Assembly: GCA_019745975.1 (NCBI GenBank)
Contig: JAIESQ010000031.1
Coordinates: 1-64,000 of the forward strand
Length of the DNA: 64,000 nt
Source: Pirellulales bacterium
Lineage (GTDB): Bacteria; Planctomycetota; Planctomycetia; Pirellulales; JAEUIK01
Direction of reading: 5' to 3'
Part shown: positions 1 to 64,000 of the stretch, one piece after another
How the letters are laid out: every line of letters starts with the position of its first letter
Numbering within the stretch: position 1 is the stretch's first letter
The notes under the pieces: model-generated
Databases searched by the model: none
Seen by the model: the letters and a program-made list of their open reading frames with translations, nothing else
Told to the model about the DNA's origin: nothing
Position numbers and translations under genes: made by a program

Positions 1-552
1 GAAGGGTCGAAGCACAAACGACTCGTTGAATCGCGAAGTCCCTGGGTGAGAAGCGTGACGCGAGGCTGCAGGCTCCAGCGCCACGGCTGGCGGGCACCGA
101 TCGCCGCAGGCAGGTGGTACCAGCCGGGCTTGCCCTCCGGATTCATACTGCGTAGGGCACGAAGGATCGCATAGAAAAGACGGTTCGACGCTGCCAACGA
201 GCCGGGCAATGAACGGCCACTTTCAGGGCCGAAGGCAATTAGCTGAACGGCGGGGCGTTGGGGTTACCAGGCGACACAGGGCTCACGCCCTGTGCTGGTG
301 CGAAGCGGCCCTTCAGGCCGCAAGACAAATTGCAAACAGACACACACGACGAGGCAAGACGGAATGCAAAAACGCGTGCGACGATGAGGCAGGTCGTATC
401 TCCGGCCTGCAGGGCCGGTTCTAGCGGCCGAGGCCGTCAGGCCTCGGTACGGTGGCCCCGCGTATTCCGGACCTGTCAGGTCCGATTATTGGCTCCGCGG
501 TTCGCGTGAATCGGTCTCCGCGCGATTGCGCCGGTCGCGATAGAATTCGGCA
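1..552. other. No gene recognised; intergenic repeats
   Basis: No open frame here has a convincing start, ribosome binding site and protein-like composition. The short frames cover repeats rather than a recognisable protein. The stretch holds a GC-rich hairpin pair (entered separately) and a GCGAGGCTGCAGGCTCCAG motif that recurs as a variant near 24233. A minus-strand reading frame is open across bases 1-200, so a gene end continuing to the left cannot be excluded, but I do not recognise its product. Confidence 0.5.
276..321 (+). repeat. Double-hairpin intergenic repeat, copy 1
   Basis: Two short palindromes are joined by a conserved spacer: ACAGGG/CCCTGT, then GCTGGTGCGAAG, then GCGGCC/GGCCGC. 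The same layout with the same spacer recurs at 1607-1652 and 2795-2841. Stem bases vary in compensating pairs while the spacer stays almost constant, which suggests a repeat selected as a folded RNA or single-stranded DNA. Confidence 0.75.
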
Positions 553-849
553 ATGCGATGTTTCCCCCCGCGCCGCTGGTTGCAATTCAGGCTCAGCACG
601 TGGTTCGTGCTGGTGGCGATTCTCGGTTGGGGGATGGCGTGCTGGCCGTGGCTAATCCCCGTTTACACGTTTTACCTTCGTCCGAAGATTGGACATGGTG
701 AGACCACCTGGGTTGTCAACCGGCAGTTGCTTTGGCCTGCCCTCGCCCTGGCCGTCTTCCTCGCCTGGAAAACCGGGTGGGCGGTTGGTCCGCGAATTGT
801 TCGACGCCGTGATGCTCGCGCGACACCATTGGGGCGGGCATCGAATTAG
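553..849 (+). CDS. Small membrane protein, paralogue of the gene at 1234
   Basis: This encodes 98 residues of unknown function. The N-terminus is basic (RRWLQFRLST), followed by a hydrophobic segment (VLVAILGWGMACWPWLIPV, about residues 18-36), a short loop and a second hydrophobic segment (WPALALAVFLAWKTGWAV, about 64-81) with an arginine-rich tail. The protein at 1234 shares the same plan and the motifs RLST, ILxWGMA and LAVFLxWKxxWAV, so the two are paralogues. Both are followed at about 100 bases by a near-identical palindromic repeat. The ATG at 553 is the only sensible start; no strong ribosome binding site is visible. A role cannot be given beyond probable inner-membrane location. Confidence 0.6.
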   Translation: MRCFPPRRWLQFRLSTWFVLVAILGWGMACWPWLIPVYTFYLRPKIGHGETTWVVNRQLLWPALALAVFLAWKTGWAVGPRIVRRRDARATPLGRASN

Positions 850-893
850 CCGCGCTAGCGGCGGCGGCGCGTAGCCGTGGGTGCAACCCACGG
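847..893 (-). repeat. CCGTGGG-type palindromic repeat, copy a
   Basis: Read on the minus strand it has a CCGTGGG/CCCACGG stem followed by GGCTA and a second CGCCGC/GCGGC-rich stem. The same two-stem arrangement occurs at 1088-1135, 15944-15991 and 26427-26472 in the plus orientation. Confidence 0.7.
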
Positions 894-942
894 AGGCATC
901 ACGCGATGATCCAAGCCGCGCGAGCGGCGACAGCGGCGTGAC

Positions 943-1044
943 GCGACATCACACGCGCTGCGGAGGGGGACAGGTACATGTTTTCGGCCGACGCGGACTG
1001 GTTCGCACAACATCGCGCACCGAAAAATGTACCAGTCCCCGGCG
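943..1044 (+). repeat. GGGGAC palindromic repeat, copy A
   Basis: The core at 966-1040 is a 75-bp imperfect palindrome. Its left arm GGGGACAGGTACAT pairs with the right arm ATGTACCAGTCCCC, and TTTTCGG pairs with CCGAAAA inside. The 102 bases given here are identical to 1665-1766 as far as I can read. Other core copies lie at 3006-3080 and 45490-45566. The mismatched stem anchored by GGGGAC resembles REP elements that RAYT transposases mobilise; a broken RAYT lies at 26589-27290. Confidence 0.85.
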
Positions 1045-1087
1045 TCTGTCGCCGCGGCGCGGCTCGGTGGTTTGATTGCGACCGATA

Positions 1088-1135
1088 CCGTGGGCTGCGC
1101 GCCCACGGCTAAGTTATTTCGCCGCGTCGCGGCTG
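1088..1135 (+). repeat. CCGTGGG-type palindromic repeat, copy b
   Basis: A first stem CCGTGGGC/GCCCACGG is followed by CTAAG and a second stem GCCGCG/CGCGGC. The order and the CTAAG linker match the copies at 15944 and 26427. Confidence 0.75.
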
Positions 1136-1233
1136 AATGTCGAAACACGCACCCCGCCGTTTGATTGCCACCCGCGCGACCCGCCCGCACTTCGCGCGAG
1201 CGTTGGGATGTGGCGCGGCTAGAATAGGTGGCT

Positions 1234-1545
1234 ATGGACGAGAAGCCGAAACGCCGCTGGTTCCGCTTCCGGCTTTCGACGGTGCTGATCCTAACCGCGA
1301 TCCTGGCGTGGGGGATGGCAACACGGCCGCATATCGTGCCCGGGCCAGGTGCCCACATCATTTGGACTCCTCCCGAAACGAAGGCTGAGCGTGATTCGAT
1401 ATGGACGCGCTGGGGCACTCCGTATGCGAATCGCAAATTAAATCCAGCGCTCCGCTGGCCCGCCATCGCCCTGGCCGTCTTCCTCTCTTGGAAAGCCGCG
1501 TGGGCCGTGGTCGAACGTCGACGCCGCGAGGCGCGGCCGGAATGA
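1234..1545 (+). CDS. Small membrane protein, paralogue of the gene at 553
   Basis: This encodes 103 residues with a charged start (MDEKPKRRWFRF), a first hydrophobic segment (VLILTAILAWGMA, about residues 17-29), a 35-residue loop containing HIIWTPPETKAERD, a second hydrophobic segment (WPAIALAVFLSWKAAWAVV, about 73-91) and a tail of arginines. It shares the RLST and LAVFLxWK motifs with the 553 gene. The ATG at 1234 is preferred; an in-frame GTG lies two codons upstream at 1228. A near-identical copy of the GGGGAC palindrome lies about 120 bases after each paralogue, so gene and repeat may have been duplicated together. Function unknown. Confidence 0.65.
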   Translation: MDEKPKRRWFRFRLSTVLILTAILAWGMATRPHIVPGPGAHIIWTPPETKAERDSIWTRWGTPYANRKLNPALRWPAIALAVFLSWKAAWAVVERRRREARPE

Positions 1546-1606
1546 GCGGCCCCTGCGGGGCCGGAAATGGTCTAAGGGAAAGAAGGTGTGGGTGTCGCCA
1601 CGTGTC

Positions 1607-1652
1607 CCCAGGCCTGACGGCCTGGGCTGGTTGAAGCGGCCTGTCAGGCCGC
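1607..1652 (+). repeat. Double-hairpin intergenic repeat, copy 2
   Basis: The first stem is CCCAGGC/GCCTGGG, the spacer is CTGGTTGAA, and the second stem is GCGGCC/GGCCGC. It has the same architecture as 276-321 and 2795-2841. Confidence 0.75.
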
Positions 1653-1664
1653 GAGGGCGTTGGT

Positions 1665-1766
1665 GCGACATCACACGCGCTGCGGAGGGGGACAGGTACA
1701 TGTTTTCGGCCGACGCGGACTGGTTCGCACAACATCGCGCACCGAAAAATGTACCAGTCCCCGGCG
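1665..1766 (+). repeat. GGGGAC palindromic repeat, copy B
   Basis: This is a direct repeat of 943-1044 lying 722 bases downstream, with the palindromic core at 1688-1762. Identity extends over the 23 bases before the core as well as the core itself, so the copied unit is longer than the hairpin. Confidence 0.85.
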
Positions 1767-1871
1767 CGAGGTCGCCGCGGCGCGGCAGGGCAGCGCCACG
1801 CGCCTTGACGAACCGGATATGCTGGCGATAGCGACGGGACGACAACACGTTCAGCCGGGGAGTTGGCAGCC

Positions 1872-2786
1872 ATGCCCGAGCAAGAGGAAGACACCGTCGA
1901 TGACGTTGCCGGCGCTCGCTTCGCTGAGAAGTTCTTTGACCCTTCGACGCACCGCCTGCAGCTTGATTTTGGCGCGGCGACGCACACCGGAAACGTGCGA
2001 ACGAATAACGAGGACCACTATGCCATCGTCGAGCGCCGCCGTACGACCGAGCTGATCCTGACCAATCTCGCCGCGGGGGACGTGGTGCTGACGGATGATG
2101 CTGATTTTGCCATGGTCGTGGCGGACGGGATGGGAGGGCATAACTGCGGCGAGCTCGCCAGCCGCGTGGCACTGCAACGGATGTTCGAACTGGCGCAGCA
2201 AGCGACGAGCTGGGTGATGAAGTACACCGGTCTCGAGGTCCAGCAGATTCGCGAGCGCGTCGAAGCGTATATCCAAGAAATCCAAGCGACCCTGCGCGAG
2301 CACATGCAAGCCGATCCGGCACGCTGGGGAATGGGCACGACCTGGACCATGGCGCACCTGCTGCCGCCGCGCGCGCTGGTGGTCCAGATCGGCGACTCGC
2401 GCGCCTATCTGATGCATGACGGCGAGTTGCAGCAGGTCACGCGCGATGAAACGATGGCCCAGGCGTTTATCGATTCGGGCATGACTCCCGAGAGCGTCCA
2501 AAAGTTCCGCCATATGCTCGTTAATAGCCTGGGCGGCACCAAGGACGATGTCACCTTTCAACTCCATCACCTGGCGCTGGGGCCGTCGGATCGACTGTTA
2601 CTATGCAGCGATGGATTGACCGACATGGTCAGCGACGAGGAAATCGGGAACATTCTGCGACAGACGACCGCTCCGCAAGCCGCCTGCGACAAGCTCGTCG
2701 CCGTGGCGCTTGCCAATGGCGGCAGGGACAATGTCACTGTGGCCCTGGCAGCGGCTAGCTCAACCTGGCTGCCAATCAATCGATGA
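1872..2786 (+). CDS. PP2C-family serine/threonine protein phosphatase
   Basis: A metal-dependent phosphatase that removes phosphate from serine or threonine, typically opposing Hanks-type kinases in the cytoplasm. It is 304 residues, somewhat longer than the ~240-residue bacterial minimum. The PP2C motifs appear in order: TNNEDHY, VADGMGGH (metal-binding aspartate and glycines), GTTWTMA, QIGDSRAYL, CSDGLTD and GGRDNVTVAL. An extra helical stretch sits between the metal motif and GTT. The ATG at 1872 is chosen with GGGGAG upstream; a TTG three codons earlier at 1863 is possible. No kinase gene is adjacent. No transmembrane segment is seen. Confidence 0.92.
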   Translation: MPEQEEDTVDDVAGARFAEKFFDPSTHRLQLDFGAATHTGNVRTNNEDHYAIVERRRTTELILTNLAAGDVVLTDDADFAMVVADGMGGHNCGELASRVALQRMFELAQQATSWVMKYTGLEVQQIRERVEAYIQEIQATLREHMQADPARWGMGTTWTMAHLLPPRALVVQIGDSRAYLMHDGELQQVTRDETMAQAFIDSGMTPESVQKFRHMLVNSLGGTKDDVTFQLHHLALGPSDRLLLCSDGLTDMVSDEEIGNILRQTTAPQAACDKLVAVALANGGRDNVTVALAAASSTWLPINR

Positions 2787-2794
2787 GACTCGAC

Positions 2795-2841
2795 CCAGGC
2801 CCGACGGCCTGCGCTGGTGCGAAGTGGCCTTTCATGCCGCG
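2795..2841 (+). repeat. Double-hairpin intergenic repeat, copy 3
   Basis: The stems CCCAGGC/GCCTGCG and GTGGCC/TGCCGC flank the spacer GCTGGTGCGAA, partly decayed relative to 276-321 and 1607-1652. It is followed by a GGTGCGTTTCACGC motif, a variant of which recurs near 52700. Confidence 0.7.
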
Positions 2842-3005
2842 AGGCCGTTGGTGCGTTTCACGCGCACCGTTTCACGCACCCGATCATACTGATCCCCGAC
2901 GCGGGCTTCCTAGAATGCCGTGCGGTCGGGACCTACAATCAAGGTTGAATGTTACGTCGACTTTGGGTTGCTTCGTCCTAGAGTACTGCAAAGTCAAAAT
3001 GCGAA

Positions 3006-3080
3006 GGGGACAGGTACATGTTTTCGGCCGAGGTGCGTTGGCTGACACTGAATCGCTCACCGAAAAATGTACCAGTCCCC
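3006..3080 (+). repeat. GGGGAC palindromic repeat, copy C
   Basis: The arms GGGGACAGGTACAT and ATGTACCAGTCCCC are conserved, while the loop differs from copies A and B. The upstream CAAAGTCAAAAT is shared with copy D at 45490. It sits 40 bases before the start of the gene at 3120, so it lies in that gene's leader or promoter region. Confidence 0.85.
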
Positions 3081-3119
3081 GACGTTGCAGTTCTCTCGCC
3101 TTCGTCTCGGACAATTGCC

Positions 3120-4489
3120 ATGCGACGTTCGTTTTGCTTGAAGTTTGCTTGTGCGGCCGCACTGGCAGGGGGCCTGGCGAGTGGTTTGCCGTATGGTTTC
3201 GTGGTTGCGGCGCCGCCCGCGGAAACGGACGAAGCGACACCGGCCGCGGAGGCGGCGAAGCCGGATGCCGAGCCGGCCGCGCCGGTATCGCCGGAACTGG
3301 CCGCCGAGGTGCGTTCGCTGCTGCGGCAGCTCGACGCGCCCGAGCTCGCCCGGCGTGACGCAGCGGAAGCACGACTGCTTGAGTTGGGGCCGGGCGTCGT
3401 CGAATTGTTGCCCGGCGCGAGCGATCGGCTGTCGGCCGAGGTGCGGCAGCGCGTCGAGCGCGTCCGCGGCAAGCTCGAGCTGGCGCGCGCCGAGAAGTTC
3501 GTGCAGCCCAGTCGGGTGACGCTGAAAGGGCGCTTGAAGCTCTCGGCAATTCTCAAGTCGGTCGCCGAGCAGACGGGCAACACGATCACCGACTATCGCA
3601 AGGAGTTCGGGCAGGACGCGGACGATATCGAGGTCGAGCTGGCGATCGACAATGTTGAATTCTGGCTAGCGCTCGAGCAACTGCTGGAAAAAACGGACCT
3701 GGTGCTCTACCCCTACGCCGAAAAAGGAGGGTTGGCCATCGTCTCGCGCGATGTTCCGGCGGCGACCAACCCGCTGCGGCGACTGGCCGGCGTGTTCCGC
3801 CTGGAGCCGACCCAGCTCGTGGCCGAGCGCAACCTGCAGGACCAGCGGCACAGCGTGCAATTGCGGCTGGCGATCGCCTGGGAGCCGCGGATGAAGCCGC
3901 TGGCTTTGTGGTTGCCGCTGGAATCGATCGCTGGCAGCGACAACCTGGGGAACGTGATCAGCGCGGGGGAGCCTGGGAACCTCGAGGCGCCGGCCAATCC
4001 CGGCACCACCGCAGTCGAATTGATGGTCCCGTTGAGCCCGCCGCCGCGCGAGGCGGCCAAGATCACGAGCCTGAAAGGGAAGCTCACGGCACTGGTTCCT
4101 GGCCGCATTGAGACGTTCACCTTTGGCGATTTGCCGAAGGCGCGCGATGTCGAGCAGCGCCGCGCCGGCGGGGTCGTGGTGCTCGAACAAGTTCGCAAGA
4201 ACAATGCGCTGTGGGAGCTGCGCGTGCGAGTGCGGTACGACGAAACGGGCCAAGCGCTTGAGTCGCACCGCGGCTGGGTGTTCGAAAACGCGGCCTACTT
4301 GCTCACGCCCGATGGGCAGCGGCGCGTCGCCGACGCTTACGAAACCACCCGGCATTCGGAGCAGGAAGTGGGCATCGCCTATCTGTTTGAGGTGCCTGAG
4401 GGGCTGGCCGGAATGAAGTTTGTTTACGAAACGCCGACAGTGTTTCTCAAGTTGCCGGTCGAGTTCGAATTGGGCGACCTGGAGTTGCC

Positions 4490-4493
<4 letters not shown>
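3120..4493 (+). CDS. Secreted or periplasmic protein of unknown function
   Basis: This encodes 457 residues. It opens with a signal peptide (MRRSFCLKFACAAALAGG, cleavage near VVAAPP), then an acidic alanine/proline linker and a helical segment with an armadillo/HEAT-like look (LRQLDAPELARRDAAEARL, about residues 61-79). The following section (LSAILKSVAEQTGNTI, then FWLALEQLL) resembles the helical parts of secretin short-domain-like proteins seen in planctomycetes. I cannot assign a function. The frame is open upstream through the palindromic repeat, but the ATG at 3120 starts the signal peptide. The stop overlaps the GTG of the downstream isomerase gene, which suggests an operon linked to envelope protein quality. 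Confidence 0.75.
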
Positions 4494-5626
<1,133 letters not shown>

Positions 5627-5881
5627 GGCGGACTCGGCCGGCGAGCAATTCCGCTAGCAATGCTTGCGCGGCCTGGTGCTGCATCTTTCCCGCCTAGGTC
5701 TCGCGATTTATCTCCTCGTGCGATCGCTCCCCAGCAGATTTGCCGCTTGAGGGGTTGCGCAAGCTTTGACTTATGTACGGGTTGTATCGATTCGATGAAT
5801 CGTAGGTACGACGTTGTCGACCGATGCATCCCTGCGAGGCCGCGCGCATGTGGCGCGGCCATGTGGTCCTGATTCCTGGTC

Positions 5882-7429
5882 ATGGCCTGTCCGCGGTTCT
5901 GCCTGGCGATTTGGCTGGCGTGCGCGCTTTTGACTGCGCGCCACGCGCGTGGCGATGCTGCGCCCGTGCCGTTGCCGCCGGTGGATTCCCCCGGCCAGAT
6001 CACCGCACCTCGTCTGCTGCCTGCGGAAACCGCTCCACGAACTGTCGATGCCGACCTGGCTTATTGGCTGCAGGGTGGCAACACGTCCGCCGGGAGACTC
6101 GCGACCACGGCGGCCGTGGCACCATCGGTGGAGCCGGCGTCATTCACGACGGCCGCGGCGCGCGCGAGCCAGCCACCGGAAGCAACACCATGGCTTGCCG
6201 ATCGGATGGCGAGACTCGAGAAACGTCTCGACGACTTGGCCTCCGCTGAAAAGAAAGGGGGCGACGGCAAGACTCCTACCGTGAAGTGGACCGGGCAGTT
6301 GCAGGGGGATCACGTGATGATCTCGCAAAGCCCAAATAACATCGCGACACTCGGCGATATTCAGAATTTCGCCGACCTACGCCGGGCGCGCATCGGCGCG
6401 CAGGGGGAAGTGTTCGACAACATGGTCTACCGGATGGAGATGGATTTCGCGTTGACCGGCAAGCCCACGTTTCTGGACGTGTACTTTGAGCAGCAGGATT
6501 TGCCGTACCTTCGCGATCTGCGCGTGGGCTATTTCTTCGAGCCGTTTGGTCTGGAGCGCTACACGTCGAATCGTTTTACGACCTTCATGGAGCGCAGCTT
6601 GCCCGATGTGTTCAATCCCGCGCGCCACCTGGGCGTGATGATCTTGCGTACCGAATCCGACCAGATGGGAACGTACTTCCTCGGAACGTTTCGCAGCTTC
6701 ACCGACCCATGGGGAGGCGACTTTGGCGACCCCAGCAGCCAGGCCGTGACCGGGCGCGTCACGCGACTCTTGTGGTACGACGAGCCCTCGGGCGGGCGCT
6801 ACCTGCTGCATGTTGGCGGCGCTTTCAGCTATCGCGGCGCGGGGGGACGCAGCGTGCGATTTCAATCGCGCCCTGAAATTCGCCCAGGCGACCCGGCCGT
6901 GATCCCGTTTCCCCCCTTCGTCGACACCGGCAACATTCCGACCGAACACTGGGAGCTCTACGGCACCGAGTTGATGCTAATCCACGGTCCGTTTTCGATT
7001 CAGTCGGAGGCGATGCTCGTTCCCCTGAATCAAGCAGCGGGGCCACGCACCTTGTTTTATGGCTGGTACGCCTTCGCCAGCTTCTTTCTGACCGGCGAAA
7101 ACCGCGGCTATTCGCGCGAGACTGGCATCAGCGACCGCGTCTATCCATTTGAAAACTTCTTTCGCGTGCGCGGCGGCGGACCGATCATCACCGGCACGGG
7201 AGCTTGGGAGGTGGCGATTCGGTTGTCGCAGATCGACTTGACCGACGCGGGAATACTCGGCGGCCGGCTCACCGACCTGACCGTGGGGCTCAACTGGTAC
7301 TTGAACCCTTGGGCGAAGATGACGTTCAACTACGTTCACCCCATGTTGCAAAGCGGTACGCACGGACCGAGCACAGCCGACATCTTTGGAATTCGGGCCC
7401 AATTTGATTTTGGCCCACCGCGGCGGTAG
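5882..7429 (+). CDS. Outer-membrane porin, phosphate-selective porin (OprO/OprP) type
   Basis: This encodes 515 residues. A signal peptide (MACPRFCLAIWLACALLTA, cleavage near ARGDA) is followed by a proline-rich linker and a short helical heptad region (MARLEKRLDDLASAEKK, about residues 109-125), as is common before planctomycete barrels. The remainder is alternating beta-strand sequence with aromatic girdle residues. Blocks typical of the family are RRARIGAQGEVFDNMVYRME, VGYFFEPFGLERYTSNRF and NWYLNPWAKMTFNYVH near the C-terminus. It ends in a phenylalanine-containing strand (IRAQFDFGPPRR), though the usual terminal phenylalanine is not last. The substrate cannot be read from the sequence. 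The 255 bases upstream hold no gene. Confidence 0.85.
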   Translation: MACPRFCLAIWLACALLTARHARGDAAPVPLPPVDSPGQITAPRLLPAETAPRTVDADLAYWLQGGNTSAGRLATTAAVAPSVEPASFTTAAARASQPPEATPWLADRMARLEKRLDDLASAEKKGGDGKTPTVKWTGQLQGDHVMISQSPNNIATLGDIQNFADLRRARIGAQGEVFDNMVYRMEMDFALTGKPTFLDVYFEQQDLPYLRDLRVGYFFEPFGLERYTSNRFTTFMERSLPDVFNPARHLGVMILRTESDQMGTYFLGTFRSFTDPWGGDFGDPSSQAVTGRVTRLLWYDEPSGGRYLLHVGGAFSYRGAGGRSVRFQSRPEIRPGDPAVIPFPPFVDTGNIPTEHWELYGTELMLIHGPFSIQSEAMLVPLNQAAGPRTLFYGWYAFASFFLTGENRGYSRETGISDRVYPFENFFRVRGGGPIITGTGAWEVAIRLSQIDLTDAGILGGRLTDLTVGLNWYLNPWAKMTFNYVHPMLQSGTHGPSTADIFGIRAQFDFGPPRR

Positions 7430-7442
7430 TCGTTTGGCGACG

Positions 7443-8372
7443 TTAGTGGCCAGCGGCACGCGCGCCAGCGGCACAAGCCTCCTGCCGCGCGGCGGGATCC
7501 TGGCGGTAAAAGTCGCGCAGCACGGCGTACAGCTCCGGGTGCTCGGTCGCCAGCTCGCGCGGCTGTTCGAAGAACGTCTCCGTAGCGACGGCAAAGAACT
7601 CACCCGGGTTGGTCGTGCCGTAGGGGTCGAGAAACGTCGGCCGGCCGTGGTCGAAGTCGTCGCTTAGTTGCTGGAACTCGACGGTCATCACGCGCGTCCA
7701 GGCCTTGTACTGGCGCCGATCGGCCAGCGGCGGTGTGCCGTCGACCGTGCGATCGAGCATGTCGAGCTGATGGGCGAACTCGTGCGCCACGACGTTATCG
7801 CGCTCCGAGTGCCGGCCGCTGCCGCGCTTGCGCTTCTGTCGACCAACCGGTCCGCGATGATTCGCACCGATCGTTTGGCCGGCGCGCTCGGCGCGCGACC
7901 GCTCCAGATCGCGGCGATGCAGCCGGGCGACGCGCTCGACATCTTGCCACGACAGGACCACTGGCCCGCGATACCAGGCTTCGCCGAGCCGGGCGCTCCC
8001 TTCGAGCCAGGGTTCGTCCTCGTCTTCGACTTCGGTGATCAACAGCCCTCGGTCGGGCGCGACGTACTCGGTCGGGTAGACGAGGATCGACTGCACGCGA
8101 CTGAGCATGTCGAAGTCGAGCTCGAGCACGAGCAGGCAGGCCCCGGCGGCGATCGTGACGCGGATCTCGTCGGTCAGTTCCAGTCCGCCGCAGCCCTCCC
8201 AATGTTTCTCGGCGACGAACCAGCGGACGTAGCTGGCCAGCCGCGAGCGGGCCACGGAAGGCAGCGCGTCGTAGTCGGGCACGCCCCATTCGAGATACGG
8301 CTGCCACGCGAGCGGCATGGGCGCGGCGAGCAACTGCTGGCGGCGGCGACGGCGAAAGTAGCGAAAGAGCAT
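7443..8372 (-). CDS. MtfA-family zinc-dependent peptidase
   Basis: This encodes 309 residues of the M90 family, whose E. coli member MtfA is a zinc peptidase that binds the glucose repressor Mlc. The zinc motif HEFAHQLD is clear (HExxH form), with the downstream block DPYGTTNPGEFFAVATETFF supplying the other conserved residues. Upstream are family blocks ITIAAGACLLVLEL-like (here VTIAAGACLLVLELDFD) and YRGPVVLSWQDV. The arginine-rich start (MLFRYFRRRRRQQ) follows the ATG at 8372; the frame continues upstream but without similarity. It is transcribed divergently from hsp20-lon, with 161 bases between. Confidence 0.9.
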   Translation of the reverse strand: MLFRYFRRRRRQQLLAAPMPLAWQPYLEWGVPDYDALPSVARSRLASYVRWFVAEKHWEGCGGLELTDEIRVTIAAGACLLVLELDFDMLSRVQSILVYPTEYVAPDRGLLITEVEDEDEPWLEGSARLGEAWYRGPVVLSWQDVERVARLHRRDLERSRAERAGQTIGANHRGPVGRQKRKRGSGRHSERDNVVAHEFAHQLDMLDRTVDGTPPLADRRQYKAWTRVMTVEFQQLSDDFDHGRPTFLDPYGTTNPGEFFAVATETFFEQPRELATEHPELYAVLRDFYRQDPAARQEACAAGARAAGH

Positions 8373-8533
8373 GAGGTCGGCGCAGGTGGACAATCGATTT
8401 CGAGCAGAATTATAACAGCGCCGCACGACTTGCCGCGGAGATCGTGGAACGGTGTTAGTCAACTTGCTATGGTGAACAGCCGATCGCGCCGTGAGGTGCA
8501 CCAAGTTCGGCCAGCCGCACATTGTTATTTGTC

Positions 8534-8905
8534 ATGCGAGACTCAAGTTCGCGCCGCACTCCGAGCTGGTTTCTGCCGGCAAGCCAGGCCTTTCATCAAG
8601 CCGGCTTTTCGCCGCCGGTCGATATCTATCGCCTGGCGCGGGGCTGGCTGTTGAAGTTCGACCTGGCTGGCGTGCGGCCGCAAGATGTTGAAGTCGTCAT
8701 CCGGGGCTGCCACGTGACGGTCCGCGGCGTGCGTCGCGACTGGATGATCGAGGAGGGCGTCGCCAGCTATTCGATGGAAATCGCCTACAACAGTTTCGCC
8801 CGCACGATCGACTTGCCGTGCGATGTGGACGTGGCAGAGGTGCAGACCGAGTTTCGCGACGGGATGCTGCTTGTGCGGCTCGAGCTGCAAAGGAGCGACG
8901 CATGA
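8534..8905 (+). CDS. Small heat shock protein, Hsp20/alpha-crystallin family
   Basis: This encodes 123 residues. The alpha-crystallin fold is visible from PVDIYRLARGWLLKFDLAGV through VTVRGVRRDW to TEFRDGMLLVRLEL. It acts as an ATP-independent holdase for unfolding proteins in the cytoplasm. The C-terminal I-x-I oligomerisation motif of many family members is absent; the protein stops soon after the last strand. The ATG at 8534 is preferred over a TTG at 8522. The stop overlaps the lon start as ATGA at 8902-8905, with AAGGAG just before it inside this gene, so hsp20 and lon are translationally coupled. Confidence 0.9.
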   Translation: MRDSSSRRTPSWFLPASQAFHQAGFSPPVDIYRLARGWLLKFDLAGVRPQDVEVVIRGCHVTVRGVRRDWMIEEGVASYSMEIAYNSFARTIDLPCDVDVAEVQTEFRDGMLLVRLELQRSDA

Positions 8906-11256
8906 CCGACGGCCAGCGGAACATCTCGCTCCCGGTGCTGCCGCTCAAGAACACGGTGCTGTTTCCGCACCTGGTGCTGCCGTTGGTTGTGGGCCGCCCC
9001 AGTTCGCTGGCCGCCGTCGAAGCCGCGCTCAAGAGCGAAGACAAGACGCTCGTGCTCGTGGCCCAGAAAGACCCCAGCGTCGACGACCCCCAGCCCGACG
9101 GGCTGTACACGGTCGGCACGCAGGCGGTGATCAAGAAGATGGACCGCGCTGAGGGGCAGGTGCAACTCGTGGTGCAAGGCGCCCAGCGGCTCGAGCTCGT
9201 CTCCGTCGCGCTTGAAGACGGGTTGCTGCGGGCCCAGGTGCGGCCCATCCCCGATCCTCAGGACACCGGCCCCGAGGTCGAAGCGCTTCAACGGCTGGTG
9301 CTCGAGCAGGCAACCAAGATTCACGCCCTGGTGCAGCCGCAGACGCCGATCTCCGTCGAGCAGTTTCTGAGCCAGTTCAGCGATCCGCTGCACCAGGTCT
9401 ATCTGCTGGGCTCGATGCTCTCGCTGGATCTCGAGAAAGAGCAGGCCCTGCTGGAAGCCGCGACGCGGGTGACGGCATTGCGCTTGATGCACGAGTACTT
9501 GACTCACGAAGTGCAGGTGCTGGAGCTGCGCCAGGAGATCGCCAACGAAGCCCGCACTGAGATGAGCCGCGAACAGCGCGAGTACCTGCTGCGGCAGCAA
9601 ATGCAGGCGATCCAACAAGAGCTGGGCGAGCAGAGCCCCGAGCAGGCCGAAGCCGCCGAGCTGCGCCGCCGCTTTGAAGAGGCTGATTTACCTGAGAGCG
9701 TTCGCAAGGAGGCGGCACGGGATTTGACACGCTTGGAGCGGATGCCGCCGGCGGCGCCAGACTACCAGCTCACCCGCACGTATCTGGAACTAGTGCTCGA
9801 GCTCCCCTGGTCGAAGTCGACCGAAGATATTTTGGACCTGGCGCGGGCGCGGCAGGTGCTCGACGAAGACCACTACGGCCTGAAGGAAATCAAGGAGCGC
9901 ATTCTCGAACACCTGGCCGTGCTCAAGCTCAACCCCAAGGCAAAGGCGCCGATCCTCTGCTTCGTCGGTCCGCCGGGCGTTGGCAAGACATCACTGGGCA
10001 AGTCGATTGGCCGGGCGCTAGGGCGCACTTTTGAGCGCATCAGTTTGGGCGGCTTGCACGACGAATCGGAACTGCGCGGGCATCGCCGCACGTACATCGG
10101 CGCGATGCCGGGGCGGATCATCCAGGCGATTCGCCGGGCCGGCGTCAACAATCCGCTGTTGATGCTCGACGAGGTGGACAAGCTCGGTCAGGGCTTTCAC
10201 GGCGATCCGGCGGCCGCACTGCTGGAAGTCCTCGACCCGGCCCAGAACTTCGAGTTCCGCGACAACTACTTGAATATGGCGTTCGACCTGTCGCGGGTGT
10301 TTTTCGTCACGACGGCCAACACGCTCGACACGATTCCCCGCCCGCTCTTGGATCGCATGGAGCTGCTGCGCTTGGCGGGCTACACGGGCGAGGAAAAGTT
10401 CGAGATCGCCCGGCGTTATCTCATCCCGCGGCAGTTGAGCGAAGCGGGTCTGACCGCCGAGCAACTCAACATCACCGACGTCGCGGTCGAGCAGGTGATT
10501 GCCCGCTACACGCGTGAGGCGGGCGTGCGGCAGCTCGAACGGGCTTTGGGCCGGCTGACGCGCAAGGTCGCCGTGCGCTTCGCCGAAGGCCAGTCCGCGG
10601 CCGTGACCGTCGAGCCGGATGATCTCAAGGAATTGTTGGGGCCGGAGAAGTTCTTTCCCGAAGCGGCGCGGGCGAAGCTGCCGCCGGGCGTGTCGACGGG
10701 ACTGGCCTGGACCGAAACCGGCGGCGAAGTTCTTTACGTCGAAGCGCTGCTCTTGCCCGACGGCAAGGGGCTCACGCTCACCGGGCAGTTGGGGGAGGTG
10801 ATGCGCGAATCGGCGCAGGCAGCACACAGCTACGTCTGGTCGCGCGCCGGCGAACTGGACGTGGCCGAGAGCAAGTTCAAGGATTTTGGCTTGCACGTGC
10901 ACGTGCCGGCGGGCGCGGTGCCGAAGGATGGCCCCTCGGCGGGCGTGGCGATGGTCACGGCGCTCGTCTCGCTCTATACCGGCTTGCCCGTGCGGCGCGA
11001 CACGGCGATGACCGGCGAGATCACTCTCTCGGGCCTGGTGCTTCCGGTCGGCGGCATCAAGGAGAAAGTGCTGGGCGCGCGGCGTGCGGGCGTCTCGCGG
11101 ATCATCCTGCCGAAGCAGAACGAGCAGGATCTGGCCGAAGTGCCGGCCGAGGCGCGCGGCGAGCTGGAGTTCGTATTTGCCCAGCGCGTGGACGACGCCT
11201 GGGCGGCGGCGATCCCGCAACTGGCCGAGCGGCTGGCGGAAGCCGAAGCGGCGTGA
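8902..11256 (+). CDS. lon: ATP-dependent protease Lon
   Basis: This encodes 784 residues, the normal size for LonA, which degrades misfolded and regulatory proteins as a cytoplasmic hexamer. The N-terminal substrate domain starts at [19 protein letters not shown]. The AAA+ module has Walker [10 protein letters not shown] (about residues 356-364), Walker [10 protein letters not shown] and the sensor FVTTAN. The protease domain carries [10 protein letters not shown] with the catalytic serine at residue 679 and [10 protein letters not shown] with the lysine at 722, the same numbers as in E. coli Lon. The start is the ATG overlapping the hsp20 stop. No damage is seen. Confidence 0.97.
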
Positions 11257-11338
11257 GGAGAGATTTGTGATGCGCCTGGTCGTTGGTGATTGTCGCACGG
11301 TGCCTCTTCGTGACTGATCAATTCAAGGCTCGAAATCA

Positions 11339-14300
11339 ATGTCGGAGAAGCCTCGATTTCGCCAAGGCGACAGCGTCATTCTGCGTTCGTCCCTCGATGA
11401 GGGGACAGTGTTGAGCGATCCCGTCCTTGACGGCGAGGAGTATTGGTATCGCGTGCGCTTTACCAAGCGCGTTGTCAACGTAGTCGAAGATGACCTCGAT
11501 GCGTTTTCAGAACTCCATGATAGCATCGAGAGCTTAGTTACGACCGGACAGTGGGGTCGTATCCAGGCTTTTCGAACGGCACTTGCCGTTGAGAGAATTG
11601 CGAACGAGAACCGCAGTACCGTCTATTCCTTTCGTTCCCAGCGCGTACTGTTTGAGCCTCATCAATACAAGCCACTACTCAAACTTCTCGATTCACTGGA
11701 TCGACGTCTACTGATTGCTGACGAAGTTGGACTCGGAAAAACAATCGAGGCGGGATTGATCCTGGCTGAAATCGAAGCACGGCGACCGGTTGAGCGAGTG
11801 CTCGTTGCGTGTCCGTCGCGGCTGCGCGACAAATGGCGTGAGGAGATGAACCGCAAATTCGACCAGCCATTCGACGTGCTCGACAGGCGCGGTTTCGAGC
11901 AATATGTCGTCGCTCTACGGCAGTCGCAACGCCGGAGACAATTGCGCGCCATCATGTCGATGCAGTCGCTGCGCAGCCAACAAACAAGGGCCTTACTTAC
12001 CGGTGAGCTCGGACAACTCGACTTGGTCGTGGTTGATGAGGCCCACCACGCGCGCAATCCTGCGACGCAGACGTCCGCTTTATTGCGAGACCTATGCGAA
12101 ATCAGCGAGTGCGTCATCCTGTTGACTGCGACTCCGCTCCATCTAGGTAGCGAAGATCTTTTCACTCTACTCAGCTCGCTGCGACCGACCGAATTTCGCG
12201 ATGCGGCGGTGTTTGATCAGGACCTGCGGCACCATGCGCCCGTGTTTGAGGCAGCGAGACTATTGCGCACGCAAGATCGGAAGAACCTAGTCCTTGCTAA
12301 GGAGTATCTGGAACGAGTCTTCATCAATGGCGTCCTCGAACCAGCACGTAACCCTCTGGCGGCGCAGGTGATTGAGGACATGCAACACGATCCTCCATCG
12401 GATCGCCGCGAGTGGATCGAGTTGGAGCGGCGCGTTCAGGACTTGCATCCCTTGTCGTCGATCGTCACCCGCACCCGTAAGCGAGATGTCCAAGAACATG
12501 CGCCGACGCGGCGGCCTTATACCTTTCGCTGCCGCTGGACGAAGGCGGAGGACCACACGTATCAACGACTTGTCGCTGGATCGTCGCAGCTAGGTTGGAT
12601 TCGAGAGAAACTGACCTTGGGACAAATTCAGCGCGCACGGCAGGCCGCTAGTTGTCTCCCGGCAACGATGGAAGCCGGAAGCATCGCGGGAACAAGCGAC
12701 GACGAGTGTGTCGAATCGACGGATATTCTCCCAAGCGAGGTCGCTGCCGACGTTGGCGCAGATGAGCAGTTACAGTCCACAATGAGAGACTCTGGCACTT
12801 TACCCGATTCGAAATTTGACCAGCTTTACGAGATCTTATTGCAAATCTGGAAGGAGGAACCATCTGCGAAGATCTTGGTATTTACCTTCTTCGTTGGTAC
12901 GGCGAAGTACCTTGAGCGGCGACTCTCCGCTGAGGGAGTGCAGTGCTTACGCATCGCAGGCGATGTGCCTTCGAATCCGCTTGACCCGGGTCGCGACGAA
13001 CGTGGTCATCGAATTCAACAATTTCGCGATGACAAGCGGATGCGCGTGCTGGTGTCGACCGAGGTCGGCAGCGAGGGCCTCGACTTCCAATTCTGTCACC
13101 ACCTCGTCAATTACGACCTGCCCTGGAATCCAATGGTCGTCGAACAGCGCATTGGAAGAATCGATCGCTTCGGCCAGCAGTCGCCAATCGTTAACATCCA
13201 TAATCTTGTCGTCGAGGGGACAATCGAGGACCGCATCCTGCACAGGCTCTATGAGCGAATTAACATCTTTAAGCACAGTATCGGCGATTTGGAAGCAATC
13301 TTGGGGGAGACGATGAATGAGTTGCGGAGCGACTACATCAGCGGACGTCTCACCCCCGAGGAGGCAGAGCAGCGTGTGGAGCATGCAGCGCGTGCGGTCC
13401 AGCAAAGGCAGTTACACCTTGAGCGACTGGAAAAAAGCACTGCAGAACTCTTCGGCCACGAAGAGTACATTCGCGACGAAATGGCTCGCATTGGCCGACT
13501 TGGTCGATTCGTAAGCGAAGAGGCCATGTTGGCGGTCATCAAGACGTATCTCGAAGCCCATCATCCCCAGGTGCGCGTATGGCAAGACGCCGAAGGGGTC
13601 TACGCCTGTCAGCTCACCGAGTCGCTGCGCCAGTCAATGCAAGATGCGGTGCGAGGCGGACCTGCCTGGCTTTTCCGCAAGCAAGGCGACAGCATGCGGT
13701 TCACGATGCGAGGTGATATTGCCTTTGATCTGCCAGAGATCGAGCTTGTCAATGTGTCGCACCCGCTAATTCGCGCGGCCGTGGATGCCTTGAAGAAACA
13801 GTTGGGAGGTGCCACTGCGAGAGTCGGTCAGGCGACTCTTGAGTTATCGAGCAACTCGGACCTGGAAATCCCAGTCGGAGTAGTGTTTCTCGTAGTTTAT
13901 GTGCTAGTTATCGACGGACTTAGGCCGCGCCGCCTATTTGAAACCATTGCTTGGTCGGACGCACGCAACGAACAGTTGGATCAAGAGACCGCAGAGCGCC
14001 TGCTTCACCTCGTGCTCGATAGGGGAGCGAACTGGAATTCCTCCCTGGCGGCTCCCGCGATGCCGGTCGACATCTGGGAACTGGTGGCGTCAGAAATGAG
14101 GCGCCGCAATCGTCGTCTTGACGAGCGCGAGAATCGCGAGAACGAGGCGTCTTACCTCAGGCGCAAATCGGTCCTGCAAGCAGAGTACGAGTATAACCGG
14201 CGTTCTAAGGAGCAGCGTCTGCAGACAGCGATTGCGCGAGGCAGCGAAAAAGTCGTTCCGGCGCTACGAGGCCAATTGCAGAAAGCCAAGTCGGAATACC

Positions 14301-14401
14301 GGGCAAAGCTGGCTGAACTTGATAACATGAGAATGGTGTCGGTGACGCATCCTGATCCGTTGGCCGCATGTGTCGTCGAGGTATTGCGAAAGCAGGCTTA
14401 G
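11339..14401 (+). CDS. SNF2/RapA-like superfamily 2 ATPase (helicase-related)
   Basis: This encodes 1020 residues. An N-terminal beta-rich region (residues 5-55, [18 protein letters not shown]) resembles the RapA/HepA Tudor-like domain. The SF2 core follows: motif [14 protein letters not shown] (about 127-139), DEAH box [10 protein letters not shown] (about 231-240), motif [13 protein letters not shown], then helicase C with [11 protein letters not shown] and [11 protein letters not shown]. The last ~400 residues lack an assigned domain and end in a charged coiled-coil stretch ([16 protein letters not shown] onwards). Such enzymes remodel protein-nucleic acid complexes or translocate on dsDNA. 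It is followed after 9 bases by an Hsp70-like gene on the same strand. Codon use looks less GC-rich than in lon, consistent with transfer. Confidence 0.88.
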
Positions 14402-14410
14402 GGGCAGCTC

Positions 14411-15727
14411 ATGGACGTGAAAAGCAACGGCTTCGTTAGCAGATCAATTGAATCCGACCCACTCGGCGTGGCCTGCCCATCTTCGAGAAGTGGCCGGCCG
14501 GCGCCGCGCAGAAAAGCTAACCGCCCGACGGTGATCGTCGGATGCGACTTTGGCACCTATGCAACGAAGATCATGCTGCGACGGCGAGGTGACACGGAAG
14601 CACATTGCCTAGCGCCTGGAAAGCCCATGGACGGGTACGCACGATTCGCATTCCCATCATTGGTTCGGCTGCATGACGATCGACTCTATTTCGGTAGTCG
14701 GGCAGCTACGATGCGCGAGGGCCAACTATACCGGTCATTGAAGGTACGACTGCTTGGGCCAAAGGCCGAGCAGGAACTCGAGCAATTTCCTGAGGGGCCA
14801 CCTCCCGATCTCTTGGTTGCTGCGTACCTCGCTTGGTTGCTCGAGCAGGTATGGCGGGAGATCGATCGGCGCTTTCGCGGTCCCACGGTTTTTCTCAATC
14901 TCGCCGCTCCGATGGACCATATCGAGAACAAGGCGCTCAAGGAGCGCTATCTACAGATCATTCATGCTGCCTGGAGTGTGACCTTCTCACCGACCACGAT
15001 GGCAAACGGGGTCAGTTTGTCCAACGTTGAACCTCTGCTTAAGAACCTGCTCTTGTCTCCGGTGCCACCAACGCAGGAACGCAAATTCGATGTCTTGCCG
15101 GAGACAATTGCACCGGTGGTATCGTTGTCCCTCGACCCTCGCACCACCACCGGCAACTACCTGGTTATGGACATGGGCGCAGGCACGACCGAAGCTTCGC
15201 TTTGCATGATTGGTGGGCACGGAGCGGAGCAGCGGATTACCTGCTACTTCGACCAAACGGACTTGATTGGTGCCGATCTTTTCAGCGACGCGGATCGACT
15301 TGCCGGTGAAGTGCGTCGCGAGCGAACCGAGATCCTGTGCCGACGATTGGCCAAACTCGCGAAGCATGTGTGGTACGAGGGATTCAAGAAGGACAAGTCA
15401 TCTCGAGCAACCCATGACCGTTGGCGCCGCCTAAAAGTGCTGCTTGCAGGAGGTGGAACCTTAAGAAGGGAAGTCAGCGAGACTATTCGTGAAACCGATC
15501 TCCTGCGCCACTGGTTTCCCGACGATCCCAAGCCTCAGGTGGCACGGCACTGCCCGATAGGAATCGGCGCGATGTCACAGGTTCAAGATGACCTTGGCAT
15601 GCTCGCTACCGCCCACGGCTTGACGGTCGAGCGAATGCAATGGCCGATTTGGTTTCCGCCGAATGAGGTCGAGGTGCAGCCGCAGCCTGAAGTCGTCCAG
15701 AAGAACGAAGCATATTGGTACGTTTAG
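14411..15727 (+). CDS. Hsp70/actin-fold ATPase without substrate-binding domain
   Basis: This encodes 438 residues. The nucleotide-binding motifs of the Hsp70/actin superfamily are present: phosphate 1 GCDFGTYATKI (about residues 44-54), phosphate 2 MDMGAGTTEASL (about 252-263) and adenosine motif VLLAGGGTLRR (about 343-353). An unstructured basic N-terminal tail of ~40 residues precedes the fold. There is no C-terminal beta-sandwich substrate domain as in DnaK; the protein ends with a polar tail (EVEVQPQPEVVQKNEAYWYV). A ParM-like or chaperone-like ATPase role is possible. The start is the ATG 9 bases after the SNF2 gene stop, so the two are almost certainly co-transcribed. The biological role of the pair is not known to me. 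Confidence 0.85.
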   Translation: MDVKSNGFVSRSIESDPLGVACPSSRSGRPAPRRKANRPTVIVGCDFGTYATKIMLRRRGDTEAHCLAPGKPMDGYARFAFPSLVRLHDDRLYFGSRAATMREGQLYRSLKVRLLGPKAEQELEQFPEGPPPDLLVAAYLAWLLEQVWREIDRRFRGPTVFLNLAAPMDHIENKALKERYLQIIHAAWSVTFSPTTMANGVSLSNVEPLLKNLLLSPVPPTQERKFDVLPETIAPVVSLSLDPRTTTGNYLVMDMGAGTTEASLCMIGGHGAEQRITCYFDQTDLIGADLFSDADRLAGEVRRERTEILCRRLAKLAKHVWYEGFKKDKSSRATHDRWRRLKVLLAGGGTLRREVSETIRETDLLRHWFPDDPKPQVARHCPIGIGAMSQVQDDLGMLATAHGLTVERMQWPIWFPPNEVEVQPQPEVVQKNEAYWYV

Positions 15728-15943
15728 TCGCCGGAATGGTTGACCTCGAAAGCCCGACTCTGCGCAGGCTTAGCGGCGTGCGATGCGCTAGCGCAAATTG
15801 CACGATGACACGAAGCCCAGGAGTCGCAACCGTCGCAACCCCCGGGGCTTTGGTGACACGGTCCGAGCCACCCTGCGAAATTGCGGCCGCGTTCCCCGCT
15901 CGAATCTCGCCGCTGCGCGGCTCTCGATTCCGCGACATGTTTC

Positions 15944-15991
15944 CCGTGGGCTCGCGCCCACGGCTAAGCGCTTGTCGCCGCTACGCGGCTG
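15944..15991 (+). repeat. CCGTGGG-type palindromic repeat, copy c
   Basis: CCGTGGGC/GCCCACGG is followed by CTAAG and GCCGC/GCGGC. It is the main recognisable content of the gene-free stretch 15728-16083; nothing else in that stretch looks coding. Confidence 0.75.
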
Positions 15992-16083
15992 GATTCTTGA
16001 CCGAGTTGGCACGTCGTCCTCGAACGAGCCACCCCGAACCCTTGCTGCGCTGCGGGCTAGTGTGACGAGCGTACGTCTCGCAT

Positions 16084-18330
16084 TTACTTCTCGATCAAGT
16101 AGCACTGGTTGTCGATCAGCACCAGAGCCGGTTCGTCGAACACCAGGTACTGCGACATCGTGCGGCCATGCTTTTCGGCTAAGGCGAAATACTCGTCACT
16201 GAACTGCCGCACTTTGACTGCCTTGGCAATCTGTTCTTCCGTCACGGTCGAATCGACCCAGCGGTTTTCGCGCTTGAAGAAGCACTTCGTGCCGACGTTT
16301 TGCACGCAGTCTTCCAGCAGAACTTCCTGGCCGTCGAACGATCGGTAGCGAGCACCACCCGCGGCCGGGGCGCTGCGCGCCTTTTGCAGATCGCCCTTGC
16401 TGAGCCGCTGCGAAAACGCTGCCTGGCCCGACGTTTCGGCCAGCCGGCCCAGGTTTTCGCTGGCCACGGCGGCGTTGGCGGTCACGGCGCCAAGCTGCAC
16501 GTTCTCGTCGGCCAAGAACGAGGTGTAAGGCGTAAGAATGCCGTGTCGCGTCGACAGCGCCACGAGCTCCTTGATCAGTTCTTCGTTCTTGCCCTGCAAG
16601 TCGAGCTGATCGAGGATCTCGCCGACGCGGCGCACGGCCCAGAGTTTCTCGACGAAGCCGTAGTTGTCGTCGGTGGTCCGCTGGGCCAGCTCGGCGGCGA
16701 ACTCGAACTTCTGCTCGGCGCCGGCGATCCGGCCCGTCGCGCGAATCTTCACCGCGCCGGCGCGCTTGTAGCGGGCAACCACGACCATTTGTTCCCCTTC
16801 GAACAGGTCGAACGCGCCGGCCGGATAGATGCGGGTGACCTGCGGCCCTTCCTCGGGCTTGGCGCCATCGAACTCGAAGGCCAGGGCCACGTCGGTCAGC
16901 ACGGGCGACTCGACCCGGGCGTACAAGCGGCTGACGCTGGCTTCGATGTTTTCGTTGGGCCGTACATATTCGCTCTGGCCGAAATTGCCGCGCACCAGCT
17001 TGTCGAGCAGCCGGCTGTTGACGTCGTAGCCGACGCCAAAGGCGAAGATGCGTGCTCGCACTTTGTTGGCCCCTTGCGCGCCGACAACCAGCTTGGTTTC
17101 GTTCTGCTCACCCGCGGTCGGCAGGCCGTCGGTCAGGAAGAGGACGTAAGTAGGGCGGCTCGAATCTTGCAATTGCCCGAGCGCCGTGGCCAGGGCACCT
17201 TCGATGTTCGTGCTGCCACCGGCGTACAACCCTTCAACGAAACCGAGCGCGGCCTGGCGCGTTTCGGCATCGAACTTCTGCAGCTCGGGGCGGAACGACT
17301 GGATTTCGCTGTCGTAGGCCACGATGTTGAACAGGTCCCCTTCGCGCAAGTTGTTGAGCACGAAGCGGAGCGCGCCTTTAGCTTGTTCGATCTTTTCGCC
17401 GCTCATGCTCCCCGAGCGGTCGACCACGAAGACGACCGTTTTGGAGGCATGCTCCGAGGTCGCGGCCTTGATTTCAGGGCTGGCCAATAGCAGGAAGAAA
17501 CCTTCGTCTCCCTCGCTGGGTCGGTAGCTGACCAGCGACATGCCAACCTGACCGGCGCCGACGTCGTAGAGCAAGCGGAAATCGGACGAGGGCACCTGGT
17601 TCTCGGCCTTAAATCGCACCACCGCGTGCTTGGCGTCGGGCCGTTGAATGTCGACCGTGTGCGTCGGGCTGTAGACGTTTTTGATGTCGGCCGGCGATTC
17701 GATCGCCAGCTCGATATTCACCTTCTCGACCGGCTGCGACGTGTACTTTGCCGTGCTCAGCGGAAACAGAAAATCGGTCAGGCCGTGATCCTGCCGGCAG
17801 AGTTGCGAGTAGCGCAACGTGATCTTGCGTTCGGCGCCCGGCGGGACCGGGAAGACGCTCGTCTGGAAGAAACCGGAGCCGAGCCATTCCAATAGCGCGG
17901 GGTCCTGGTTGCGGCGAACAATCTCTTCGTACTTGCGGCGGGCTTCGTCCTTGGGCAAGAGTTGTGCCGGCACCTCTTTGCCGTCGATCAGCAAGGTCAG
18001 GCGATCGATCGCGCCGTCGTAAGGCAGCGGAAAGATGAACGAGACTTCGAGAGGCTGGCTTCCCGTGTTCACGAACGACTGGCTCACCTGGACTTGAGCC
18101 ACCTGGCCGGCGAGCCGCGCGTGGACGTCGATCTCCTTGATCTTGTAGCAATGCGCCGGCGGCGTGGGAGCCGGCGGAATCGGGCGCGGCAGTCGAATGG
18201 GGGGACCGGAGCCAGTGACGACGAGCACGCCCTGCGCCAGGGCGAACACTGGCAGCGATGCCAAACTGAAAACCGCCGCACGCAACATGGCCCGACTGCA
18301 AGAGGCAACCCACGCGTTACGACGTGTCAT
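16084..18330 (-). CDS. Secreted VIT and von Willebrand factor A domain protein
   Basis: This encodes 748 residues. A signal peptide (MLRAAVFSLASLPVFALAQ preceded by a basic start) is followed by a proline-rich segment, a VIT domain (about residues 60-190, with VSQSFVNTGSQPLEVSFIFP and GFFQTSVFPVPPG) and a vWA domain (about 300-470). The vWA metal site is intact: DRSGSMSG, the threonine in GGSTNIEGA and the aspartate in FLTDGLPTAG. The arrangement resembles inter-alpha-trypsin inhibitor heavy chains and bacterial surface proteins. No C-terminal sorting signal is visible; it ends QCYLIEK. AAGGAG lies eight bases before the ATG at 18330. The ligand is unknown. Confidence 0.9.
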   Translation of the reverse strand: MTRRNAWVASCSRAMLRAAVFSLASLPVFALAQGVLVVTGSGPPIRLPRPIPPAPTPPAHCYKIKEIDVHARLAGQVAQVQVSQSFVNTGSQPLEVSFIFPLPYDGAIDRLTLLIDGKEVPAQLLPKDEARRKYEEIVRRNQDPALLEWLGSGFFQTSVFPVPPGAERKITLRYSQLCRQDHGLTDFLFPLSTAKYTSQPVEKVNIELAIESPADIKNVYSPTHTVDIQRPDAKHAVVRFKAENQVPSSDFRLLYDVGAGQVGMSLVSYRPSEGDEGFFLLLASPEIKAATSEHASKTVVFVVDRSGSMSGEKIEQAKGALRFVLNNLREGDLFNIVAYDSEIQSFRPELQKFDAETRQAALGFVEGLYAGGSTNIEGALATALGQLQDSSRPTYVLFLTDGLPTAGEQNETKLVVGAQGANKVRARIFAFGVGYDVNSRLLDKLVRGNFGQSEYVRPNENIEASVSRLYARVESPVLTDVALAFEFDGAKPEEGPQVTRIYPAGAFDLFEGEQMVVVARYKRAGAVKIRATGRIAGAEQKFEFAAELAQRTTDDNYGFVEKLWAVRRVGEILDQLDLQGKNEELIKELVALSTRHGILTPYTSFLADENVQLGAVTANAAVASENLGRLAETSGQAAFSQRLSKGDLQKARSAPAAGGARYRSFDGQEVLLEDCVQNVGTKCFFKRENRWVDSTVTEEQIAKAVKVRQFSDEYFALAEKHGRTMSQYLVFDEPALVLIDNQCYLIEK

Positions 18331-18617
18331 GACATTTTGCTCCTTGGAGAACTTGCTTTAGTTTACCGCTGCTGGCCAACGGCGCTGCCAGCGCGCGGCG
18401 TCGGCTTAGCGTCAGAATCTACGCCCCGGAGCATAGTGATACGGGGCCAGCCAGCATTCCTGACAGTGCTGCAGAATCTAGCCAAGCTAGAATTCGACGC
18501 TCGGCCGGACCGGAAAGTTCCAGGTAGTTCCGCAGGCCCGCTAGCGGGGAAGCGCCAGTTGTCGCCGGGCCAAAGCTAGCTGGTTAGCGTCTGATTGGCG
18601 GGAACTCGTCGCGTGGC

Positions 18618-19022
18618 TTACGCCCGGTGGTTGGTGAGCAAGTCGGCCAAGGTGACCGATTCCAGCTCGCGGCGCGTGCTAGTGGTCAACGAATCCATGG
18701 CTTTTTGCAGCCGCGACAGGGCATGATCGGAAAGCTGGTTGAAGGTCGTAAGTCGGGCGGAAATCGGCCCGTCGACCGCCTCGATCATCTCCAACAGGGT
18801 GATTTCGCCGGCCGGCCTGCCGAGCTTGTAACCCCCTTCGACGCCACGTGTCGACTGCAAAATGCCGTGTGTGACGAGGTCGCGCAAGATCTGGAGCAAG
18901 AATCGCTGTGGCATTTTGCCGTGCGAAGCCAGGTAGCTACATGGCACCGGCTCTCCGGCTGGAGCATCGGCCAATAACAGCGCGGCTTGAATGGCGTAGG
19001 CCACGGTGCGTGAAAGCTTCAT
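18618..19022 (-). CDS. Rrf2-family transcriptional regulator
   Basis: This encodes 134 residues with a winged helix typical of Rrf2 proteins: start MKLSRTVAYAIQAALLLAD, recognition region GKMPQRFLLQILRDLVTHG and wing GVEGGYKLGRPAGEITLLEM. Iron-sulfur members such as IscR and NsrR carry three cysteines in the C-terminal part; here the only cysteine is near the N-terminus (VPCSYL), so a cluster is unlikely and the signal is unknown. The ATG at 19022 begins the family-typical sequence, with GAGG upstream. The promoter region 19023-19256 holds an inverted repeat that may be its operator. Confidence 0.92.
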   Translation of the reverse strand: MKLSRTVAYAIQAALLLADAPAGEPVPCSYLASHGKMPQRFLLQILRDLVTHGILQSTRGVEGGYKLGRPAGEITLLEMIEAVDGPISARLTTFNQLSDHALSRLQKAMDSLTTSTRRELESVTLADLLTNHRA

Positions 19023-19187
19023 TACAAACCTCGTCTCTCTCGTGTCCGGTTTTAACCCCGCGAAGCTGCCAGCGGCCCGTGGGGTTTCGTCGATCCAGGA
19101 CGTGTCTGCCGCCTCCAACGGCAAGGGAATCGTCTGAAATACTGGGATCCGCCAGAATCTTATCAGCAAATCACGGCCCAAGTCAGA

Positions 19188-19208
19188 AGTGGTTAAAGAT
19201 AAACCACT
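19188..19208. promoter_or_regulatory. Inverted repeat upstream of the Rrf2 gene
   Basis: AGTGGTT (19188-19194) and AACCACT (19202-19208) are exact reverse complements separated by seven AT-rich bases. It lies about 165 bases upstream of the Rrf2 start and 48 bases beyond the lspA stop. It may be an autoregulatory operator or the lspA terminator stem; no T-run follows clearly. A second small palindrome CCTAATAATTAGG lies just beyond it. Confidence 0.4.
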
Positions 19209-19256
19209 TAGGAGCCTAATAATTAGGCATTGCCAACGGCCTAGCTGGTCGCTCGG

Positions 19257-19880
19257 CTACCCCTGCGAAACGGCCGCTTCGGACGCTGGGCGGTCAGCTC
19301 GGAGGGTCTGCCACATCAAGAGGGTGACCCCGCAGACCAGCAGGCTGTCGGCGATATTGAATACCGGGAAGTCAAATACGCCGTCGACCTGGAAGTGGAT
19401 CCAGTCGCGGACGGCGTAGACGCGCTCGCCGAAGCGCTCACCGTTGTGCCACTTTAGGTGATGCAAGCCGAGGCGGTCCCAGAGGTTTCCCAGCATTCCG
19501 CCCCAAACACTGGCCAACGCGAGCGTGAGCCAGCGATCGTGAGCTCCGCCGGCGTAGAACAACCAATACAAGATGCCGCCCGCGGCGAAAATCGTCAGGG
19601 CGACGAAGATCGGCACGCCTCCCTGGCCCAGACCGAACAACGCTCCTTCGTTGAGACTTGTCTCCAGCGAGAGTACATCGCCGAGAATCGGGATGCGCTC
19701 GTGGGCAACGCCTGGCATCCCCAGTCGATCAAAGATCCAGTGTTTCGTGGCGAGATCGGTTCCCAGGCCTGTCAATGCGAGGCCGAAAAACAGGGCATAT
19801 CGCGTCCAGACCACGTAGGGACGTTGCGCTGGGTCAGCGACGTTCAAGCTGTTCGGCACACCGGACGCAGAGGGTTGCAT
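19257..19880 (-). CDS. lspA: Lipoprotein signal peptidase (signal peptidase II)
   Basis: An aspartic peptidase of the inner membrane that removes the signal peptide from prolipoproteins. It is 207 residues with four hydrophobic segments. Family motifs are visible: GTDLATKHW, SLNEGALFGLG (equivalent of the NxGxxFG motif), GGMLGNLWDRL, VRDWIHF and FNIADSLLV with the catalytic aspartates. The ATG at 19880 would overlap the upstream zinc-finger gene by 47 bases; a GTG at 19814 just before WTRYALFF is an alternative that would leave no overlap. An operon with the upstream gene is likely. Confidence 0.93.
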   Translation of the reverse strand: MQPSASGVPNSLNVADPAQRPYVVWTRYALFFGLALTGLGTDLATKHWIFDRLGMPGVAHERIPILGDVLSLETSLNEGALFGLGQGGVPIFVALTIFAAGGILYWLFYAGGAHDRWLTLALASVWGGMLGNLWDRLGLHHLKWHNGERFGERVYAVRDWIHFQVDGVFDFPVFNIADSLLVCGVTLLMWQTLRADRPASEAAVSQG

Positions 19881-20205
19881 AGGGCAGCGCGTTGAGACGG
19901 GCCTTGGGAATCTTGACGTTGCACTCTTCGCAAAGGCCGTAGGTGCCATCCTCAATCCGTTCGAGTGCCGACTCGATGGCTTCGAGAGTTTCCTCTTCCG
20001 ACTGCATCAGCGTCAAGGTGAACTCTTGCTCGAAGTTATCGCTGCCAATGTCGGCCATGTGGATGGGCATGCTGGAGAGATTGCCGTTTCCTTCGCCGCC
20101 GTTTTTCTTCAGCGCTGCGTCGGCCAACTGATTGACGTCCCCCCGCAAACGAGACCGCAGCAGCAGCAGGCGCTCTCGGTAGGCTTTCATGTCGGCCTTC
20201 TTCAT
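19834..20205 (-). CDS. DksA/TraR-family zinc finger protein
   Basis: This encodes 123 residues. A helical coiled-coil N-terminal part (KAYRERLLLLRSRLRG to QSEEETLEAIESALERI) is followed by the C4 zinc finger CEECNVKIPKARLNALPYATLCVRC. Proteins of this family bind the RNA polymerase secondary channel, as DksA does with ppGpp. The DxxDxA signature of true DksA is not present between the helices; SDNFEQE is found instead, so ppGpp response is unsure. GGAGAAGAACTT precedes the ATG at 20205. It is directly upstream of lspA on the same strand, an arrangement common in planctomycetes to my knowledge. Confidence 0.9.
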   Translation of the reverse strand: MKKADMKAYRERLLLLRSRLRGDVNQLADAALKKNGGEGNGNLSSMPIHMADIGSDNFEQEFTLTLMQSEEETLEAIESALERIEDGTYGLCEECNVKIPKARLNALPYATLCVRCAEQLERR

Positions 20206-20303
20206 AAGTTCTTCTCCGGCAACCGCTTGGTTAAAGCCGCCCCGACGGTACAGTCCGTCGATTCTAAGCAGCCCCAAAAAGGGTGTCAAACCGCCGGCGC
20301 AAG

Positions 20304-20609
20304 TCACGCGGTCCGCCTAACTCCCCACGTGGCATCTGGTACGGGATGACACTCCGCGTAATACACCCTGTCGAGGCATGTCCGGGGACCTTGTTCCATC
20401 GCCGATCGCGCCCAAGACTCGGACGTCTTTGACGCGTTGTTTTCGATCGCCGCCGTCAGGACGTCGAACCTCTTTAGAAGGTCGCTGTTGAACGGACCTG
20501 ACTGGTTCCCTTGCAAAACGCGGCACCACGAGCGCGTTTGGCCACACTGACAACAGTTGATCGTTGGTTGTTCGCAATCGGCTGCGCAGCATTTACGGGT
20601 GGTGTCCAT
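20304..20609 (-). CDS. Possible small cysteine-rich protein
   Basis: An open frame of 101 residues with nine cysteines, including [18 protein letters not shown] near the start. I do not recognise it. It would start at 20609, divergent from threonine synthase, without an obvious ribosome binding site. It fills most of an otherwise gene-free stretch (20206-20662). It may be a chance frame; low confidence. Confidence 0.25.
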
Positions 20610-20662
20610 TTACGTCCGCGCTTGCTCGCCGAGCGATCGAACTTGTAAACTGTCCGCCGCGC

Positions 20663-22171
20663 GTGCCGCTGGCGATTTGGCTAACATGGACACTAGCCAG
20701 AGCTTGCAGCCAGCTTGTCCGATCAAAGTCGCGTCGACTTGCCACGGAAAGGGTCCGCCCAATTCCACCGGCCATCGTTACCGATGCTGCTTTTCAGCGG
20801 TGCATTTCGCCTGTCTGTGGCGCTACCTACGGCGTGGACGAGGTGCTCACGGCCTGCAGTCAGTGCGGTGGACTGCTCGACGTGGCCTACGACTGGGATC
20901 GCACGCCACCACCGGCGTCGCTGCGCGAGTTCGAACAGAAGTGGACGCGCCGCTGGGATCCGCTCTGTTTGAGCGGCGTGTGGCGGTTTCGGGAGCTGCT
21001 CCCTTTCGCTCGGCCCGAGCAGATCGTCACCATTGGAGAAGGGCAAACGCTGCTACAGGTGGCCGATCAGGTCGCGCGCTTTGTGGGGCTCGACCAAGGT
21101 CGCCTGCATCTGCAATACGAAGGGCTCAACCCGTCGGGCAGCTTCAAAGACAACGGCATGTCGGCGGCCTTTACGCATGCCCGCGGCATCGGCGCGAAGC
21201 GGGCCGCGTGCGCTTCGACGGGGAACACCAGCGCATCGTTGGCGCTGTATTGCTCGGTTACGCAATTGGCCAAAGCGATCGTCTTCATCGGTTCGGGAAA
21301 GATCTCGTTCGGCAAGCTCTCGCAGGCACTCGACTACGGCGCGCTCACCGTGCAGATCGCCGGTGATTTCGACGACGCCATGCTGCGCGTGCAGCAGGTG
21401 GCGCGCGAGCTGGGCATTTATCTGGTCAACAGCGTCAATCCCTTCCGGCTCGAAGGACAGAAGACGATCATGTACCGCGTGCTCGAGGCGCTGCGCTGGG
21501 AAGTGCCCGACTGGATCGTTGTGCCCGGGGGCAACCTCGGCAACTCGAGCGCGTTCGGCAAGGCATTCGCGGAGCTGCGCGAGCTGGGGCTGATCGACCG
21601 CGTCCCCCGGTTGGCGGTGATCAACGCCGCGGGCGCGAATACGTTGTTCGAATTGTTTGAGCGTCGCGGCCTGCGGTGGAACAAGGGCCAGTTCGCCGAG
21701 CCGGTGATCGACGACTATTACAACCAATTGACGGCGACCGAGCGCCGCGCGGCCACGATTGCCAGCGCGATCGAAATCAATCGGCCGGTCAATCTCACGA
21801 AATGCCTGCGCGCGCTGGACATCTGCGACGGCGTGGTGCGCGAAGTCAGCGATCAAGAGATACTCGATGCCAAGGCACAAGTTGGCGCCGGCGGGCTGGG
21901 CTGCGAGCCGGCCAGCGCTGCCAGCGTCGCCGGGGCGAAGTTGCTGCGCAGCCAAGGGGTTATCGCGCCCGACGAGCGCGTCGTGTGCATTCTCACAGGC
22001 CATCAACTTAAGGACCCCGACGCTACGGTCGCCTACCACACCACGGATCAAGCGAAGTTCAACGAGGTGCTCGGCAAGCGCGGCGTGAAGCGGGCGGCTT
22101 ACGCGAACCGCGCCGTGCCGGTGTCGAACGATCTTGACGAGATCGTGAAAGCGATTCGATTGTATAGTTGA
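20663..22171 (+). CDS. thrC: Threonine synthase
   Basis: A PLP enzyme converting O-phosphohomoserine to threonine. The PLP lysine motif [11 protein letters not shown], the substrate region [11 protein letters not shown] and the phosphate-binding loop [13 protein letters not shown] are intact. A zinc-ribbon-like N-terminus ([12 protein letters not shown], then CSQCGG) is typical of the long bacterial form. Recognisable protein starts near TDAAFQRC at about 20780, yet no ATG, GTG or TTG lies close to it. The nearest in-frame canonical start I can find is the GTG at 20663, giving 502 residues with an unsupported 39-residue extension. An ATC at 20774 sits where homologues would begin. dapB follows on the same strand, so both belong to aspartate-family synthesis. 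Confidence 0.9.
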
Positions 22172-22264
22172 GACTTTTCAAGCCGCGGCGCCACTGATAC
22201 GCGCCATGCCACGGCACGGAACCAAGGCACTTTGCCGCGGCCCCGATCGACTCGGAGCAAATAC

Positions 22265-23083
22265 GTGCCACGCACTCGGATTGCCATTCACGGAGCGGGC
22301 GGCCGCATGGGGCAGCGCCTCGTGGCACTGGCCACCGCCGATCCACAACTTGAGCTAGTCGCGGCGCTCGAGCACGACGCGCACCCGCAACTCGGTCGCG
22401 ACGCGGGATTGCTGGCCGGCTGCGGCGAGACGGGCGTGCTGCTGGCGGCGGCGCTGACCGCACCGGTCGACGTGGTCATCGATTTCTCGGTACCCAAGGC
22501 GGCGCTCAAGATCGTTGGAGCGTGCGTCGAACGTAAGATTCCGTTGGTATTGGCCACGACCGGTTTTGAGTCTGCCGAGCGTGAGCAAATTGCAGCCGCC
22601 GCTCGACAGATCGCCCTGCTGTGGTCCCCCAACATGAGCCTGGCCGTCAACCTGACGATGCAACTGGCGGCGATCGCGGCCAAGGCGCTGGCCGGAAATG
22701 CCACGGGCGTCGACGTCGAAATCATCGAGCGTCATCACCATTTCAAGGAGGACGCGCCCAGCGGCACCGCCCTCAAGTTCGGCGAGATCATTGCCGCGCA
22801 GATGGGACAGAAACTGGCCGCGCATGGGCGGCACGGCCGGCCGGGCAAGCGACCGGCGGGCGAAATCGGCTATCACGCCGTCCGCGTTGGTGACAATCCC
22901 GGTGAGCATACGATCATCTTTGGGCTATCGGGCGAAACCATCGAACTGCGGGTCGGCGCCACCAATCGCGACTGCTACGCGCAGGGCGCCCTGGCCGCCG
23001 CCAAATTCCTGGCGGGCAAGCCGGCGGGGTTGTATTCGATGGCCAACGTGCTGGGGCTCGAGCAACTCGAACCAGCCAAATAG
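22265..23083 (+). CDS. dapB: 4-hydroxy-tetrahydrodipicolinate reductase
   Basis: This catalyses the NAD(P)H-dependent reduction step of lysine and diaminopimelate synthesis. It is 272 residues, the normal length. The nucleotide-binding loop is IHGAGGRMGQR at the start, the central motif is DFSVP, and the catalytic segment ERHHHFKEDAPSGTAL is complete. The GTG at 22265 is chosen because the fold begins there and GGAG lies nine bases before it; an upstream TTG at 22232 would add unsupported residues. It follows threonine synthase by about 90 bases. Confidence 0.96.
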   Translation: MPRTRIAIHGAGGRMGQRLVALATADPQLELVAALEHDAHPQLGRDAGLLAGCGETGVLLAAALTAPVDVVIDFSVPKAALKIVGACVERKIPLVLATTGFESAEREQIAAAARQIALLWSPNMSLAVNLTMQLAAIAAKALAGNATGVDVEIIERHHHFKEDAPSGTALKFGEIIAAQMGQKLAAHGRHGRPGKRPAGEIGYHAVRVGDNPGEHTIIFGLSGETIELRVGATNRDCYAQGALAAAKFLAGKPAGLYSMANVLGLEQLEPAK

Positions 23084-23093
23084 CGAGCGCGCC

Positions 23094-23462
23094 GTGGCCA
23101 AGTGCGAACAAGGCTATTTGTGCGAGGTCTGCGGGCAGGATGTCGAGGCGATCACCGACAGCGATCTCTATCTGCGGTACGTGATCGGCCTGGTCGATCC
23201 GGAAACGCTGCACACCAGTCGCGAACGGCACATCGCCTGCAACCCCACGCTCGCGCAGTTCATCGTCGACGAGGGTTTTCCGCCGGTCGTCGTCGAGGGG
23301 GCGTTTGATAAGCGATCGCTCGATTCGGCCGAAGTACGCCAGCGCGAGCAGCTTGTCACCCGCGGCTGGCGGCGCTTGCGGGAGTTGGCCGGCAGCGAGC
23401 TGTCGCTATTGGAGTATCCGCTGCCGGAAGTGCGGGCCCGGCACGAGCAGCGGATGCTGTGA
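23094..23462 (+). CDS. Small protein with CxxC motif, unknown function
   Basis: This encodes 122 residues starting with GTG at 23094, ten bases after the dapB stop. An N-terminal CEVCGQDVEAI motif and further C and H residues (RERHIACNPTL) suggest a metal site. The rest is charged and probably alpha-helical (VRQREQLVTRGWRRLREL). The tight spacing to dapB and protein-like composition support a real gene. I believe similar short proteins occur in other planctomycetes, but their role is unknown to me. Confidence 0.65.
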   Translation: MAKCEQGYLCEVCGQDVEAITDSDLYLRYVIGLVDPETLHTSRERHIACNPTLAQFIVDEGFPPVVVEGAFDKRSLDSAEVRQREQLVTRGWRRLRELAGSELSLLEYPLPEVRARHEQRML

Positions 23463-23559
23463 CGGCGGTTGCTGGTGCTATGGGCGCTCAGTTACGCGGC
23501 CGCCTCCCAGCCTGGGGGGTCCCCCAGAATAAAGTTGTCCGGGAATTTGCGTCCGGGTG
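23463..23559. other. Intergenic stretch with a strong hairpin
   Basis: CTGGGGG/CCCCCAG at 23512-23527 forms a tight hairpin just downstream of the gene cluster on the plus strand. No T-run follows. It may mark the left edge of the repeat-rich mobile region. Confidence 0.4.
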
Positions 23560-23812
23560 CGTCCGGGTGTGTTGATATTGCACCCGAACTCGATTGGAGG
23601 GCACAACTTGGGGCAAATGTAACACCGCACGTTTTGCGTCCGGGTGATCGTCCGGTTTGCGTCCGGGTATTTTGGTATTGGACCCGAACTCGAATAGAGG
23701 GCACAACTTGGGACGCGTGTAACACCGCACATTTTGCGTCCGGGTGTTTTGATATTGGACCCGAACTCAAATAGAGGGCACAACTTGGGGCGAATGTAAC
23801 ACCGCGAGCTTT
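23560..23812 (+). repeat. 77-bp tandem repeat, three copies
   Basis: Units start at 23560, 23659 and 23736, each with GCGTCCGGGT, a T-rich stretch, TATTG, ACCCGAACTC, AGAGGGCACAACTTGGG-like and TGTAACACCGC. Units 2 and 3 are 77 bases long and unit 1 is 76. A 23-base partial unit separates units 1 and 2. A fourth GCGTCCGGG opens at 23813 and is cut off where the adjacent element begins. No coding role is seen. Confidence 0.85.
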
Positions 23813-23837
23813 GCGTCCGGGGGTATCCCCCTCTGGT

Positions 23838-24026
23838 GAATGGCATCAAGTTAGTACTAAGTCGATTCGCCACAGGGCTGAAGCAGTGCTGTAGCAGCAC
23901 GCTTGCATCAGACCGCTGTCGCGATGATTCTCGGGTTTCGCGCGCGGACATGGTTCGACGAATCTGCTATCGCAGCAATGCTTAACGAAACTGTGCACAG
24001 TATTTGCGCTTAACTTGATGCCATTC
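23838..24026. mobile_element. MITE-like element with 16-bp inverted repeats and 11-bp flanking direct repeat
   Basis: The ends GAATGGCATCAAGTTA (23838-23853) and TAACTTGATGCCATTC (24011-24026) are perfect reverse complements. Immediately outside on both sides is the same 11-base sequence CCCCCTCTGGT in direct orientation (23827-23837 and 24027-24037). That is the pattern left by a transposition event with target duplication. The 157-base interior has no open frame of note, so it is non-autonomous. The transposase family is not identified. Confidence 0.75.
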
Positions 24027-24363
24027 CCCCCTCTGGTCTCTCGCCTCTCACCTCTGGCCTGTTCCGTTGGACCTCGCGCCAAGGCGCCAAGAATGCTGCT
24101 TATCCGCAGATTTCGCAGAAGACGCAGATTGGCCAGAGGCAAAGACAACGACAATCTGATCCGTGAAATCCGAGATATCCGTGGTCAACTGATTGGGATG
24201 TGTGCGCGCAGGGCGGACGATGCGTGATGCGAGGCTGCAGGCTCTAGACCGCAGGCTGCAGGTACGATGTAGCGAGTTGTTTGCGCAGCGCGCAGCCTGG
24301 CACGCCAGGTTGCTCCTGTGGTGAATAGTCTTCGGTGTTCAGTTTTCAGGGAACCGAACGCAG

Positions 24364-24395
24364 GCATGCCCACGACGAGCGTGGGCATGGCACCC
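24364..24395. repeat. ATGCCCACG palindrome with GGCACCC tail
   Basis: ATGCCCACG and CGTGGGCAT flank a five-base loop, followed by GGCACCC. The sequence CGTGGGCATG and the GGCACCC end recur in the larger element at 59321-59409. It lies in a gene-free stretch (24038-24625) where only weak short frames occur. Confidence 0.6.
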
Positions 24396-24625
24396 TTGCG
24401 TATCCGTTCTCAAGCCTCGGGACTCAAGGCTCGCGCCTATTATGTACACATTTATGACCATTTGTCAAGGGGTCACAAATGTCCAGCGGCACAATGGGCA
24501 CTCCGCGGCGCGGCAACTTGGCCGCCATCGCGCGGGGTGTCATGATGGCGGGCAGGACGCGTGGCGCGAGACGCGTGGCGTCGTTGCCTCGCCCTCGTCG
24601 CGCCGTCGCGTTCGACCTTGGAAAC

Positions 24626-24646
24626 GATCCCCGTCCCCTTTAATTC
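24626..24646 (-). repeat. REP-like sequence at the transposase break
   Basis: On the minus strand it reads GAATTAAAGGGGACGGGGATC. The same words GAATTAAAGGGGAC and GGGGATC bound the RAYT remnant at 26505-26534, and a shortened form GAATTAAAGGGGGATC is at 27289-27304. Here it falls exactly where the IS4-type transposase reading frame stops resembling a transposase. Confidence 0.7.
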
Positions 24647-24647
24647 T

Positions 24648-24947
24648 CTCGGGAAGCGCGTCCCGCGCCGTGCAGTAGGCGCTCGTGTCGGGGGAGCACG
24701 GGGTGCGCCCCTGCGTCACGCGCCATGCCGCCAAGCGGGCCACGGCATCGCGGCAAGAGTGGTCCGGGCTCAAACATTGCGCCAGAAAGACCCACAAGGT
24801 GACCGCCGGCGAGTAGATCCAACCTTGCCAAAGCGAGCTTGCCGAGCCGAGCGTATCAAGGATATGTTGCTCTTCGAGCAGTGCCGCGAAATACAAGTCG
24901 CCGTGCTTGCGTGCGCGCGTCACCGCATCCCGAAAAGAATGGAACAT
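24648..24947 (-). pseudogene. IS4-type transposase, N-terminal fragment
   Basis: The frame starts at an ATG at 24947 with a strong AAGGAGG ribosome binding site. About 100 residues follow that I recognise as the helical N-terminal region of a large IS4-type transposase common in planctomycetes (ILDTLGSASSLWQGWIYSP, QCLSPDHSCRDAVARLAAW, YCTARDALPE). The catalytic DDE core is missing. Directly after ALPE the frame enters the REP-like sequence and then GC-rich unrelated sequence up to 24540. It is therefore truncated and inactive. Confidence 0.7.
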
Positions 24948-25311
24948 CTTGGCCTCCTTGCCATCCGGGTGGGTTGTTCAAAACACCTAGATGACAAGAG
25001 AGGCCTTTTTCATCCAGATCAGTTTGACCGCACACTACTTACGAAAGTTCCCGTGCCATTCGTTCCTGACACCTTTTCTACTCCCCACCTTTTCTACTCC
25101 CGACCCAGCTATCCGCGCCGCAGATTGCCGCGCACAAGGCTATCGCCACCATGTCGAGCAGCAGGTGCTGCCTGGTGCGCTCGACGCGCGGATCGGACAA
25201 TTTTTCAAATCTTGAAAGAATTGCAACCACGCCTGGACGTGCCATCCCGCGAACCTCCGTGAAGCCGTGGAAATCGCGAGCGCTCCGACCGCTCGCTTGA
25301 CTTCGGGAGGA
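24948..25311. other. Mobile-element debris, no intact gene
   Basis: This stretch holds the presumed upstream end of the IS4-type element and a 16-base direct duplication of ACCTTTTCTACTCCC at about 25071-25102. No frame with a convincing start or composition is present. The stretch ends at the stop of the minus-strand PEP-CTERM gene. Confidence 0.5.
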
Positions 25312-26277
25312 TCAACGCAACACTTGGTCCAAATAAGATGCGATTGCCCTGGCTCGGAATATGGGAATGACCAACCCTGCCGCGGCTAATACGGCGAGCA
25401 GCAGCGTTGGCGGCTCTGGAATTGTGTAGATAAACCCGGTTGACCTAAGGGTTATACCAGCACCAATTGTAGTGTACGTACCGACAATCCTATTATTCGA
25501 AACGCCGTGGAAGGTAAAACCAAGCGAGTTGACACCCAAAGTCGGATGACTGAATGATTCGCCGTCGTAGATGTACGGACGCGACACTAAGGAACTAAAC
25601 CCTTGAAATGTATATGTCCCTACAATAATGTCCCCGGAAATACCTTTCGCATAGTTTCCTTTGGTCCCGGCGGGATCGTCGATCGTGATCCACGAATTGC
25701 CGTCGTATAAAAACCCGTGCTCAAGACCGGAAGCGTCTAGGTATTGGCCGACTATTTTATTTCCGGAAATGTCCGCCAAGACGGTACCGTTGACACCCAA
25801 GGGGTGATCGAGCGTTGTCCATGTCGACCCGTTGTAGACAAAGCCGTGATTGATTCCGGTAGGCGATGTGCGATATGAGCCGATGATGTTATCGCCATCA
25901 ATTCCTGATGCCGACGTGGTACTTGCTAGCGGATAATGAAGGGTTGTGTAGGATGAGCCATCGTATAGGAAACTCTGATAGTTGCCTTTGAGGTCGAAAT
26001 AATAACCAACAATTCGACTGCCGGACACAGAATATGCCGCGCTGGAAGTGGACGTTCCGGGCGGTTCTAGCTGCGTGTACGTACTACCGTCATATAGTAG
26101 CCCATAGCTCTTACTCTGACCAACGATACTATCGCCGTCGATGTCATACGGAACGAACGAACTTGATCCTGGCGGTGGTTGCAATATTTGCAGCGTAGCG
26201 GCCTGGGCTTCGCCATAGAGGAAAGTCACGACTAGCGCAACGCATATTCGCCCAATTTTGCCACAAATTGAACTCAT
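25312..26277 (-). CDS. PEP-CTERM-sorted extracellular repeat protein
   Basis: This encodes 321 residues. A signal peptide (ICVALVVTFLYGEAQA) is followed by six to seven repeats of about 40 residues with the pattern G-x-I-V-G-x-Y, then G-x-x-H-G-F-L-Y-D-G-x-S-W-T-T-L-D-x-P. These resemble HAF-type beta repeats. The C-terminus is a PEP-CTERM sorting signal: IPEPPTLLLAVLAAAGLVIP plus a basic tail FRAR. The exosortase that would process it is not in the window. The ATG at 26277 follows AGGA. The gene is noticeably less GC-rich than its neighbours and sits between REP-like sequences, which suggests acquired DNA. Confidence 0.85.
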   Translation of the reverse strand: MSSICGKIGRICVALVVTFLYGEAQAATLQILQPPPGSSSFVPYDIDGDSIVGQSKSYGLLYDGSTYTQLEPPGTSTSSAAYSVSGSRIVGYYFDLKGNYQSFLYDGSSYTTLHYPLASTTSASGIDGDNIIGSYRTSPTGINHGFVYNGSTWTTLDHPLGVNGTVLADISGNKIVGQYLDASGLEHGFLYDGNSWITIDDPAGTKGNYAKGISGDIIVGTYTFQGFSSLVSRPYIYDGESFSHPTLGVNSLGFTFHGVSNNRIVGTYTTIGAGITLRSTGFIYTIPEPPTLLLAVLAAAGLVIPIFRARAIASYLDQVLR

Positions 26278-26426
26278 TAGCGTGTTCCTGTCGCGCGCCG
26301 CAAAGCTCGCCTTACTTGTTGCGATCAAGTTGAAGGTGATTCTATGCGGCCGTGGATCAGGACACAAGTCTCGATCCCGCTTTGAGCACGCCGCTGCGCG
26401 GCTTGATCGGTTGTTGTGTCGGGCTT

Positions 26427-26472
26427 CCGTGGGTTGGCACCCACGGCTAAGCACTGCCGCCGCGTTGCGGCG
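26427..26472 (+). repeat. CCGTGGG-type palindromic repeat, copy d
   Basis: CCGTGGGT/ACCCACGG is followed by CTAAG and CGCCGC/GCGGCG. It lies between the PEP-CTERM gene and the left REP-like sequence of the RAYT remnant. Confidence 0.75.
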
Positions 26473-26504
26473 AAGACATCGTGCGGACAAATCGGGCCGC
26501 GGGG

Positions 26505-26534
26505 GAATTAAAGGGGACGGGGAGGACGGGGATC
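26505..26534 (+). repeat. REP-like sequence, left flank of RAYT
   Basis: GAATTAAAGGGGACGGGG followed by AGGACGGGGATC. The outer words are inverted relative to the copy at 27289-27304, so the RAYT gene is bracketed by inverted copies. This unit carries a nine-base internal duplication of GGGGA-type sequence compared with the one at 24626. Confidence 0.75.
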
Positions 26535-26588
26535 TTTGTCGTTGATTTTTCGTTGACCTGCGGCGCCGCCTCGCCTAGCTTCACATGC

Positions 26589-27290
26589 ATGCCGCGTCGC
26601 GCTCGCTCGATCATCGGCGGATACGCTTACCACATCCTCAATCGCGCCAATGGCCGCTTGCGGTTATTCAAGAAGCCGGCCGATTATCAGGCCTTCGAGC
26701 AGGTGCTGGCCGAAGCGCACCAGCGCGTGCCGCTGCGCATCTTGGGCTAAGTCGTCATGCCCACGCACTGGCATTTTGTGGTCTGGCCGGCACAGCGGCA
26801 AGCTGGCCAGGTGACCGACTTCTTTCGCTGGCTCACCCACACGCACACCCAGCGCTGGCACGCCCATCATGGCACGTCGGGCATGGGTCATGTCTATCAA
26901 GGGCGGTTCAAATCGTTTCCGATCGCCAGCGACGAGCACTTGCTGACCGTGTTGCGCTACGTCGAACGCAACCCCCTGCGGGCGGAGCCGGTGCGAAAAG
27001 CCGAAGCGTGGCGCTGGAGCAGCCTGTACCGAAGGACGTTTGGCTCGGCCGACGAGCGGGCTCTCCTGAGCGATCCGCCGGTGGCGCTCGGCAAGCATTG
27101 GCGCGCCCATATCAATCAGCCGCAGACCGAAGCGGAGGAAGCGGCGATTCGCTGCAGCATTGCCCGTGGGCAGCCCTTCGGCGGCGCGGCTTGGACCAAG
27201 AAAGTCGTGCGACAGCTCGGGCTGGAGCATACCTTGCGGCCGCGCGGCCGGCCGCGGAAGAAAACTAAAGCCAGCACGGCCACGAAATGA
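26589..27290 (+). pseudogene. REP-associated tyrosine transposase (RAYT) with in-frame stop
   Basis: A Y1 HUH-type transposase that would nick single-stranded REP DNA. The 233-codon frame starts MPRRARSIIGGYAYHILNRA and is broken by TAA at 26748-26750. It continues in the same frame: the family motif LGYxxMPxHWH reads here as LG-stop-VVMPTHWHFVVWP, so a tyrosine codon TAC or TAT changed to TAA. The HUH histidines, the GHVYQGRFKSFP block and the YVERNPLRA tyrosine region are intact. Downstream initiation at the ATG 26757 would lose the first 56 residues. The stop codon overlaps the right REP-like sequence. Confidence 0.9.
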
Positions 27291-27304
27291 TCCCCCTTTA
27301 ATTC
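27289..27304 (-). repeat. REP-like sequence, right flank of RAYT
   Basis: GATCCCCCTTTAATTC is the inverse of the ends of the left flank (GAATTAAAGGGG and GGGGATC) with the centre lost. It overlaps the RAYT stop codon by two bases. Confidence 0.7.
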
Positions 27305-27558
27305 ACTTCGCTTCGTCCCGGATACGTCCGGCGAGAAGCCGAAGCGGCTATCTCTGCAATCCAGGCCGGCTCAGACGAGAACTGAGCGCGAGAGCATGCA
27401 AGGCGGCGGGGATCGACGCCAGCTTCGGCAAGCAACTGGCAGCGAGCTAGCGTGGCAACTCGGTACGCACGCGGTGCGGTACCCTACGAGGGTGGCGGAA
27501 TACGGGCATGCCCAACGGCTAGGAGGTGCGGTTCGAGCCGCGTATGCTGTCAGGGCGC

Positions 27559-27654
27559 GGGTGCCGCCGGCAAGAAGCATCTCGCAGTGCCGTGTCGAGC
27601 TTGGCACTGCAGGGCAAGCCAACAGTCGCACCCAAACCAAATCCTGAAACTGCT
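27559..27654 (+). repeat. GGGTGCC palindromic element, second copy
   Basis: It shares GGGTGCC, GGCAAGAAGC, CTCGCAGTGC, GGCAAGCC, CGCACCC and the TGAAACTGCT tail with the element at 4555-4680. The matching left outer arm is absent here. It lies 46 bases before the esterase gene; the rest of the stretch 27305-27558 shows no gene. Confidence 0.75.
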
Positions 27655-27699
27655 TCTCGTCGCTCCCATCCGATCGAAACTATCCCGAGGGAAGACATC

Positions 27700-28497
27700 A
27701 TGGTTCGTCTTGCTTTTGTCAGTTGGCTGCTGTCGTCGATGGCCACGGCCGCCGATGTATCGGACGAAGTGACAAGCCGCTACGAGGCGCGCACGTTCGA
27801 CTACACCGCGTCGTCGGGTGAGAAGCGCGAGCTCAAGTATCGGCTGCTGAAGCCGGCCCACATCGCAGCCGGGAAGAAGTATCCGCTGGTGATCTTTCTG
27901 CACGGAGCCGGCGAGCGCGGCGATGACAATCTCGCGCAGCTCAAGTACCTGCCCGAGTGGATGGCCGCCGACGACTGGCAGGCGAAATACCCTTGCTACT
28001 TGATCGCGCCGCAATGCCCGAGCGATCGCTGGTGGGCGCCGGTGCGCGCGGCGCGGAGCGACGAGGCGCGCGAGAAGCAGCGTGCGCTCGACACGCAGCT
28101 CGATGGCGTGCTGGGCGTGATTGACGCGGCCGTGGTCGAGTTTCCGATCGATGCGAATCGGCTCTACCTGACCGGGCTGTCGATGGGCGGATTCGGGAGC
28201 TGGGCGCTGGCCTCGCGGGAGCCGACGCGGTTCGCCGCGGTGGTGCCGATCTGTGGTGGCGGTGATCCGGCCTGGGCCGAGACTTTGCGCGACATCCCGA
28301 TCTGGGTGGCCCATGGCGGAGCCGATCGCGTCGTGCCGCCCGCAAAGTCGCGCGAAATGGTCGAGGCGCTGCGGACCGCCGGTGGACAGCCAAAGTACAC
28401 CGAGCTCGATGGGGTGGGGCACGATAGTTGGACGCCGACCTACAAGGACCCGCAGGGGCCGCTGCCCTGGATGTTCGAGCAGGTGAAGGGGCGCTAA
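27700..28497 (+). CDS. Secreted alpha/beta-hydrolase, predicted esterase or peptidase
   Basis: This encodes 265 residues. A short signal peptide (MVRLAFVSWLLSSMATAAD) precedes an alpha/beta-hydrolase of the phospholipase/carboxylesterase kind. The oxyanion region is VIFLHGAGERGDDN, the nucleophile elbow is YLTGLSMGGFGSW (serine), the acid is in VAHGGADRVVPP (aspartate) and the histidine in DGVGHDSW. Such planctomycete proteins often act on polysaccharide-linked esters, but the substrate here is unknown. The ATG at 27700 follows GAGGGA. The frame remains open upstream through the repeat element, which I exclude. Confidence 0.9.
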   Translation: MVRLAFVSWLLSSMATAADVSDEVTSRYEARTFDYTASSGEKRELKYRLLKPAHIAAGKKYPLVIFLHGAGERGDDNLAQLKYLPEWMAADDWQAKYPCYLIAPQCPSDRWWAPVRAARSDEAREKQRALDTQLDGVLGVIDAAVVEFPIDANRLYLTGLSMGGFGSWALASREPTRFAAVVPICGGGDPAWAETLRDIPIWVAHGGADRVVPPAKSREMVEALRTAGGQPKYTELDGVGHDSWTPTYKDPQGPLPWMFEQVKGR

Positions 28498-28531
28498 GCC
28501 AGCGCTGGCCCGGCCTCACAGTGCTCACGCA

Positions 28532-28651
28532 GGCCGGCCACAGGAACGTCGAGTCCGGCCTCACAGAGGCCGGCTACAGGAACGTCGAGTCCGGCCTCAC
28601 TGAGGCCGGCTACAGCCCTGTCGGGTCGGGCTTCGCAGAGGCCGGCTACAG
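28532..28651 (+). repeat. 36-bp tandem repeat, about 3.3 copies
   Basis: Units begin GGCCGG at 28532, 28568, 28604 and 28640, an exact 36-base period, with the core ACAGGAACGTCGAGTCCGGC and CTCAC-GA joining sequence. Because 36 is a multiple of three the repeat keeps frames open. It lies directly after the esterase gene. The rest of the gene-free stretch to 29077 shows nothing recognisable. Confidence 0.85.
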
Positions 28652-29077
28652 CGGGCCGTGCCGCCGGCCAGAAAATTGTTTTCCAATCCCGCCGCCGGGC
28701 GTTACAACAATACCTACGGTCGTGCGGTGGGTTTCAACTTTGGTGCGATCGAGCGGGGCCTATTCCGGCCGGTCCGTGGCCGCCCATTGAGCCTGTCCCC
28801 CAGACGCACCATCGTGACTCACGTCGCGACGGGATCACGTACACTTGTGCGGTGCGGAATTCGCGTACATGGGCGGGTCGCGATCCAGCAATTCCGGACT
28901 GCGTGTCAGAATTGGTGTTTTCGTCGCGTATCAGTTGCTGGAGCGGCGGAGCGGCTTGCCAAGTTACGACACGCAATCGTAGATGAGGGCAGCGTTTTAG
29001 GAAGACCAACACCCCAGCGTTCGAGTGCGGCCAAAGTCTTTGGTCGCCGAGACCCTGAAAGAATCAGACGGTGTAGC

Positions 29078-31057
29078 ATGGCGAAGCGAGTTGCCAGTTC
29101 CGTAGCGTTCAAAGTCGTCACGCCAGGATCGAAATGGTGGCTGACCGCTTGCCGCGGATGCCTGGCTTTGGTGCTCAGTTGCCTGGCGACGGTGGCGTCG
29201 GCCCAGGAGGCGACGGAAGCCCAGGTCGAGGCCGCCGCCGCGCAAGTCTCGGGCGACAAATGGGCGCTCTTGATCGGGGTGGACGACTACGCCAATCTTT
29301 CGGACCTGCAGTATTGCGGCGCTGACATGCGGTCGATGCGCGAGCGGTTGATCAAGGCCGGCTTCGCTCCCGACCACGTTTTTCTGCTGCACGACAAAGC
29401 GGATGAAACCCGCTATCGACCGAGCCGCTTGAACATCGAGCGTCAACTCGAGGTTGTGCTCGCGTTACCGGAGAAGGAAGACCTGCTCGTGGTCGCTTTC
29501 AGCGGCCATGGAGTGCGCGCCGGCGAGACGAGCTTCTTGTGCCCCACCGAGGCTGACGTCGCCGACCCACGGACGTTATTGTCGCTCGATGAGCTGTACC
29601 AGCGACTGACGCGTTCGGGGGCGGGCTTCCGCCTGGCGATTATCGACGCCTGTCGCAACGATCCCGAGGCGCGCGGCCAACGCGCCGCCCGCGCCAGTAC
29701 CGGCATGCACGAGTTTTCGAACTCGCTGGGCGAGCATCCGGCCGGAGTGTTGATGCTCACCAGTTGCCAACCGGGCCAAATCGCCTGGGAAGAGCAGAAA
29801 GAAGACGGCCAGTTTCAAGGTGGCGTCTTCACGCACTACCTGCTGGAAGGGCTTGATGGGAGCGCCGACAAGGCGGGCAACGGCGACGGCACGGTCACGC
29901 TGAGCGAATGGGTGCACTACGCCAGCGAACGCACCAAGACGTATGTGGCGCGGGAATTCAACGCCCTGCAAAAGCCGACATTCGTGGGGGCCTTGGCCAT
30001 CGATGCGCTAGATTTCCCCTTGGGGCAAATGCTGGCCAGCAACGAGGCTGAGATTCCGGCGCCACCCAGCGACGTTCCAGGCCCCGCGCCGGCGGCCCCC
30101 GCGGCGCCGACGTTCCCTGCGCAACTGGGCGCGATCGATGATCCGGCGATCATGATGCCGCTGCCGGCGAACGTCGAGCAAACGCACACCAACTCGATCG
30201 GCATGAAGCTGCGTTTGATCCCCGCCGGTGAGTTCACCATGGGGAGCAACGAGTATCGCGCGGCGTTGGCCAACGACTTCGAGTTGAACGAGAATTTCGA
30301 CCCCAGCGATGAGGGACCGGCCCATCGCGTGCGGATCACGCGTCCGTTCTTGATCGGGCAGTACGAGATCACGCGGGGGCAGTTCGCGAAGTTTGTGGAA
30401 GCCACGAACTATAAGACCGACGCCGAGCGCGACGGCCAGGGAGGCTGGGGCTGGGTCGATGCCAAGGTCGGCGGCGAGCAGCGCCCCAACTTCAGTTGGC
30501 ATTCGTGGGGGGTCAACCAGAGCGACCGGTCGTGCGTCGTCAACGTGAGCTACAACGACGCCTGCAAGTTCTGCGAATGGCTCAGCGAGCAGGAAGGCGT
30601 GACCTACCGCCTGCCGACCGAAGCGCAGTGGGAATATGTCTGCCGGGCTGGCACCAGCACGCGGTTCTATAACGGTGACGATCCGCGACGGCTCATCGAG
30701 ATCGGCAACGTCGCCGACGAAACGGCCAAGCAGCGCTTCACCTGGTGGAAGTTCGTGGTGCCGGGCCGCGACGGTTGGGAATTCACGGCCCCGATCGGCC
30801 ACTATCAGCCGAACAACTTCCGCGTGTTCGACATGATCGGCAACGCGTTAGAGTGGTGCCGCGACTGGTATGGCCAGACGTACTACGAGACTTCGCCGTC
30901 GGAAGACCCGCAGGGGCCGGACCAGGGCGAGGTGCATTGCGTGCGTGGCGGTGGCTGGACGACGTTCCCGGTCTTCTGCCGGGCGGCCGCTCGCGACTAC
31001 CGTTCGGCCGAGTTCCGACAGAATAATCTGGGCTTCCGCGTTGTCGTCGAGCCGTAA
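29078..31057 (+). CDS. Secreted caspase-like protease fused to a SUMF1 (formylglycine-type) domain
   Basis: This encodes 659 residues. A signal peptide (CLALVLSCLATVASAQ) precedes a C14 caspase-like p20 domain starting KWALLIGVDDYANLSDL. The catalytic dyad is visible as VVAFSGHGV (histidine about 144) and LAIIDACRND (cysteine about 192). A proline/alanine linker (about 335-365) leads to a SUMF1/FGE-sulfatase fold from NSIGMKLRLIPAGEFTMGS to GGGWTTFPVFCRAAARDY and NNLGFRVV. In such fusions the SUMF1 part is usually a C-type-lectin-like binding module rather than an oxidase; the FGE active-site cysteine pair is not obvious. ATG 29078 is chosen at the signal peptide. A second caspase gene follows. 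Confidence 0.92.
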   Translation: MAKRVASSVAFKVVTPGSKWWLTACRGCLALVLSCLATVASAQEATEAQVEAAAAQVSGDKWALLIGVDDYANLSDLQYCGADMRSMRERLIKAGFAPDHVFLLHDKADETRYRPSRLNIERQLEVVLALPEKEDLLVVAFSGHGVRAGETSFLCPTEADVADPRTLLSLDELYQRLTRSGAGFRLAIIDACRNDPEARGQRAARASTGMHEFSNSLGEHPAGVLMLTSCQPGQIAWEEQKEDGQFQGGVFTHYLLEGLDGSADKAGNGDGTVTLSEWVHYASERTKTYVAREFNALQKPTFVGALAIDALDFPLGQMLASNEAEIPAPPSDVPGPAPAAPAAPTFPAQLGAIDDPAIMMPLPANVEQTHTNSIGMKLRLIPAGEFTMGSNEYRAALANDFELNENFDPSDEGPAHRVRITRPFLIGQYEITRGQFAKFVEATNYKTDAERDGQGGWGWVDAKVGGEQRPNFSWHSWGVNQSDRSCVVNVSYNDACKFCEWLSEQEGVTYRLPTEAQWEYVCRAGTSTRFYNGDDPRRLIEIGNVADETAKQRFTWWKFVVPGRDGWEFTAPIGHYQPNNFRVFDMIGNALEWCRDWYGQTYYETSPSEDPQGPDQGEVHCVRGGGWTTFPVFCRAAARDYRSAEFRQNNLGFRVVVEP

Positions 31058-31372
31058 GTCGCGTGGGACGGCGGAAACCCATACTTCGTATCTAAGCGAT
31101 CCTGGCGGCTCCGGCGCGGAGTGGCCAGGATTGTTCGTTGGTATCGTCGCCGCTCGGCGATGAACACGCGGCGTGATCGACGGTGACGCCGGCCAACGGC
31201 ACGCCCGGGCGACTCGATTGTTCAGAGCCAACGTAAGAACGAGCCGGGATTGCCGTAACTAGAGTGGTTCGGCCGCCAGGCAGCTACAATTGTCCTGACC
31301 GACCGAAGCGACGCGGTTCACAAGACAACACCACTTCGATCCACAGTCGGGATCTCAGCCAGGGGTGCCAAC
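31058..31372. other. Gap between the two caspase genes, no gene
   Basis: No plausible coding frame or strong terminator is seen. The distance suggests that the downstream caspase gene has its own promoter. Confidence 0.5.
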
Positions 31373-33652
31373 ATGACCTCGCAATTAGAACAACGAGTTG
31401 CCAGTAGCTCGAAATCGATCGGGTCGCCATTGCGTCCCGAGCGCAATGTAGTCGGAATCTGCGTTCATTCAATCGCGCGGCTGGCGGCCGCCGCTGGGCT
31501 GTTGGTGATGCTTGTCGGGGTTGCCCGAGCGCAGGTTCCGCTGCCCGGCGATATCAGCTCGACGGAATCGGGCACGCGCACCTGGGCGATGCTCATTGGC
31601 GTTGAAGACTACGAGCAGTGCAACGACCTGCGCTATGTGCGCAATGACGTGCGCCGGCTGGAGGAAGTGCTAATGCAGCGCGGTGGCGTCGGCCCCGCGC
31701 AGCTTCTCGTGCTGGCCGATGACGCGCGCTCCGCCGAAGCCAAGCGCCCCAACAAGGCGAATATCGAAGACCAGCTCGTCCGCTGGCTCAAGCTGCCGCT
31801 GGAAGACGATCAGCTCATTCTGTACTTCAGCGGGCATGGCGTGCGCGATGAGGCGGGCCGGCTGTATCTGGCCCCCAGCGACCTCGATCCCGCGCGCATT
31901 GAAGAAACCGGCATTGCCTTGGCCAAGCTGCACGAGCTGCTGCAAAGCTGCAAAGCCCGCGTCAAGCTGCTCGTGCTCGACGCTTGCCATGCCGGGAGCG
32001 CCAAGGACCCGGAAGCCAAGGACCCGCAAACGGCCCTTAACGAAGAGCTCGCCAAGCCGTTCGAGCAGGCCAATCGCGTGATCACGCTGGCTAGCAGCAC
32101 CGGCGAAGAAAAGAGCCAGATCTGGTCGGCCCGCGAACAGTCGTTGTTCACTTACTGGTTGGTGCAGGCGCTCAAAGGGCATGCCGACGCCAACGAAGAC
32201 GGCCGCATCGACACCGACGAGCTGTATCGCTATGTGTTCGAGAACGTGACCTTCATTGCCAACGAAAAACTTGGCGGGCCACAGACCCCCGTGCGGTACG
32301 TGAACGCTGAAGTGCCCGGCGTGCCGACCGTGATGGAGATGCGGCCGATGTCGTGGCGCGAGCGCGTGCCCGAGATCGCCAACGAGCTGGCCCTGGCCAT
32401 GCAAGACCATGGGCTGTCGCGCGTGGCCGTGTTTGAATTCTCCAGCGATTCGCTCGCGGGAGAAGAGCTGCTGCGGCAGTATGGCACCTTCGGCCGGACG
32501 CTGGCCGATCGCTTACAGGCCGAACTGGTGAAACGCGGCGGCAACCGCTTTAGCGTCCTCGACCGGGCCACGTTGCGCCGCGCCATCGACGATATGGGGC
32601 TCGACGTCTCCGACATGGGTTCGCCCGAGCGAATGCAAGAGCTTTCCGAGAAAGTGGGCGGGCTGCCCGTGCTGGTTCAAGGCAAGTTTGAAAGCCGGCA
32701 GGGGGGCACGCTCAGCCTGCGGGCGCGCCTGAAGCGGCTCGATCAGGGAGATATCGTGGCCACGGCCGGCGGCCCGACACAGTTGAGCGTCGACGATTGG
32801 GCGCAGTTGGGACGGAGCGTCGAATTGGTCAACGAACCGCCGACGCCGACGATTGTCCCTTCGGTGCCATCGGCTCCGCGCATCTCGCTCGTTTCGACAA
32901 AGATCGATCGCTTGGATGACCTGGCGTCGGGCGCGCATCCGTTTTCGCGGCAGAGCAAGTCGCCGTTTCGGGTGCGGATTATGATCAAAGGCGCCGACGG
33001 GCGCTACAGCGAAGAGCGCCGCGGCGTTATCCAAGGCAACGACTACATTGTGCCGTTCCGCAAGAACGAAGTGTTCGCGCTCGAAGTCGAGCAAAACACC
33101 GGCAAACGCGTGCTGATGCGGCTGTTGGTCGACGGCCTCAACACGCTGCCGCAGAAGTACGAGCCTGGTTCGGAGTCGGCGACTCCCGAGGCCGATCCTG
33201 AGCATCTGGAAACACACACCGAGGTCGATCCCGCCGCTCGGCCCCGCCCCGGCGACCCGAACAAGGGCGTGGTGCGCGTCGTGGTTGGCGAACGCGTGGC
33301 GCTCGACGAAGCGCGCCCGTGGGTGCTCGACCCGGCTGAACTGCAGCGTAAGAACAAGAAGTTCTGGCGGGTGACGGGCTTCGCGCAGAAGCTCGGTTCG
33401 CTGGGCGAAACGCGCGAATTCACCGTGGTCGACGCCAAGGATTCGCTAGCGGCCCACCGTGAGTACACCGATCAGCTCGGCATCATCACGATGGCGTTCT
33501 ACTCGGCGGTGCCGGCGCGGCGCAACGCCCGCGGCCAATTGGGCGTGTTGCCTGGCCAGGTGCGCAACGAAGTGATCGAGATTGTCGACGGGCCGAAGAT
33601 GTGCGGCGAGCTGCTGGGGCTGTACACGATCAAGTACGTCGAGGCGCAGTGA
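31373..33652 (+). CDS. Secreted caspase-like protease with CsgG/FlgO-like middle domain
   Basis: This encodes 759 residues. A long basic start and a hydrophobic signal segment (LAAAAGLLVMLVGVARAQ, about residues 37-54) lead to a C14 p20 domain: TWAMLIGVEDYEQCNDLRYV, LILYFSGHGV (histidine about 155) and LLVLDACHAGS (cysteine about 205). The region about 335-500 (FGRTLADRLQAELVKRGG, SVLDRATLRRAIDDMGL) resembles CsgG/FlgO/LpoB-type envelope domains. The last part contains VRIMIKGADGRYSEE and a C-terminal domain of unknown type. The ATG at 31373 is the only start before the signal. It ends 33 bases from the convergent restriction enzyme remnant. Confidence 0.9.
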   Translation: MTSQLEQRVASSSKSIGSPLRPERNVVGICVHSIARLAAAAGLLVMLVGVARAQVPLPGDISSTESGTRTWAMLIGVEDYEQCNDLRYVRNDVRRLEEVLMQRGGVGPAQLLVLADDARSAEAKRPNKANIEDQLVRWLKLPLEDDQLILYFSGHGVRDEAGRLYLAPSDLDPARIEETGIALAKLHELLQSCKARVKLLVLDACHAGSAKDPEAKDPQTALNEELAKPFEQANRVITLASSTGEEKSQIWSAREQSLFTYWLVQALKGHADANEDGRIDTDELYRYVFENVTFIANEKLGGPQTPVRYVNAEVPGVPTVMEMRPMSWRERVPEIANELALAMQDHGLSRVAVFEFSSDSLAGEELLRQYGTFGRTLADRLQAELVKRGGNRFSVLDRATLRRAIDDMGLDVSDMGSPERMQELSEKVGGLPVLVQGKFESRQGGTLSLRARLKRLDQGDIVATAGGPTQLSVDDWAQLGRSVELVNEPPTPTIVPSVPSAPRISLVSTKIDRLDDLASGAHPFSRQSKSPFRVRIMIKGADGRYSEERRGVIQGNDYIVPFRKNEVFALEVEQNTGKRVLMRLLVDGLNTLPQKYEPGSESATPEADPEHLETHTEVDPAARPRPGDPNKGVVRVVVGERVALDEARPWVLDPAELQRKNKKFWRVTGFAQKLGSLGETREFTVVDAKDSLAAHREYTDQLGIITMAFYSAVPARRNARGQLGVLPGQVRNEVIEIVDGPKMCGELLGLYTIKYVEAQ

Positions 33653-33685
33653 TCGGCGGCCATCGATCACCAATGGTCGCGGCCT

Positions 33686-34623
33686 TCACTTACGTCTGGG
33701 ATAGGGCCCGAGGAACTTATCGCCATTGAAGTGGATCATGTGATCGGGAGAGTCGGCAATCCAGACTTCCGATTCCCAGACAATTTGCGATGCATGCCTC
33801 TTGAAGCCAACAAAGTCCATGAATGCCGTAACATAAACACGACTGGCAGGGCACTTGCTGAGCATCGATTCTAGTTCAGCATCGGCGAGATTGGGCCGTG
33901 TGACGTGACAGCCTCGACGAGGAATAGCCAGTCACGCTGGGTATCAAACAGCACCACGTCAGGCAACTTATCGTGACTCATCTCGGGTATCCTCAGCCGA
34001 GCGAGTGCCTTCTCGTTAACGTGAAGTTTCTTCTTGGCAGTGTCGCCTAAATAGACGAGCAGGGAACCCGGCGCAAACCTTGGCGCGAATTCTTCAACAA
34101 TGCGCCGCTGCAAGTCGTTGTGCGCGCCTGCCGACAATTCGATAAGTACTCCATCGGGCAACCGGACTGGAATCATGTGCAAACGGCGCGCTCGGTCATA
34201 GGCCGCCGACAGTTGCCCGTGTTGCGCGATGAATCGCTCGCAAACCGATACAAATCGGCGTTTGCCAAATGCCGCTAGCACTTTCGCGGCGGAAGACGTC
34301 AGTTGGTATCGCGTGTCACCGCTGTTTGTCGGTCGGCGCGGGTCGTCGGGGTTGCGATCGATCAGGCGCGCTTGTTCAAACTGGTGGACCGTCTGACGGC
34401 GAATCGTCTCGCGACTGTTGGCCGCATAATCCTTGCCGTAATGCTCACGCATCCAACTCATCATATCCCAGATGCGCAGCAGGGGGCGCTGCGTGTCCGA
34501 CCAAGCGTCGCCCTCCTTCATGCCAGCCAGGGCCAAAAGCGTCAGACATGACCGCTCGTTAAGTTGCTGCCGCGGCATGCCAAGTGCCTGCAAGATCGCC
34601 AACGCGTCGTCTCGCTTGCTCAT
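33686..34623 (-). pseudogene. PstI/BsuBI-family restriction endonuclease, frameshifted
   Basis: The first frame (34623 to a TAG at 33871) gives a winged-helix-like N-terminal part and the core LPDVVLFDTQRDWLFLVEAV followed by TSHGPISP. It ends abruptly. Shifting frame near 33880 restores 64 codons to a TGA at 33686, including VYVTAFMDFVGF, EVWIADSPDHMIHFNG and DKFLGPY, which are the family's characteristic C-terminal blocks. A one-base loss explains this. The family cuts CTGCAG or related sites; specificity here is inferred only. The ATG at 34623 overlaps the methyltransferase stop (ATGA). Either the enzyme is inactive or the base is a sequence error. Confidence 0.85.
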
Positions 34624-36164
34624 GAACAATGCTCGACTAGCTGTTCGATCAGGCTCGCTGGTAAGTCCAACGCACGCCCCACAAGGCGTTCGAGCTCGCG
34701 TGCACTTCGGTCAATGGCAAGCTCTACCTGTTCACCCAAGCGGGCGATTGCCCGAGCCGTTGGAACCGGCAATTCGCGGATTTCGGCGGCGTTCACTTGC
34801 GTATTGCCGCTCACGGCTCGGAAGTAGCGATCAATGACGGTGGAGTTGAACAGTGCTGCCAGCCCCCAGGCATCGCACTCGGAGAGTTGCGCATCCCGTC
34901 GGTAGATGTAGTTCAGATGATTCTCGAGTCCGATCCAGGGTGAATACGAATCCGTTGCGTCGAGGATTCCCGCGACAACTCTCTTCTTTTCCTCCTTCGC
35001 GGTGAATCGCTTGAGCAAAACGTATCGTCCAGCCTGGAGTAGCAGTCGTCGCGATTGTTCGCTGACAACGATGTGCAATGGCTTGGGCGACTTTGCCGGA
35101 AAGCGCGTCACAAATGGCCGCACGTTATGCGACCAGAGCAGCGGGGCGGTATCGCCCGCCCGTTCGTGACGCAGGAAGTCCGTGGCGCGAAATGCCACCA
35201 CCGGACCCGTCGAGACGTCGAATCCCAGAGTGCGGAACCGGCATGGCAGCCGATCGAGCGCGGCCACGATTTGGCGATCAAAATCACTGCTGATCACACG
35301 CACAACGTGATCGGCGCGCGAACTTGTGATCACGCTTTCGTAAGGGGCGGAACTGCGGCGTAAGCCTTGAAAGTCGGCTCCCACGCTGGAAGTTAGCGCG
35401 ATGTCGCGGGCGATCCCACCCTTCTCCGCAAGTAATACCACGTTTTCTTGCAGCACCTGATCTGCTCGAAACGCCTCTGAGCGCGATTCGAACACATGGA
35501 TTTGGCGTGCGGTCATTCGGTCGAAATACCAGCGACGAAATCTCCGGAAATAGGGTCCGCTAAAGTAACTTCGCGGAGTGATCGCAACCATCTGGCCACG
35601 GGGAAGCAACCAGTCAGTCGCCGCGGCCATGAACAGGGCGTAGACATTCGGTTGCCCGTGCACAACGTGCGGCATCGATCGAGCCTGTGGCGAATCCTTC
35701 CGCAGTTTGTAATACGGCGGATTCATGATTGCCACGTGAAACGAAGCGGGGCTACGCGCTACGAATAGCGAGTCGTCGGAACTGGCCAGAATGAAATCGT
35801 CGGTCCGAATCATGTATTCGAAACGATGGCCAGCAGTTCGCATCGCAACGGCGCAGCGTTGCATCGTGTCGCGAAGCGGCGCCTCCAGGCGGGGATCGGT
35901 TTCCCACAGTTCGATAAAAACGTCCAGTGGCGGGTCCAATTGCAGCAATCGATTGCACATGGCGGCAGAAAGCGTGCCGACTCCTGCGCCGGGATCCAGG
36001 ATCCGGATCGAGTCGGTGGGGAGAGTTGAGAACAGACCCGCCATGAAGTTTGCAATGGCGGGCGGAGTGCCGTAATGACCGCGCTCTTTGCGGTCGGCTA
36101 GCGATGTGGCCGCGTCGAAGAGGCCCTGTTGATGTGAGGCAAACTCGAGAAGTTCTGGCGGCAT
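34620..36164 (-). CDS. N6-adenine DNA methyltransferase of a type II restriction-modification system
   Basis: This encodes 514 residues. Motif I for S-adenosylmethionine is DPGAGVGTL (about residues 57-65) and the catalytic motif IV is NPPY (148-151), marking an N6-adenine enzyme of the gamma/Eco57I-like class. The C-terminal part, with DAWGLAALFNSTVIDRYF and NAAEIRELPVP, fits a target-recognition domain. It is 22 bases downstream of the PVC protein gene stop and overlaps the endonuclease start, forming a compact R-M unit. It appears intact, so it could still protect the chromosome even though the endonuclease is broken. Confidence 0.92.
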   Translation of the reverse strand: MPPELLEFASHQQGLFDAATSLADRKERGHYGTPPAIANFMAGLFSTLPTDSIRILDPGAGVGTLSAAMCNRLLQLDPPLDVFIELWETDPRLEAPLRDTMQRCAVAMRTAGHRFEYMIRTDDFILASSDDSLFVARSPASFHVAIMNPPYYKLRKDSPQARSMPHVVHGQPNVYALFMAAATDWLLPRGQMVAITPRSYFSGPYFRRFRRWYFDRMTARQIHVFESRSEAFRADQVLQENVVLLAEKGGIARDIALTSSVGADFQGLRRSSAPYESVITSSRADHVVRVISSDFDRQIVAALDRLPCRFRTLGFDVSTGPVVAFRATDFLRHERAGDTAPLLWSHNVRPFVTRFPAKSPKPLHIVVSEQSRRLLLQAGRYVLLKRFTAKEEKKRVVAGILDATDSYSPWIGLENHLNYIYRRDAQLSECDAWGLAALFNSTVIDRYFRAVSGNTQVNAAEIRELPVPTARAIARLGEQVELAIDRSARELERLVGRALDLPASLIEQLVEHCS

Positions 36165-36186
36165 GCGATCTCTGCAAATCGCGACC

Positions 36187-39100
36187 TTATTGCGGCGGGC
36201 GGCCCAGGTACGCGAACAAGTCGGCGATTTCTTCCAACGTCAGCGTGTTGAACAGCCCCTCGGGCATGGCCGACTTGTTCGACGGTACGATTTCCTCGAT
36301 CTCATCCTTGGCGATGACGACTTTCTCGGCGCTGGCTTGCAGCACGACGATTGCGTTTTCGCCGCTGGGCGCCACGATGCCCGTGTAGGTCAAGCCGCCG
36401 GTGGTGACGACGGTCTTGCTGGAGTATTGATCGGAGATGACCTGCGAGGGGTGGATCACCGATTCGAGCACTTCCTTCTTCTGGAAGCGCCGGCTCACGC
36501 CTGACAGATCAGGCCCGACTCCCTCGCCGCGGGCACCGAAGCGGTGGCACTTGATGCACTGCGCTTTATCGAAGACGGCGGCACCGCGGGTGGCATCGCC
36601 GTGGGCGGCTTCGTCGCTGTTGAGGAAGGCCAGCAGCTCCTCGAAGGAGTGCTTGTTCTCCTCGCCGGCGGTGGGCAATTGCGGGGGTGGTTGATCGGGA
36701 TACTTTTGCGTGAACCATTCCTGCCAGGCGGCCAGGGCGACGTTCGTTTTGTCTTCGGAATACTCCGGACGCTGGCCGGTCCATTTTTCCAAGAGTGAGA
36801 CGGCATACTTGCCGCCGCCGTCGCCGAGCTTCAGGCCGGTGAGAATCACCTGGCGAAGCGGCTCGGGTTGATCGGGCTTGTGATCAACTTGCGCGAGCTG
36901 CATGAGCACTTCTTGCGCGGCCGGGCCCTCGCAAACCGGCAGAGCGCGCACCAGGAAATCCCAGTTCTCGCCGTTGGGCTCTTGTGCCAGGCCCATGGCG
37001 GCATCCTGCCGGCGCTCGGGCAACTGTTCGAACACATCGCGCAGGTAGGCCATTGCTTCCGGGCGCCGGCTCTGCCCCAAAATGGCGATCAAACCAACGC
37101 CCAAATCACGAGTCGCATCGGTCGGATTGCTTTGCAGGCGGCGATCGAGCTCGATCAGGGCCGTGACGCGGTCCTCCGGCAATTCGCCGACGAGGCTCGG
37201 CAACGCCCGCAACGCTGCGCTGGGGAGCGTATCGCCTTGGGTGACGACCAGCCATTGCTCATCGGGCGTCATGCTGGCCACGAAGTCGCGCGAGACGTTG
37301 TCGATGTAGCCGGCGTAGCTGTGTCCGCCGGGCAACACCCGCGCCTGCTCGTAGAACCGCAGCACCGCCAGCCGGTCTTCGGTCGTCCATCCCGAGTTCA
37401 AGTAGCGCAAACTCAGCCCCAGGTGAATCTTCTCGGGCACGGGGTTGTCGTCGCGCGCCAACTCTTCGAGGTAGCGCGGCAGCACGGTCGCGTCTTGGAG
37501 ATAAATCAGTAGCCGCGCCAGTTCGCGATTCATCCGCGGCTCGAGGGCTGGGTACTCTTCGGCCAATTGTCCGCGCAGCGGCGCGACTTCGTCGGGCTTG
37601 ATCTCGCCGCGGATCAGCGCCAGCTCCATCACCCGCAGCAAGCCGAGAAAGTCGTCGTCGCTGAGAAAGCCTTGCATCAACTCCGAGGCGTGCTCGATGA
37701 CGGCCAGGCCGGTCTCGTGTTTCGGTTCGAGCTGCAAGAGCGCGACCGATCCCAGTAGGAACTGCCGCGAATGTGGCGATGAGAGCACCGTGCTGCGCCA
37801 ATTGTCGATGGGGGCTTGTTGCAGGGCACGCATCGCGGCGCGTGCCACAAACCGGCTCGCATCGGTCAATAGCGCGACGAGCTTGGCCACGGGTAGTGGC
37901 GCTTCGGCCCGCACGAGCGACTCGCAGGCTTTGCGGCGCACGGTCGGGTCTTCGTCGTCGAGCAATTCGATTAGCCGAGCGTTGGTCGCGTCGTCGACGT
38001 GCACGCCCATCAAGTCCACGGCTTTGGCGCGGACCGCCTTCTCGCCATCGCGCGACAGCTTCACTAGCAGCGTCGTGGAGGGGGATGGGCCGACCAATTG
38101 CATCAGGTCCAATCCGCGCGTGCGATCATCCGCCGAGTAGCGAGGGCTTTGGATCAGTGCCGTGAGATCGGCGGCCCAACTGTCGCCGATCTCGCGCTTG
38201 ATGTTGGCGACGCGGTTGCGGCCCCAAGCACTGTAGAGTTGTGGCTGGCGAATCGCCTGGATCACGCCGGCCTCCTTCGGTCGTGGGGGGACGCGGCCGC
38301 CGTAGACGATGCGGTAGATACCCCCTTCGGTGTCGCGACCGCCGGTCGCGAAGTAGAGCCAACCATCGGGCCCGACGGCGATATCGGTGACGTTCAGCGG
38401 GCGCCCTTGCAGGAACAGCTCGTTGCGCGCGGCGTAGGTTCCGTTTGACGGCTCCATCCGCGCGACGACAATGCGCCCCAGCGACCAGTCGCACAGAAAC
38501 AAGGCATTGTGGTACCGCGTCGGGTACATGTGGTGGTTGTAGCACTCGACGCCGGCGGGCGAGCCGCGCCCGGTGTTCGACAAAGGTGGGAGACCATCGA
38601 TGAAATAGTCGGGCCACACCGACCAACCGCTGCGCGAGCCGTATTCACCCCCGGGGACAAGCTGCAAAACACGGGTGGGTCGATACCAGGGAAGCCCTTC
38701 GTCCCACTCCATGTCCGAATCCCAGGTGAACAAATCTCCTTGCTTGTTGAAGGCCATGTCGTAGGCATTGCGCATGCCTCCGGCAACCAGTTCGACGAAC
38801 TCGCCCTGCAAGTTCGTGCGTACGACGACACCACAGGGAGCCTTGATTCCCACGGCGTGCCCGCCGGCGTCCTCGTACTTTGGCGTGAGCAGGTCCCCCT
38901 CGTAGTAGTGATGATACGGGCTGGTCGGCTCGACAGGCAGGTCGACGCTGGAGTGATTGCCGATCATCAGGTAGATCATGCCGTCGGGGCCAAGTAGCGG
39001 CGCGTGGGGACCATGTTCGCCCATACGGCCCTTGAATTTGAACAACGTCGTAATCGTTTCGCCGACACCGTCGCTGTCGCTGTCGGAGACGCGGTAGAAG

Positions 39101-39948
39101 CCGGTCCCCTCGGGCCCTTCGCCGACGGCAAAGACGTGCCCATTGAGCGGCAGAATGCCCTGGCAGTTGGTGACTTTGTCGCAGTAGACGCTCACGGCCT
39201 CGGGCGCGCCGTCGCCGTTGTCGTCGCGTACGCGGACCAAGGGGCCGCCGGCACGCGAGGCGATGATTTCGCCGCGTTCGTTGAAGGCCATGGCCACTAC
39301 GGAACCGACGGCTTCGGGGGTCGTCACGCGTTCGACTCGGAAGTTCGGCGCGGCCGTGAAGCGCGCGCCCCCCTGGCGCTGGTCGCCGGCGAAGTGATCC
39401 TTCCAGGCGGATGCCTCGCGTAGTTCGCCGAGCACCTGGGCGGCCGCCCACCGCGAGTCGTTGAAACGCGACGCCTGCCAGTTGCGCTGCTCTTCCGTGG
39501 TGACCCGCCAAGAGCCATCGGTGGAGTAGCTCTGATCGGTATTGCCTTTTTGCTTGACCGTGACGCGCGCGATCAGTCCGGCGGACCCGGGCTCGTCATT
39601 CATGCAGCGTACGGCGATGGTGTTGTCGCCGACGACGAGCAGCCGCCCGATGTCGTAGTCGTCGAAAGTCTTCCAATCCTTGCCGGCGCCGACGGGCCGA
39701 CCATTGACAAACAGCTCGTAGGCGTTGTCGCAGGTAATCTCAATCCGGCCGCTTTCGGGCGCGCCCATGCGAAACGAGCGTCGGAAGTAACAGGTGCCTT
39801 GGGGCGCGTTGAAAGGTGCGTGGTCGGGGCTCCAGATCCATTGTGCTTCGCCGCTGTCGACGGCGCGAGCCGGCTTGGCCGGAAGTACCACGACCGAGGC
39901 TACCAGGCACGAGATCAAAACGGCGAGCAGTCGCTTCGATCGATCCAT
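36187..39948 (-). CDS. PVC-type heme-binding protein with propeller, HEAT repeats and CxxCH
   Basis: This encodes 1253 residues and is secreted (MDRSKRLLAVLISCLVASVV, cleavage near ARAVD). Domains in order are: a galactose-binding-like beta domain (about 35-180, CDNAYELFVNGRPVGAG); a six-bladed glucose/sorbosone dehydrogenase-like propeller (about 210-560, with MGEHGPHAPLLGPDGMIYLM and GGMRNAYDMAFNKQGDLF); a HEAT-repeat solenoid (about 600-1090); and a C-terminal monoheme cytochrome c domain with CIKCHRFG at about residue 1131 and the possible axial methionine in SAMPEGLF. These proteins are typical of planctomycetes and probably act in periplasmic electron transfer or sugar oxidation. It appears complete. 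Confidence 0.93.
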   Translation of the reverse strand: MDRSKRLLAVLISCLVASVVVLPAKPARAVDSGEAQWIWSPDHAPFNAPQGTCYFRRSFRMGAPESGRIEITCDNAYELFVNGRPVGAGKDWKTFDDYDIGRLLVVGDNTIAVRCMNDEPGSAGLIARVTVKQKGNTDQSYSTDGSWRVTTEEQRNWQASRFNDSRWAAAQVLGELREASAWKDHFAGDQRQGGARFTAAPNFRVERVTTPEAVGSVVAMAFNERGEIIASRAGGPLVRVRDDNGDGAPEAVSVYCDKVTNCQGILPLNGHVFAVGEGPEGTGFYRVSDSDSDGVGETITTLFKFKGRMGEHGPHAPLLGPDGMIYLMIGNHSSVDLPVEPTSPYHHYYEGDLLTPKYEDAGGHAVGIKAPCGVVVRTNLQGEFVELVAGGMRNAYDMAFNKQGDLFTWDSDMEWDEGLPWYRPTRVLQLVPGGEYGSRSGWSVWPDYFIDGLPPLSNTGRGSPAGVECYNHHMYPTRYHNALFLCDWSLGRIVVARMEPSNGTYAARNELFLQGRPLNVTDIAVGPDGWLYFATGGRDTEGGIYRIVYGGRVPPRPKEAGVIQAIRQPQLYSAWGRNRVANIKREIGDSWAADLTALIQSPRYSADDRTRGLDLMQLVGPSPSTTLLVKLSRDGEKAVRAKAVDLMGVHVDDATNARLIELLDDEDPTVRRKACESLVRAEAPLPVAKLVALLTDASRFVARAAMRALQQAPIDNWRSTVLSSPHSRQFLLGSVALLQLEPKHETGLAVIEHASELMQGFLSDDDFLGLLRVMELALIRGEIKPDEVAPLRGQLAEEYPALEPRMNRELARLLIYLQDATVLPRYLEELARDDNPVPEKIHLGLSLRYLNSGWTTEDRLAVLRFYEQARVLPGGHSYAGYIDNVSRDFVASMTPDEQWLVVTQGDTLPSAALRALPSLVGELPEDRVTALIELDRRLQSNPTDATRDLGVGLIAILGQSRRPEAMAYLRDVFEQLPERRQDAAMGLAQEPNGENWDFLVRALPVCEGPAAQEVLMQLAQVDHKPDQPEPLRQVILTGLKLGDGGGKYAVSLLEKWTGQRPEYSEDKTNVALAAWQEWFTQKYPDQPPPQLPTAGEENKHSFEELLAFLNSDEAAHGDATRGAAVFDKAQCIKCHRFGARGEGVGPDLSGVSRRFQKKEVLESVIHPSQVISDQYSSKTVVTTGGLTYTGIVAPSGENAIVVLQASAEKVVIAKDEIEEIVPSNKSAMPEGLFNTLTLEEIADLFAYLGRPPQ

Positions 39949-40098
39949 CGTTCCCCTCGTAACCAGCGAGTCTGTAAGGCGTTGAACGCTAAAGAGTAAC
40001 GGCAGTGGGAACTTGGGGCAACGTCAGCCCGGTGGCTACCGTTGGGCTGACAAGTTAAGTCTGTCGCCCGCGGTTGAAATAACGCACCGGCGGGTAGG

Positions 40099-41430
40099 TC
40101 AGGCAGCCTGGGCAAGCCGGACTTGAGGACTTCGACGACGGAACCGGCTTTCCGATAAGACAGTTAAGGCGATCCGATCCTCGAGGTTGGGGCGCATCAC
40201 CGCGAGGACGAGTAAAGGCAAATACCAGGCGAGGAAGAGCCCCCCTTCGCGTGGCGACCAGAACTGGGTCGCTAGCATCACCCCCGCCGAACACGAGATG
40301 AGCGTCCCCAGGTTCTTGCGGGCCGGCCAGAGCGCCAGGCTCATCGACATGGCGACCAGGAGCGTCGCGACGGGGAGTCGATAGGCCGGATCAACGATCG
40401 TCCAAAAGCCGGCGGGCCCATGCTCCTCGTCGGCGGTCCAACGGAAGATGTCGCGGCCTTGAGCAAGAAAATCACTGAAGCTACTGGATGTCAGCAGCAA
40501 CGTCGCGGCGAGTGCCACGAGGGTTGCCACCACCCCCGCGATGAAGCGGCCCCGTCCTCGCGCCCAATAGAAACTCAACCAAAGCGGTAACAAGCAGGCC
40601 GGGTAGTAGACGACGCCGATCGCCAATGCGATAAGCACGCCGGCCAGCAGCGGTCGCCGATAGCAAACGACCGCCCAAACGAGCAAGGCGGCCGTGAGCA
40701 CATGATCGGGTCGGCCGGCAAATTGAGCGGTATAGGGGATGAGCAAGTACAACGCCGCGGCGGCAATCCCTGTCCGCAAATTGGCGAAGTGCCGGTAGCC
40801 GACGATTAGCAGCCCCACGACGATTGCCAGATGCGATGCGATCGCCGTGCCGCGGATCGTCGCTAACCGCTCGAGCCGGTGCTCCTCCTCGGCGGGTCGC
40901 TCGGCTGAGGAGTTGATCAGCGCCTTACTGGGCACGCCGGCCAGCAGGTGCAGCAAAGGATAACCTGGTCCATAAGTGGCGGGGGACGCACCTGGTTGGG
41001 CATGTTCCAGGTGCAGCAATTGATCGGCGCGCTCGGCACCCTCGAGGTCCGCGCTCGTCAGAGGATAGGTTGCCACGGAGACCGTGAGGAACGCCAGCAA
41101 GGAGAGCCCTACAAAAGTAAGTGCGGCCGGTGAGAGGTTTGGTTCCAAGAGCGGTCGCCGGATGAGCAGCACGTCGACGAACAACCGCACGAAGAGCAAA
41201 CCGCCGACGCTCATCAACCAGAGATAACCCCAGCGCTCCACGTCGGGGCCCAACCGCGCCCCCTGTGCGACGAGCAGCGGTCCCGGCGCCAACAGCACGA
41301 CGAGCAACAGGTCGAGATTGCGAACACTCGCCAGGCGATTGAAGCGAAAGAAGATCGCGACAATCAACAGCGAGGCCTGGTAGGCCCAGGTCGTGGGGCT
41401 GAGCTCGAACTGGTAAAGGCTCGGGTCCAT
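40099..41430 (-). CDS. Polytopic membrane protein, possible glycosyltransferase
   Basis: This encodes 443 residues with about ten hydrophobic segments. Motifs such as YGPGYPLLHLLAG in a loop and AGRPDHVLTAALL suggest a dolichol-phosphate mannose-type or GT87/DUF2029-like membrane transferase, but no catalytic motif is certain. The ATG at 41430 (MDPSLYQFELSPTTWAYQAS) is chosen because the frame further upstream is arginine-rich and unlike membrane protein. No sugar-pathway genes are adjacent; the O-antigen-type exporter is 2 kb away. Confidence 0.7.
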   Translation of the reverse strand: MDPSLYQFELSPTTWAYQASLLIVAIFFRFNRLASVRNLDLLLVVLLAPGPLLVAQGARLGPDVERWGYLWLMSVGGLLFVRLFVDVLLIRRPLLEPNLSPAALTFVGLSLLAFLTVSVATYPLTSADLEGAERADQLLHLEHAQPGASPATYGPGYPLLHLLAGVPSKALINSSAERPAEEEHRLERLATIRGTAIASHLAIVVGLLIVGYRHFANLRTGIAAAALYLLIPYTAQFAGRPDHVLTAALLVWAVVCYRRPLLAGVLIALAIGVVYYPACLLPLWLSFYWARGRGRFIAGVVATLVALAATLLLTSSSFSDFLAQGRDIFRWTADEEHGPAGFWTIVDPAYRLPVATLLVAMSMSLALWPARKNLGTLISCSAGVMLATQFWSPREGGLFLAWYLPLLVLAVMRPNLEDRIALTVLSESRFRRRSPQVRLAQAA

Positions 41431-41622
41431 GACTGCAACGAACGTTCGGGCGTGTCCGCAAAGCCGAGAAAGCGCGCATCCGCGCGACTTTACGTCGACT
41501 GTCCGCCCTCCGCAGGACAATCTTGGAATGTAACGCGGCACGGCCGGTGAAGCCAGTCTCGATCATAAACTATCGAGCTTGCGGCGATCGGAATCGCACC
41601 AAGGTTTGTTACGCTGAGTTGC

Positions 41623-42090
41623 ATGAATCCGACCGTTCTCGAGCGCATCGAGCAATTACTCACTGCCCAGGGTGTGCCGTCCGACGTGCTGCGACACAAG
41701 CCCGTTTACACGAGCGCCGAGGCGGCGGCCGTGCGCGGCACGACCTTGGCCAGCGGCGCCAAAGCGCTCATCTGCAAAGCCGACGAGCGGTTCGTGATGT
41801 TCGTACTGCCGGCCGATCGCCGGCTGGCCAGCAAGTTGGTTCGCAAGGCGCGAGGCTGGAAGAGTCTCCGCTTTGGCACTGCCGAAGAAGTGCTCGAGCT
41901 GACGGGCTTGACGCCCGGCTCAATTCCACCCTTTGGTCAGCTCTTCGGCCTGGTGACATTGTGCGACCGCCAATTGGCCGAGCAGCCGACGATCAACTTC
42001 AATGCCGGCGACCACGCGGTGTCGATCTCGATGCGTTACGCCGATTGGGAGAGCGTTGAGTCGCCCGAGTTGATCGATTGTGCTGAGTGA
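41623..42090 (+). CDS. YbaK/ProX-type aminoacyl-tRNA deacylase
   Basis: This encodes 155 residues, about the usual length of the free-standing editing proteins that hydrolyse mischarged Cys- or Ala-tRNA(Pro). Family blocks are VYTSAEAAAVRGTTLASGAK followed by ALICK (conserved lysine), MFVLPADRRL, ELTGLTPGSIPPFGQL and the ending FNAGDHAVSISM. The substrate class cannot be told from the sequence alone. Its only near neighbour on the same strand is an unknown protein at 42279. Confidence 0.92.
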   Translation: MNPTVLERIEQLLTAQGVPSDVLRHKPVYTSAEAAAVRGTTLASGAKALICKADERFVMFVLPADRRLASKLVRKARGWKSLRFGTAEEVLELTGLTPGSIPPFGQLFGLVTLCDRQLAEQPTINFNAGDHAVSISMRYADWESVESPELIDCAE

Positions 42091-42278
42091 GCGAAGCGCG
42101 CCGTGCAAAACCTGTCGATGGCTTGTCGATGCCGCGAATCTGCCGCCTGGCGCGCGGGGCGATGATCGTCTAAACTCGCGGAATCGCGGCCATCGCCATG
42201 GGGGCGACGCTTTTCGAGTTGATCGTCGCCGACGGGCCGCGACGTACGCCTCACGTCTTGCGCAGGAAGCCACCGGAC

Positions 42279-43082
42279 ATGGAAGCCTCGTCATCGCCGG
42301 CCACGATCGCAGAAGAACGCTCGCAGCAATTCGTCGGTCGCTGGCATCACCTGGTGAGCGATACGAATTGGGAGAAAGGGCGAATCGTCTGCCAATGGCG
42401 CGCGGCGCTGCACGAGGCCGGGGCTGCACCCACCGAATTCTCCGACGAAGCGTGGGCCGAGCGCATCGGCAACGTCAGCAGCCAGCACGTGGGCCGGTTG
42501 CGGCGCACCTTCTTACGATTCGGCGAAGTGCAGAAGAGCTACGACGGGCTGTACTGGAGCCATTTTCAAGCGGCTGTCGAATGGACCGACGCGGAGATGT
42601 GGCTCGAAGGTGCCGTGCAGAATCGCTGGTCGATCGCGGAAATGCGCCGCGCCCGCGCTGAAACGACTGGCCAGGTGGCTGACACCGCAGACGAGACTCC
42701 CGCGGCCGAATTCGACGAGGACGCCGCTGAAGACACCGACTCGGTGATCTCGGCCACCGCGAGCCTGGTCGCCGACTACGACCAGGCCAACGCCGAAGCG
42801 CAGTTGGTGGGCGAATCGTACGATGACGACAACATTTCGGAGTCGCGCGACGTCGACCAAGGCTCCGCTGAGTCATGGGATGCTGACTCGGCTCGTAGCG
42901 CCGCACCGGCACCTTTGGCGTCGCTGCCGGCCTTGCCCGACGACATGGCCGATGCGTTCGAGGCCTTCAAACTGTCGATTCTGCGACACAAATTGGGCGG
43001 TTGGAGCGAAGTGTCGGCCGATGACGTGATCGCGGCGCTGGCGGCGCTAAAGCATCTGGTGCTCGCCCCGAGCGGTGAATAA
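42279..43082 (+). CDS. Conserved-looking protein of unknown function
   Basis: This encodes 267 residues. The first ~130 form a helical, tryptophan-rich module (FVGRWHHLVSDTNWEKGRIV, HVGRLRRTFLRFGEVQKSY and WSHFQAAVEWTDAEMWLEGA). A very acidic low-complexity region follows (about 150-210). The end is helical (AFEAFKLSILRHKLGGWSEV). No signal peptide or membrane segment is present. The N-terminal module could be DNA- or protein-binding, but I do not recognise the family. The start at the ATG 42279 begins the structured region. Confidence 0.7.
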   Translation: MEASSSPATIAEERSQQFVGRWHHLVSDTNWEKGRIVCQWRAALHEAGAAPTEFSDEAWAERIGNVSSQHVGRLRRTFLRFGEVQKSYDGLYWSHFQAAVEWTDAEMWLEGAVQNRWSIAEMRRARAETTGQVADTADETPAAEFDEDAAEDTDSVISATASLVADYDQANAEAQLVGESYDDDNISESRDVDQGSAESWDADSARSAAPAPLASLPALPDDMADAFEAFKLSILRHKLGGWSEVSADDVIAALAALKHLVLAPSGE

Positions 43083-43143
43083 CCGTGCGGCTCTGTGCTC
43101 TGTGAAGATTCGTCGAGCCGGTCGCTGAAACGTCGCGGGAGTC

Positions 43144-44400
43144 TCACAAACCGCTGGCTTGTCCGATCGCGCCCGTGCGGGCGCCTGCGGCGGGCAGAAC
43201 TTCGTAGCGCGTCGCCTGGCAGTTGAGATAGCAGACGCCCGAGGCTCCGTCGGATTGCAGAACCTTCCAAGGCATGAGCCACGCCTGATGGAAATAGTTC
43301 AACGCATGCTCAATGCGGCGCACGCCAACGCCCAGGCCAAACACACCCGCTTGCAGATTCACGCTGATGTCGAAGGCCGCGGTGAGTCGCTCGCCGGCTG
43401 CCACGTCGCAAGGTGCAAAGCCAAGTTGCAGGGTCGAGGCCCGGAAGACCAACTGATTACTGCGGTCGTGCAGATAAATCTCGATCGACGCCTGCGCGAG
43501 ATCGCGGCGCGCTTCGATTTCGATTTCGATGCGTGCCGCGTCGCCCGAGCGGAAGGTCATCTGGTTGCCACCGCTGGGTCCGCTGACCGTGGTACGCACC
43601 AGGCGACAGTTGGCATTCTCCGATGGGCGATCGTGCTCTTCGTGGCATTCGGTGGTGTACTGCGCGACGACGTCGCTGGTTTCGCCGTAGGCCACCCGTT
43701 GTCCCTGCCGCAACAGCAGGCATTTTTGACACAGGCTGGTGACGGCCTGCAGATCGTGGCTGATGAAAATGATGGCCGTCCCGCGCTGGGCGATCTCCTG
43801 CATGCGTTCGAGGCATTTCTCCTGGAACACGGCGTCGCCAACCGCCAGCACTTCGTCGACCAAAAGCACGTCGGGCTCGAGGTGCGCCGCCACGGCGAAT
43901 CCGAGCCGCGCTTGCATGCCCGAGCTATAACGCTTGACGGGTGTATCGATAAAGGGCTCGATGCCCGAGAAGGCGACGATGTCGTCGAATTTGCGATCGA
44001 TTTCAGCCCTGCGCATGCCGAGGATGGCGCCATTGAGGTAGATGTTCTCTCGGCCCGTGAGGTCGGTGTGGAACCCAGCGGCGACTTCGATCAGGGCGCG
44101 GAGCTTGCCACGGACGACGAAGCGACCGCGATTGGGGCGCAGAATCCGCGAGAGGATTTTCAACAGCGTGCTCTTGCCCGAGCCGTTAGGCCCGATGATT
44201 CCCAGCGATTCCCCGGGCTCGACCGCAAAGCTCACGTCGCGCACGGCCCAGAAGTCGCCCGCCGCCAGTTCGTCGCGCGCGGGCCCACGACGCATCAGCT
44301 TGCGGGCGATGGCCGGAATCAGGTCGCGGAGACTATCGTGATATTCGCCACGATGAAACTTCTTCCAAAGCTGTTCGACTTGGACCGCCGGTCGACTCAT
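43144..44400 (-). CDS. ABC transporter ATPase for polysaccharide export (Wzt-like)
   Basis: This encodes 418 residues. The nucleotide-binding domain has Walker A IIGPNGSGKST (about 66-76), the signature YSSGMQARLGFAVA, Walker B VLLVDEVLAVGDAVF and the switch FISHDLQAV. The spacing matches the O-antigen/teichoic acid exporter class. A C-terminal extension of about 150 residues has the beta-sandwich look of a Wzt carbohydrate-binding domain (QMTFRSGDAARIEIEIEA, IEIYLHDRSNQLVF), which in E. coli O8/O9a Wzt recognises the glycan terminus. It follows the permease gene by 40 bases. The start is the ATG at 44400. Confidence 0.93.
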   Translation of the reverse strand: MSRPAVQVEQLWKKFHRGEYHDSLRDLIPAIARKLMRRGPARDELAAGDFWAVRDVSFAVEPGESLGIIGPNGSGKSTLLKILSRILRPNRGRFVVRGKLRALIEVAAGFHTDLTGRENIYLNGAILGMRRAEIDRKFDDIVAFSGIEPFIDTPVKRYSSGMQARLGFAVAAHLEPDVLLVDEVLAVGDAVFQEKCLERMQEIAQRGTAIIFISHDLQAVTSLCQKCLLLRQGQRVAYGETSDVVAQYTTECHEEHDRPSENANCRLVRTTVSGPSGGNQMTFRSGDAARIEIEIEARRDLAQASIEIYLHDRSNQLVFRASTLQLGFAPCDVAAGERLTAAFDISVNLQAGVFGLGVGVRRIEHALNYFHQAWLMPWKVLQSDGASGVCYLNCQATRYEVLPAAGARTGAIGQASGL

Positions 44401-44440
44401 AGGCAACGACTTTCCGCCCCATGGAGATGCGCCCCCAAGG

Positions 44441-45385
44441 TTAGATGTACTCGGCGTAAATAAACTCGAGCTTGTGGAAGTAGTACCAGGCGAAGCCGAG
44501 GCCGACCGTCGCCCAGGTGGCCGAGTACAGCAGATAAAGCGGATGCCAGGCCAGAACCTGCTGTCCATGTTGCTCGTGAACGAGCGGATAGATCAGGTTG
44601 TGCCCGTCGATGACCGACAAGCTCAAGCCTTCGAGCAGCGGCGCGATGGGATTGAGCATCATCAGCTTGCAGCCAATGGGCCCCAGGAGCTCCGGTTCAT
44701 AGAACACGGGAGTGAAAAAGATGCCGAAGGTGAGTATGACCTGAACGATGTACTTCACGTCCCGGAAGAAAAGGTTTGCGCAGCTAAGCACCAGCGCCGC
44801 CGTGATCGTCAACAGGACGATCAACACCACCAAGAGTGGAACCCAGAGCATCTGCCTGGTGAAGGGAATCTCGGCTTGCGTGAAGAGGATAATCGCCACG
44901 ACGCCGCCGCCCAGCAGCGAATCGACCGCTTGGGTAAGTACCGTGGAGAGCGGCAGCACCTCGCGCGGAAAATAAATCTTGGTCACCAGGTTCATGTTCG
45001 AAATCAGGCTGGGAGTGGCAAAGCCGATCGATCCGACGAAGAACGCCCAGGGAAGTGATTTCAATGCCATCGAGGCCAGTCGTGAGAGCGGGAGATCGCC
45101 ACCGCCCACGCTGGCCATCGCGTACTTGATGAGTGCTCCGGCGCCGACAATGAGCACAGGCATGAACAGAGCCCAGGCAATGCCCATCACTGCTTGCTTG
45201 TAGCGCAAGCTCAAGTCGCGAAGGGTTAGCCGCCATAGCAGCTCGCGGGCGCCGATCAACTCGGTGACCATCTCGCGCAGTTGATCGCGCACCCGCTCGC
45301 GGCGTGCTTCGGCTGCGATGCCTTCGTTCGTTGACTCAATTGCTCCACTCCCCGCGGACGAGAGCGAGCCAGCCGTCTGCTTCAT
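44441..45385 (-). CDS. ABC-2 type permease for polysaccharide export (Wzm-like)
   Basis: This encodes 314 residues with six hydrophobic segments after a cytoplasmic helix (LLWRLTLRDLSLRYKQAVMG, the ABC2 export hallmark). The motif IYFPREVLPLSTVLTQAVD and the ending block MLNPIAPLLEGLSLSVIDG are typical of Wzm/TagG permeases. It pairs with the ATPase directly downstream to move an undecaprenyl-linked glycan across the inner membrane. The ATG at 45385 is preferred over an upstream frame extension. No glycosyltransferase cluster accompanies the pair here. Confidence 0.93.
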   Translation of the reverse strand: MKQTAGSLSSAGSGAIESTNEGIAAEARRERVRDQLREMVTELIGARELLWRLTLRDLSLRYKQAVMGIAWALFMPVLIVGAGALIKYAMASVGGGDLPLSRLASMALKSLPWAFFVGSIGFATPSLISNMNLVTKIYFPREVLPLSTVLTQAVDSLLGGGVVAIILFTQAEIPFTRQMLWVPLLVVLIVLLTITAALVLSCANLFFRDVKYIVQVILTFGIFFTPVFYEPELLGPIGCKLMMLNPIAPLLEGLSLSVIDGHNLIYPLVHEQHGQQVLAWHPLYLLYSATWATVGLGFAWYYFHKLEFIYAEYI

Positions 45386-45489
45386 CACGGGCTCCAGGGT
45401 CGGCAAACATGATATTCTGGTCTGATTTCGTTGGGTCTCGCAAGGTGCCCGAGCATGAAGGCAGGAGAACGGCAAAGTCAAAATACGAG

Positions 45490-45566
45490 GGGGACAGGTA
45501 CATGTTTTCGGCCGACGCGAGTTGGCAACGGGTGACGTTGACGAGCCGAAAAACGTACCAGTCCCC
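45490..45566 (+). repeat. GGGGAC palindromic repeat, copy D
   Basis: The left arm GGGGACAGGTACATGTTTTCGGC pairs with GCCGAAAAACGTACCAGTCCCC (shown in parts; full arms 45490-45512 and 45545-45566). The flank CAAAGTCAAAAT upstream matches copy C at 3006. It lies between divergent operons (wzm to the left, feoA to the right), within the otherwise gene-free stretch 45386-45734. Confidence 0.85.
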
Positions 45567-45734
45567 GACTTGGCGGTTCTTCAGCGTATGAAGGATCGTA
45601 CAAGAAACTGGTGAATGGCGAGTCGGCGGTCGCGAAATGACGCAGTGCCGCGAATAGTTGCTTCGTAGCGCCTTTCCGCCGGCTGACGACTTTTACGGCC
45701 CGTGAGGCGGGGTTAGAATCCACGATCGGTCGGA

Positions 45735-46019
45735 ATGCCGCCACTGTTGTCCTCAGAGCGCGTTGTGTTGTCCCACGTCTCGCCACACGAATTGCTGCCA
45801 CTTGACTTGTTAGCTGCTGGCCAAAGTGGGCGCGTGCACCAGGTCGTCGGGCCGCGCGACGAGGTGCATCGACTCGAAGAAATGGGCCTGCGCCAGGGGT
45901 CGCACATCGAAGTCGTGCAGCCAGGCAGCCCCTGCATCATCCGCCTGGCAGGGCAGCGGATCTGCTTCCGGCCGGGCGAAGCGGGTCACGTCCTCGTTGA
46001 CACGGGACCTGTGCCGTGA
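45735..46019 (+). CDS. feoA: FeoA-domain protein, first copy
   Basis: This encodes 94 residues with the SH3-like FeoA fold: LLAAGQSGRVHQVVG, HRLEEMGLRQGSHIEVVQPG and GQRICFRPGEAGHVLV. FeoA assists the ferrous iron channel FeoB at the inner membrane. An N-terminal extension of about 25 residues precedes the fold. The stop overlaps the GTG start of a second feoA, so the two are coupled. The gene opens a four-gene iron uptake unit. Confidence 0.9.
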   Translation: MPPLLSSERVVLSHVSPHELLPLDLLAAGQSGRVHQVVGPRDEVHRLEEMGLRQGSHIEVVQPGSPCIIRLAGQRICFRPGEAGHVLVDTGPVP

Positions 46020-46237
46020 CCAGTCTGGCTGACCTGAGCGTCGGCCAGTCGGCGCGGATACGACTGGTTCACGGCGTCGACGACGTGAGCGTGCGATTGC
46101 TGGAAATGGGACTCACCCCCGGCGCGACGGTGTTGCTGTTGGGGAAAGCGCCGCTGGGCGATCCGCTCGAATTTGAAGTGCGAGGCTACCGGCTGTCGAT
46201 TCGCCGCAGCGAAGCGACCCGGGTCGAAATCGAGTAG
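46016..46237 (+). CDS. feoA: FeoA-domain protein, second copy
   Basis: This encodes 73 residues, the normal size for FeoA. Motifs are LADLSVGQSARIRLV, VRLLEMGLTPGATVLLL, GDPLEFEVRGYRLSIRR and VEIE. It starts with GTG in the overlap GTGA with the first copy. It resembles canonical FeoA more than the first copy does (the complete PLGDPLEFEVRG strand pair is kept). feoB begins 71 bases downstream. Confidence 0.93.
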   Translation: MTSLADLSVGQSARIRLVHGVDDVSVRLLEMGLTPGATVLLLGKAPLGDPLEFEVRGYRLSIRRSEATRVEIE

Positions 46238-46308
46238 GTCAATCCTGCCTGGCAGACGCAGCCGCCACTGTCGGACCGATCGCGAATGCCTGCGCTGTAC
46301 ACGACACG

Positions 46309-48651
46309 ATGAATTCTCCGGTGCATATTCCGACCATCACCGTCGCCCTGATCGGCAATCCCAACGTGGGAAAGTCAACCCTTTTCGGGGCGCTCGTGGG
46401 GGTGCGGCAGCGCGTGGGAAACTACCCCGGCGTGACGGTCGAGAAGAAAAGTGGTCACTTCGTGCACGCCGGGGGGCACTACGAAGTGATCGACCTACCG
46501 GGCACCTATAGTCTCGCGCCGCGTTCGCCCGACGAGATGGTGGCCGTCGACGTATTGCTCGCGCGGCGCGGCGACACGCCGCCGATCGACGCGGTCATTT
46601 CGATCGTCGACGCCAGCAATCTCGAGCGAAACTTGTACGTCGTCAGTCAGGTATTGGCGCTGGGGCGGCCCACGGTGCTGGCAGTCAACATGCTCGATGT
46701 AGCCCGCGCGCGGGGAATCTCGCTCGATCTGCCGCGACTGGAAAAGTCGCTGGGCATTCCGGTGGTCGGCCTCGAAGCGCATCGCCGCGTCGGCATCGAT
46801 GAGCTCAAACACGCGCTCGAATGCGCTGTGCAAGAGCCAGCGCCGCAACAGGAAAGCCCCTTTCCTGCCGAGTTTTCTCAAGAGATCGACGCGCTGGCCG
46901 ATGCGGTCACGCAAGAGAATGCCGCAACCGCGATCGCGGCTGCAGCCGCCGAGCGAGAGCATCATTCGCTCGAACAACAAACCAACCATGACGGCGCTGC
47001 GCTACCGCGCTATCTGGTCGAACGATTGATGCTCGACACCAGCGGCTACCTGGCGACGGCACTTGGCTTCGATGACAGTCGGCAAATTCAGTCGCGCCTG
47101 CGCGACGCACGACAACGGCTGACGGCCGCCGGGATGCCGGTGCCGGCCGTCGAAGCGGTCAGCCGCTATGCCTGGGTAGGGCGCATGCTTGAGGGATGCG
47201 TGACCCGCCCGGCCGCGCACGCCGAAACATTGTCCGATCGGCTCGATCGCCTGCTCACGCATCGCTGGTGGGGCTCGCTAATGTTCGTCGCCCTGATGAT
47301 CGTGATGTTCCAGTCGGTATTCACCTGGGCCAGCCCGCTGATGGATGCCGTCGATGGCGCCGTGGGTTTCGTCGGCGCCGAGGTTGAGCGACTCTTGCCC
47401 GAGGGCGCGCTGCGCAGCCTCTTGGTCGATGGCGTCGTGGCAGGGGTGGGGGGAGTGCTCGTCTTCTTGCCGCAGATCTTCATCCTCTTCTTCTTCATCG
47501 CACTGTTGGAGGATTGCGGCTATATGGCGCGGGCGGCTTACTTGATGGACAAGCTCATGGCCCGCGTCGGGCTTAGCGGCAAGTCGTTCATTCCGTTGTT
47601 GTCGTCGTTCGCTTGCGCGGTACCGGGGATCATGGCGACCCGCGTCATCGAGAACCGTCGCGATCGATTGACGACCATCCTGGTGGCGCCGCTGATGAGC
47701 TGCAGTGCCCGGCTGCCGGTATACACGATCCTGATTGCGGCGTTCATTCCGCAGCGCGCGGTCTTTGGGCTTGGCCTGCAGGGACTGACGCTGGCCGCGA
47801 TGTACGCGGTGGGGATGATCGTGGCCGTGGCCGTGGCGCTGGTGCTCAAGCGATCGGTTCTGCGCGGAGAGACGCCACCGTTCGTGATGGAGCTGCCGCC
47901 GTACAAAGTGCCGTCGCCCGTCACGGTGCTGCACCGGATGGCGGAGCGCGGCTGGGCTTTCGTGCGGCGGGCGGGAACGTTGATCTTCGCGGTGTCGATC
48001 GTCGTCTGGGCCGCGCTCTACTATCCTCATCCCGACGAAATCGAGGCGGCCTATCGACCACAACGTGCCCAGCTCGCAGCGCGGCTCAAGCGCGTCGACA
48101 TGTCGCTCATGATGGGCAGCCCCGACGGCGAGCAGATGGTCGCTGCAACGGCCGACGAAGCCGCTCAGCTCGAAGACGAATTGTCGGCCATCGATGCCCA
48201 AATTGCCGGCGCGTATCAGCGGCAGAGTCTCTTGGGCCGGGCGGGAAAATGGGTCGAACCCGTCGTGCGGCCGCTCGGCTGGGATTGGCGGATTGGCTGT
48301 GCGGCGATCGCCTCGTTCCCGGCGCGCGAGGTCGTGGTCGCGACCTTGGGCGTAATCTACAACCTCGGCTCGGATGTCGATCTGGCGGCCGAAGAGGATC
48401 GTACGCGCCTGCAACGAGCACTGCGCCGGGCCACGTGGGACGGCACCGAGCGGCCGGTCTATAGCATTCCAGTCGCCTTGTCGATCATGGTCTTCTTCGC
48501 ACTGTGTGCCCAGTGTGCCGCCACGCTGGCCGTCATCCGGCGGGAAACCAATAGTTGGCGCTGGCCGCTATTCGCCTTTACGTACATGACGGTGCTGGCT
48601 TATCTGGGGGCGCTCATCACGTACCAGGTTGGCATTCGACTGAGTGGCTAA
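46309..48651 (+). CDS. feoB: Ferrous iron transport protein B
   Basis: This encodes 780 residues. The N-terminal G protein has GNPNVGKST (G1, about residues 16-24), DLPGTYSL (G3) and NMLD (G4). A linker with a charged alanine-rich insert (about 180-230) follows. The membrane part contains both Gate motifs with conserved cysteines, SFACAVPGIMATR and PLMSCSARLPVY, and a ~90-residue extramembrane helical insert (about 570-660). FeoB transports Fe2+ through the inner membrane using nucleotide hydrolysis for control. All motifs are intact. Confidence 0.97.
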   Translation: MNSPVHIPTITVALIGNPNVGKSTLFGALVGVRQRVGNYPGVTVEKKSGHFVHAGGHYEVIDLPGTYSLAPRSPDEMVAVDVLLARRGDTPPIDAVISIVDASNLERNLYVVSQVLALGRPTVLAVNMLDVARARGISLDLPRLEKSLGIPVVGLEAHRRVGIDELKHALECAVQEPAPQQESPFPAEFSQEIDALADAVTQENAATAIAAAAAEREHHSLEQQTNHDGAALPRYLVERLMLDTSGYLATALGFDDSRQIQSRLRDARQRLTAAGMPVPAVEAVSRYAWVGRMLEGCVTRPAAHAETLSDRLDRLLTHRWWGSLMFVALMIVMFQSVFTWASPLMDAVDGAVGFVGAEVERLLPEGALRSLLVDGVVAGVGGVLVFLPQIFILFFFIALLEDCGYMARAAYLMDKLMARVGLSGKSFIPLLSSFACAVPGIMATRVIENRRDRLTTILVAPLMSCSARLPVYTILIAAFIPQRAVFGLGLQGLTLAAMYAVGMIVAVAVALVLKRSVLRGETPPFVMELPPYKVPSPVTVLHRMAERGWAFVRRAGTLIFAVSIVVWAALYYPHPDEIEAAYRPQRAQLAARLKRVDMSLMMGSPDGEQMVAATADEAAQLEDELSAIDAQIAGAYQRQSLLGRAGKWVEPVVRPLGWDWRIGCAAIASFPAREVVVATLGVIYNLGSDVDLAAEEDRTRLQRALRRATWDGTERPVYSIPVALSIMVFFALCAQCAATLAVIRRETNSWRWPLFAFTYMTVLAYLGALITYQVGIRLSG

Positions 48652-48659
48652 TTCGTGGC

Positions 48660-48702
48660 ATGGGCTTTTCGGCCCATGACGAACACGGCCAGGATGGCCG
48701 TG
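48660..48702 (+). terminator. Hairpin pair after feoB
   Basis: ATGGGC/GCCCAT (48660-48677) is followed by CACGGCCA/TGGCCGTG (48684-48702) with a three-base loop. It lies nine bases after the feoB stop. There is no T-run, so rho-independent action is uncertain; the second stem also looks like a dispersed repeat. Confidence 0.4.
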
Positions 48703-48778
48703 CCACACGCTCCCCGAACCCGGCTTGCCACCGGGTGTCAGACTTTCTGGCGGCCAGTCGTATAGAATGAGGGCGATC

Positions 48779-49021
48779 ATGTACGTACTGGCCGCAACCA
48801 TCGACTGGCAGAGCACGGTTGCCGGGCTGATCGTCCTGGCGGCCGCAGGCTACCTGGCGCGCCGCGCGTGGCAGACAGTGTGCCGCCAGCGCACGACAAG
48901 TTGCGGCGCCTGTGCGAGCTGTCCCGCCGAACGCGGCAGCACCGAACCGCCGCTGGTGGCCCTTGAGGCGCTAGCTGGTTCGGTGCGACGTGAGCCGTTG
49001 GAACAATCACCGCGCGGGTAG
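48779..49021 (+). CDS. Small cysteine-rich membrane protein next to FeoB
   Basis: This encodes 80 residues with one transmembrane segment (QSTVAGLIVLAAAGYLARRAW, about residues 11-31) and then a cysteine cluster CRQRTTSCGACASCP. It resembles the FeoB-associated cysteine-rich membrane proteins that accompany feoB in many genomes; their exact role is not known to me. The ATG at 48779 begins just before the membrane segment. It follows feoB on the same strand. Confidence 0.75.
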   Translation: MYVLAATIDWQSTVAGLIVLAAAGYLARRAWQTVCRQRTTSCGACASCPAERGSTEPPLVALEALAGSVRREPLEQSPRG

Positions 49022-49063
49022 AAACCACCTGCCGACTGATCCCATCAAGGGGCACAATCTACG

Positions 49064-50410
49064 ATGAGCACCCCGGAAGACATCGTGCGCTCGCTACGCG
49101 AGGCGCTGGAGTATTCGCCCGACAATGTCCCTTTGCGGCGTCATCTGGCCGAGACGCTGTTGGGACACGGTCGCCCCGACGAGGCCGCCGAAGAATACCG
49201 CCGCATGCTGATCGATGCGCCCCAGGATGCCGGACTGCAGTTGGCCTTGGCGCGCGCGTATTTTCAGGCTGGCAAGTTGACGCAGTCGCTGGTGGTCGTC
49301 GAAGAGTTGATGAAGGCCGACGCACCGGCCGCCGGCGTACTGGCGTTGTTCGCCCGGTTGCTCTATCAGCGCGGCGAAGTTGAACGGGCGGTGCGGCAGT
49401 ATCGCGCCGCCGTTTCGCAGGACGCTGCCGTGGCCGACGATGCGTTCGCGCAGCAACTTGGCATCGATCAAGGCGAAGCGGACGACGAAGAAGTGGTCGA
49501 CGGACGGGTGCGGGTGAGCGCGGCGTACGACGACGAAGAGGCGACGGTCGATGCGGAACGCCCCAAGATCAACTTTGGCGACGTGGGGGGGATGGACGCC
49601 GTCAAGGAAGATATTCGTCTCAAAATCATCCTGCCGCTCGAGCAGCCGGAGCTGTTCAAGGCGTACGGCAAGACGGCCGGCGGCGGCATCCTGCTCTACG
49701 GGCCACCTGGCTGCGGCAAAACGCATCTGGCCCGGGCCACGGCCGGCGAAATCAAAGCGAACTTTTTGTCGGTCGGCATCAACGACGTTTTGGACATGTG
49801 GCTGGGCAACAGCGAGCGCAATCTGCACGTCGTCTTTGAGCAGGCGCGGAGGTTGCGCCCGTGCGTGCTGTTCTTCGACGAGATCGACGCGTTGGGGGCC
49901 AGCCGGGCCGACATGCGGCATACCGGTGGACGACACCTGATCAATCAGTTCTTGGCCGAGCTGGACGGCGTGAAGGCGTCGAACGAAGGCGTGCTGATCC
50001 TCGGAGCGACGAATGCCCCCTGGCACTTGGACAATGCGTTTCGCCGGCCGGGTCGCTTTGACCGCATTGTGTTTGTGCCGCCCCCCGACACGGAGGCCCG
50101 CGAAGCGATCCTGCGCATCCTCTGCCGCGACAAGCCGACCGCCGAGATCGACTTCGCGGCGGTCGCCAAGAAGACTCCGGATTTCTCGGGCGCGGACCTC
50201 AAGGCGGTGGTCGAAGGGGGGATCGAAGCCAAGTTGCGTGCGGCGCTGCGCGGCGGCGGAATTCAACCGCTCGGCACGCGCGACCTGGTCGATGCGGCCA
50301 AGAGCTTGAAACCGACGACCAAGGAATGGTTCGCGTCGGCCCGCAACTACGCCCTCTACTCAAACCAAGGGGGGACGTACGACGACATCTTGAAGTATTT
50401 GAAGATGTAG
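49064..50410 (+). CDS. AAA+ ATPase with N-terminal TPR domain
   Basis: This encodes 448 residues. The first ~130 form three to four tetratricopeptide units (LRRHLAETLLGHGRPDEAAE, LALARAYFQAGKLTQSLV, LFARLLYQRGEVERAVRQY). An acidic linker leads to a classical AAA module beginning FGDVGGMDAVKEDI. Walker A is LLYGPPGCGKTH (about 210-221), Walker B FFDEIDALG (about 268), the sensor GATNAPW and the arginine finger region RRPGRFDR. The fold is of the VPS4/FtsH/p97 type but without protease or MIT domains. TPR-membrane genes follow on the same strand, so it may work with them as a remodelling machine. Confidence 0.92.
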   Translation: MSTPEDIVRSLREALEYSPDNVPLRRHLAETLLGHGRPDEAAEEYRRMLIDAPQDAGLQLALARAYFQAGKLTQSLVVVEELMKADAPAAGVLALFARLLYQRGEVERAVRQYRAAVSQDAAVADDAFAQQLGIDQGEADDEEVVDGRVRVSAAYDDEEATVDAERPKINFGDVGGMDAVKEDIRLKIILPLEQPELFKAYGKTAGGGILLYGPPGCGKTHLARATAGEIKANFLSVGINDVLDMWLGNSERNLHVVFEQARRLRPCVLFFDEIDALGASRADMRHTGGRHLINQFLAELDGVKASNEGVLILGATNAPWHLDNAFRRPGRFDRIVFVPPPDTEAREAILRILCRDKPTAEIDFAAVAKKTPDFSGADLKAVVEGGIEAKLRAALRGGGIQPLGTRDLVDAAKSLKPTTKEWFASARNYALYSNQGGTYDDILKYLKM

Positions 50411-50468
50411 CGTCGCACGCGGCGTCCTTTTCCTTCCTCGGACTTCAACGCAGATTTCGTCGACGGTC

Positions 50469-51299
50469 ATGTCGCCGGCCACCGGATACCAACAGCGACT
50501 CGATCGGGGTTGGCTGCTGATGGACTTGAAAAACTGGCCGCTAGCGGAGCGCGAGTTTCGCGAGGCGGTGTCGCTGGAGCCCCAAGCGGCCACACCCCAC
50601 GCGGCGCTGGCCTGGTGCATCGCGCAGCGCAGCGTCCGGCACGCGCTCGACGAAGCGCGCGAAGCCGTCCGGCTCGAGCCAACGCTGGACTACGCCCAGT
50701 ACACGCTCGGGCATTTGCTGATCGATGCGCGTGACTACACGGCCGCCAGCGAAGCGGTCGACGAGGCGCTGCGTCTCGACCCCAGGGACGTGAACCACCA
50801 TGCCCTGCAAGCGCGGCTGCACATCGCCCAGGACCATTGGCGCGAGGCGCTGCAGGCCGCCGACGAGGGTCTCCAGTTCAGTCCGCAAGATCCCTACTGC
50901 CTGCGCTGGCGGGCGATTGCCCTGCGCGGGATGGGCATGCCGATCATGGCCGAGAAGACCACGGCGCAGTTGTTGGCATCGCACCCTGAGGATGCTGCCG
51001 GCCACGAGCAACACGCTTGGGCACTGTTGCAACAAGGGGAGGCCGAGCCGGCGGAGACACACTTTCGCGAGTCGCTGCGGCTGTCGCCCAGTAGCCGACA
51101 GGCCCTGAGAGGATGGCGGGAAAGCCAACGGATGGGACGCTGGTGGAGGCGATGTTTATATAGCCGGCCAAAGAGTCGGATCCAGGCGATGCTTTATCCG
51201 CTGCTGCGTGGCGTACTGCAAACTATGGCCGTCTTCGGCTTAATGGGTGGCTTATGGCTTCTTCTATACCTTGCGGCGGTAATCTGGTCGGCACTGTGA
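50469..51299 (+). CDS. TPR protein with C-terminal membrane anchor
   Basis: This encodes 276 residues. Five to six TPR units are visible (LDRGWLLMDLKNWPLAEREF, YTLGHLLIDARDYTAASEAV, HIAQDHWREALQAADEGL). Near the C-terminus is a positively charged stretch (RMGRWWRRCLYSRPKSR) and a hydrophobic segment (MAVFGLMGGLWLLLYLAAVI). It therefore faces the cytoplasm with a tail anchor. It lies between the AAA+ gene and another TPR membrane gene. Function unknown; a scaffold is likely. Confidence 0.85.
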   Translation: MSPATGYQQRLDRGWLLMDLKNWPLAEREFREAVSLEPQAATPHAALAWCIAQRSVRHALDEAREAVRLEPTLDYAQYTLGHLLIDARDYTAASEAVDEALRLDPRDVNHHALQARLHIAQDHWREALQAADEGLQFSPQDPYCLRWRAIALRGMGMPIMAEKTTAQLLASHPEDAAGHEQHAWALLQQGEAEPAETHFRESLRLSPSSRQALRGWRESQRMGRWWRRCLYSRPKSRIQAMLYPLLRGVLQTMAVFGLMGGLWLLLYLAAVIWSAL

Positions 51300-51347
51300 T
51301 AAAAGTACGCCTTGGTTTTGGCTTGGTCTGCGAAGCGCGGTCGATCC

Positions 51348-52631
51348 ATGCACACTCCTCACTTTCAACGCGGCGCGATCCTGCTCCAGCAGCATCGCCA
51401 CGACCTGGCCGAGCAGGAGTTTCGCCAGGCGCTGGTCGACGACCCCCACAGCGAGCTAGCGCATGCGATGCTCGCGCTCTGTTTGCGCCAGCTAGATCGG
51501 TCGGCCGAAGGGGTTGAGGAAGCGCGGGCGGCCATCGGCCTCGATCCTGAGTTGGCGCTGGGACATTTCGCGCTGGCGCTCAATTTGTTGGATCAAAAGC
51601 AACGCCCTGCCGCGCTGGCCGCGAGCCGCGAAGCCGTGCGCCTTGACCCGCACGATGCGGACCACCACTCGGTCGAGGCGCTGGTGCATCTGTCGGGCGA
51701 CAATTATCAAGAATCGTTAGCGGCCGCCGAACGAGGCCTGGCCTGCGACCCCAAGCACACCCGGTGTCAGAATCTGCGGGCTCTGGCGCTACGTCAATTG
51801 GGGCGCGCGGACGAAGCCCTGGCCGCGTCAGAGGAGGTGCTGGCCGAATCACCCGAGAATTCGTTGGCGCACACCGTCCGGGCCTGGGCATTTCTCGAAC
51901 AAGGGAACGTTCCGCAGGCACTCGTCCACTTTTCCGAGGCGCTGCGGCTGGACCCCAACGACGAATTCGCTCGGCAGGGAATGATCGAAGCGCTCAAGTC
52001 CCGCTACCGCGTTTATCGCTGGTTTTTTGCGTTTCGCCTGTGGATGGCCCGCTTGGGTTCGCGACTGCAATGGGTGTTCATCATCGGGTTGCTGGTCTTC
52101 ATGCGCGTGGCCAGCGCCGCCGGTCGCGCGAACCCGGCCTTGAAGCGCCCCGCGCAAATCGTCGTGGGGCTCTACCTGCTGTTCGTATTCTTCAGTTGGA
52201 CTGGCGAGCCGCTCTCGGATTTTCTGCTACGGCTAAACCGCTTCGGCCGGCAAGCCCTGAATCGCTACGAGACGTGGACAGCCAACGCCGTGGGAGGCTG
52301 CCTGTTGCTGGCGATCGCGTCGGCGCTCGTGGGCTGCGTCAGCGCGACGCTACGCTACCCGGGCCTGGCAGGGGGCGTAGTGTTTCTGACGCTGATCATC
52401 CCGGTGGCTGGCATGTTCTCGCGGCGCAGCGGTTGGCCGCAGTGGACGATGGGCGGAGTCACGACGCTGATCGCGCTGCTGGCGTGCGCGTCGTTGGGGC
52501 TTAGTCTGCTGTTCATTGCCGGCGGCGAGCAAGAAGCCGGCGATGGGGCAGCCCTCATTGCCGGATTGATCGCCGTAATCGGCTCCGCGGCCAGTACCTG
52601 GATCGGTCTGGCGACGCCGAAGCGCGACTGA
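51348..52631 (+). CDS. TPR protein with multi-pass membrane domain
   Basis: This encodes 427 residues. The first ~225 are TPR units (QRGAILLQQHRHDLAEQEF, LNLLDQKQRPAALAASREAV, VRAWAFLEQGNVPQALVHF), very similar in style to the upstream gene and probably its paralogue. About five hydrophobic segments follow from WVFIIGLLVFMRVASAAG to the end. The ATG at 51348 directly opens the first repeat; an upstream ATG at 51312 adds 12 residues. The gene is co-directional with the AAA+ and TPR genes before it. Confidence 0.85.
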   Translation: MHTPHFQRGAILLQQHRHDLAEQEFRQALVDDPHSELAHAMLALCLRQLDRSAEGVEEARAAIGLDPELALGHFALALNLLDQKQRPAALAASREAVRLDPHDADHHSVEALVHLSGDNYQESLAAAERGLACDPKHTRCQNLRALALRQLGRADEALAASEEVLAESPENSLAHTVRAWAFLEQGNVPQALVHFSEALRLDPNDEFARQGMIEALKSRYRVYRWFFAFRLWMARLGSRLQWVFIIGLLVFMRVASAAGRANPALKRPAQIVVGLYLLFVFFSWTGEPLSDFLLRLNRFGRQALNRYETWTANAVGGCLLLAIASALVGCVSATLRYPGLAGGVVFLTLIIPVAGMFSRRSGWPQWTMGGVTTLIALLACASLGLSLLFIAGGEQEAGDGAALIAGLIAVIGSAASTWIGLATPKRD

Positions 52632-52746
52632 GCGACGCGGCAGAAATGCGGAGGTTGCGCGGCACGCCGGGCTGATAGCCGAGCGAGGCTCGCTGATGCG
52701 GTGCGTTTCACGCACCCTACAAGCTGGCCGGCGGCGAATTACCCGG

Positions 52747-53784
52747 CTAACTTTGGCCCTTCGTCCACGCGCGCGGCTCAACGACTTCTTGAGCCAGCCC
52801 CACGCGCTGTAGCGCGCGAATCGTCAGCCAGGTGACGTCGAACTCCCACCAATGATGGCCGTGCGAGGCGGCCCGTTGATCGGCGTGGTGGTTGTTGTGC
52901 CAGCCTTCGCCGTTGCTCCACAGGCCGACGAGCCAATTGTTGCGGCTGTTCTCGCCGGTGTTGTAGTTCTGATAACCCCAGATGTGCGTCACGGAGTTGA
53001 CGCTCCAGGTAATGTGCCACACGGCGACGGTGCGCACGAACACGCCCCAGACCACCCAGCTCAGGCCCAGTTGCACGCCGCCCATGAGCGAGCCAGTCCA
53101 CAGGCCGCCCACCAGCGCGCCGGCCAGATAGAAGACGCCGATGCTCGCCACGTAAACCCACAACCAATTCAAGTTGCGCTCGAGCTTGCGATAATACGGA
53201 TCGCGGAGGATGTCGCGGGCGTAGCGCTCGTAGGTATCGAGATTGTTGACATCGCGGTTGGTGAAGATCACCCAGCCGACGTGGCCCCACAGGAAATTCA
53301 CCAGCGGGCTGTGCGGATCGGGCTGCTCGTCGGAGTATTGATGGTGCAGGCGATGAATCAGCACCCAGCGCGCCGGAGCATCTTGCAGGCAGCAAACACC
53401 CAGCGTGGCGAACACGTGTTCGAGCCACGTGGGCACTTTAAAGCCTTGGTGCGTCAACAGGCGGTGATAGCAGAGATTGATCCCGAGCGTGCCGAAGATG
53501 TACAGGCCGGCCACGGTCCACATCAGGCCCGTCCAACTGAACAACCAGGGCACAAAGGCCAGCAGGCTGAGCACGTGTACGCCGGCGATGCCGATCAGGT
53601 AGGGCCATTGCACGCGCAGGGGCTGTGTCGACTCGGGGCGATCGAGATGGCGCAAGACGAGCGGATTGCCGAGCGCCGCCGAAGGCAGGGCAGTATCCTG
53701 CGAGCCGGTCGTGTCGAAATGCGGCTTGGTCTGTCGCGAAGCGCTGGAATGGTCGGCGGAAGTCGAGGGTTCGGCGATCGACAT
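52747..53784 (-). CDS. Acyl-CoA/lipid fatty acid desaturase
   Basis: This encodes 345 residues. The three histidine boxes of membrane desaturases are HRLLTH (107-112), HRLHH (144-148) and HNNHH (296-300), which bind the di-iron centre; a further WGYQNY segment lies before the third box. Hydrophobic pairs surround the first two boxes as expected. It introduces a double bond, most likely delta-9, in saturated acyl chains and adjusts membrane fluidity. The start at the ATG 53784 leaves a ~50-residue polar N-terminus, which is longer than usual. Confidence 0.93.
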   Translation of the reverse strand: MSIAEPSTSADHSSASRQTKPHFDTTGSQDTALPSAALGNPLVLRHLDRPESTQPLRVQWPYLIGIAGVHVLSLLAFVPWLFSWTGLMWTVAGLYIFGTLGINLCYHRLLTHQGFKVPTWLEHVFATLGVCCLQDAPARWVLIHRLHHQYSDEQPDPHSPLVNFLWGHVGWVIFTNRDVNNLDTYERYARDILRDPYYRKLERNLNWLWVYVASIGVFYLAGALVGGLWTGSLMGGVQLGLSWVVWGVFVRTVAVWHITWSVNSVTHIWGYQNYNTGENSRNNWLVGLWSNGEGWHNNHHADQRAASHGHHWWEFDVTWLTIRALQRVGLAQEVVEPRAWTKGQS

Positions 53785-54010
53785 CGGCGAGTGACCTGGT
53801 CGTTTGGAGGAGATGGAGAGATCGTGGGCGGGACGATGCGTCGGGGTGCGGCCCCGGGCTAATCGGCCCTCTCTGGCGGGTAGTTCAGTGTAACGAACCG
53901 GCCGCGCACGCTGAATAGAGGTATCGACCCATTCCTGAGGAGCGCAGCAGAAATCCAACTGTTACGCCCGTGCGGCATTTCGCCGCGTATTGTGCCAGCC
54001 CGGGCTGCCA

Positions 54011-56239
54011 TCACGGCACTTGGTAGGTGAGCGAAACCTGTGTTCCGGCTGCGGTTTCCGCGATCTCTACGGGCATGTTCCAGACGACACTTCCGGCCTT
54101 GCAGACCCCCTCGGAGCCCTCCTGACAGTAGTAGTACGCCAGCGAGACTTTGAGCCTTGTGCTCCCAGATCGACCGGCGAGTTGAAGCCGAATCGTGAAC
54201 TTCTCCGCTGGCTCTTTGACGCGCTCGAGTTTGCCAAGGCTCTTGGGATCGAGCGGGCCGGGTGCCCCACCAGCGTCGATCCGATAGGCCATCGGCGCGA
54301 GCTTGTTGATCTTGTAGCCGTCGGGGAGCTTGAGGTCGATCGCGATGGTGATCGTGCTTTCGACCGGTTTGACGCTCGCCTCGGCGGCATCGACCGTAGT
54401 CGCGTCGGCGAACGGCGACGGGCCCGCCGGCGTAGAGGGTTTCACGGGGGGCTTGAGCCCTTCGATCGCGAGTGTTTCGACTCGATTGCCAGCCGCCAGA
54501 TCGACGACGCGGATGGCGTGGTTATTCGTGTCGGCGACGTACAACTTGCCGGCGGCAAACGAGATTCCGCCCGGCTCGTCGAACTGCGCCGGCTCGTCAC
54601 TGCGTCCAGCCTTGCCTGTGCCGGCCAGTGTCGTGCAACTCGCATCCTTCACATCGATGACTTTGATTTTGTTGTTGTAAGTATCGGCGACGTAGAGACG
54701 GCCATCGTGAAACACGACGCCCAGCGCGTGCTGCAAGCGGACGGCTTCGCCCTGGCCGTCGACGTCGCCGAAGGCGAACAACCGCCCCTGCGGCAGGTGC
54801 GAGGTGCCGACCACGGTGCGGACCTTGCCCGACGCTTTGAAGGGCACGGCGCGGATCGAGCTTCCTTCGCTGTCGGCCACGAAGAGCGAGGTGCCGTCGG
54901 AGGCCAATCCGCTCGGTTGGGCGAACGACGCCACGTCTGCGCCGCCCGGCGCCACTTGCGTTGCGTACGGTTGGCGCGGCAGCAGCGCCCCGTCGACGAT
55001 GTCCTCGCGGGCGTTGCCGGCATACGGGCCGATCTCCCGTTCATCGAGCGGCATCTTCCAGATCTGGTGCGTACCGGCCATCGCGATATATAAGTCGTCG
55101 CCGTGAGCCCACAAGTCCCAGGGACTATTCAGCCCTGTCTTCTCGGGCTTGCCGATATACCGCGTGGGGAGCTTCGAGGCGGCGATCCCGCCACGTTCGA
55201 TGGCGTCGTCGGGAATGCCCGGCCAGGCGTTGCGTCCTTGGCGGCCGGTGCCGGCGATGGTTGTGACGGTCTTCGACTTGAGATCGATCTTGCGCAGCAG
55301 ATGGTTTTCGGTATCGGCCACGTAGAGCGTGTCGCCGACGAGCGCCATGCCTTGCGGGTGGTCGAACTGGGCCTTGTCGTACGGGCCATCGGCCGCGCCG
55401 ATTTGCCCCGAGCCAATCACATCGACGAGTTTGCCGGCGAGCGTGGCGACGACGATGCGGTTGTGGTTGCTGTCGGCGATGAACAACCTGCCGCCCGCCT
55501 CGTCGGCCAGCACTTTGCCGGGGAAGAGCAGCGGTGTGTCTGCGGCTTGATCGCGCGCCATGTCGAAGTGCAGGGGAGTCGCGTCGAGCAGCTTGTGCTT
55601 TCGATAATATGGCAACGCCCGCCTGAGGAACGCATCGAGCGTTTCGAAGTCGATCTCCCCGCCGTGCTCGGCGACGACGAAGCCTTCGGGATCGATCAAG
55701 CGCAGGCTGGGCCAGCTATTGACTAAGTACTTTCGCCAGATCACGTGATTGGCGTCGTTGACCACCGGGTGCTCGATTTCGTAGCGAAGCACGGCCTCGG
55801 TGATATTGGCGGAGTCCTGCTCGGTCTCGAACTTCGCCGAATGCACGCCGATCACCACCAGCTCGTTGGGGTAGGCGTGCTCGAGCTTCTTGAGCTCAGG
55901 CAAGATGTGCATGCAGTTGATGCAGCAGTAGGTCCAGAAATCCAACAGCACGAATTTGCCGCGCAGGTCTTTCATGCGCAGCGGGCCTGCCGTGTTGATC
56001 CAGGCAGTTCCGCCGTCGAGCTCGGGGGCAGGGATGCGCTGCTTGAAAGGGTTGTCGGCGGCAGCATCGGCGGCTGCCGCCGGGGCGGGCTCAGGGGCTG
56101 GCGGATCTTGGGCCGCGGCGCGCTCGGTCGCAAATGCAACTGTCGCGGCGAGCACGCAACTGAGAATTCCGATCTCGGGCCGTCGCGACCACGGGCGCGG
56201 TGCCACCTGATTGGAAAGCGCTCGTTTCGTTGTGAGCAT
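54011..56239 (-). CDS. NHLRC2-like protein: thioredoxin fold, NHL propeller, C-terminal beta domain
   Basis: This encodes 742 residues. An N-terminal export signal (GILSCVLAATVAFATERAAA) is followed by a TlpA-like thioredoxin domain (about 65-215) with the active-site-like LLDFWTYCCINCMHILPEL. An NHL propeller (about 235-590) has repeats such as GMALVGDTLYVADTENHLLR and GISFAAGKLYVADTNNHAIR. The C-terminal ~100 residues (AYYYCQEGSEGVCKAGSVVW) look like the cysteine-containing N-domain of DsbD. The combination suggests periplasmic thiol-disulfide exchange or reductant transfer. The thioredoxin motif reads CCINC, as in mammalian NHLRC2. Confidence 0.88.
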   Translation of the reverse strand: MLTTKRALSNQVAPRPWSRRPEIGILSCVLAATVAFATERAAAQDPPAPEPAPAAAADAAADNPFKQRIPAPELDGGTAWINTAGPLRMKDLRGKFVLLDFWTYCCINCMHILPELKKLEHAYPNELVVIGVHSAKFETEQDSANITEAVLRYEIEHPVVNDANHVIWRKYLVNSWPSLRLIDPEGFVVAEHGGEIDFETLDAFLRRALPYYRKHKLLDATPLHFDMARDQAADTPLLFPGKVLADEAGGRLFIADSNHNRIVVATLAGKLVDVIGSGQIGAADGPYDKAQFDHPQGMALVGDTLYVADTENHLLRKIDLKSKTVTTIAGTGRQGRNAWPGIPDDAIERGGIAASKLPTRYIGKPEKTGLNSPWDLWAHGDDLYIAMAGTHQIWKMPLDEREIGPYAGNAREDIVDGALLPRQPYATQVAPGGADVASFAQPSGLASDGTSLFVADSEGSSIRAVPFKASGKVRTVVGTSHLPQGRLFAFGDVDGQGEAVRLQHALGVVFHDGRLYVADTYNNKIKVIDVKDASCTTLAGTGKAGRSDEPAQFDEPGGISFAAGKLYVADTNNHAIRVVDLAAGNRVETLAIEGLKPPVKPSTPAGPSPFADATTVDAAEASVKPVESTITIAIDLKLPDGYKINKLAPMAYRIDAGGAPGPLDPKSLGKLERVKEPAEKFTIRLQLAGRSGSTRLKVSLAYYYCQEGSEGVCKAGSVVWNMPVEIAETAAGTQVSLTYQVP

Positions 56240-56395
56240 GATGGTCCTGCGGGAGGTAGTCTGTGAGCGCGCAAGTCAGTCGGTTATCTCAGCCAGACAA
56301 TCGCGGGAATGCCAGAGAATGGCCTTCCGTCGCCTGGCAAGCGCCTTGAGCGTAGCCCAGATAGTGGCAGGTCGGCAATCCGCAGTGCGCGCCGG

Positions 56396-57850
56396 TTACT
56401 TAGCCGCGCGAATGCAGTACAGATTCTCCACGCCGCGCAGGAGCAGCGACTCGCCGGCCACCGCGGGAGACGCCCAAAAGACGTCGTCGAGCTTGCTGGT
56501 CGCCAGCACCTCGAGCGATTCGGCCGCGCGAATCAGAAACGCCCGACCGTTTTCATCCAGATAGAGCAGCTTGTCGGCAAGCACGAGTGGCGAGGCGACG
56601 ATATCCTTCGCCTCTGGCAGCCGCTCGCGAAAGTACCGCTCGCCCGATTGCGTGTCGTAGCAACTGAGGATCGAATTCTCCGTCACGAACAGCAGATCGG
56701 CGACGACCACGCTCGACGACAGTCCTGGACCGGAGCGAAAGCGCCACCAGGCGACCGCGTCGCTGTGGGCGGTCTCTTTCGGCTTAAGCTGATCCTTAGG
56801 TATCGAGATGTCGCCGCTGGCTCCCGCTTTCACAGCCCAGAGCGGAGCCGTGCTGAACGGTCCGTTGTTGCCCAGGATGAGCAGTTCGCGCGTGGCTACG
56901 GGCGTGGCCGAAAACGACGACGGAAAGTTGCCGATCTCCCAAAGCGGGGCACCGCTGGTGGGATCATAGGCGTCGACCTTGCCGTTGCCGCACGCGATTA
57001 GTTCACTACGCGCCGCGGTGTGCCAAATATAGGGCGTGCTCCACGAAGTTCCTTTCGAACGATCGGCGCGCCACAGTTCCCGGCCGGTTTTCGGATCGAG
57101 CGCCACCAGGAAGGCATTTTCTTCGTTGTAGTTTTGCACGATCAGTCGACCGCCAACGACGATCGGCGAGCTGCCCGTACCCAGATTCGACGTCATCGGG
57201 TACACGCCCAGGTCGACCTGCCAGGCGAGTTGGCCCGCGAGTGTATAGGCGAAGACTTTGCCGATCGACGCGAACCAGACAAAGACGTGCTCGCCGTCCG
57301 TGGCCGGCGTCTCGGTGGCGTAGGTGTTCGACGGATGGGTCGGAATCCCCGGTGCTTGTTCTGCCGCACGCTGCTGCCAGAGGACCTGGCCGGTCGCCAG
57401 ATCGAGGCACGTAAGTTCCCATCGGTACACGTCGCTCGGTGGCTTCGCGGGTCCGGTGAACGTGGAACGCGGATCGCGGGCTCCTTCGCGTAGTTTCTTC
57501 GGCTTCTCGGTGCTATCGCTCACCGCGGCGGTCACGAAGACCTTGCCCTGCCAGACGATCGGCTGTGACCAGCCCGTGCCGGCAAGGGGGGCTTTCCAGG
57601 CGAGATTGCGATCGGGCGCCCATTGCAGGGGAAAGCGTGGAGCGCTCACGTGGCCGTCGCCACTTGGACCGCGGAACTGCGGCCAGTTGTCGTCTTGGGC
57701 GAGGGCGCGAGGCGGTACCAGAATGAGCACCAGCGTCATGATCGACGATCCGGCGAATCGGACCATCGATCGACCGGCGCTCGTCAGTAGCTCGACCGCT
57801 CCAACAGGCTGCGCGCGTTCGACGCGTTGAGAACCCTTGTGTAGAGGCAT
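56396..57850 (-). CDS. PQQ-binding-like beta-propeller protein, secreted
   Basis: This encodes 484 residues from the ATG at 57850, with AAGG upstream; a start at 57766 would place the signal peptide (SIMTLVLILVPPRALAQ) directly at the N-terminus. The mature part begins with NWPQFRGPSGDGH, the opening motif of planctomycete PQQ-like propellers. Blades such as LTCLDLATGQVLWQQRAAE and LVALDPKTGRELWRADRSK carry the tryptophan-docking pattern. No PQQ-ligating dehydrogenase residues are evident, so enzymatic activity is doubtful. It neighbours other secreted electron-transfer-like genes. Confidence 0.88.
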   Translation of the reverse strand: MPLHKGSQRVERAQPVGAVELLTSAGRSMVRFAGSSIMTLVLILVPPRALAQDDNWPQFRGPSGDGHVSAPRFPLQWAPDRNLAWKAPLAGTGWSQPIVWQGKVFVTAAVSDSTEKPKKLREGARDPRSTFTGPAKPPSDVYRWELTCLDLATGQVLWQQRAAEQAPGIPTHPSNTYATETPATDGEHVFVWFASIGKVFAYTLAGQLAWQVDLGVYPMTSNLGTGSSPIVVGGRLIVQNYNEENAFLVALDPKTGRELWRADRSKGTSWSTPYIWHTAARSELIACGNGKVDAYDPTSGAPLWEIGNFPSSFSATPVATRELLILGNNGPFSTAPLWAVKAGASGDISIPKDQLKPKETAHSDAVAWWRFRSGPGLSSSVVVADLLFVTENSILSCYDTQSGERYFRERLPEAKDIVASPLVLADKLLYLDENGRAFLIRAAESLEVLATSKLDDVFWASPAVAGESLLLRGVENLYCIRAAK

Positions 57851-58244
57851 GATAGCTTGACCTTGCTGCCAGGACATCGCCAGAACGTGACCGCCATGAT
57901 TTTATAGACGGCCTGGCAAGTACTTCGCGCCATCCACACCGATCGTGCCAGCTCGACGCGTGGCGATGGCCGACGACCGTCGCACTCAAAACGCACGCCG
58001 CAACAGGTTTGCGCGAGTTGCCGACGGTGTGGCTGGTGGGGGTGACAGCAGGCATCTGGCCTTCACCTAGCGCGCGTTACAGGCGTAGAATGCGGGCGCA
58101 AAGCGAATTCTGAGTCCTTCGTGATTGCACGGCACAGGCCGCATCTTCGCCGCGCACTGCAAGTTGTCTGCACCTCTAGAGTTAGCCCGATTGTCGAACC
58201 GAAAGATGGACTTGAAAGTGCCTGATCTTTCGGGAGACCGCCTG
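57851..58244. other. Divergent promoter region, no gene
   Basis: The region separates the PQQ-propeller gene and the DUF1573 gene, which point away from each other. No convincing coding frame, repeat or operator is visible. Confidence 0.4.
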
Positions 58245-59291
58245 ATGTGCCGCTTGATGCCACCACTGGTCGCGATCGCGCTAGCAATCCTGACGGCGTC
58301 GCCGGCCGGCGCGCAGGAATGGGCCCGCAAGATGTTCGAGGCGACGAACCACGATTTCGTGAGCGTCGCCCGCGGCTCGAAAGTGCAGTACCGCTTCGTC
58401 TTCAGCAATCTCTACAAGGAAGACGTGCATATCGCCAGCGTGCGTTCGAGCTGCGGTTGCACCACGGCCGAATACACCGATCGCCCGATCAAAACGTACG
58501 AGAAGGGCGAAGTCATCGCGACCTTGAATACGCGGTCTTATTCGGGCCAGCGCTCGGCGACGCTGACCGTGACGTTTGATCAGCCTTTCTATGCCGAGGT
58601 GCAGTTGCTGGTAACCGGCTTCGTGCGGACCGACGTCGTGCTGGACCCGCCGGGAATCGAGTTTGGCAGCGTCGACTCCCAGTCGAGCGCCAAGCGCACG
58701 CTCAACCTCGCCTACGCGGGGCGATCCGATTGGAAAATCACCGGCATCAAGCCGACGAGTCCTTATTTGACCGCTCAGGTAGTCGAAAAGAATCGCTCGG
58801 GGGGGAGCGTGAACTACGAGCTGTCAGTTGAACTGAAGCCCGAGGCGCCGTCCGGCTACATCCACGAGCAGATCTTCCTGGTGACGAGTGAGCGCACCGA
58901 GGTTCCGGTCGAGGTCGAAGGCCAGGTCGTCGGCGCGCTGACGGTCAGCCCGGCGTCGCTTTTTCTGGGCGTGGTCGATCCCGGCAAGTCGGTCACGCGG
59001 CAGATCGTGGTCCGCAGCAAGCGCCCGTTCAAGGTCTTGAACGTGACCAGCGACGCTGACGGGTTCGAATTCAAGATTTCCGAGCAGCCGAAGTTGCTGC
59101 ACGTCATTCCCGTGACGTTCGTGGCCGGCGATAAGCCCGGCAAGCTGGTGGCGTCGATCCGCATCGAAACCGATTTGGACGGCGGCGCCATGGTCGATTG
59201 CAAGGCTTTCGGCCAGATCTCGCGCACGCCGGCCGCTGACGCCGCCGCGAAACTCCCCAGCAGCCGCGCCGGCGGACGTTCGATCAACTAG
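58245..59291 (+). CDS. Secreted DUF1573 protein
   Basis: This encodes 348 residues. A signal peptide (MPPLVAIALAILTASPAGAQ) is followed by Ig-like beta domains. The first is the DUF1573 unit (HDFVSVARGSKVQYRFVFSN to VRSSCGCTTAEYTD) with the paired cysteine motif SSCGCTT. Two further Ig-like domains follow (FGSVDSQSSAKRTLNLAYAG, LFLGVVDPGKSVTRQIVV). GGGAG lies nine bases before the ATG at 58245. Function of the family is unknown; periplasmic or surface location is expected. Confidence 0.9.
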   Translation: MCRLMPPLVAIALAILTASPAGAQEWARKMFEATNHDFVSVARGSKVQYRFVFSNLYKEDVHIASVRSSCGCTTAEYTDRPIKTYEKGEVIATLNTRSYSGQRSATLTVTFDQPFYAEVQLLVTGFVRTDVVLDPPGIEFGSVDSQSSAKRTLNLAYAGRSDWKITGIKPTSPYLTAQVVEKNRSGGSVNYELSVELKPEAPSGYIHEQIFLVTSERTEVPVEVEGQVVGALTVSPASLFLGVVDPGKSVTRQIVVRSKRPFKVLNVTSDADGFEFKISEQPKLLHVIPVTFVAGDKPGKLVASIRIETDLDGGAMVDCKAFGQISRTPAADAAAKLPSSRAGGRSIN

Positions 59292-59320
59292 CTAGCGGGC
59301 CCGTTTCGCGCACGTAAATC

Positions 59321-59409
59321 GGGTGCCATGTCTCACGCTTGCGTGGGCATGTGTACCGCCTCCGCCGAGCATGGCCACTTTGCGGAGTACCGCAGTGGCC
59401 ATGGCACCC
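59321..59409. repeat. GGGTGCCAT...ATGGCACCC palindromic element
   Basis: The outer arms GGGTGCCAT (59321-59329) and ATGGCACCC (59401-59409) are exact reverse complements. Inside are two further stems, ACGCTTGCGTG and ATGGCCACT/AGTGGCCAT. It is related to 24364-24395 and shares the GGGTGCCA ends with 4555-4680. Confidence 0.75.
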
Positions 59410-59443
59410 GCGGTTATCCGCTGAACAACAAGCTCGCGGGCCG

Positions 59444-59638
59444 CTACTTCTTCGCCTGCGCGCTCTGCTCAAGGCTCTGCTCGATCACCTTGACTTCGTT
59501 GGCCAGTTGGCCGGCACGCTCGCGCGCCTTGTCCTTGTTAAACTCGACCGAAGCTCCTGAGCCGTTGAACTTCACGGTCAAAACGCCGGCCGCAATTAGG
59601 CCGACCACGCCCACAACGAGAAAGAGAATTCCACGCAT
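59444..59638 (-). CDS. Small single-span membrane protein
   Basis: This encodes 64 residues with an N-terminal hydrophobic segment (MRGILFLVVGVVGLIAAGVL) and a charged helical tail (NKDKARERAGQLANEVKVIE). A strong GGAGG lies nine bases before the ATG at 59638, which marks it as a real gene despite its size. It is divergent from the acyl-CoA dehydrogenase. Function unknown. Confidence 0.75.
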   Translation of the reverse strand: MRGILFLVVGVVGLIAAGVLTVKFNGSGASVEFNKDKARERAGQLANEVKVIEQSLEQSAQAKK

Positions 59639-59977
59639 TGCTTGGTCCTCCGTGACCGAGTCGTTCGCCGCCTGCAAGCCGCGCACCATCGCTTGGCGCA
59701 AGTCGCAGCGGCGGCTAGGGGGCGAATTCTGGCGCATCGTTCGATTTTCAACAAGAGGAACTGTGCCAAACACCAAGGAAGCGAATTCCCGGCGGTTGTC
59801 GCGACGCAAGCTCGCGTCGCATCGTCGCATCGCTCCTTGCGGCGTGTCAGCGACTCGGTTACAAGTGAATTTCGATCCCCCCCGGAGAGGCGTGTTCGCC
59901 CAGCCGGCGCCCGCCCTTCAACCCCGCCTGATAGTAGCAGCACTTGCTGCCAAATTGGCTGTTTCAGGAACTCAGAT

Positions 59978-61831
59978 ATGGCCCACGTTGAAGAGTATCT
60001 TTACGACCTCCGCGAGGCGCGGTTCGTGCTGTTCGAGCACCTGCGGGTTCAGCGGTTGTTTGAGCTGCCGGCGTTCGCCGATTTCGAGATCAACGATATC
60101 GAGCTCTTGCTGGCAGAAGGACTGCGCTTCGCGCAAAAGGAACTCTCCTCGATTAATGCCAGCGGCGACCGTGAAGGCTGCCGCTGGCAAGACGGCAAGG
60201 TGACCACGCCGGAGGGCTTTCGCCGCGCCTATCGCCAGCAGTTCGAACACGGCTGGATGGCGATGAGCACGTCGCGGGCGTACGGCGGGCAGGGGCTTCC
60301 CTATGCCATCGGCGCGGCGCTGGGCGAGATGTTCGTCGGTGCCAATTGCTCGCTGAGCATGGTGGCCGGGCTCACCCGGGCCGCCATCGAAATGGTCATC
60401 GAGCACGGCACCGAGGAGATGCGCAAGCGCTACCTCGACCCGATGTTGTCGGGGCTATGGGGCGGCACCATGTGCCTGACCGAGGCGCATTGCGGGACGG
60501 CCCTGGGAGACATCAAGACCACGGCCTACCGCCGCGACGGCAAGTACTTTGTCCGCGGCCAGAAGATCTTCATCTCCGGTGGCGACCACGACATGGTCGA
60601 GAACGTCGTGCACCTGGTGCTCGCGCGCTGTGAGGGGGCTCCGCCGGGCACCAAGGGGTTGAGCCTGTTCCTGATCCCGAAGATTCGCGTGGGGGCCGAC
60701 GGGAAGCTTGGCCAGCCCAACGACGTCGTTTGCACCGGCATTGAAAAGAAATTGGGCATTCATGCCTCGCCCACTTGCCAATTGACGTTCGGCGACGCCA
60801 ACGATTGCCAGGCCGAGCTGATTGGCAACGAGCAAGACGGCATCAAGCTAATGTTCGACATGATGAACTCGGCCCGCATCGGAGTCGGCCTGCAAGGGGT
60901 GGCGCTGGCGAGTTGGGCGTGGCTGGCGGCGCTGGCGTATGCCAAGGAGCGCATTCAAGGCCCGGAGATGAAGAACTTCCGCGACGCCACAGCGCCGAGC
61001 GTGCCGATCGTGCGTCATCCCGACGTGCGCCGCATGTTGGCCACGATGAAGGCGTACGTCGAAGGCGGGCGCGTGCTCTTGTTGCACACGGCCTATTGCC
61101 TTGACCTGGTGCTGCACTCGCCCGACGCCACTGAGCGCGAGCACCTCGAAGGGCGCGTCGAGCTGTTGACGCCGATCTGCAAGGCCTGGTGCAGCGACAC
61201 GGGTTTCGAAACCGTCGCTATGGCACTGCAAACGTACGGCGGGCATGGTTACTTGAAGGACTACCCCGTCGAACAGCTCTTGCGCGACGTGAAGATCGCT
61301 TCGATCTACGAGGGGACCAATGGCGTGCAAGCGCTCGACCTCTTGGGCCGCAAGGTCGGCCGCAAGCAGGGGGCACTCTTCCTGCAACTGGTCGCCGACC
61401 TCGACGCCTTCATCGCCAAGCACGAGGCCAACGTCGATTTGTCGGGCGCGATCTCCGCGCTTGCGCATCACAAGCAGAAACTGGCCGAGATCACGATGAG
61501 CTTCGCCATGCAGCAAATGAACGGCGACCTCGACTATCCACTGCTTTCGGCTACTGGGTATCTGCGGATGTTCGGCAACGTGGTGGTCGGCTGGCTGCTG
61601 TTGGAACAGGCGACCGTGGCGCACGCGGCCTTGCAGGAGCTGTTCGCGGAGACCGGCGCGAAGGACGCCGCCGCTCGCGCGGCGCTTTGCGATGAGCACC
61701 CCGACGCGCAGTTCTACGACAACAAGATCAAGACCGCGCGGTTCTTCGCCAGCAACCTGATGTCGCAAAACGACCACCTGGCAACGGCGATCCAAAGCGG
61801 CGACCGCAGCCCTCTGGAGATGCATTTTTAG
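59978..61831 (+). CDS. Acyl-CoA dehydrogenase, long DmdC-like form
   Basis: A FAD enzyme that desaturates acyl-CoA at the alpha-beta bond, in beta-oxidation or a related pathway. It is 617 residues, longer than the ~380 of classical members. It has the extended N-terminal helical domain (VLFEHLRVQRLFELPAFADF) and a C-terminal extra domain seen in DmdC (methylmercaptopropionyl-CoA dehydrogenase) relatives. Flavin- and substrate-binding blocks are GTMCLTEAHCGTALGDIKT and ALQTYGGHGYLKDYPVEQLL. The catalytic glutamate is in IYEGTNGVQALD (about residue 445). AGGAA precedes the ATG at 59978. The substrate chain length cannot be inferred. Confidence 0.93.
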   Translation: MAHVEEYLYDLREARFVLFEHLRVQRLFELPAFADFEINDIELLLAEGLRFAQKELSSINASGDREGCRWQDGKVTTPEGFRRAYRQQFEHGWMAMSTSRAYGGQGLPYAIGAALGEMFVGANCSLSMVAGLTRAAIEMVIEHGTEEMRKRYLDPMLSGLWGGTMCLTEAHCGTALGDIKTTAYRRDGKYFVRGQKIFISGGDHDMVENVVHLVLARCEGAPPGTKGLSLFLIPKIRVGADGKLGQPNDVVCTGIEKKLGIHASPTCQLTFGDANDCQAELIGNEQDGIKLMFDMMNSARIGVGLQGVALASWAWLAALAYAKERIQGPEMKNFRDATAPSVPIVRHPDVRRMLATMKAYVEGGRVLLLHTAYCLDLVLHSPDATEREHLEGRVELLTPICKAWCSDTGFETVAMALQTYGGHGYLKDYPVEQLLRDVKIASIYEGTNGVQALDLLGRKVGRKQGALFLQLVADLDAFIAKHEANVDLSGAISALAHHKQKLAEITMSFAMQQMNGDLDYPLLSATGYLRMFGNVVVGWLLLEQATVAHAALQELFAETGAKDAAARAALCDEHPDAQFYDNKIKTARFFASNLMSQNDHLATAIQSGDRSPLEMHF

Positions 61832-61872
61832 GTGTGTCCTGGCTTAGCTGCGGCAGCATTCAATCGAGCTTG

Positions 61873-62265
61873 TCATTTGGCATGGATGGCGAGCAACACG
61901 GCGCAAGCGACACTACTTCCGATCTGGAACGCCAGCAGCAGGAGCACCAGGTGTGCCTCCCAGGTGGCCGTACTGCTGATTCCAATAAAGGAAGCAACGA
62001 GGATCGCCCATTCAATGGCGTCGTTGTCAACTAGCTTCCACCAGCCGCGCGGTAACCCTTCGAGGTTGGTGTCGACTCGATAACTGTCCGACGCGTCAGG
62101 GGCGCCGAAGATTCGCTCAAGTTCCTTGCGATCGAAAATCCCTGTTAGGTCTGCGATGGAGGCGTACGATACAACGCCCGAGCGAAGCTCTCGGCGGCTC
62201 TCCTTCGAACCCCACAGGAACAAGATGGAACCGAGGCCCAGGATTAGCCAACCGACCTCGATCAA
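61873..62265 (-). CDS. Membrane protein of unknown function
   Basis: This encodes 130 residues. A hydrophobic segment at the N-terminus (VGWLILGLGSILFLWG) and two near the C-terminus (AIEWAILVASFIGISS and VLLLLAFQIGSSVACAVLLA) flank a soluble stretch of ~60 residues. The start is a TTG at 62265 with AGAGGT upstream; no ATG is available. Less GC-rich than the flanking genes. I do not recognise the family. Confidence 0.6.
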   Translation of the reverse strand: MIEVGWLILGLGSILFLWGSKESRRELRSGVVSYASIADLTGIFDRKELERIFGAPDASDSYRVDTNLEGLPRGWWKLVDNDAIEWAILVASFIGISSTATWEAHLVLLLLAFQIGSSVACAVLLAIHAK

Positions 62266-62355
62266 GTTGCACCTCTCGAAGGTGTCAAGCGAACGCCTGA
62301 GTTTCTAAGCGCCACGATGAGGCATCGTAAACGACTTGTACGGTGATGATCGCTC

Positions 62356-62880
62356 TCACTGGTCGCCCGTCATCATGGCTTCAAGCCGCGCCGCGGAGAG
62401 GTACAGTCGATAGGGCGCGCCTGGCAGCTCACGAAAGTCCCAGCGCTGGTAGAACTGTTTGGCATCCTCGTTGAGGCAATCCAAAACCACGGCGATGAAG
62501 GGAAATGCCTTGCTCGCTGCACAGCAATCTCGCAACGCCTGCGCGAGGAGCCGAGCTCCCAAGCCTTGGCCTTGATGCCTCCGGTCAACTCCCAGCCAGG
62601 CCAGCGTGGCGACTGGCAAGGTTCTGCGCGGTAAACCCCGCGCCAGCTCGATCGGCAGTTCGTCGAATTTGATATGGCCACTCGCCAAGGTAAAGTACCC
62701 CGCGATTCGCCCGGCCGCGACCAGCAACTTCGTGCTCGAGAGTCGTTTTGACTGGCTTTGCAGGGCGCGTGTCGCGAGCCAGGCATCAACCTCGCGAACG
62801 CCCGAGTCGAATCCCTGCCGCGAATGGTCGCGCCTGAGCGGCTCCAGTTGATAGCCGCTGGGAAACAGTACGCCGCTCAC
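62356..62880 (-). CDS. GNAT acetyltransferase toxin (TacT-like)
   Basis: This encodes 174 residues with a GNAT fold: hydrophobic strand RIAGYFTLASGHI, acetyl-CoA loop LGVDRRHQGQGLGARLLAQA and the tail KQFYQRWDFRELPG. TacT-type toxins acetylate the amino group of charged tRNAs and stop translation. The N-terminal pattern LRRDHSRQGFDSGVREVDAW resembles the family's FxSGxxxLDxW signature. It starts with GTG at 62880, overlapping the stop of the ribbon-helix-helix antitoxin gene (GTGA), the usual antitoxin-first order. The tyrosine in the FYQRWDF region is the expected catalytic residue. Confidence 0.9.
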   Translation of the reverse strand: MSGVLFPSGYQLEPLRRDHSRQGFDSGVREVDAWLATRALQSQSKRLSSTKLLVAAGRIAGYFTLASGHIKFDELPIELARGLPRRTLPVATLAWLGVDRRHQGQGLGARLLAQALRDCCAASKAFPFIAVVLDCLNEDAKQFYQRWDFRELPGAPYRLYLSAARLEAMMTGDQ

Positions 62881-63203
62881 GCTTCGCCACGCATGATGGC
62901 GCTCAGCTTGCGCTGAGCGGTCGTCAGCTTCACCGGCTCGTGAAGCGCTTGCCAAAGTGCGAGCTGCTCGTCGGGCGACAGCGCGATCACGCGCTCGCGA
63001 GCGGCCCGCACCTCGCGCCGCGCCTGCGGCACGGTTACCGTACGGACGTAGTCACTTATGCTGATTCGACGCAGCTCAGCGGCTTCGACCAGCGATTGTT
63101 TGCTCTCATCGTCCAGACGCACCATCAGCACGCTCGCAGGCTTATTGGCTCCCTGCCTGCGAGTCGCACGTGCTGGTTTGGAAGAAGGTTTCTTCATGTC
63201 CAT
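62877..63203 (-). CDS. DUF1778 ribbon-helix-helix antitoxin (TacA-like)
   Basis: This encodes 108 residues from the ATG at 63203 (63197 also possible). A lysine/arginine-rich leader precedes the ribbon-helix-helix VLMVRLDDESKQSLVEAAEL and RRISISDYVRTVTVPQA. The C-terminal toxin-neutralising helix is LSPDEQLALWQALHEP. The protein should repress its own operon and block the acetyltransferase. The palindrome at 63206-63226 lies directly before the start and is the probable operator. No Shine-Dalgarno sequence is visible, so translation may be nearly leaderless. Confidence 0.88.
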   Translation of the reverse strand: MDMKKPSSKPARATRRQGANKPASVLMVRLDDESKQSLVEAAELRRISISDYVRTVTVPQARREVRAARERVIALSPDEQLALWQALHEPVKLTTAQRKLSAIMRGEA

Positions 63204-63205
63204 AG

Positions 63206-63226
63206 TGTATAGCAAATTGCTATACA
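63206..63226. promoter_or_regulatory. Palindromic operator candidate of the TacAT operon
   Basis: TGTATAGCAA and TTGCTATACA are exact reverse complements around a single central base. It lies two bases upstream of the antitoxin ATG. Its TATAGCA/TGCTATA content could serve as a -10 region, so binding of the antitoxin would block transcription. Function inferred from position and symmetry. Confidence 0.7.
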
Positions 63227-63286
63227 GTCAAGCTGGATTTGGCATCGTGTCGTTCGCTTGGCCTAAGCTCGTCAAACCCCTGCGCA

Positions 63287-64000
63287 TCACCGTGCCCGTT
63301 TCCCATTCGAAGCCTTGGCCAGCGACGGCCGCGCCGCCGCCAGCAACCCCCGCTTCCGTAAGGCTGCGACCAGTTTGTTCTTCGTCGGGTACATCGCCCG
63401 CAGCGCTTGCGCCTTCGATTCCGCCAGTTGCGCGCCGTCGCCGGGCCGCGCCTCGCGCAATTCCGCCAGCAGGTCGCTCGCCTGGTCGTACGCCCGACTG
63501 CTGAACGTGCTCACCAACTCATCCACTTGCTGCAGAACCTTGGCCGGGTCCGCAGCCATCTTGGCGAGCCGGGCCTGGCGCTGTTGTTCGCGCTTCTGCG
63601 CCGCCTTTTTATTCCTGGCTCGCTCGATTTCTTTGGCCGCTGCTGCCAGCTCGTCCATCGTGCGCCGCAAGTCGACCACCGGCCATTGCAGGGCAGGTTG
63701 GCTGTCGCGATAGGCCTTCATCACTCGCGATCGCACTGCCGCATGGTCGCTTGTCAGTAGCGCCGCGAGCCAGGCGTCCTTCTGAGCCTGCGGTTGACCT
63801 CGCAACCAATCTTCGGGGCTGACTGCGCGGCCAGCATGCGGAGGGAGCGGCGGCGCCCCTTTCGCCACGGCAGCCAACAGCGCCGAACCGATTCCATAAA
63901 ACTCCGCCAGCGCTGCCTGGGCGCTACTGAGACTCGCCAGGCCGGCCGGCACCGGCGGCTCAACCGCCTCGGGCTCGCGGTAGCAACCTCGATCGACGGC
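63287..64000 (-). CDS. C-terminal part of a protein continuing past the window edge
   Basis: The reading frame is open from the right edge to the stop at 63287 (238 codons). A GTG at 63952 could be mistaken for the start, but the frame continues upstream without a stop (GCYREPEAVEPPVP), so the gene is probably longer. The visible part is helical with a long charged segment (AAKEIERARNKKAAQKREQQ) and ends in basic residues (AKASNGKRAR). It may be the tail of a planctomycete SWIM zinc-finger protein, but the zinc motif would lie outside the window; that identification is tentative. Confidence 0.6.
   Translation of the reverse strand, partial: AVDRGCYREPEAVEPPVPAGLASLSSAQAALAEFYGIGSALLAAVAKGAPPLPPHAGRAVSPEDWLRGQPQAQKDAWLAALLTSDHAAVRSRVMKAYRDSQPALQWPVVDLRRTMDELAAAAKEIERARNKKAAQKREQQRQARLAKMAADPAKVLQQVDELVSTFSSRAYDQASDLLAELREARPGDGAQLAESKAQALRAMYPTKNKLVAALRKRGLLAAARPSLAKASNGKRAR

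Follow-up and report, generated by a model that had tools for sequence, protein, structure and literature searches.

SNF2-family ATPases figure in several described systems. DISARM employs DrmD, a class 1 SNF2 ATPase; Hma consists of an SNF2 protein (HmaA), a methylase (HmaB), and a DUF499 protein (HmaC); and RapA (also called HepA), which recycles RNA polymerase, acts as a stand-alone housekeeping enzyme. In eukaryotes, the SNF2 remodelers INO80, SWR1, and BAF carry actin or ARP subunits. ATPases with Hsp70 and Hsp90 folds are known as folding machines, and Tiamat is described as a single protein, without SNF2. An Hsp70-like ATPase does occur in a predicted defense system, type III CoCoNuT, as CnuD and in Hsp70-NxD-McrB fusions (PMC11090510). 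In these Hsp70s the substrate-binding domain is retained, the Walker-A-like motifs are degenerate, and the partner is McrBC (PMC11090510).

The locus considered here brings together an SNF2-family ATPase (D) and an Hsp70-fold ATPase (H). It lies in a window of 64,000 nucleotides (the whole stretch of DNA that was analyzed) from a Pirellulales bacterium (assembly GCA_019745975.1, contig JAIESQ010000031.1, positions 1 to 64,000), with these features:

8522..11256, + strand: hsp20 and lon, host genes just ahead of D in the same orientation, kept together in five genomes of the same order that lack D and H there.
11339..14401, + strand: D, SNF2-family ATPase of the RapA/DrmD type, 1020 amino acids (from the open reading frame, Pfam, PADLOC, NCBIfam, and an AlphaFold model).
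14402..14410, + strand: spacer of 9 bases between D and H, in which a G-rich stretch ahead of the ATG of H is a possible ribosome-binding site (from reading the sequence).
14411..15727, + strand: H, Hsp70-fold ATPase without a substrate-binding domain, 438 amino acids (from the open reading frame, invariant residues, a structure model, and alignment with DnaK).
15728..16083, no strand: downstream intergenic segment containing a repeat dispersed through the genome (44 genomic matches), a possible edge of an acquired segment.

Both open reading frames and the 9-base gap are exactly where an earlier note, made from the sequence alone, had put them. D and H constitute a conserved, co-inherited pair in which the catalytic motifs of both proteins are intact. 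We judge the pair to be a horizontally mobile two-gene module and put at about 0.6 the probability of the reading favored here, that this module is an anti-phage or anti-plasmid defense unit.

D is the SF2 ATPase of 1020 residues that had been described, with SNF2-rel_dom (7.9e-24) and Helicase_C (2e-22) recognized in a Pfam search, and its GLGKT, DE.H, ATP, and EQRIGR.DR.GQ motifs are invariant across 36 members of the family. These core motifs, together with similarity to RapA and DrmD over its full length, place it on the RapA/DrmD branch. RapA is the best match among solved structures both by sequence (5e-71) and by fold (Foldseek matched the AlphaFold model, pLDDT 79.8, to E. coli RapA at 1.7e-40). 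The PADLOC model of DrmD (PDLC02623) matches at 6.6e-139 and that of HmaA at 5.4e-48. The C-terminal residues, about 400 in number, had been called unassigned; they align to DrmD models up to residue 993-998 and are actually the ordinary C-terminal region of RapA/DrmD proteins. At the other end, residues 12 to 55 are modeled as six short strands, compatible with the Tudor-like barrel suggested before, and no HSA domain was identified.

DrmD being the best family match of D, one might take the locus for a fragment or variant of DISARM, with H a mere passenger. At one locus (L033), the pair does lie within DISARM, amid DrmA-, DrmB-, DrmMI-, and DrmD-like genes. However, L033, like L030, has a DrmD-type gene in addition to the D of its pair, and the SNF2 proteins of pairs group in a clade distinct from the DISARM-type ones of the same loci (SH-aLRT 97, as far as long branches permit). 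D itself scores 367 bits with NCBIfam's DISARM_DrmD (NF038317), under the equivalog cut-off of 610. Finally, no protein in the whole genome matches PF09369 (DUF1998/MZB, the signature of DrmA and DrmB), a model for which 8 of 14 control genomes were positive, and on this ground we judge the pair not to be DISARM. For the genome of the window, the DISARM explanation is mostly refuted, and we consider it quite improbable.

The second protein also proved to be as described, an Hsp70-like ATPase with its nucleotide motifs and no substrate domain. Its structure model (pLDDT 88.4, pTM 0.86) is matched by Foldseek to DnaK, BiP, and Hsp110 at about 1e-12. Invariant in 49-54 relatives are D46, G48, K53, K111, P167, E231, D254, G256, T259, G347, and G348, a set that aligns with the phosphate-1, catalytic lysine, connect-1, phosphate-2, and adenosine motifs of DnaK, the N-terminal part of the alignment being weak. 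(DnaK matches were used for this alignment because comparing the profile of H with that of the DnaK encoded in the same genome aligned the first motif only.) H has the catalytic residues and nucleotide-binding fold of Hsp70, in the sense of PF00012, and since the chain stops in a short, low-confidence tail at about residue 415, it has no substrate-binding domain. Pfam's HSP70 model (PF00012) does not match H, which does not class as a chaperone-type Hsp70, and no family in Pfam, NCBIfam, or PADLOC gives a usable score. MreB models reach 16.6 bits against a cut-off of 293 (NCBIfam) and an E-value of 0.21 (Pfam), leaving H outside MreB/FtsA. H is neither the housekeeping DnaK nor MreB, either of which would have counted against the earlier note: a separate, canonical DnaK (872 bits) is encoded elsewhere in the genome, and the profile of the H family is far from both. 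(Loci L015, L017, and L018 of the first search were MreB and were set aside as superfamily cross-matches.)

A search with H alone over about 85,000 genomes yielded 55 loci, and in 54 of them a DrmD-like gene directly adjoins H. The loci having been retrieved independently, chance pairing is excluded, and the adjacency of homologs across distant phyla is borne out. Where D precedes H, the genes overlap or are at most 60 nt apart in 46 of 49 pairs; the order is reversed in five cyanobacteria. The one lone H (L022) stands beside mutL, and a remnant of an SNF2 gene was looked for there and not found. The trees of D and H mirror each other (r = 0.94, against a maximum of 0.19 in 2,000 permutations) and have 38 of 55 splits in common, and hosts are mixed along them: host changes number 6 in Pseudomonadota, 6 for 7 rows in Acidobacteriota, and 3 for 3 in Planctomycetota. 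The pair therefore evidently moves as a unit. It spans at least 13 phyla, archaea among them; it is carried on plasmids, some conjugative and several with partition and mobilization genes alongside; and it is sporadic, present in 5 of about 318 genomes sampled from the phylum of the window. The search with H found no relatives on viral contigs; relatives of the motor D are present on a few.

The window itself bears marks of acquisition. GC3 is 0.625 in D and 0.633 in H, against 0.70-0.83 in the immediate neighbors (the lower GC noticed before), and the five genomes with hsp20-lon and no pair agree with an insertion beside lon. Together with the mixing across phyla, the plasmids, and the recombinases nearby, these observations uphold the earlier suggestion of mobility. 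The repeat-bearing segment downstream is possibly the edge of acquired DNA; a search for att sites, in the form of repeats flanking the pair, turned up only short, chance-like matches.

None of the neighbors in the window (hsp20, lon, a VIT/vWA-like protein, lspA, dksA) is a defense gene, and the pair immediately follows hsp20 and lon in the same orientation. A scan for promoters and terminators gave nothing exceeding shuffled sequence, and neither a consensus sigma-70 promoter nor a terminator was found between them. Such a position, and the fact that the closest solved structures are those of RapA, would suit a module for transcription recycling or stress, placed in a heat-shock block, in which a RapA-like enzyme frees stalled RNA polymerase under the control of an Hsp70-like sensor. 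Sporadic presence, carriage on plasmids, and transfer across phyla are a poor fit to housekeeping, however; five relatives have hsp20-lon without the pair, and lon was not noticed beside the pair at any other locus. We regard such a module as unlikely.

In other genomes, the pair is found near known defense genes: Hachiman and AbiEii on pAA03, HmaB/HmaC-like genes in Mesorhizobium and Aminobacter, DISARM and Druantia-like genes elsewhere. Raw family tallies list HmaB/HmaC, DrmA, DrmMI, DruE3, SspE, Orf5, and PDC-S68 among the defense models nearby. Resolvases and integrases are also close to pairs, and many pair loci sit among metabolic genes. Perhaps the pair serves the stability of mobile elements or interference between plasmids (excluding competitors, for example) rather than anti-phage immunity; the several plasmids on which partition and mobilization genes adjoin it, the recombinases, and the few viral contigs are in keeping with this. 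The pair is also common on chromosomes, however, and in islands with known anti-phage systems, and its alternative partner has a relative in TmtA, an anti-phage family model. Little probability attaches to such a function in place of anti-phage immunity.

That alternative partner emerges from the motor's relatives. Beside every SNF2 gene of the D clade with a readable flank lies a chaperone-fold ATPase, either H-like or an Hsp90/sacsin-fold relative of TmtA (up to 2.1e-75). Hsp70- or sacsin-fold neighbors accompany the motor in 10 of 10 plasmid matches, in 8 of 8 matches from sampled Planctomycetota and relatives, and on the 6 best viral contigs. In a sister clade of the motor, the Tiamat-like ATPase takes the place of H. 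PDC-S68-like helicases adjoin pairs of both partner types. In the C-terminus of the SNF2 proteins, the positions that consistently distinguish one partner group from the other are spread out and do not gather into a patch that would mark a partner-specific docking site.

The neighborhoods and the exchange of H for a Tiamat-like ATPase support, on genomic grounds, the defense role that had been raised as a possibility, and we hold this putative role to be rather probable. Gene order and co-inheritance suggest that D and H form one complex. Within it, D may be a translocase on double-stranded DNA that engages invading DNA, and H a nucleotide-driven switch or clamp upon D, with a role like that of actin-fold subunits in eukaryotic SNF2 remodelers, the motor being released only when invasion is sensed. 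Once released, D might strip or block phage transcription or replication complexes or, since no nuclease is recognizable within the pair (nor an obvious toxic effector), feed DNA to nucleases encoded elsewhere. A switch and motor working in just this form is doubtful. More broadly, and still tentatively, the pair may represent a widespread, unnamed class of immune modules in which a chaperone-fold ATPase (Hsp70 or Hsp90/sacsin) senses invasion and gates an SNF2 motor, a prokaryotic counterpart of actin-subunit remodelers that rids foreign DNA of its machinery without a nuclease. If true, this would be a further, independent instance of an SNF2 motor with an actin-superfamily ATPase as its partner. 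That motors of one family take either chaperone fold as partner, and travel between bacteria and archaea as a closed unit of two genes, suggests that chaperone-fold switches control SNF2-based immunity generally, and D-H, as a compact and testable pair, may possibly explain what Tiamat-like ATPases do with DNA.

How does the pair compare with what has been named? The earlier note knew of no system with just these two parts, and none was found in PADLOC-DB 2.0.0, NCBIfam, Pfam, or the searchable literature, newer catalogs lying outside this scope. None of the three outcomes by which the earlier note would have been refuted came about. D belongs to the same SNF2 family as DrmD over nearly its full length, C-terminal region included, but stands in a separate clade with a chaperone-fold ATPase partner, and the pair needs no DrmA, DrmB, DrmC, or methylase. 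With RapA it shares the SNF2 core and, by its model, a small N-terminal barrel; unlike RapA, D is sporadic, mobile, and paired. HmaA is an SNF2 protein of related type, but Hma has no Hsp70-like gene, and the pair usually has no methylase or DUF499 protein: HmaB and HmaC adjoin it in some relatives only, lon and the VIT/vWA-like gene being the flanks in the window. PDC-M61B matches 34 of 54 H family members weakly (at best 5.8e-11); its profile also matches generic Hsp70-type proteins, yields only weak matches of this generic type in Planctomycetota, and has no PDC-M61 partner model on the SNF2 protein among the matches listed. INO80, SWR1, and BAF likewise join an SNF2 motor to an ATPase of the actin/Hsp70 superfamily, an analogy of architecture only, sequence giving no evidence for common descent of the partnership. 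Neither D nor H matches TmtA among the matches listed, and the pair does not class as Tiamat; TmtA-like ATPases occupy the partner position in a sister clade of D, whereas H has the Hsp70 fold. CoCoNuT, finally, offers a parallel in the recruitment of an Hsp70-like ATPase into predicted defense, but H differs from its Hsp70s in dispensing with the substrate-binding domain, in keeping an intact catalytic set, and in having an SNF2 motor as its partner.

ORF reading bore out both genes of the pair, with a spacer of 9 bases, at the positions and lengths that an earlier note had given them:

11339-14401, +, SNF2 ATPase, 1020 aa (ORF reading, Pfam)
14411-15727, +, Hsp70-like ATPase, 438 aa (ORF reading, structure model)

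The best PADLOC family for the SNF2 protein is DISARM DrmD (PDLC02623, 6.6e-139), followed by BrxHI/II, HmaA, and DpdE. The second-ranked NCBIfam family, after the DrmD equivalog, is RapA (236 bits), and E. coli RapA is the structure nearest to the protein's model (pLDDT 79.8). The earlier inference of an undescribed two-ATPase system largely stands; the part that fell is its view of the SNF2 C-terminal region as unassigned. Since similarity to the DrmD models runs to residue 993-998, that region is the normal one of its branch.

A Pfam search found no family for the Hsp70-like protein, and its model, built with an alignment of relatives (pLDDT 88.4), matches the Hsp70 nucleotide-binding domains of DnaK, BiP, and Hsp110. 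The Hsp70 catalytic set is invariant across 49-54 divergent relatives, often less than 20% identical, and includes a lysine aligned to the DnaK SIK lysine (the alignment of the N-terminal segment is low-scoring). As the note had claimed, there is no substrate-binding domain: the protein stops after the nucleotide-binding domain. Relatives vary chiefly in how long their N-terminal extension is, the domain starting at residue 101 in the median (range 8 to 631). The protein is neither the cell's own DnaK, which lies elsewhere in the genome (872 bits), nor, by Pfam and NCBIfam searches, MreB.

Is the pairing general? About 85,000 genomes were searched with the Hsp70-like alignment as the only query. 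In 54 of 55 loci, from hosts of many phyla, the immediate neighbour of the Hsp70-like gene, on the same strand, is a DrmD-like gene (E 1e-155 to 0), as the note's proposal would have it. The SNF2 gene comes first in 49 loci, overlapping its partner or within 60 nt of it in 46; five cyanobacteria have the reverse order but keep the adjacency. At the sole unpaired locus (L022) the Hsp70-like gene stands alone beside mutL, and no SNF2 remnant was found there; this orphan (9926-11161) is 38% identical to the window's copy. By submitters' titles, many of them for metagenome bins, the hosts are Planctomycetota, Acidobacteriota, Omnitrophota, Bacteroidota, Pseudomonadota, Gemmatimonadota, Ignavibacteriota, Nitrospirota, Cyanobacteriota, Spirochaetota, Myxococcota, Thermodesulfobacteriota, candidate phyla, and one Methanosarcinaceae archaeon.

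The SNF2 and Hsp70-like trees of 58 pairs share 38 of 55 splits, and their distances correlate at 0.94 (best of 2,000 permutations, 0.19). The SNF2 tree does not track phyla; nearest to the window pair are Acidobacteriota, another Planctomycetota lineage, and one further bacterium. Judging from this co-inheritance and the mixed hosts, the pair is evidently transferred horizontally as one, subject to the usual proviso that some contigs may be mis-binned. Nearly identical pairs in a Bacteroidota bin (L045) and a Desulfocapsaceae bin (L055), at a tree distance of ~0.03, reflect either a very recent transfer between phyla or the mis-binning of a contig.

In the window, the pair lies among hsp20, lon, a VIT/vWA-like gene, lspA, and dksA. 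Five genomes of the same order keep hsp20-lon with other genes behind lon, the pair's GC3 is clearly lower than its neighbours' (0.63 vs 0.70-0.83), as the note had it, and a dispersed repeat with >40 partial matches across the genome lies just downstream (15887-16067), all of which is consistent with insertion behind lon. Other features of the window are:

275-320 and 1088-1134, Acido-Lenti-1 RNA, both matches exceeding the Rfam gathering score
25312-26490, -, gene for a repetitive 'GxxIVGxY..G' protein, 52% GC (low)

The repeat may be related to the Acido-Lenti-1 element, because one of its matches (contig 1049-1138) overlaps an Acido-Lenti-1 match. The 'GxxIVGxY..G' protein has a C-terminal segment resembling a PEP-CTERM anchor; its gene is possibly another acquired or fast-evolving one.

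A reciprocal search, with the SNF2 gene as query, covered Planctomycetota samples, plasmids, and viral contigs. A chaperone-fold ATPase lies beside all eight close SNF2 relatives in the Planctomycetota samples (five Hsp70-like, three of a sacsin/Hsp90 type with the motif HF[IV][YF]EL[LI]QNA[ED]D) and all ten on plasmids: six Hsp70-like (Shinella, Leptolyngbya, Aminobacter, two Sphingobium, Cyanobacterium) and four sacsin-type (Ensifer, two Rhizobium, and the archaeon Methanomethylovorans, whose partner is annotated 'molecular chaperone of HSP90 family'). The best six viral contigs all carry a partner, which is Hsp70-like in one and sacsin-type in five; one sacsin-type partner (L123) is matched on the opposite strand only. 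One record of a faecal phage collection has a sacsin-type partner; two other records stop short of the partner position. Sacsin-type partners match the PADLOC models of TmtA (Tiamat), up to 2.1e-75; such ATPases, of ~1,030-1,110 aa, follow a DrmD-like SNF2 in retrieved loci L095, L096, L098, L089, L091, L092, L100, and L121-L125. Their SNF2s form one clade (support 97) beside the Hsp70-partnered SNF2s, and both groups are separate from the very long-branched DISARM- and DpdE-type SNF2s that the same loci contain. Several sacsin-partnered SNF2s have an N-terminal extension of ~150 residues, Swt1-HEPN-like by eye. A PDC-S68-like superfamily 1 helicase (AAA_30 + UvrD_C_2) adjoins pairs of both types; in L026, L049, L057, L066, L119, and L125 this protein, of ~1,080-1,280 aa, lies directly beside the pair and has an N-terminal RHxSxRVPWHD motif and the helicase at its C-terminus. 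The two partner types and their shared neighbour suggest a single type of module whose chaperone-fold subunit can be exchanged.

Family matches over 151 proteins flanking pairs include DISARM (DrmA, DrmD, DrmMI), Hma (HmaB, HmaC), DUF499, Druantia DruE3, Orf5, SspE, HEC-06, PDC-S68, GmrSD, BrxB, Swt1-HEPN, resolvases, and integrases. The conjugative Aminobacter plasmid pAA03 carries the pair with Hachiman HamA, AbiEii, a restriction endonuclease, and a RecB-like nuclease. An Acidobacteria locus (L033, 875-20270) has it embedded among DrmB-, DrmA-, reverse-transcriptase-, DrmMI-, and DrmD-like genes. A defence island is not universal; the window locus is an example.

What is established, then, is that both ATPases are intact, that they are stably paired and transferred together, that one chaperone fold is swapped for another, and that defence genes are frequent neighbours. 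We put the probability that the pair serves in defence at about 0.65. RapA/SNF2 enzymes translocate along double-stranded DNA and displace the complexes bound to it, and Hsp70-fold domains are nucleotide-driven clamps. From this biochemistry comes the best-supported reading of the mechanism, tentative and in its details rather doubtful: both proteins would sit in one complex, where the Hsp70-fold subunit would be a switch licensing the SNF2 motor against foreign DNA or its transcription/replication machinery. The pair encodes no nuclease, so either displacement itself would protect, or outside nucleases would act.

DISARM does not fit as the identity of the pair, because the pair's SNF2 falls far short of the NCBIfam DrmD cut-off (367 vs 610 bits) and a whole-genome search of the source genome found no DUF1998/MZB protein. 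A literature text search for the SNF2 and Hsp70-like combination (subscription papers lying outside it) returned nothing relevant, and the pair matched no named system there or in PADLOC 2.0.0, from 2023; later naming is possible. In a survey of conflict systems, HSP70 appears alongside GTPases and tubulins but not alongside the pair's SNF2 (PMC7159879), and one of YprA helicases mentions neither Hsp70 nor DrmD (PMC12458937). The pair is distinct from Tiamat, Hma, and CoCoNuT. CoCoNuT-type Hsp70 homologues retain the substrate-binding domain, carry degenerate Walker-A-like motifs, and are partnered with McrBC (PMC11090510), whereas the window's protein lacks that domain and is partnered with SNF2. 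If the defence role holds, the known part is DrmD-type SNF2 immunity, and the new part is its chaperone-fold partner, surprisingly exchangeable.
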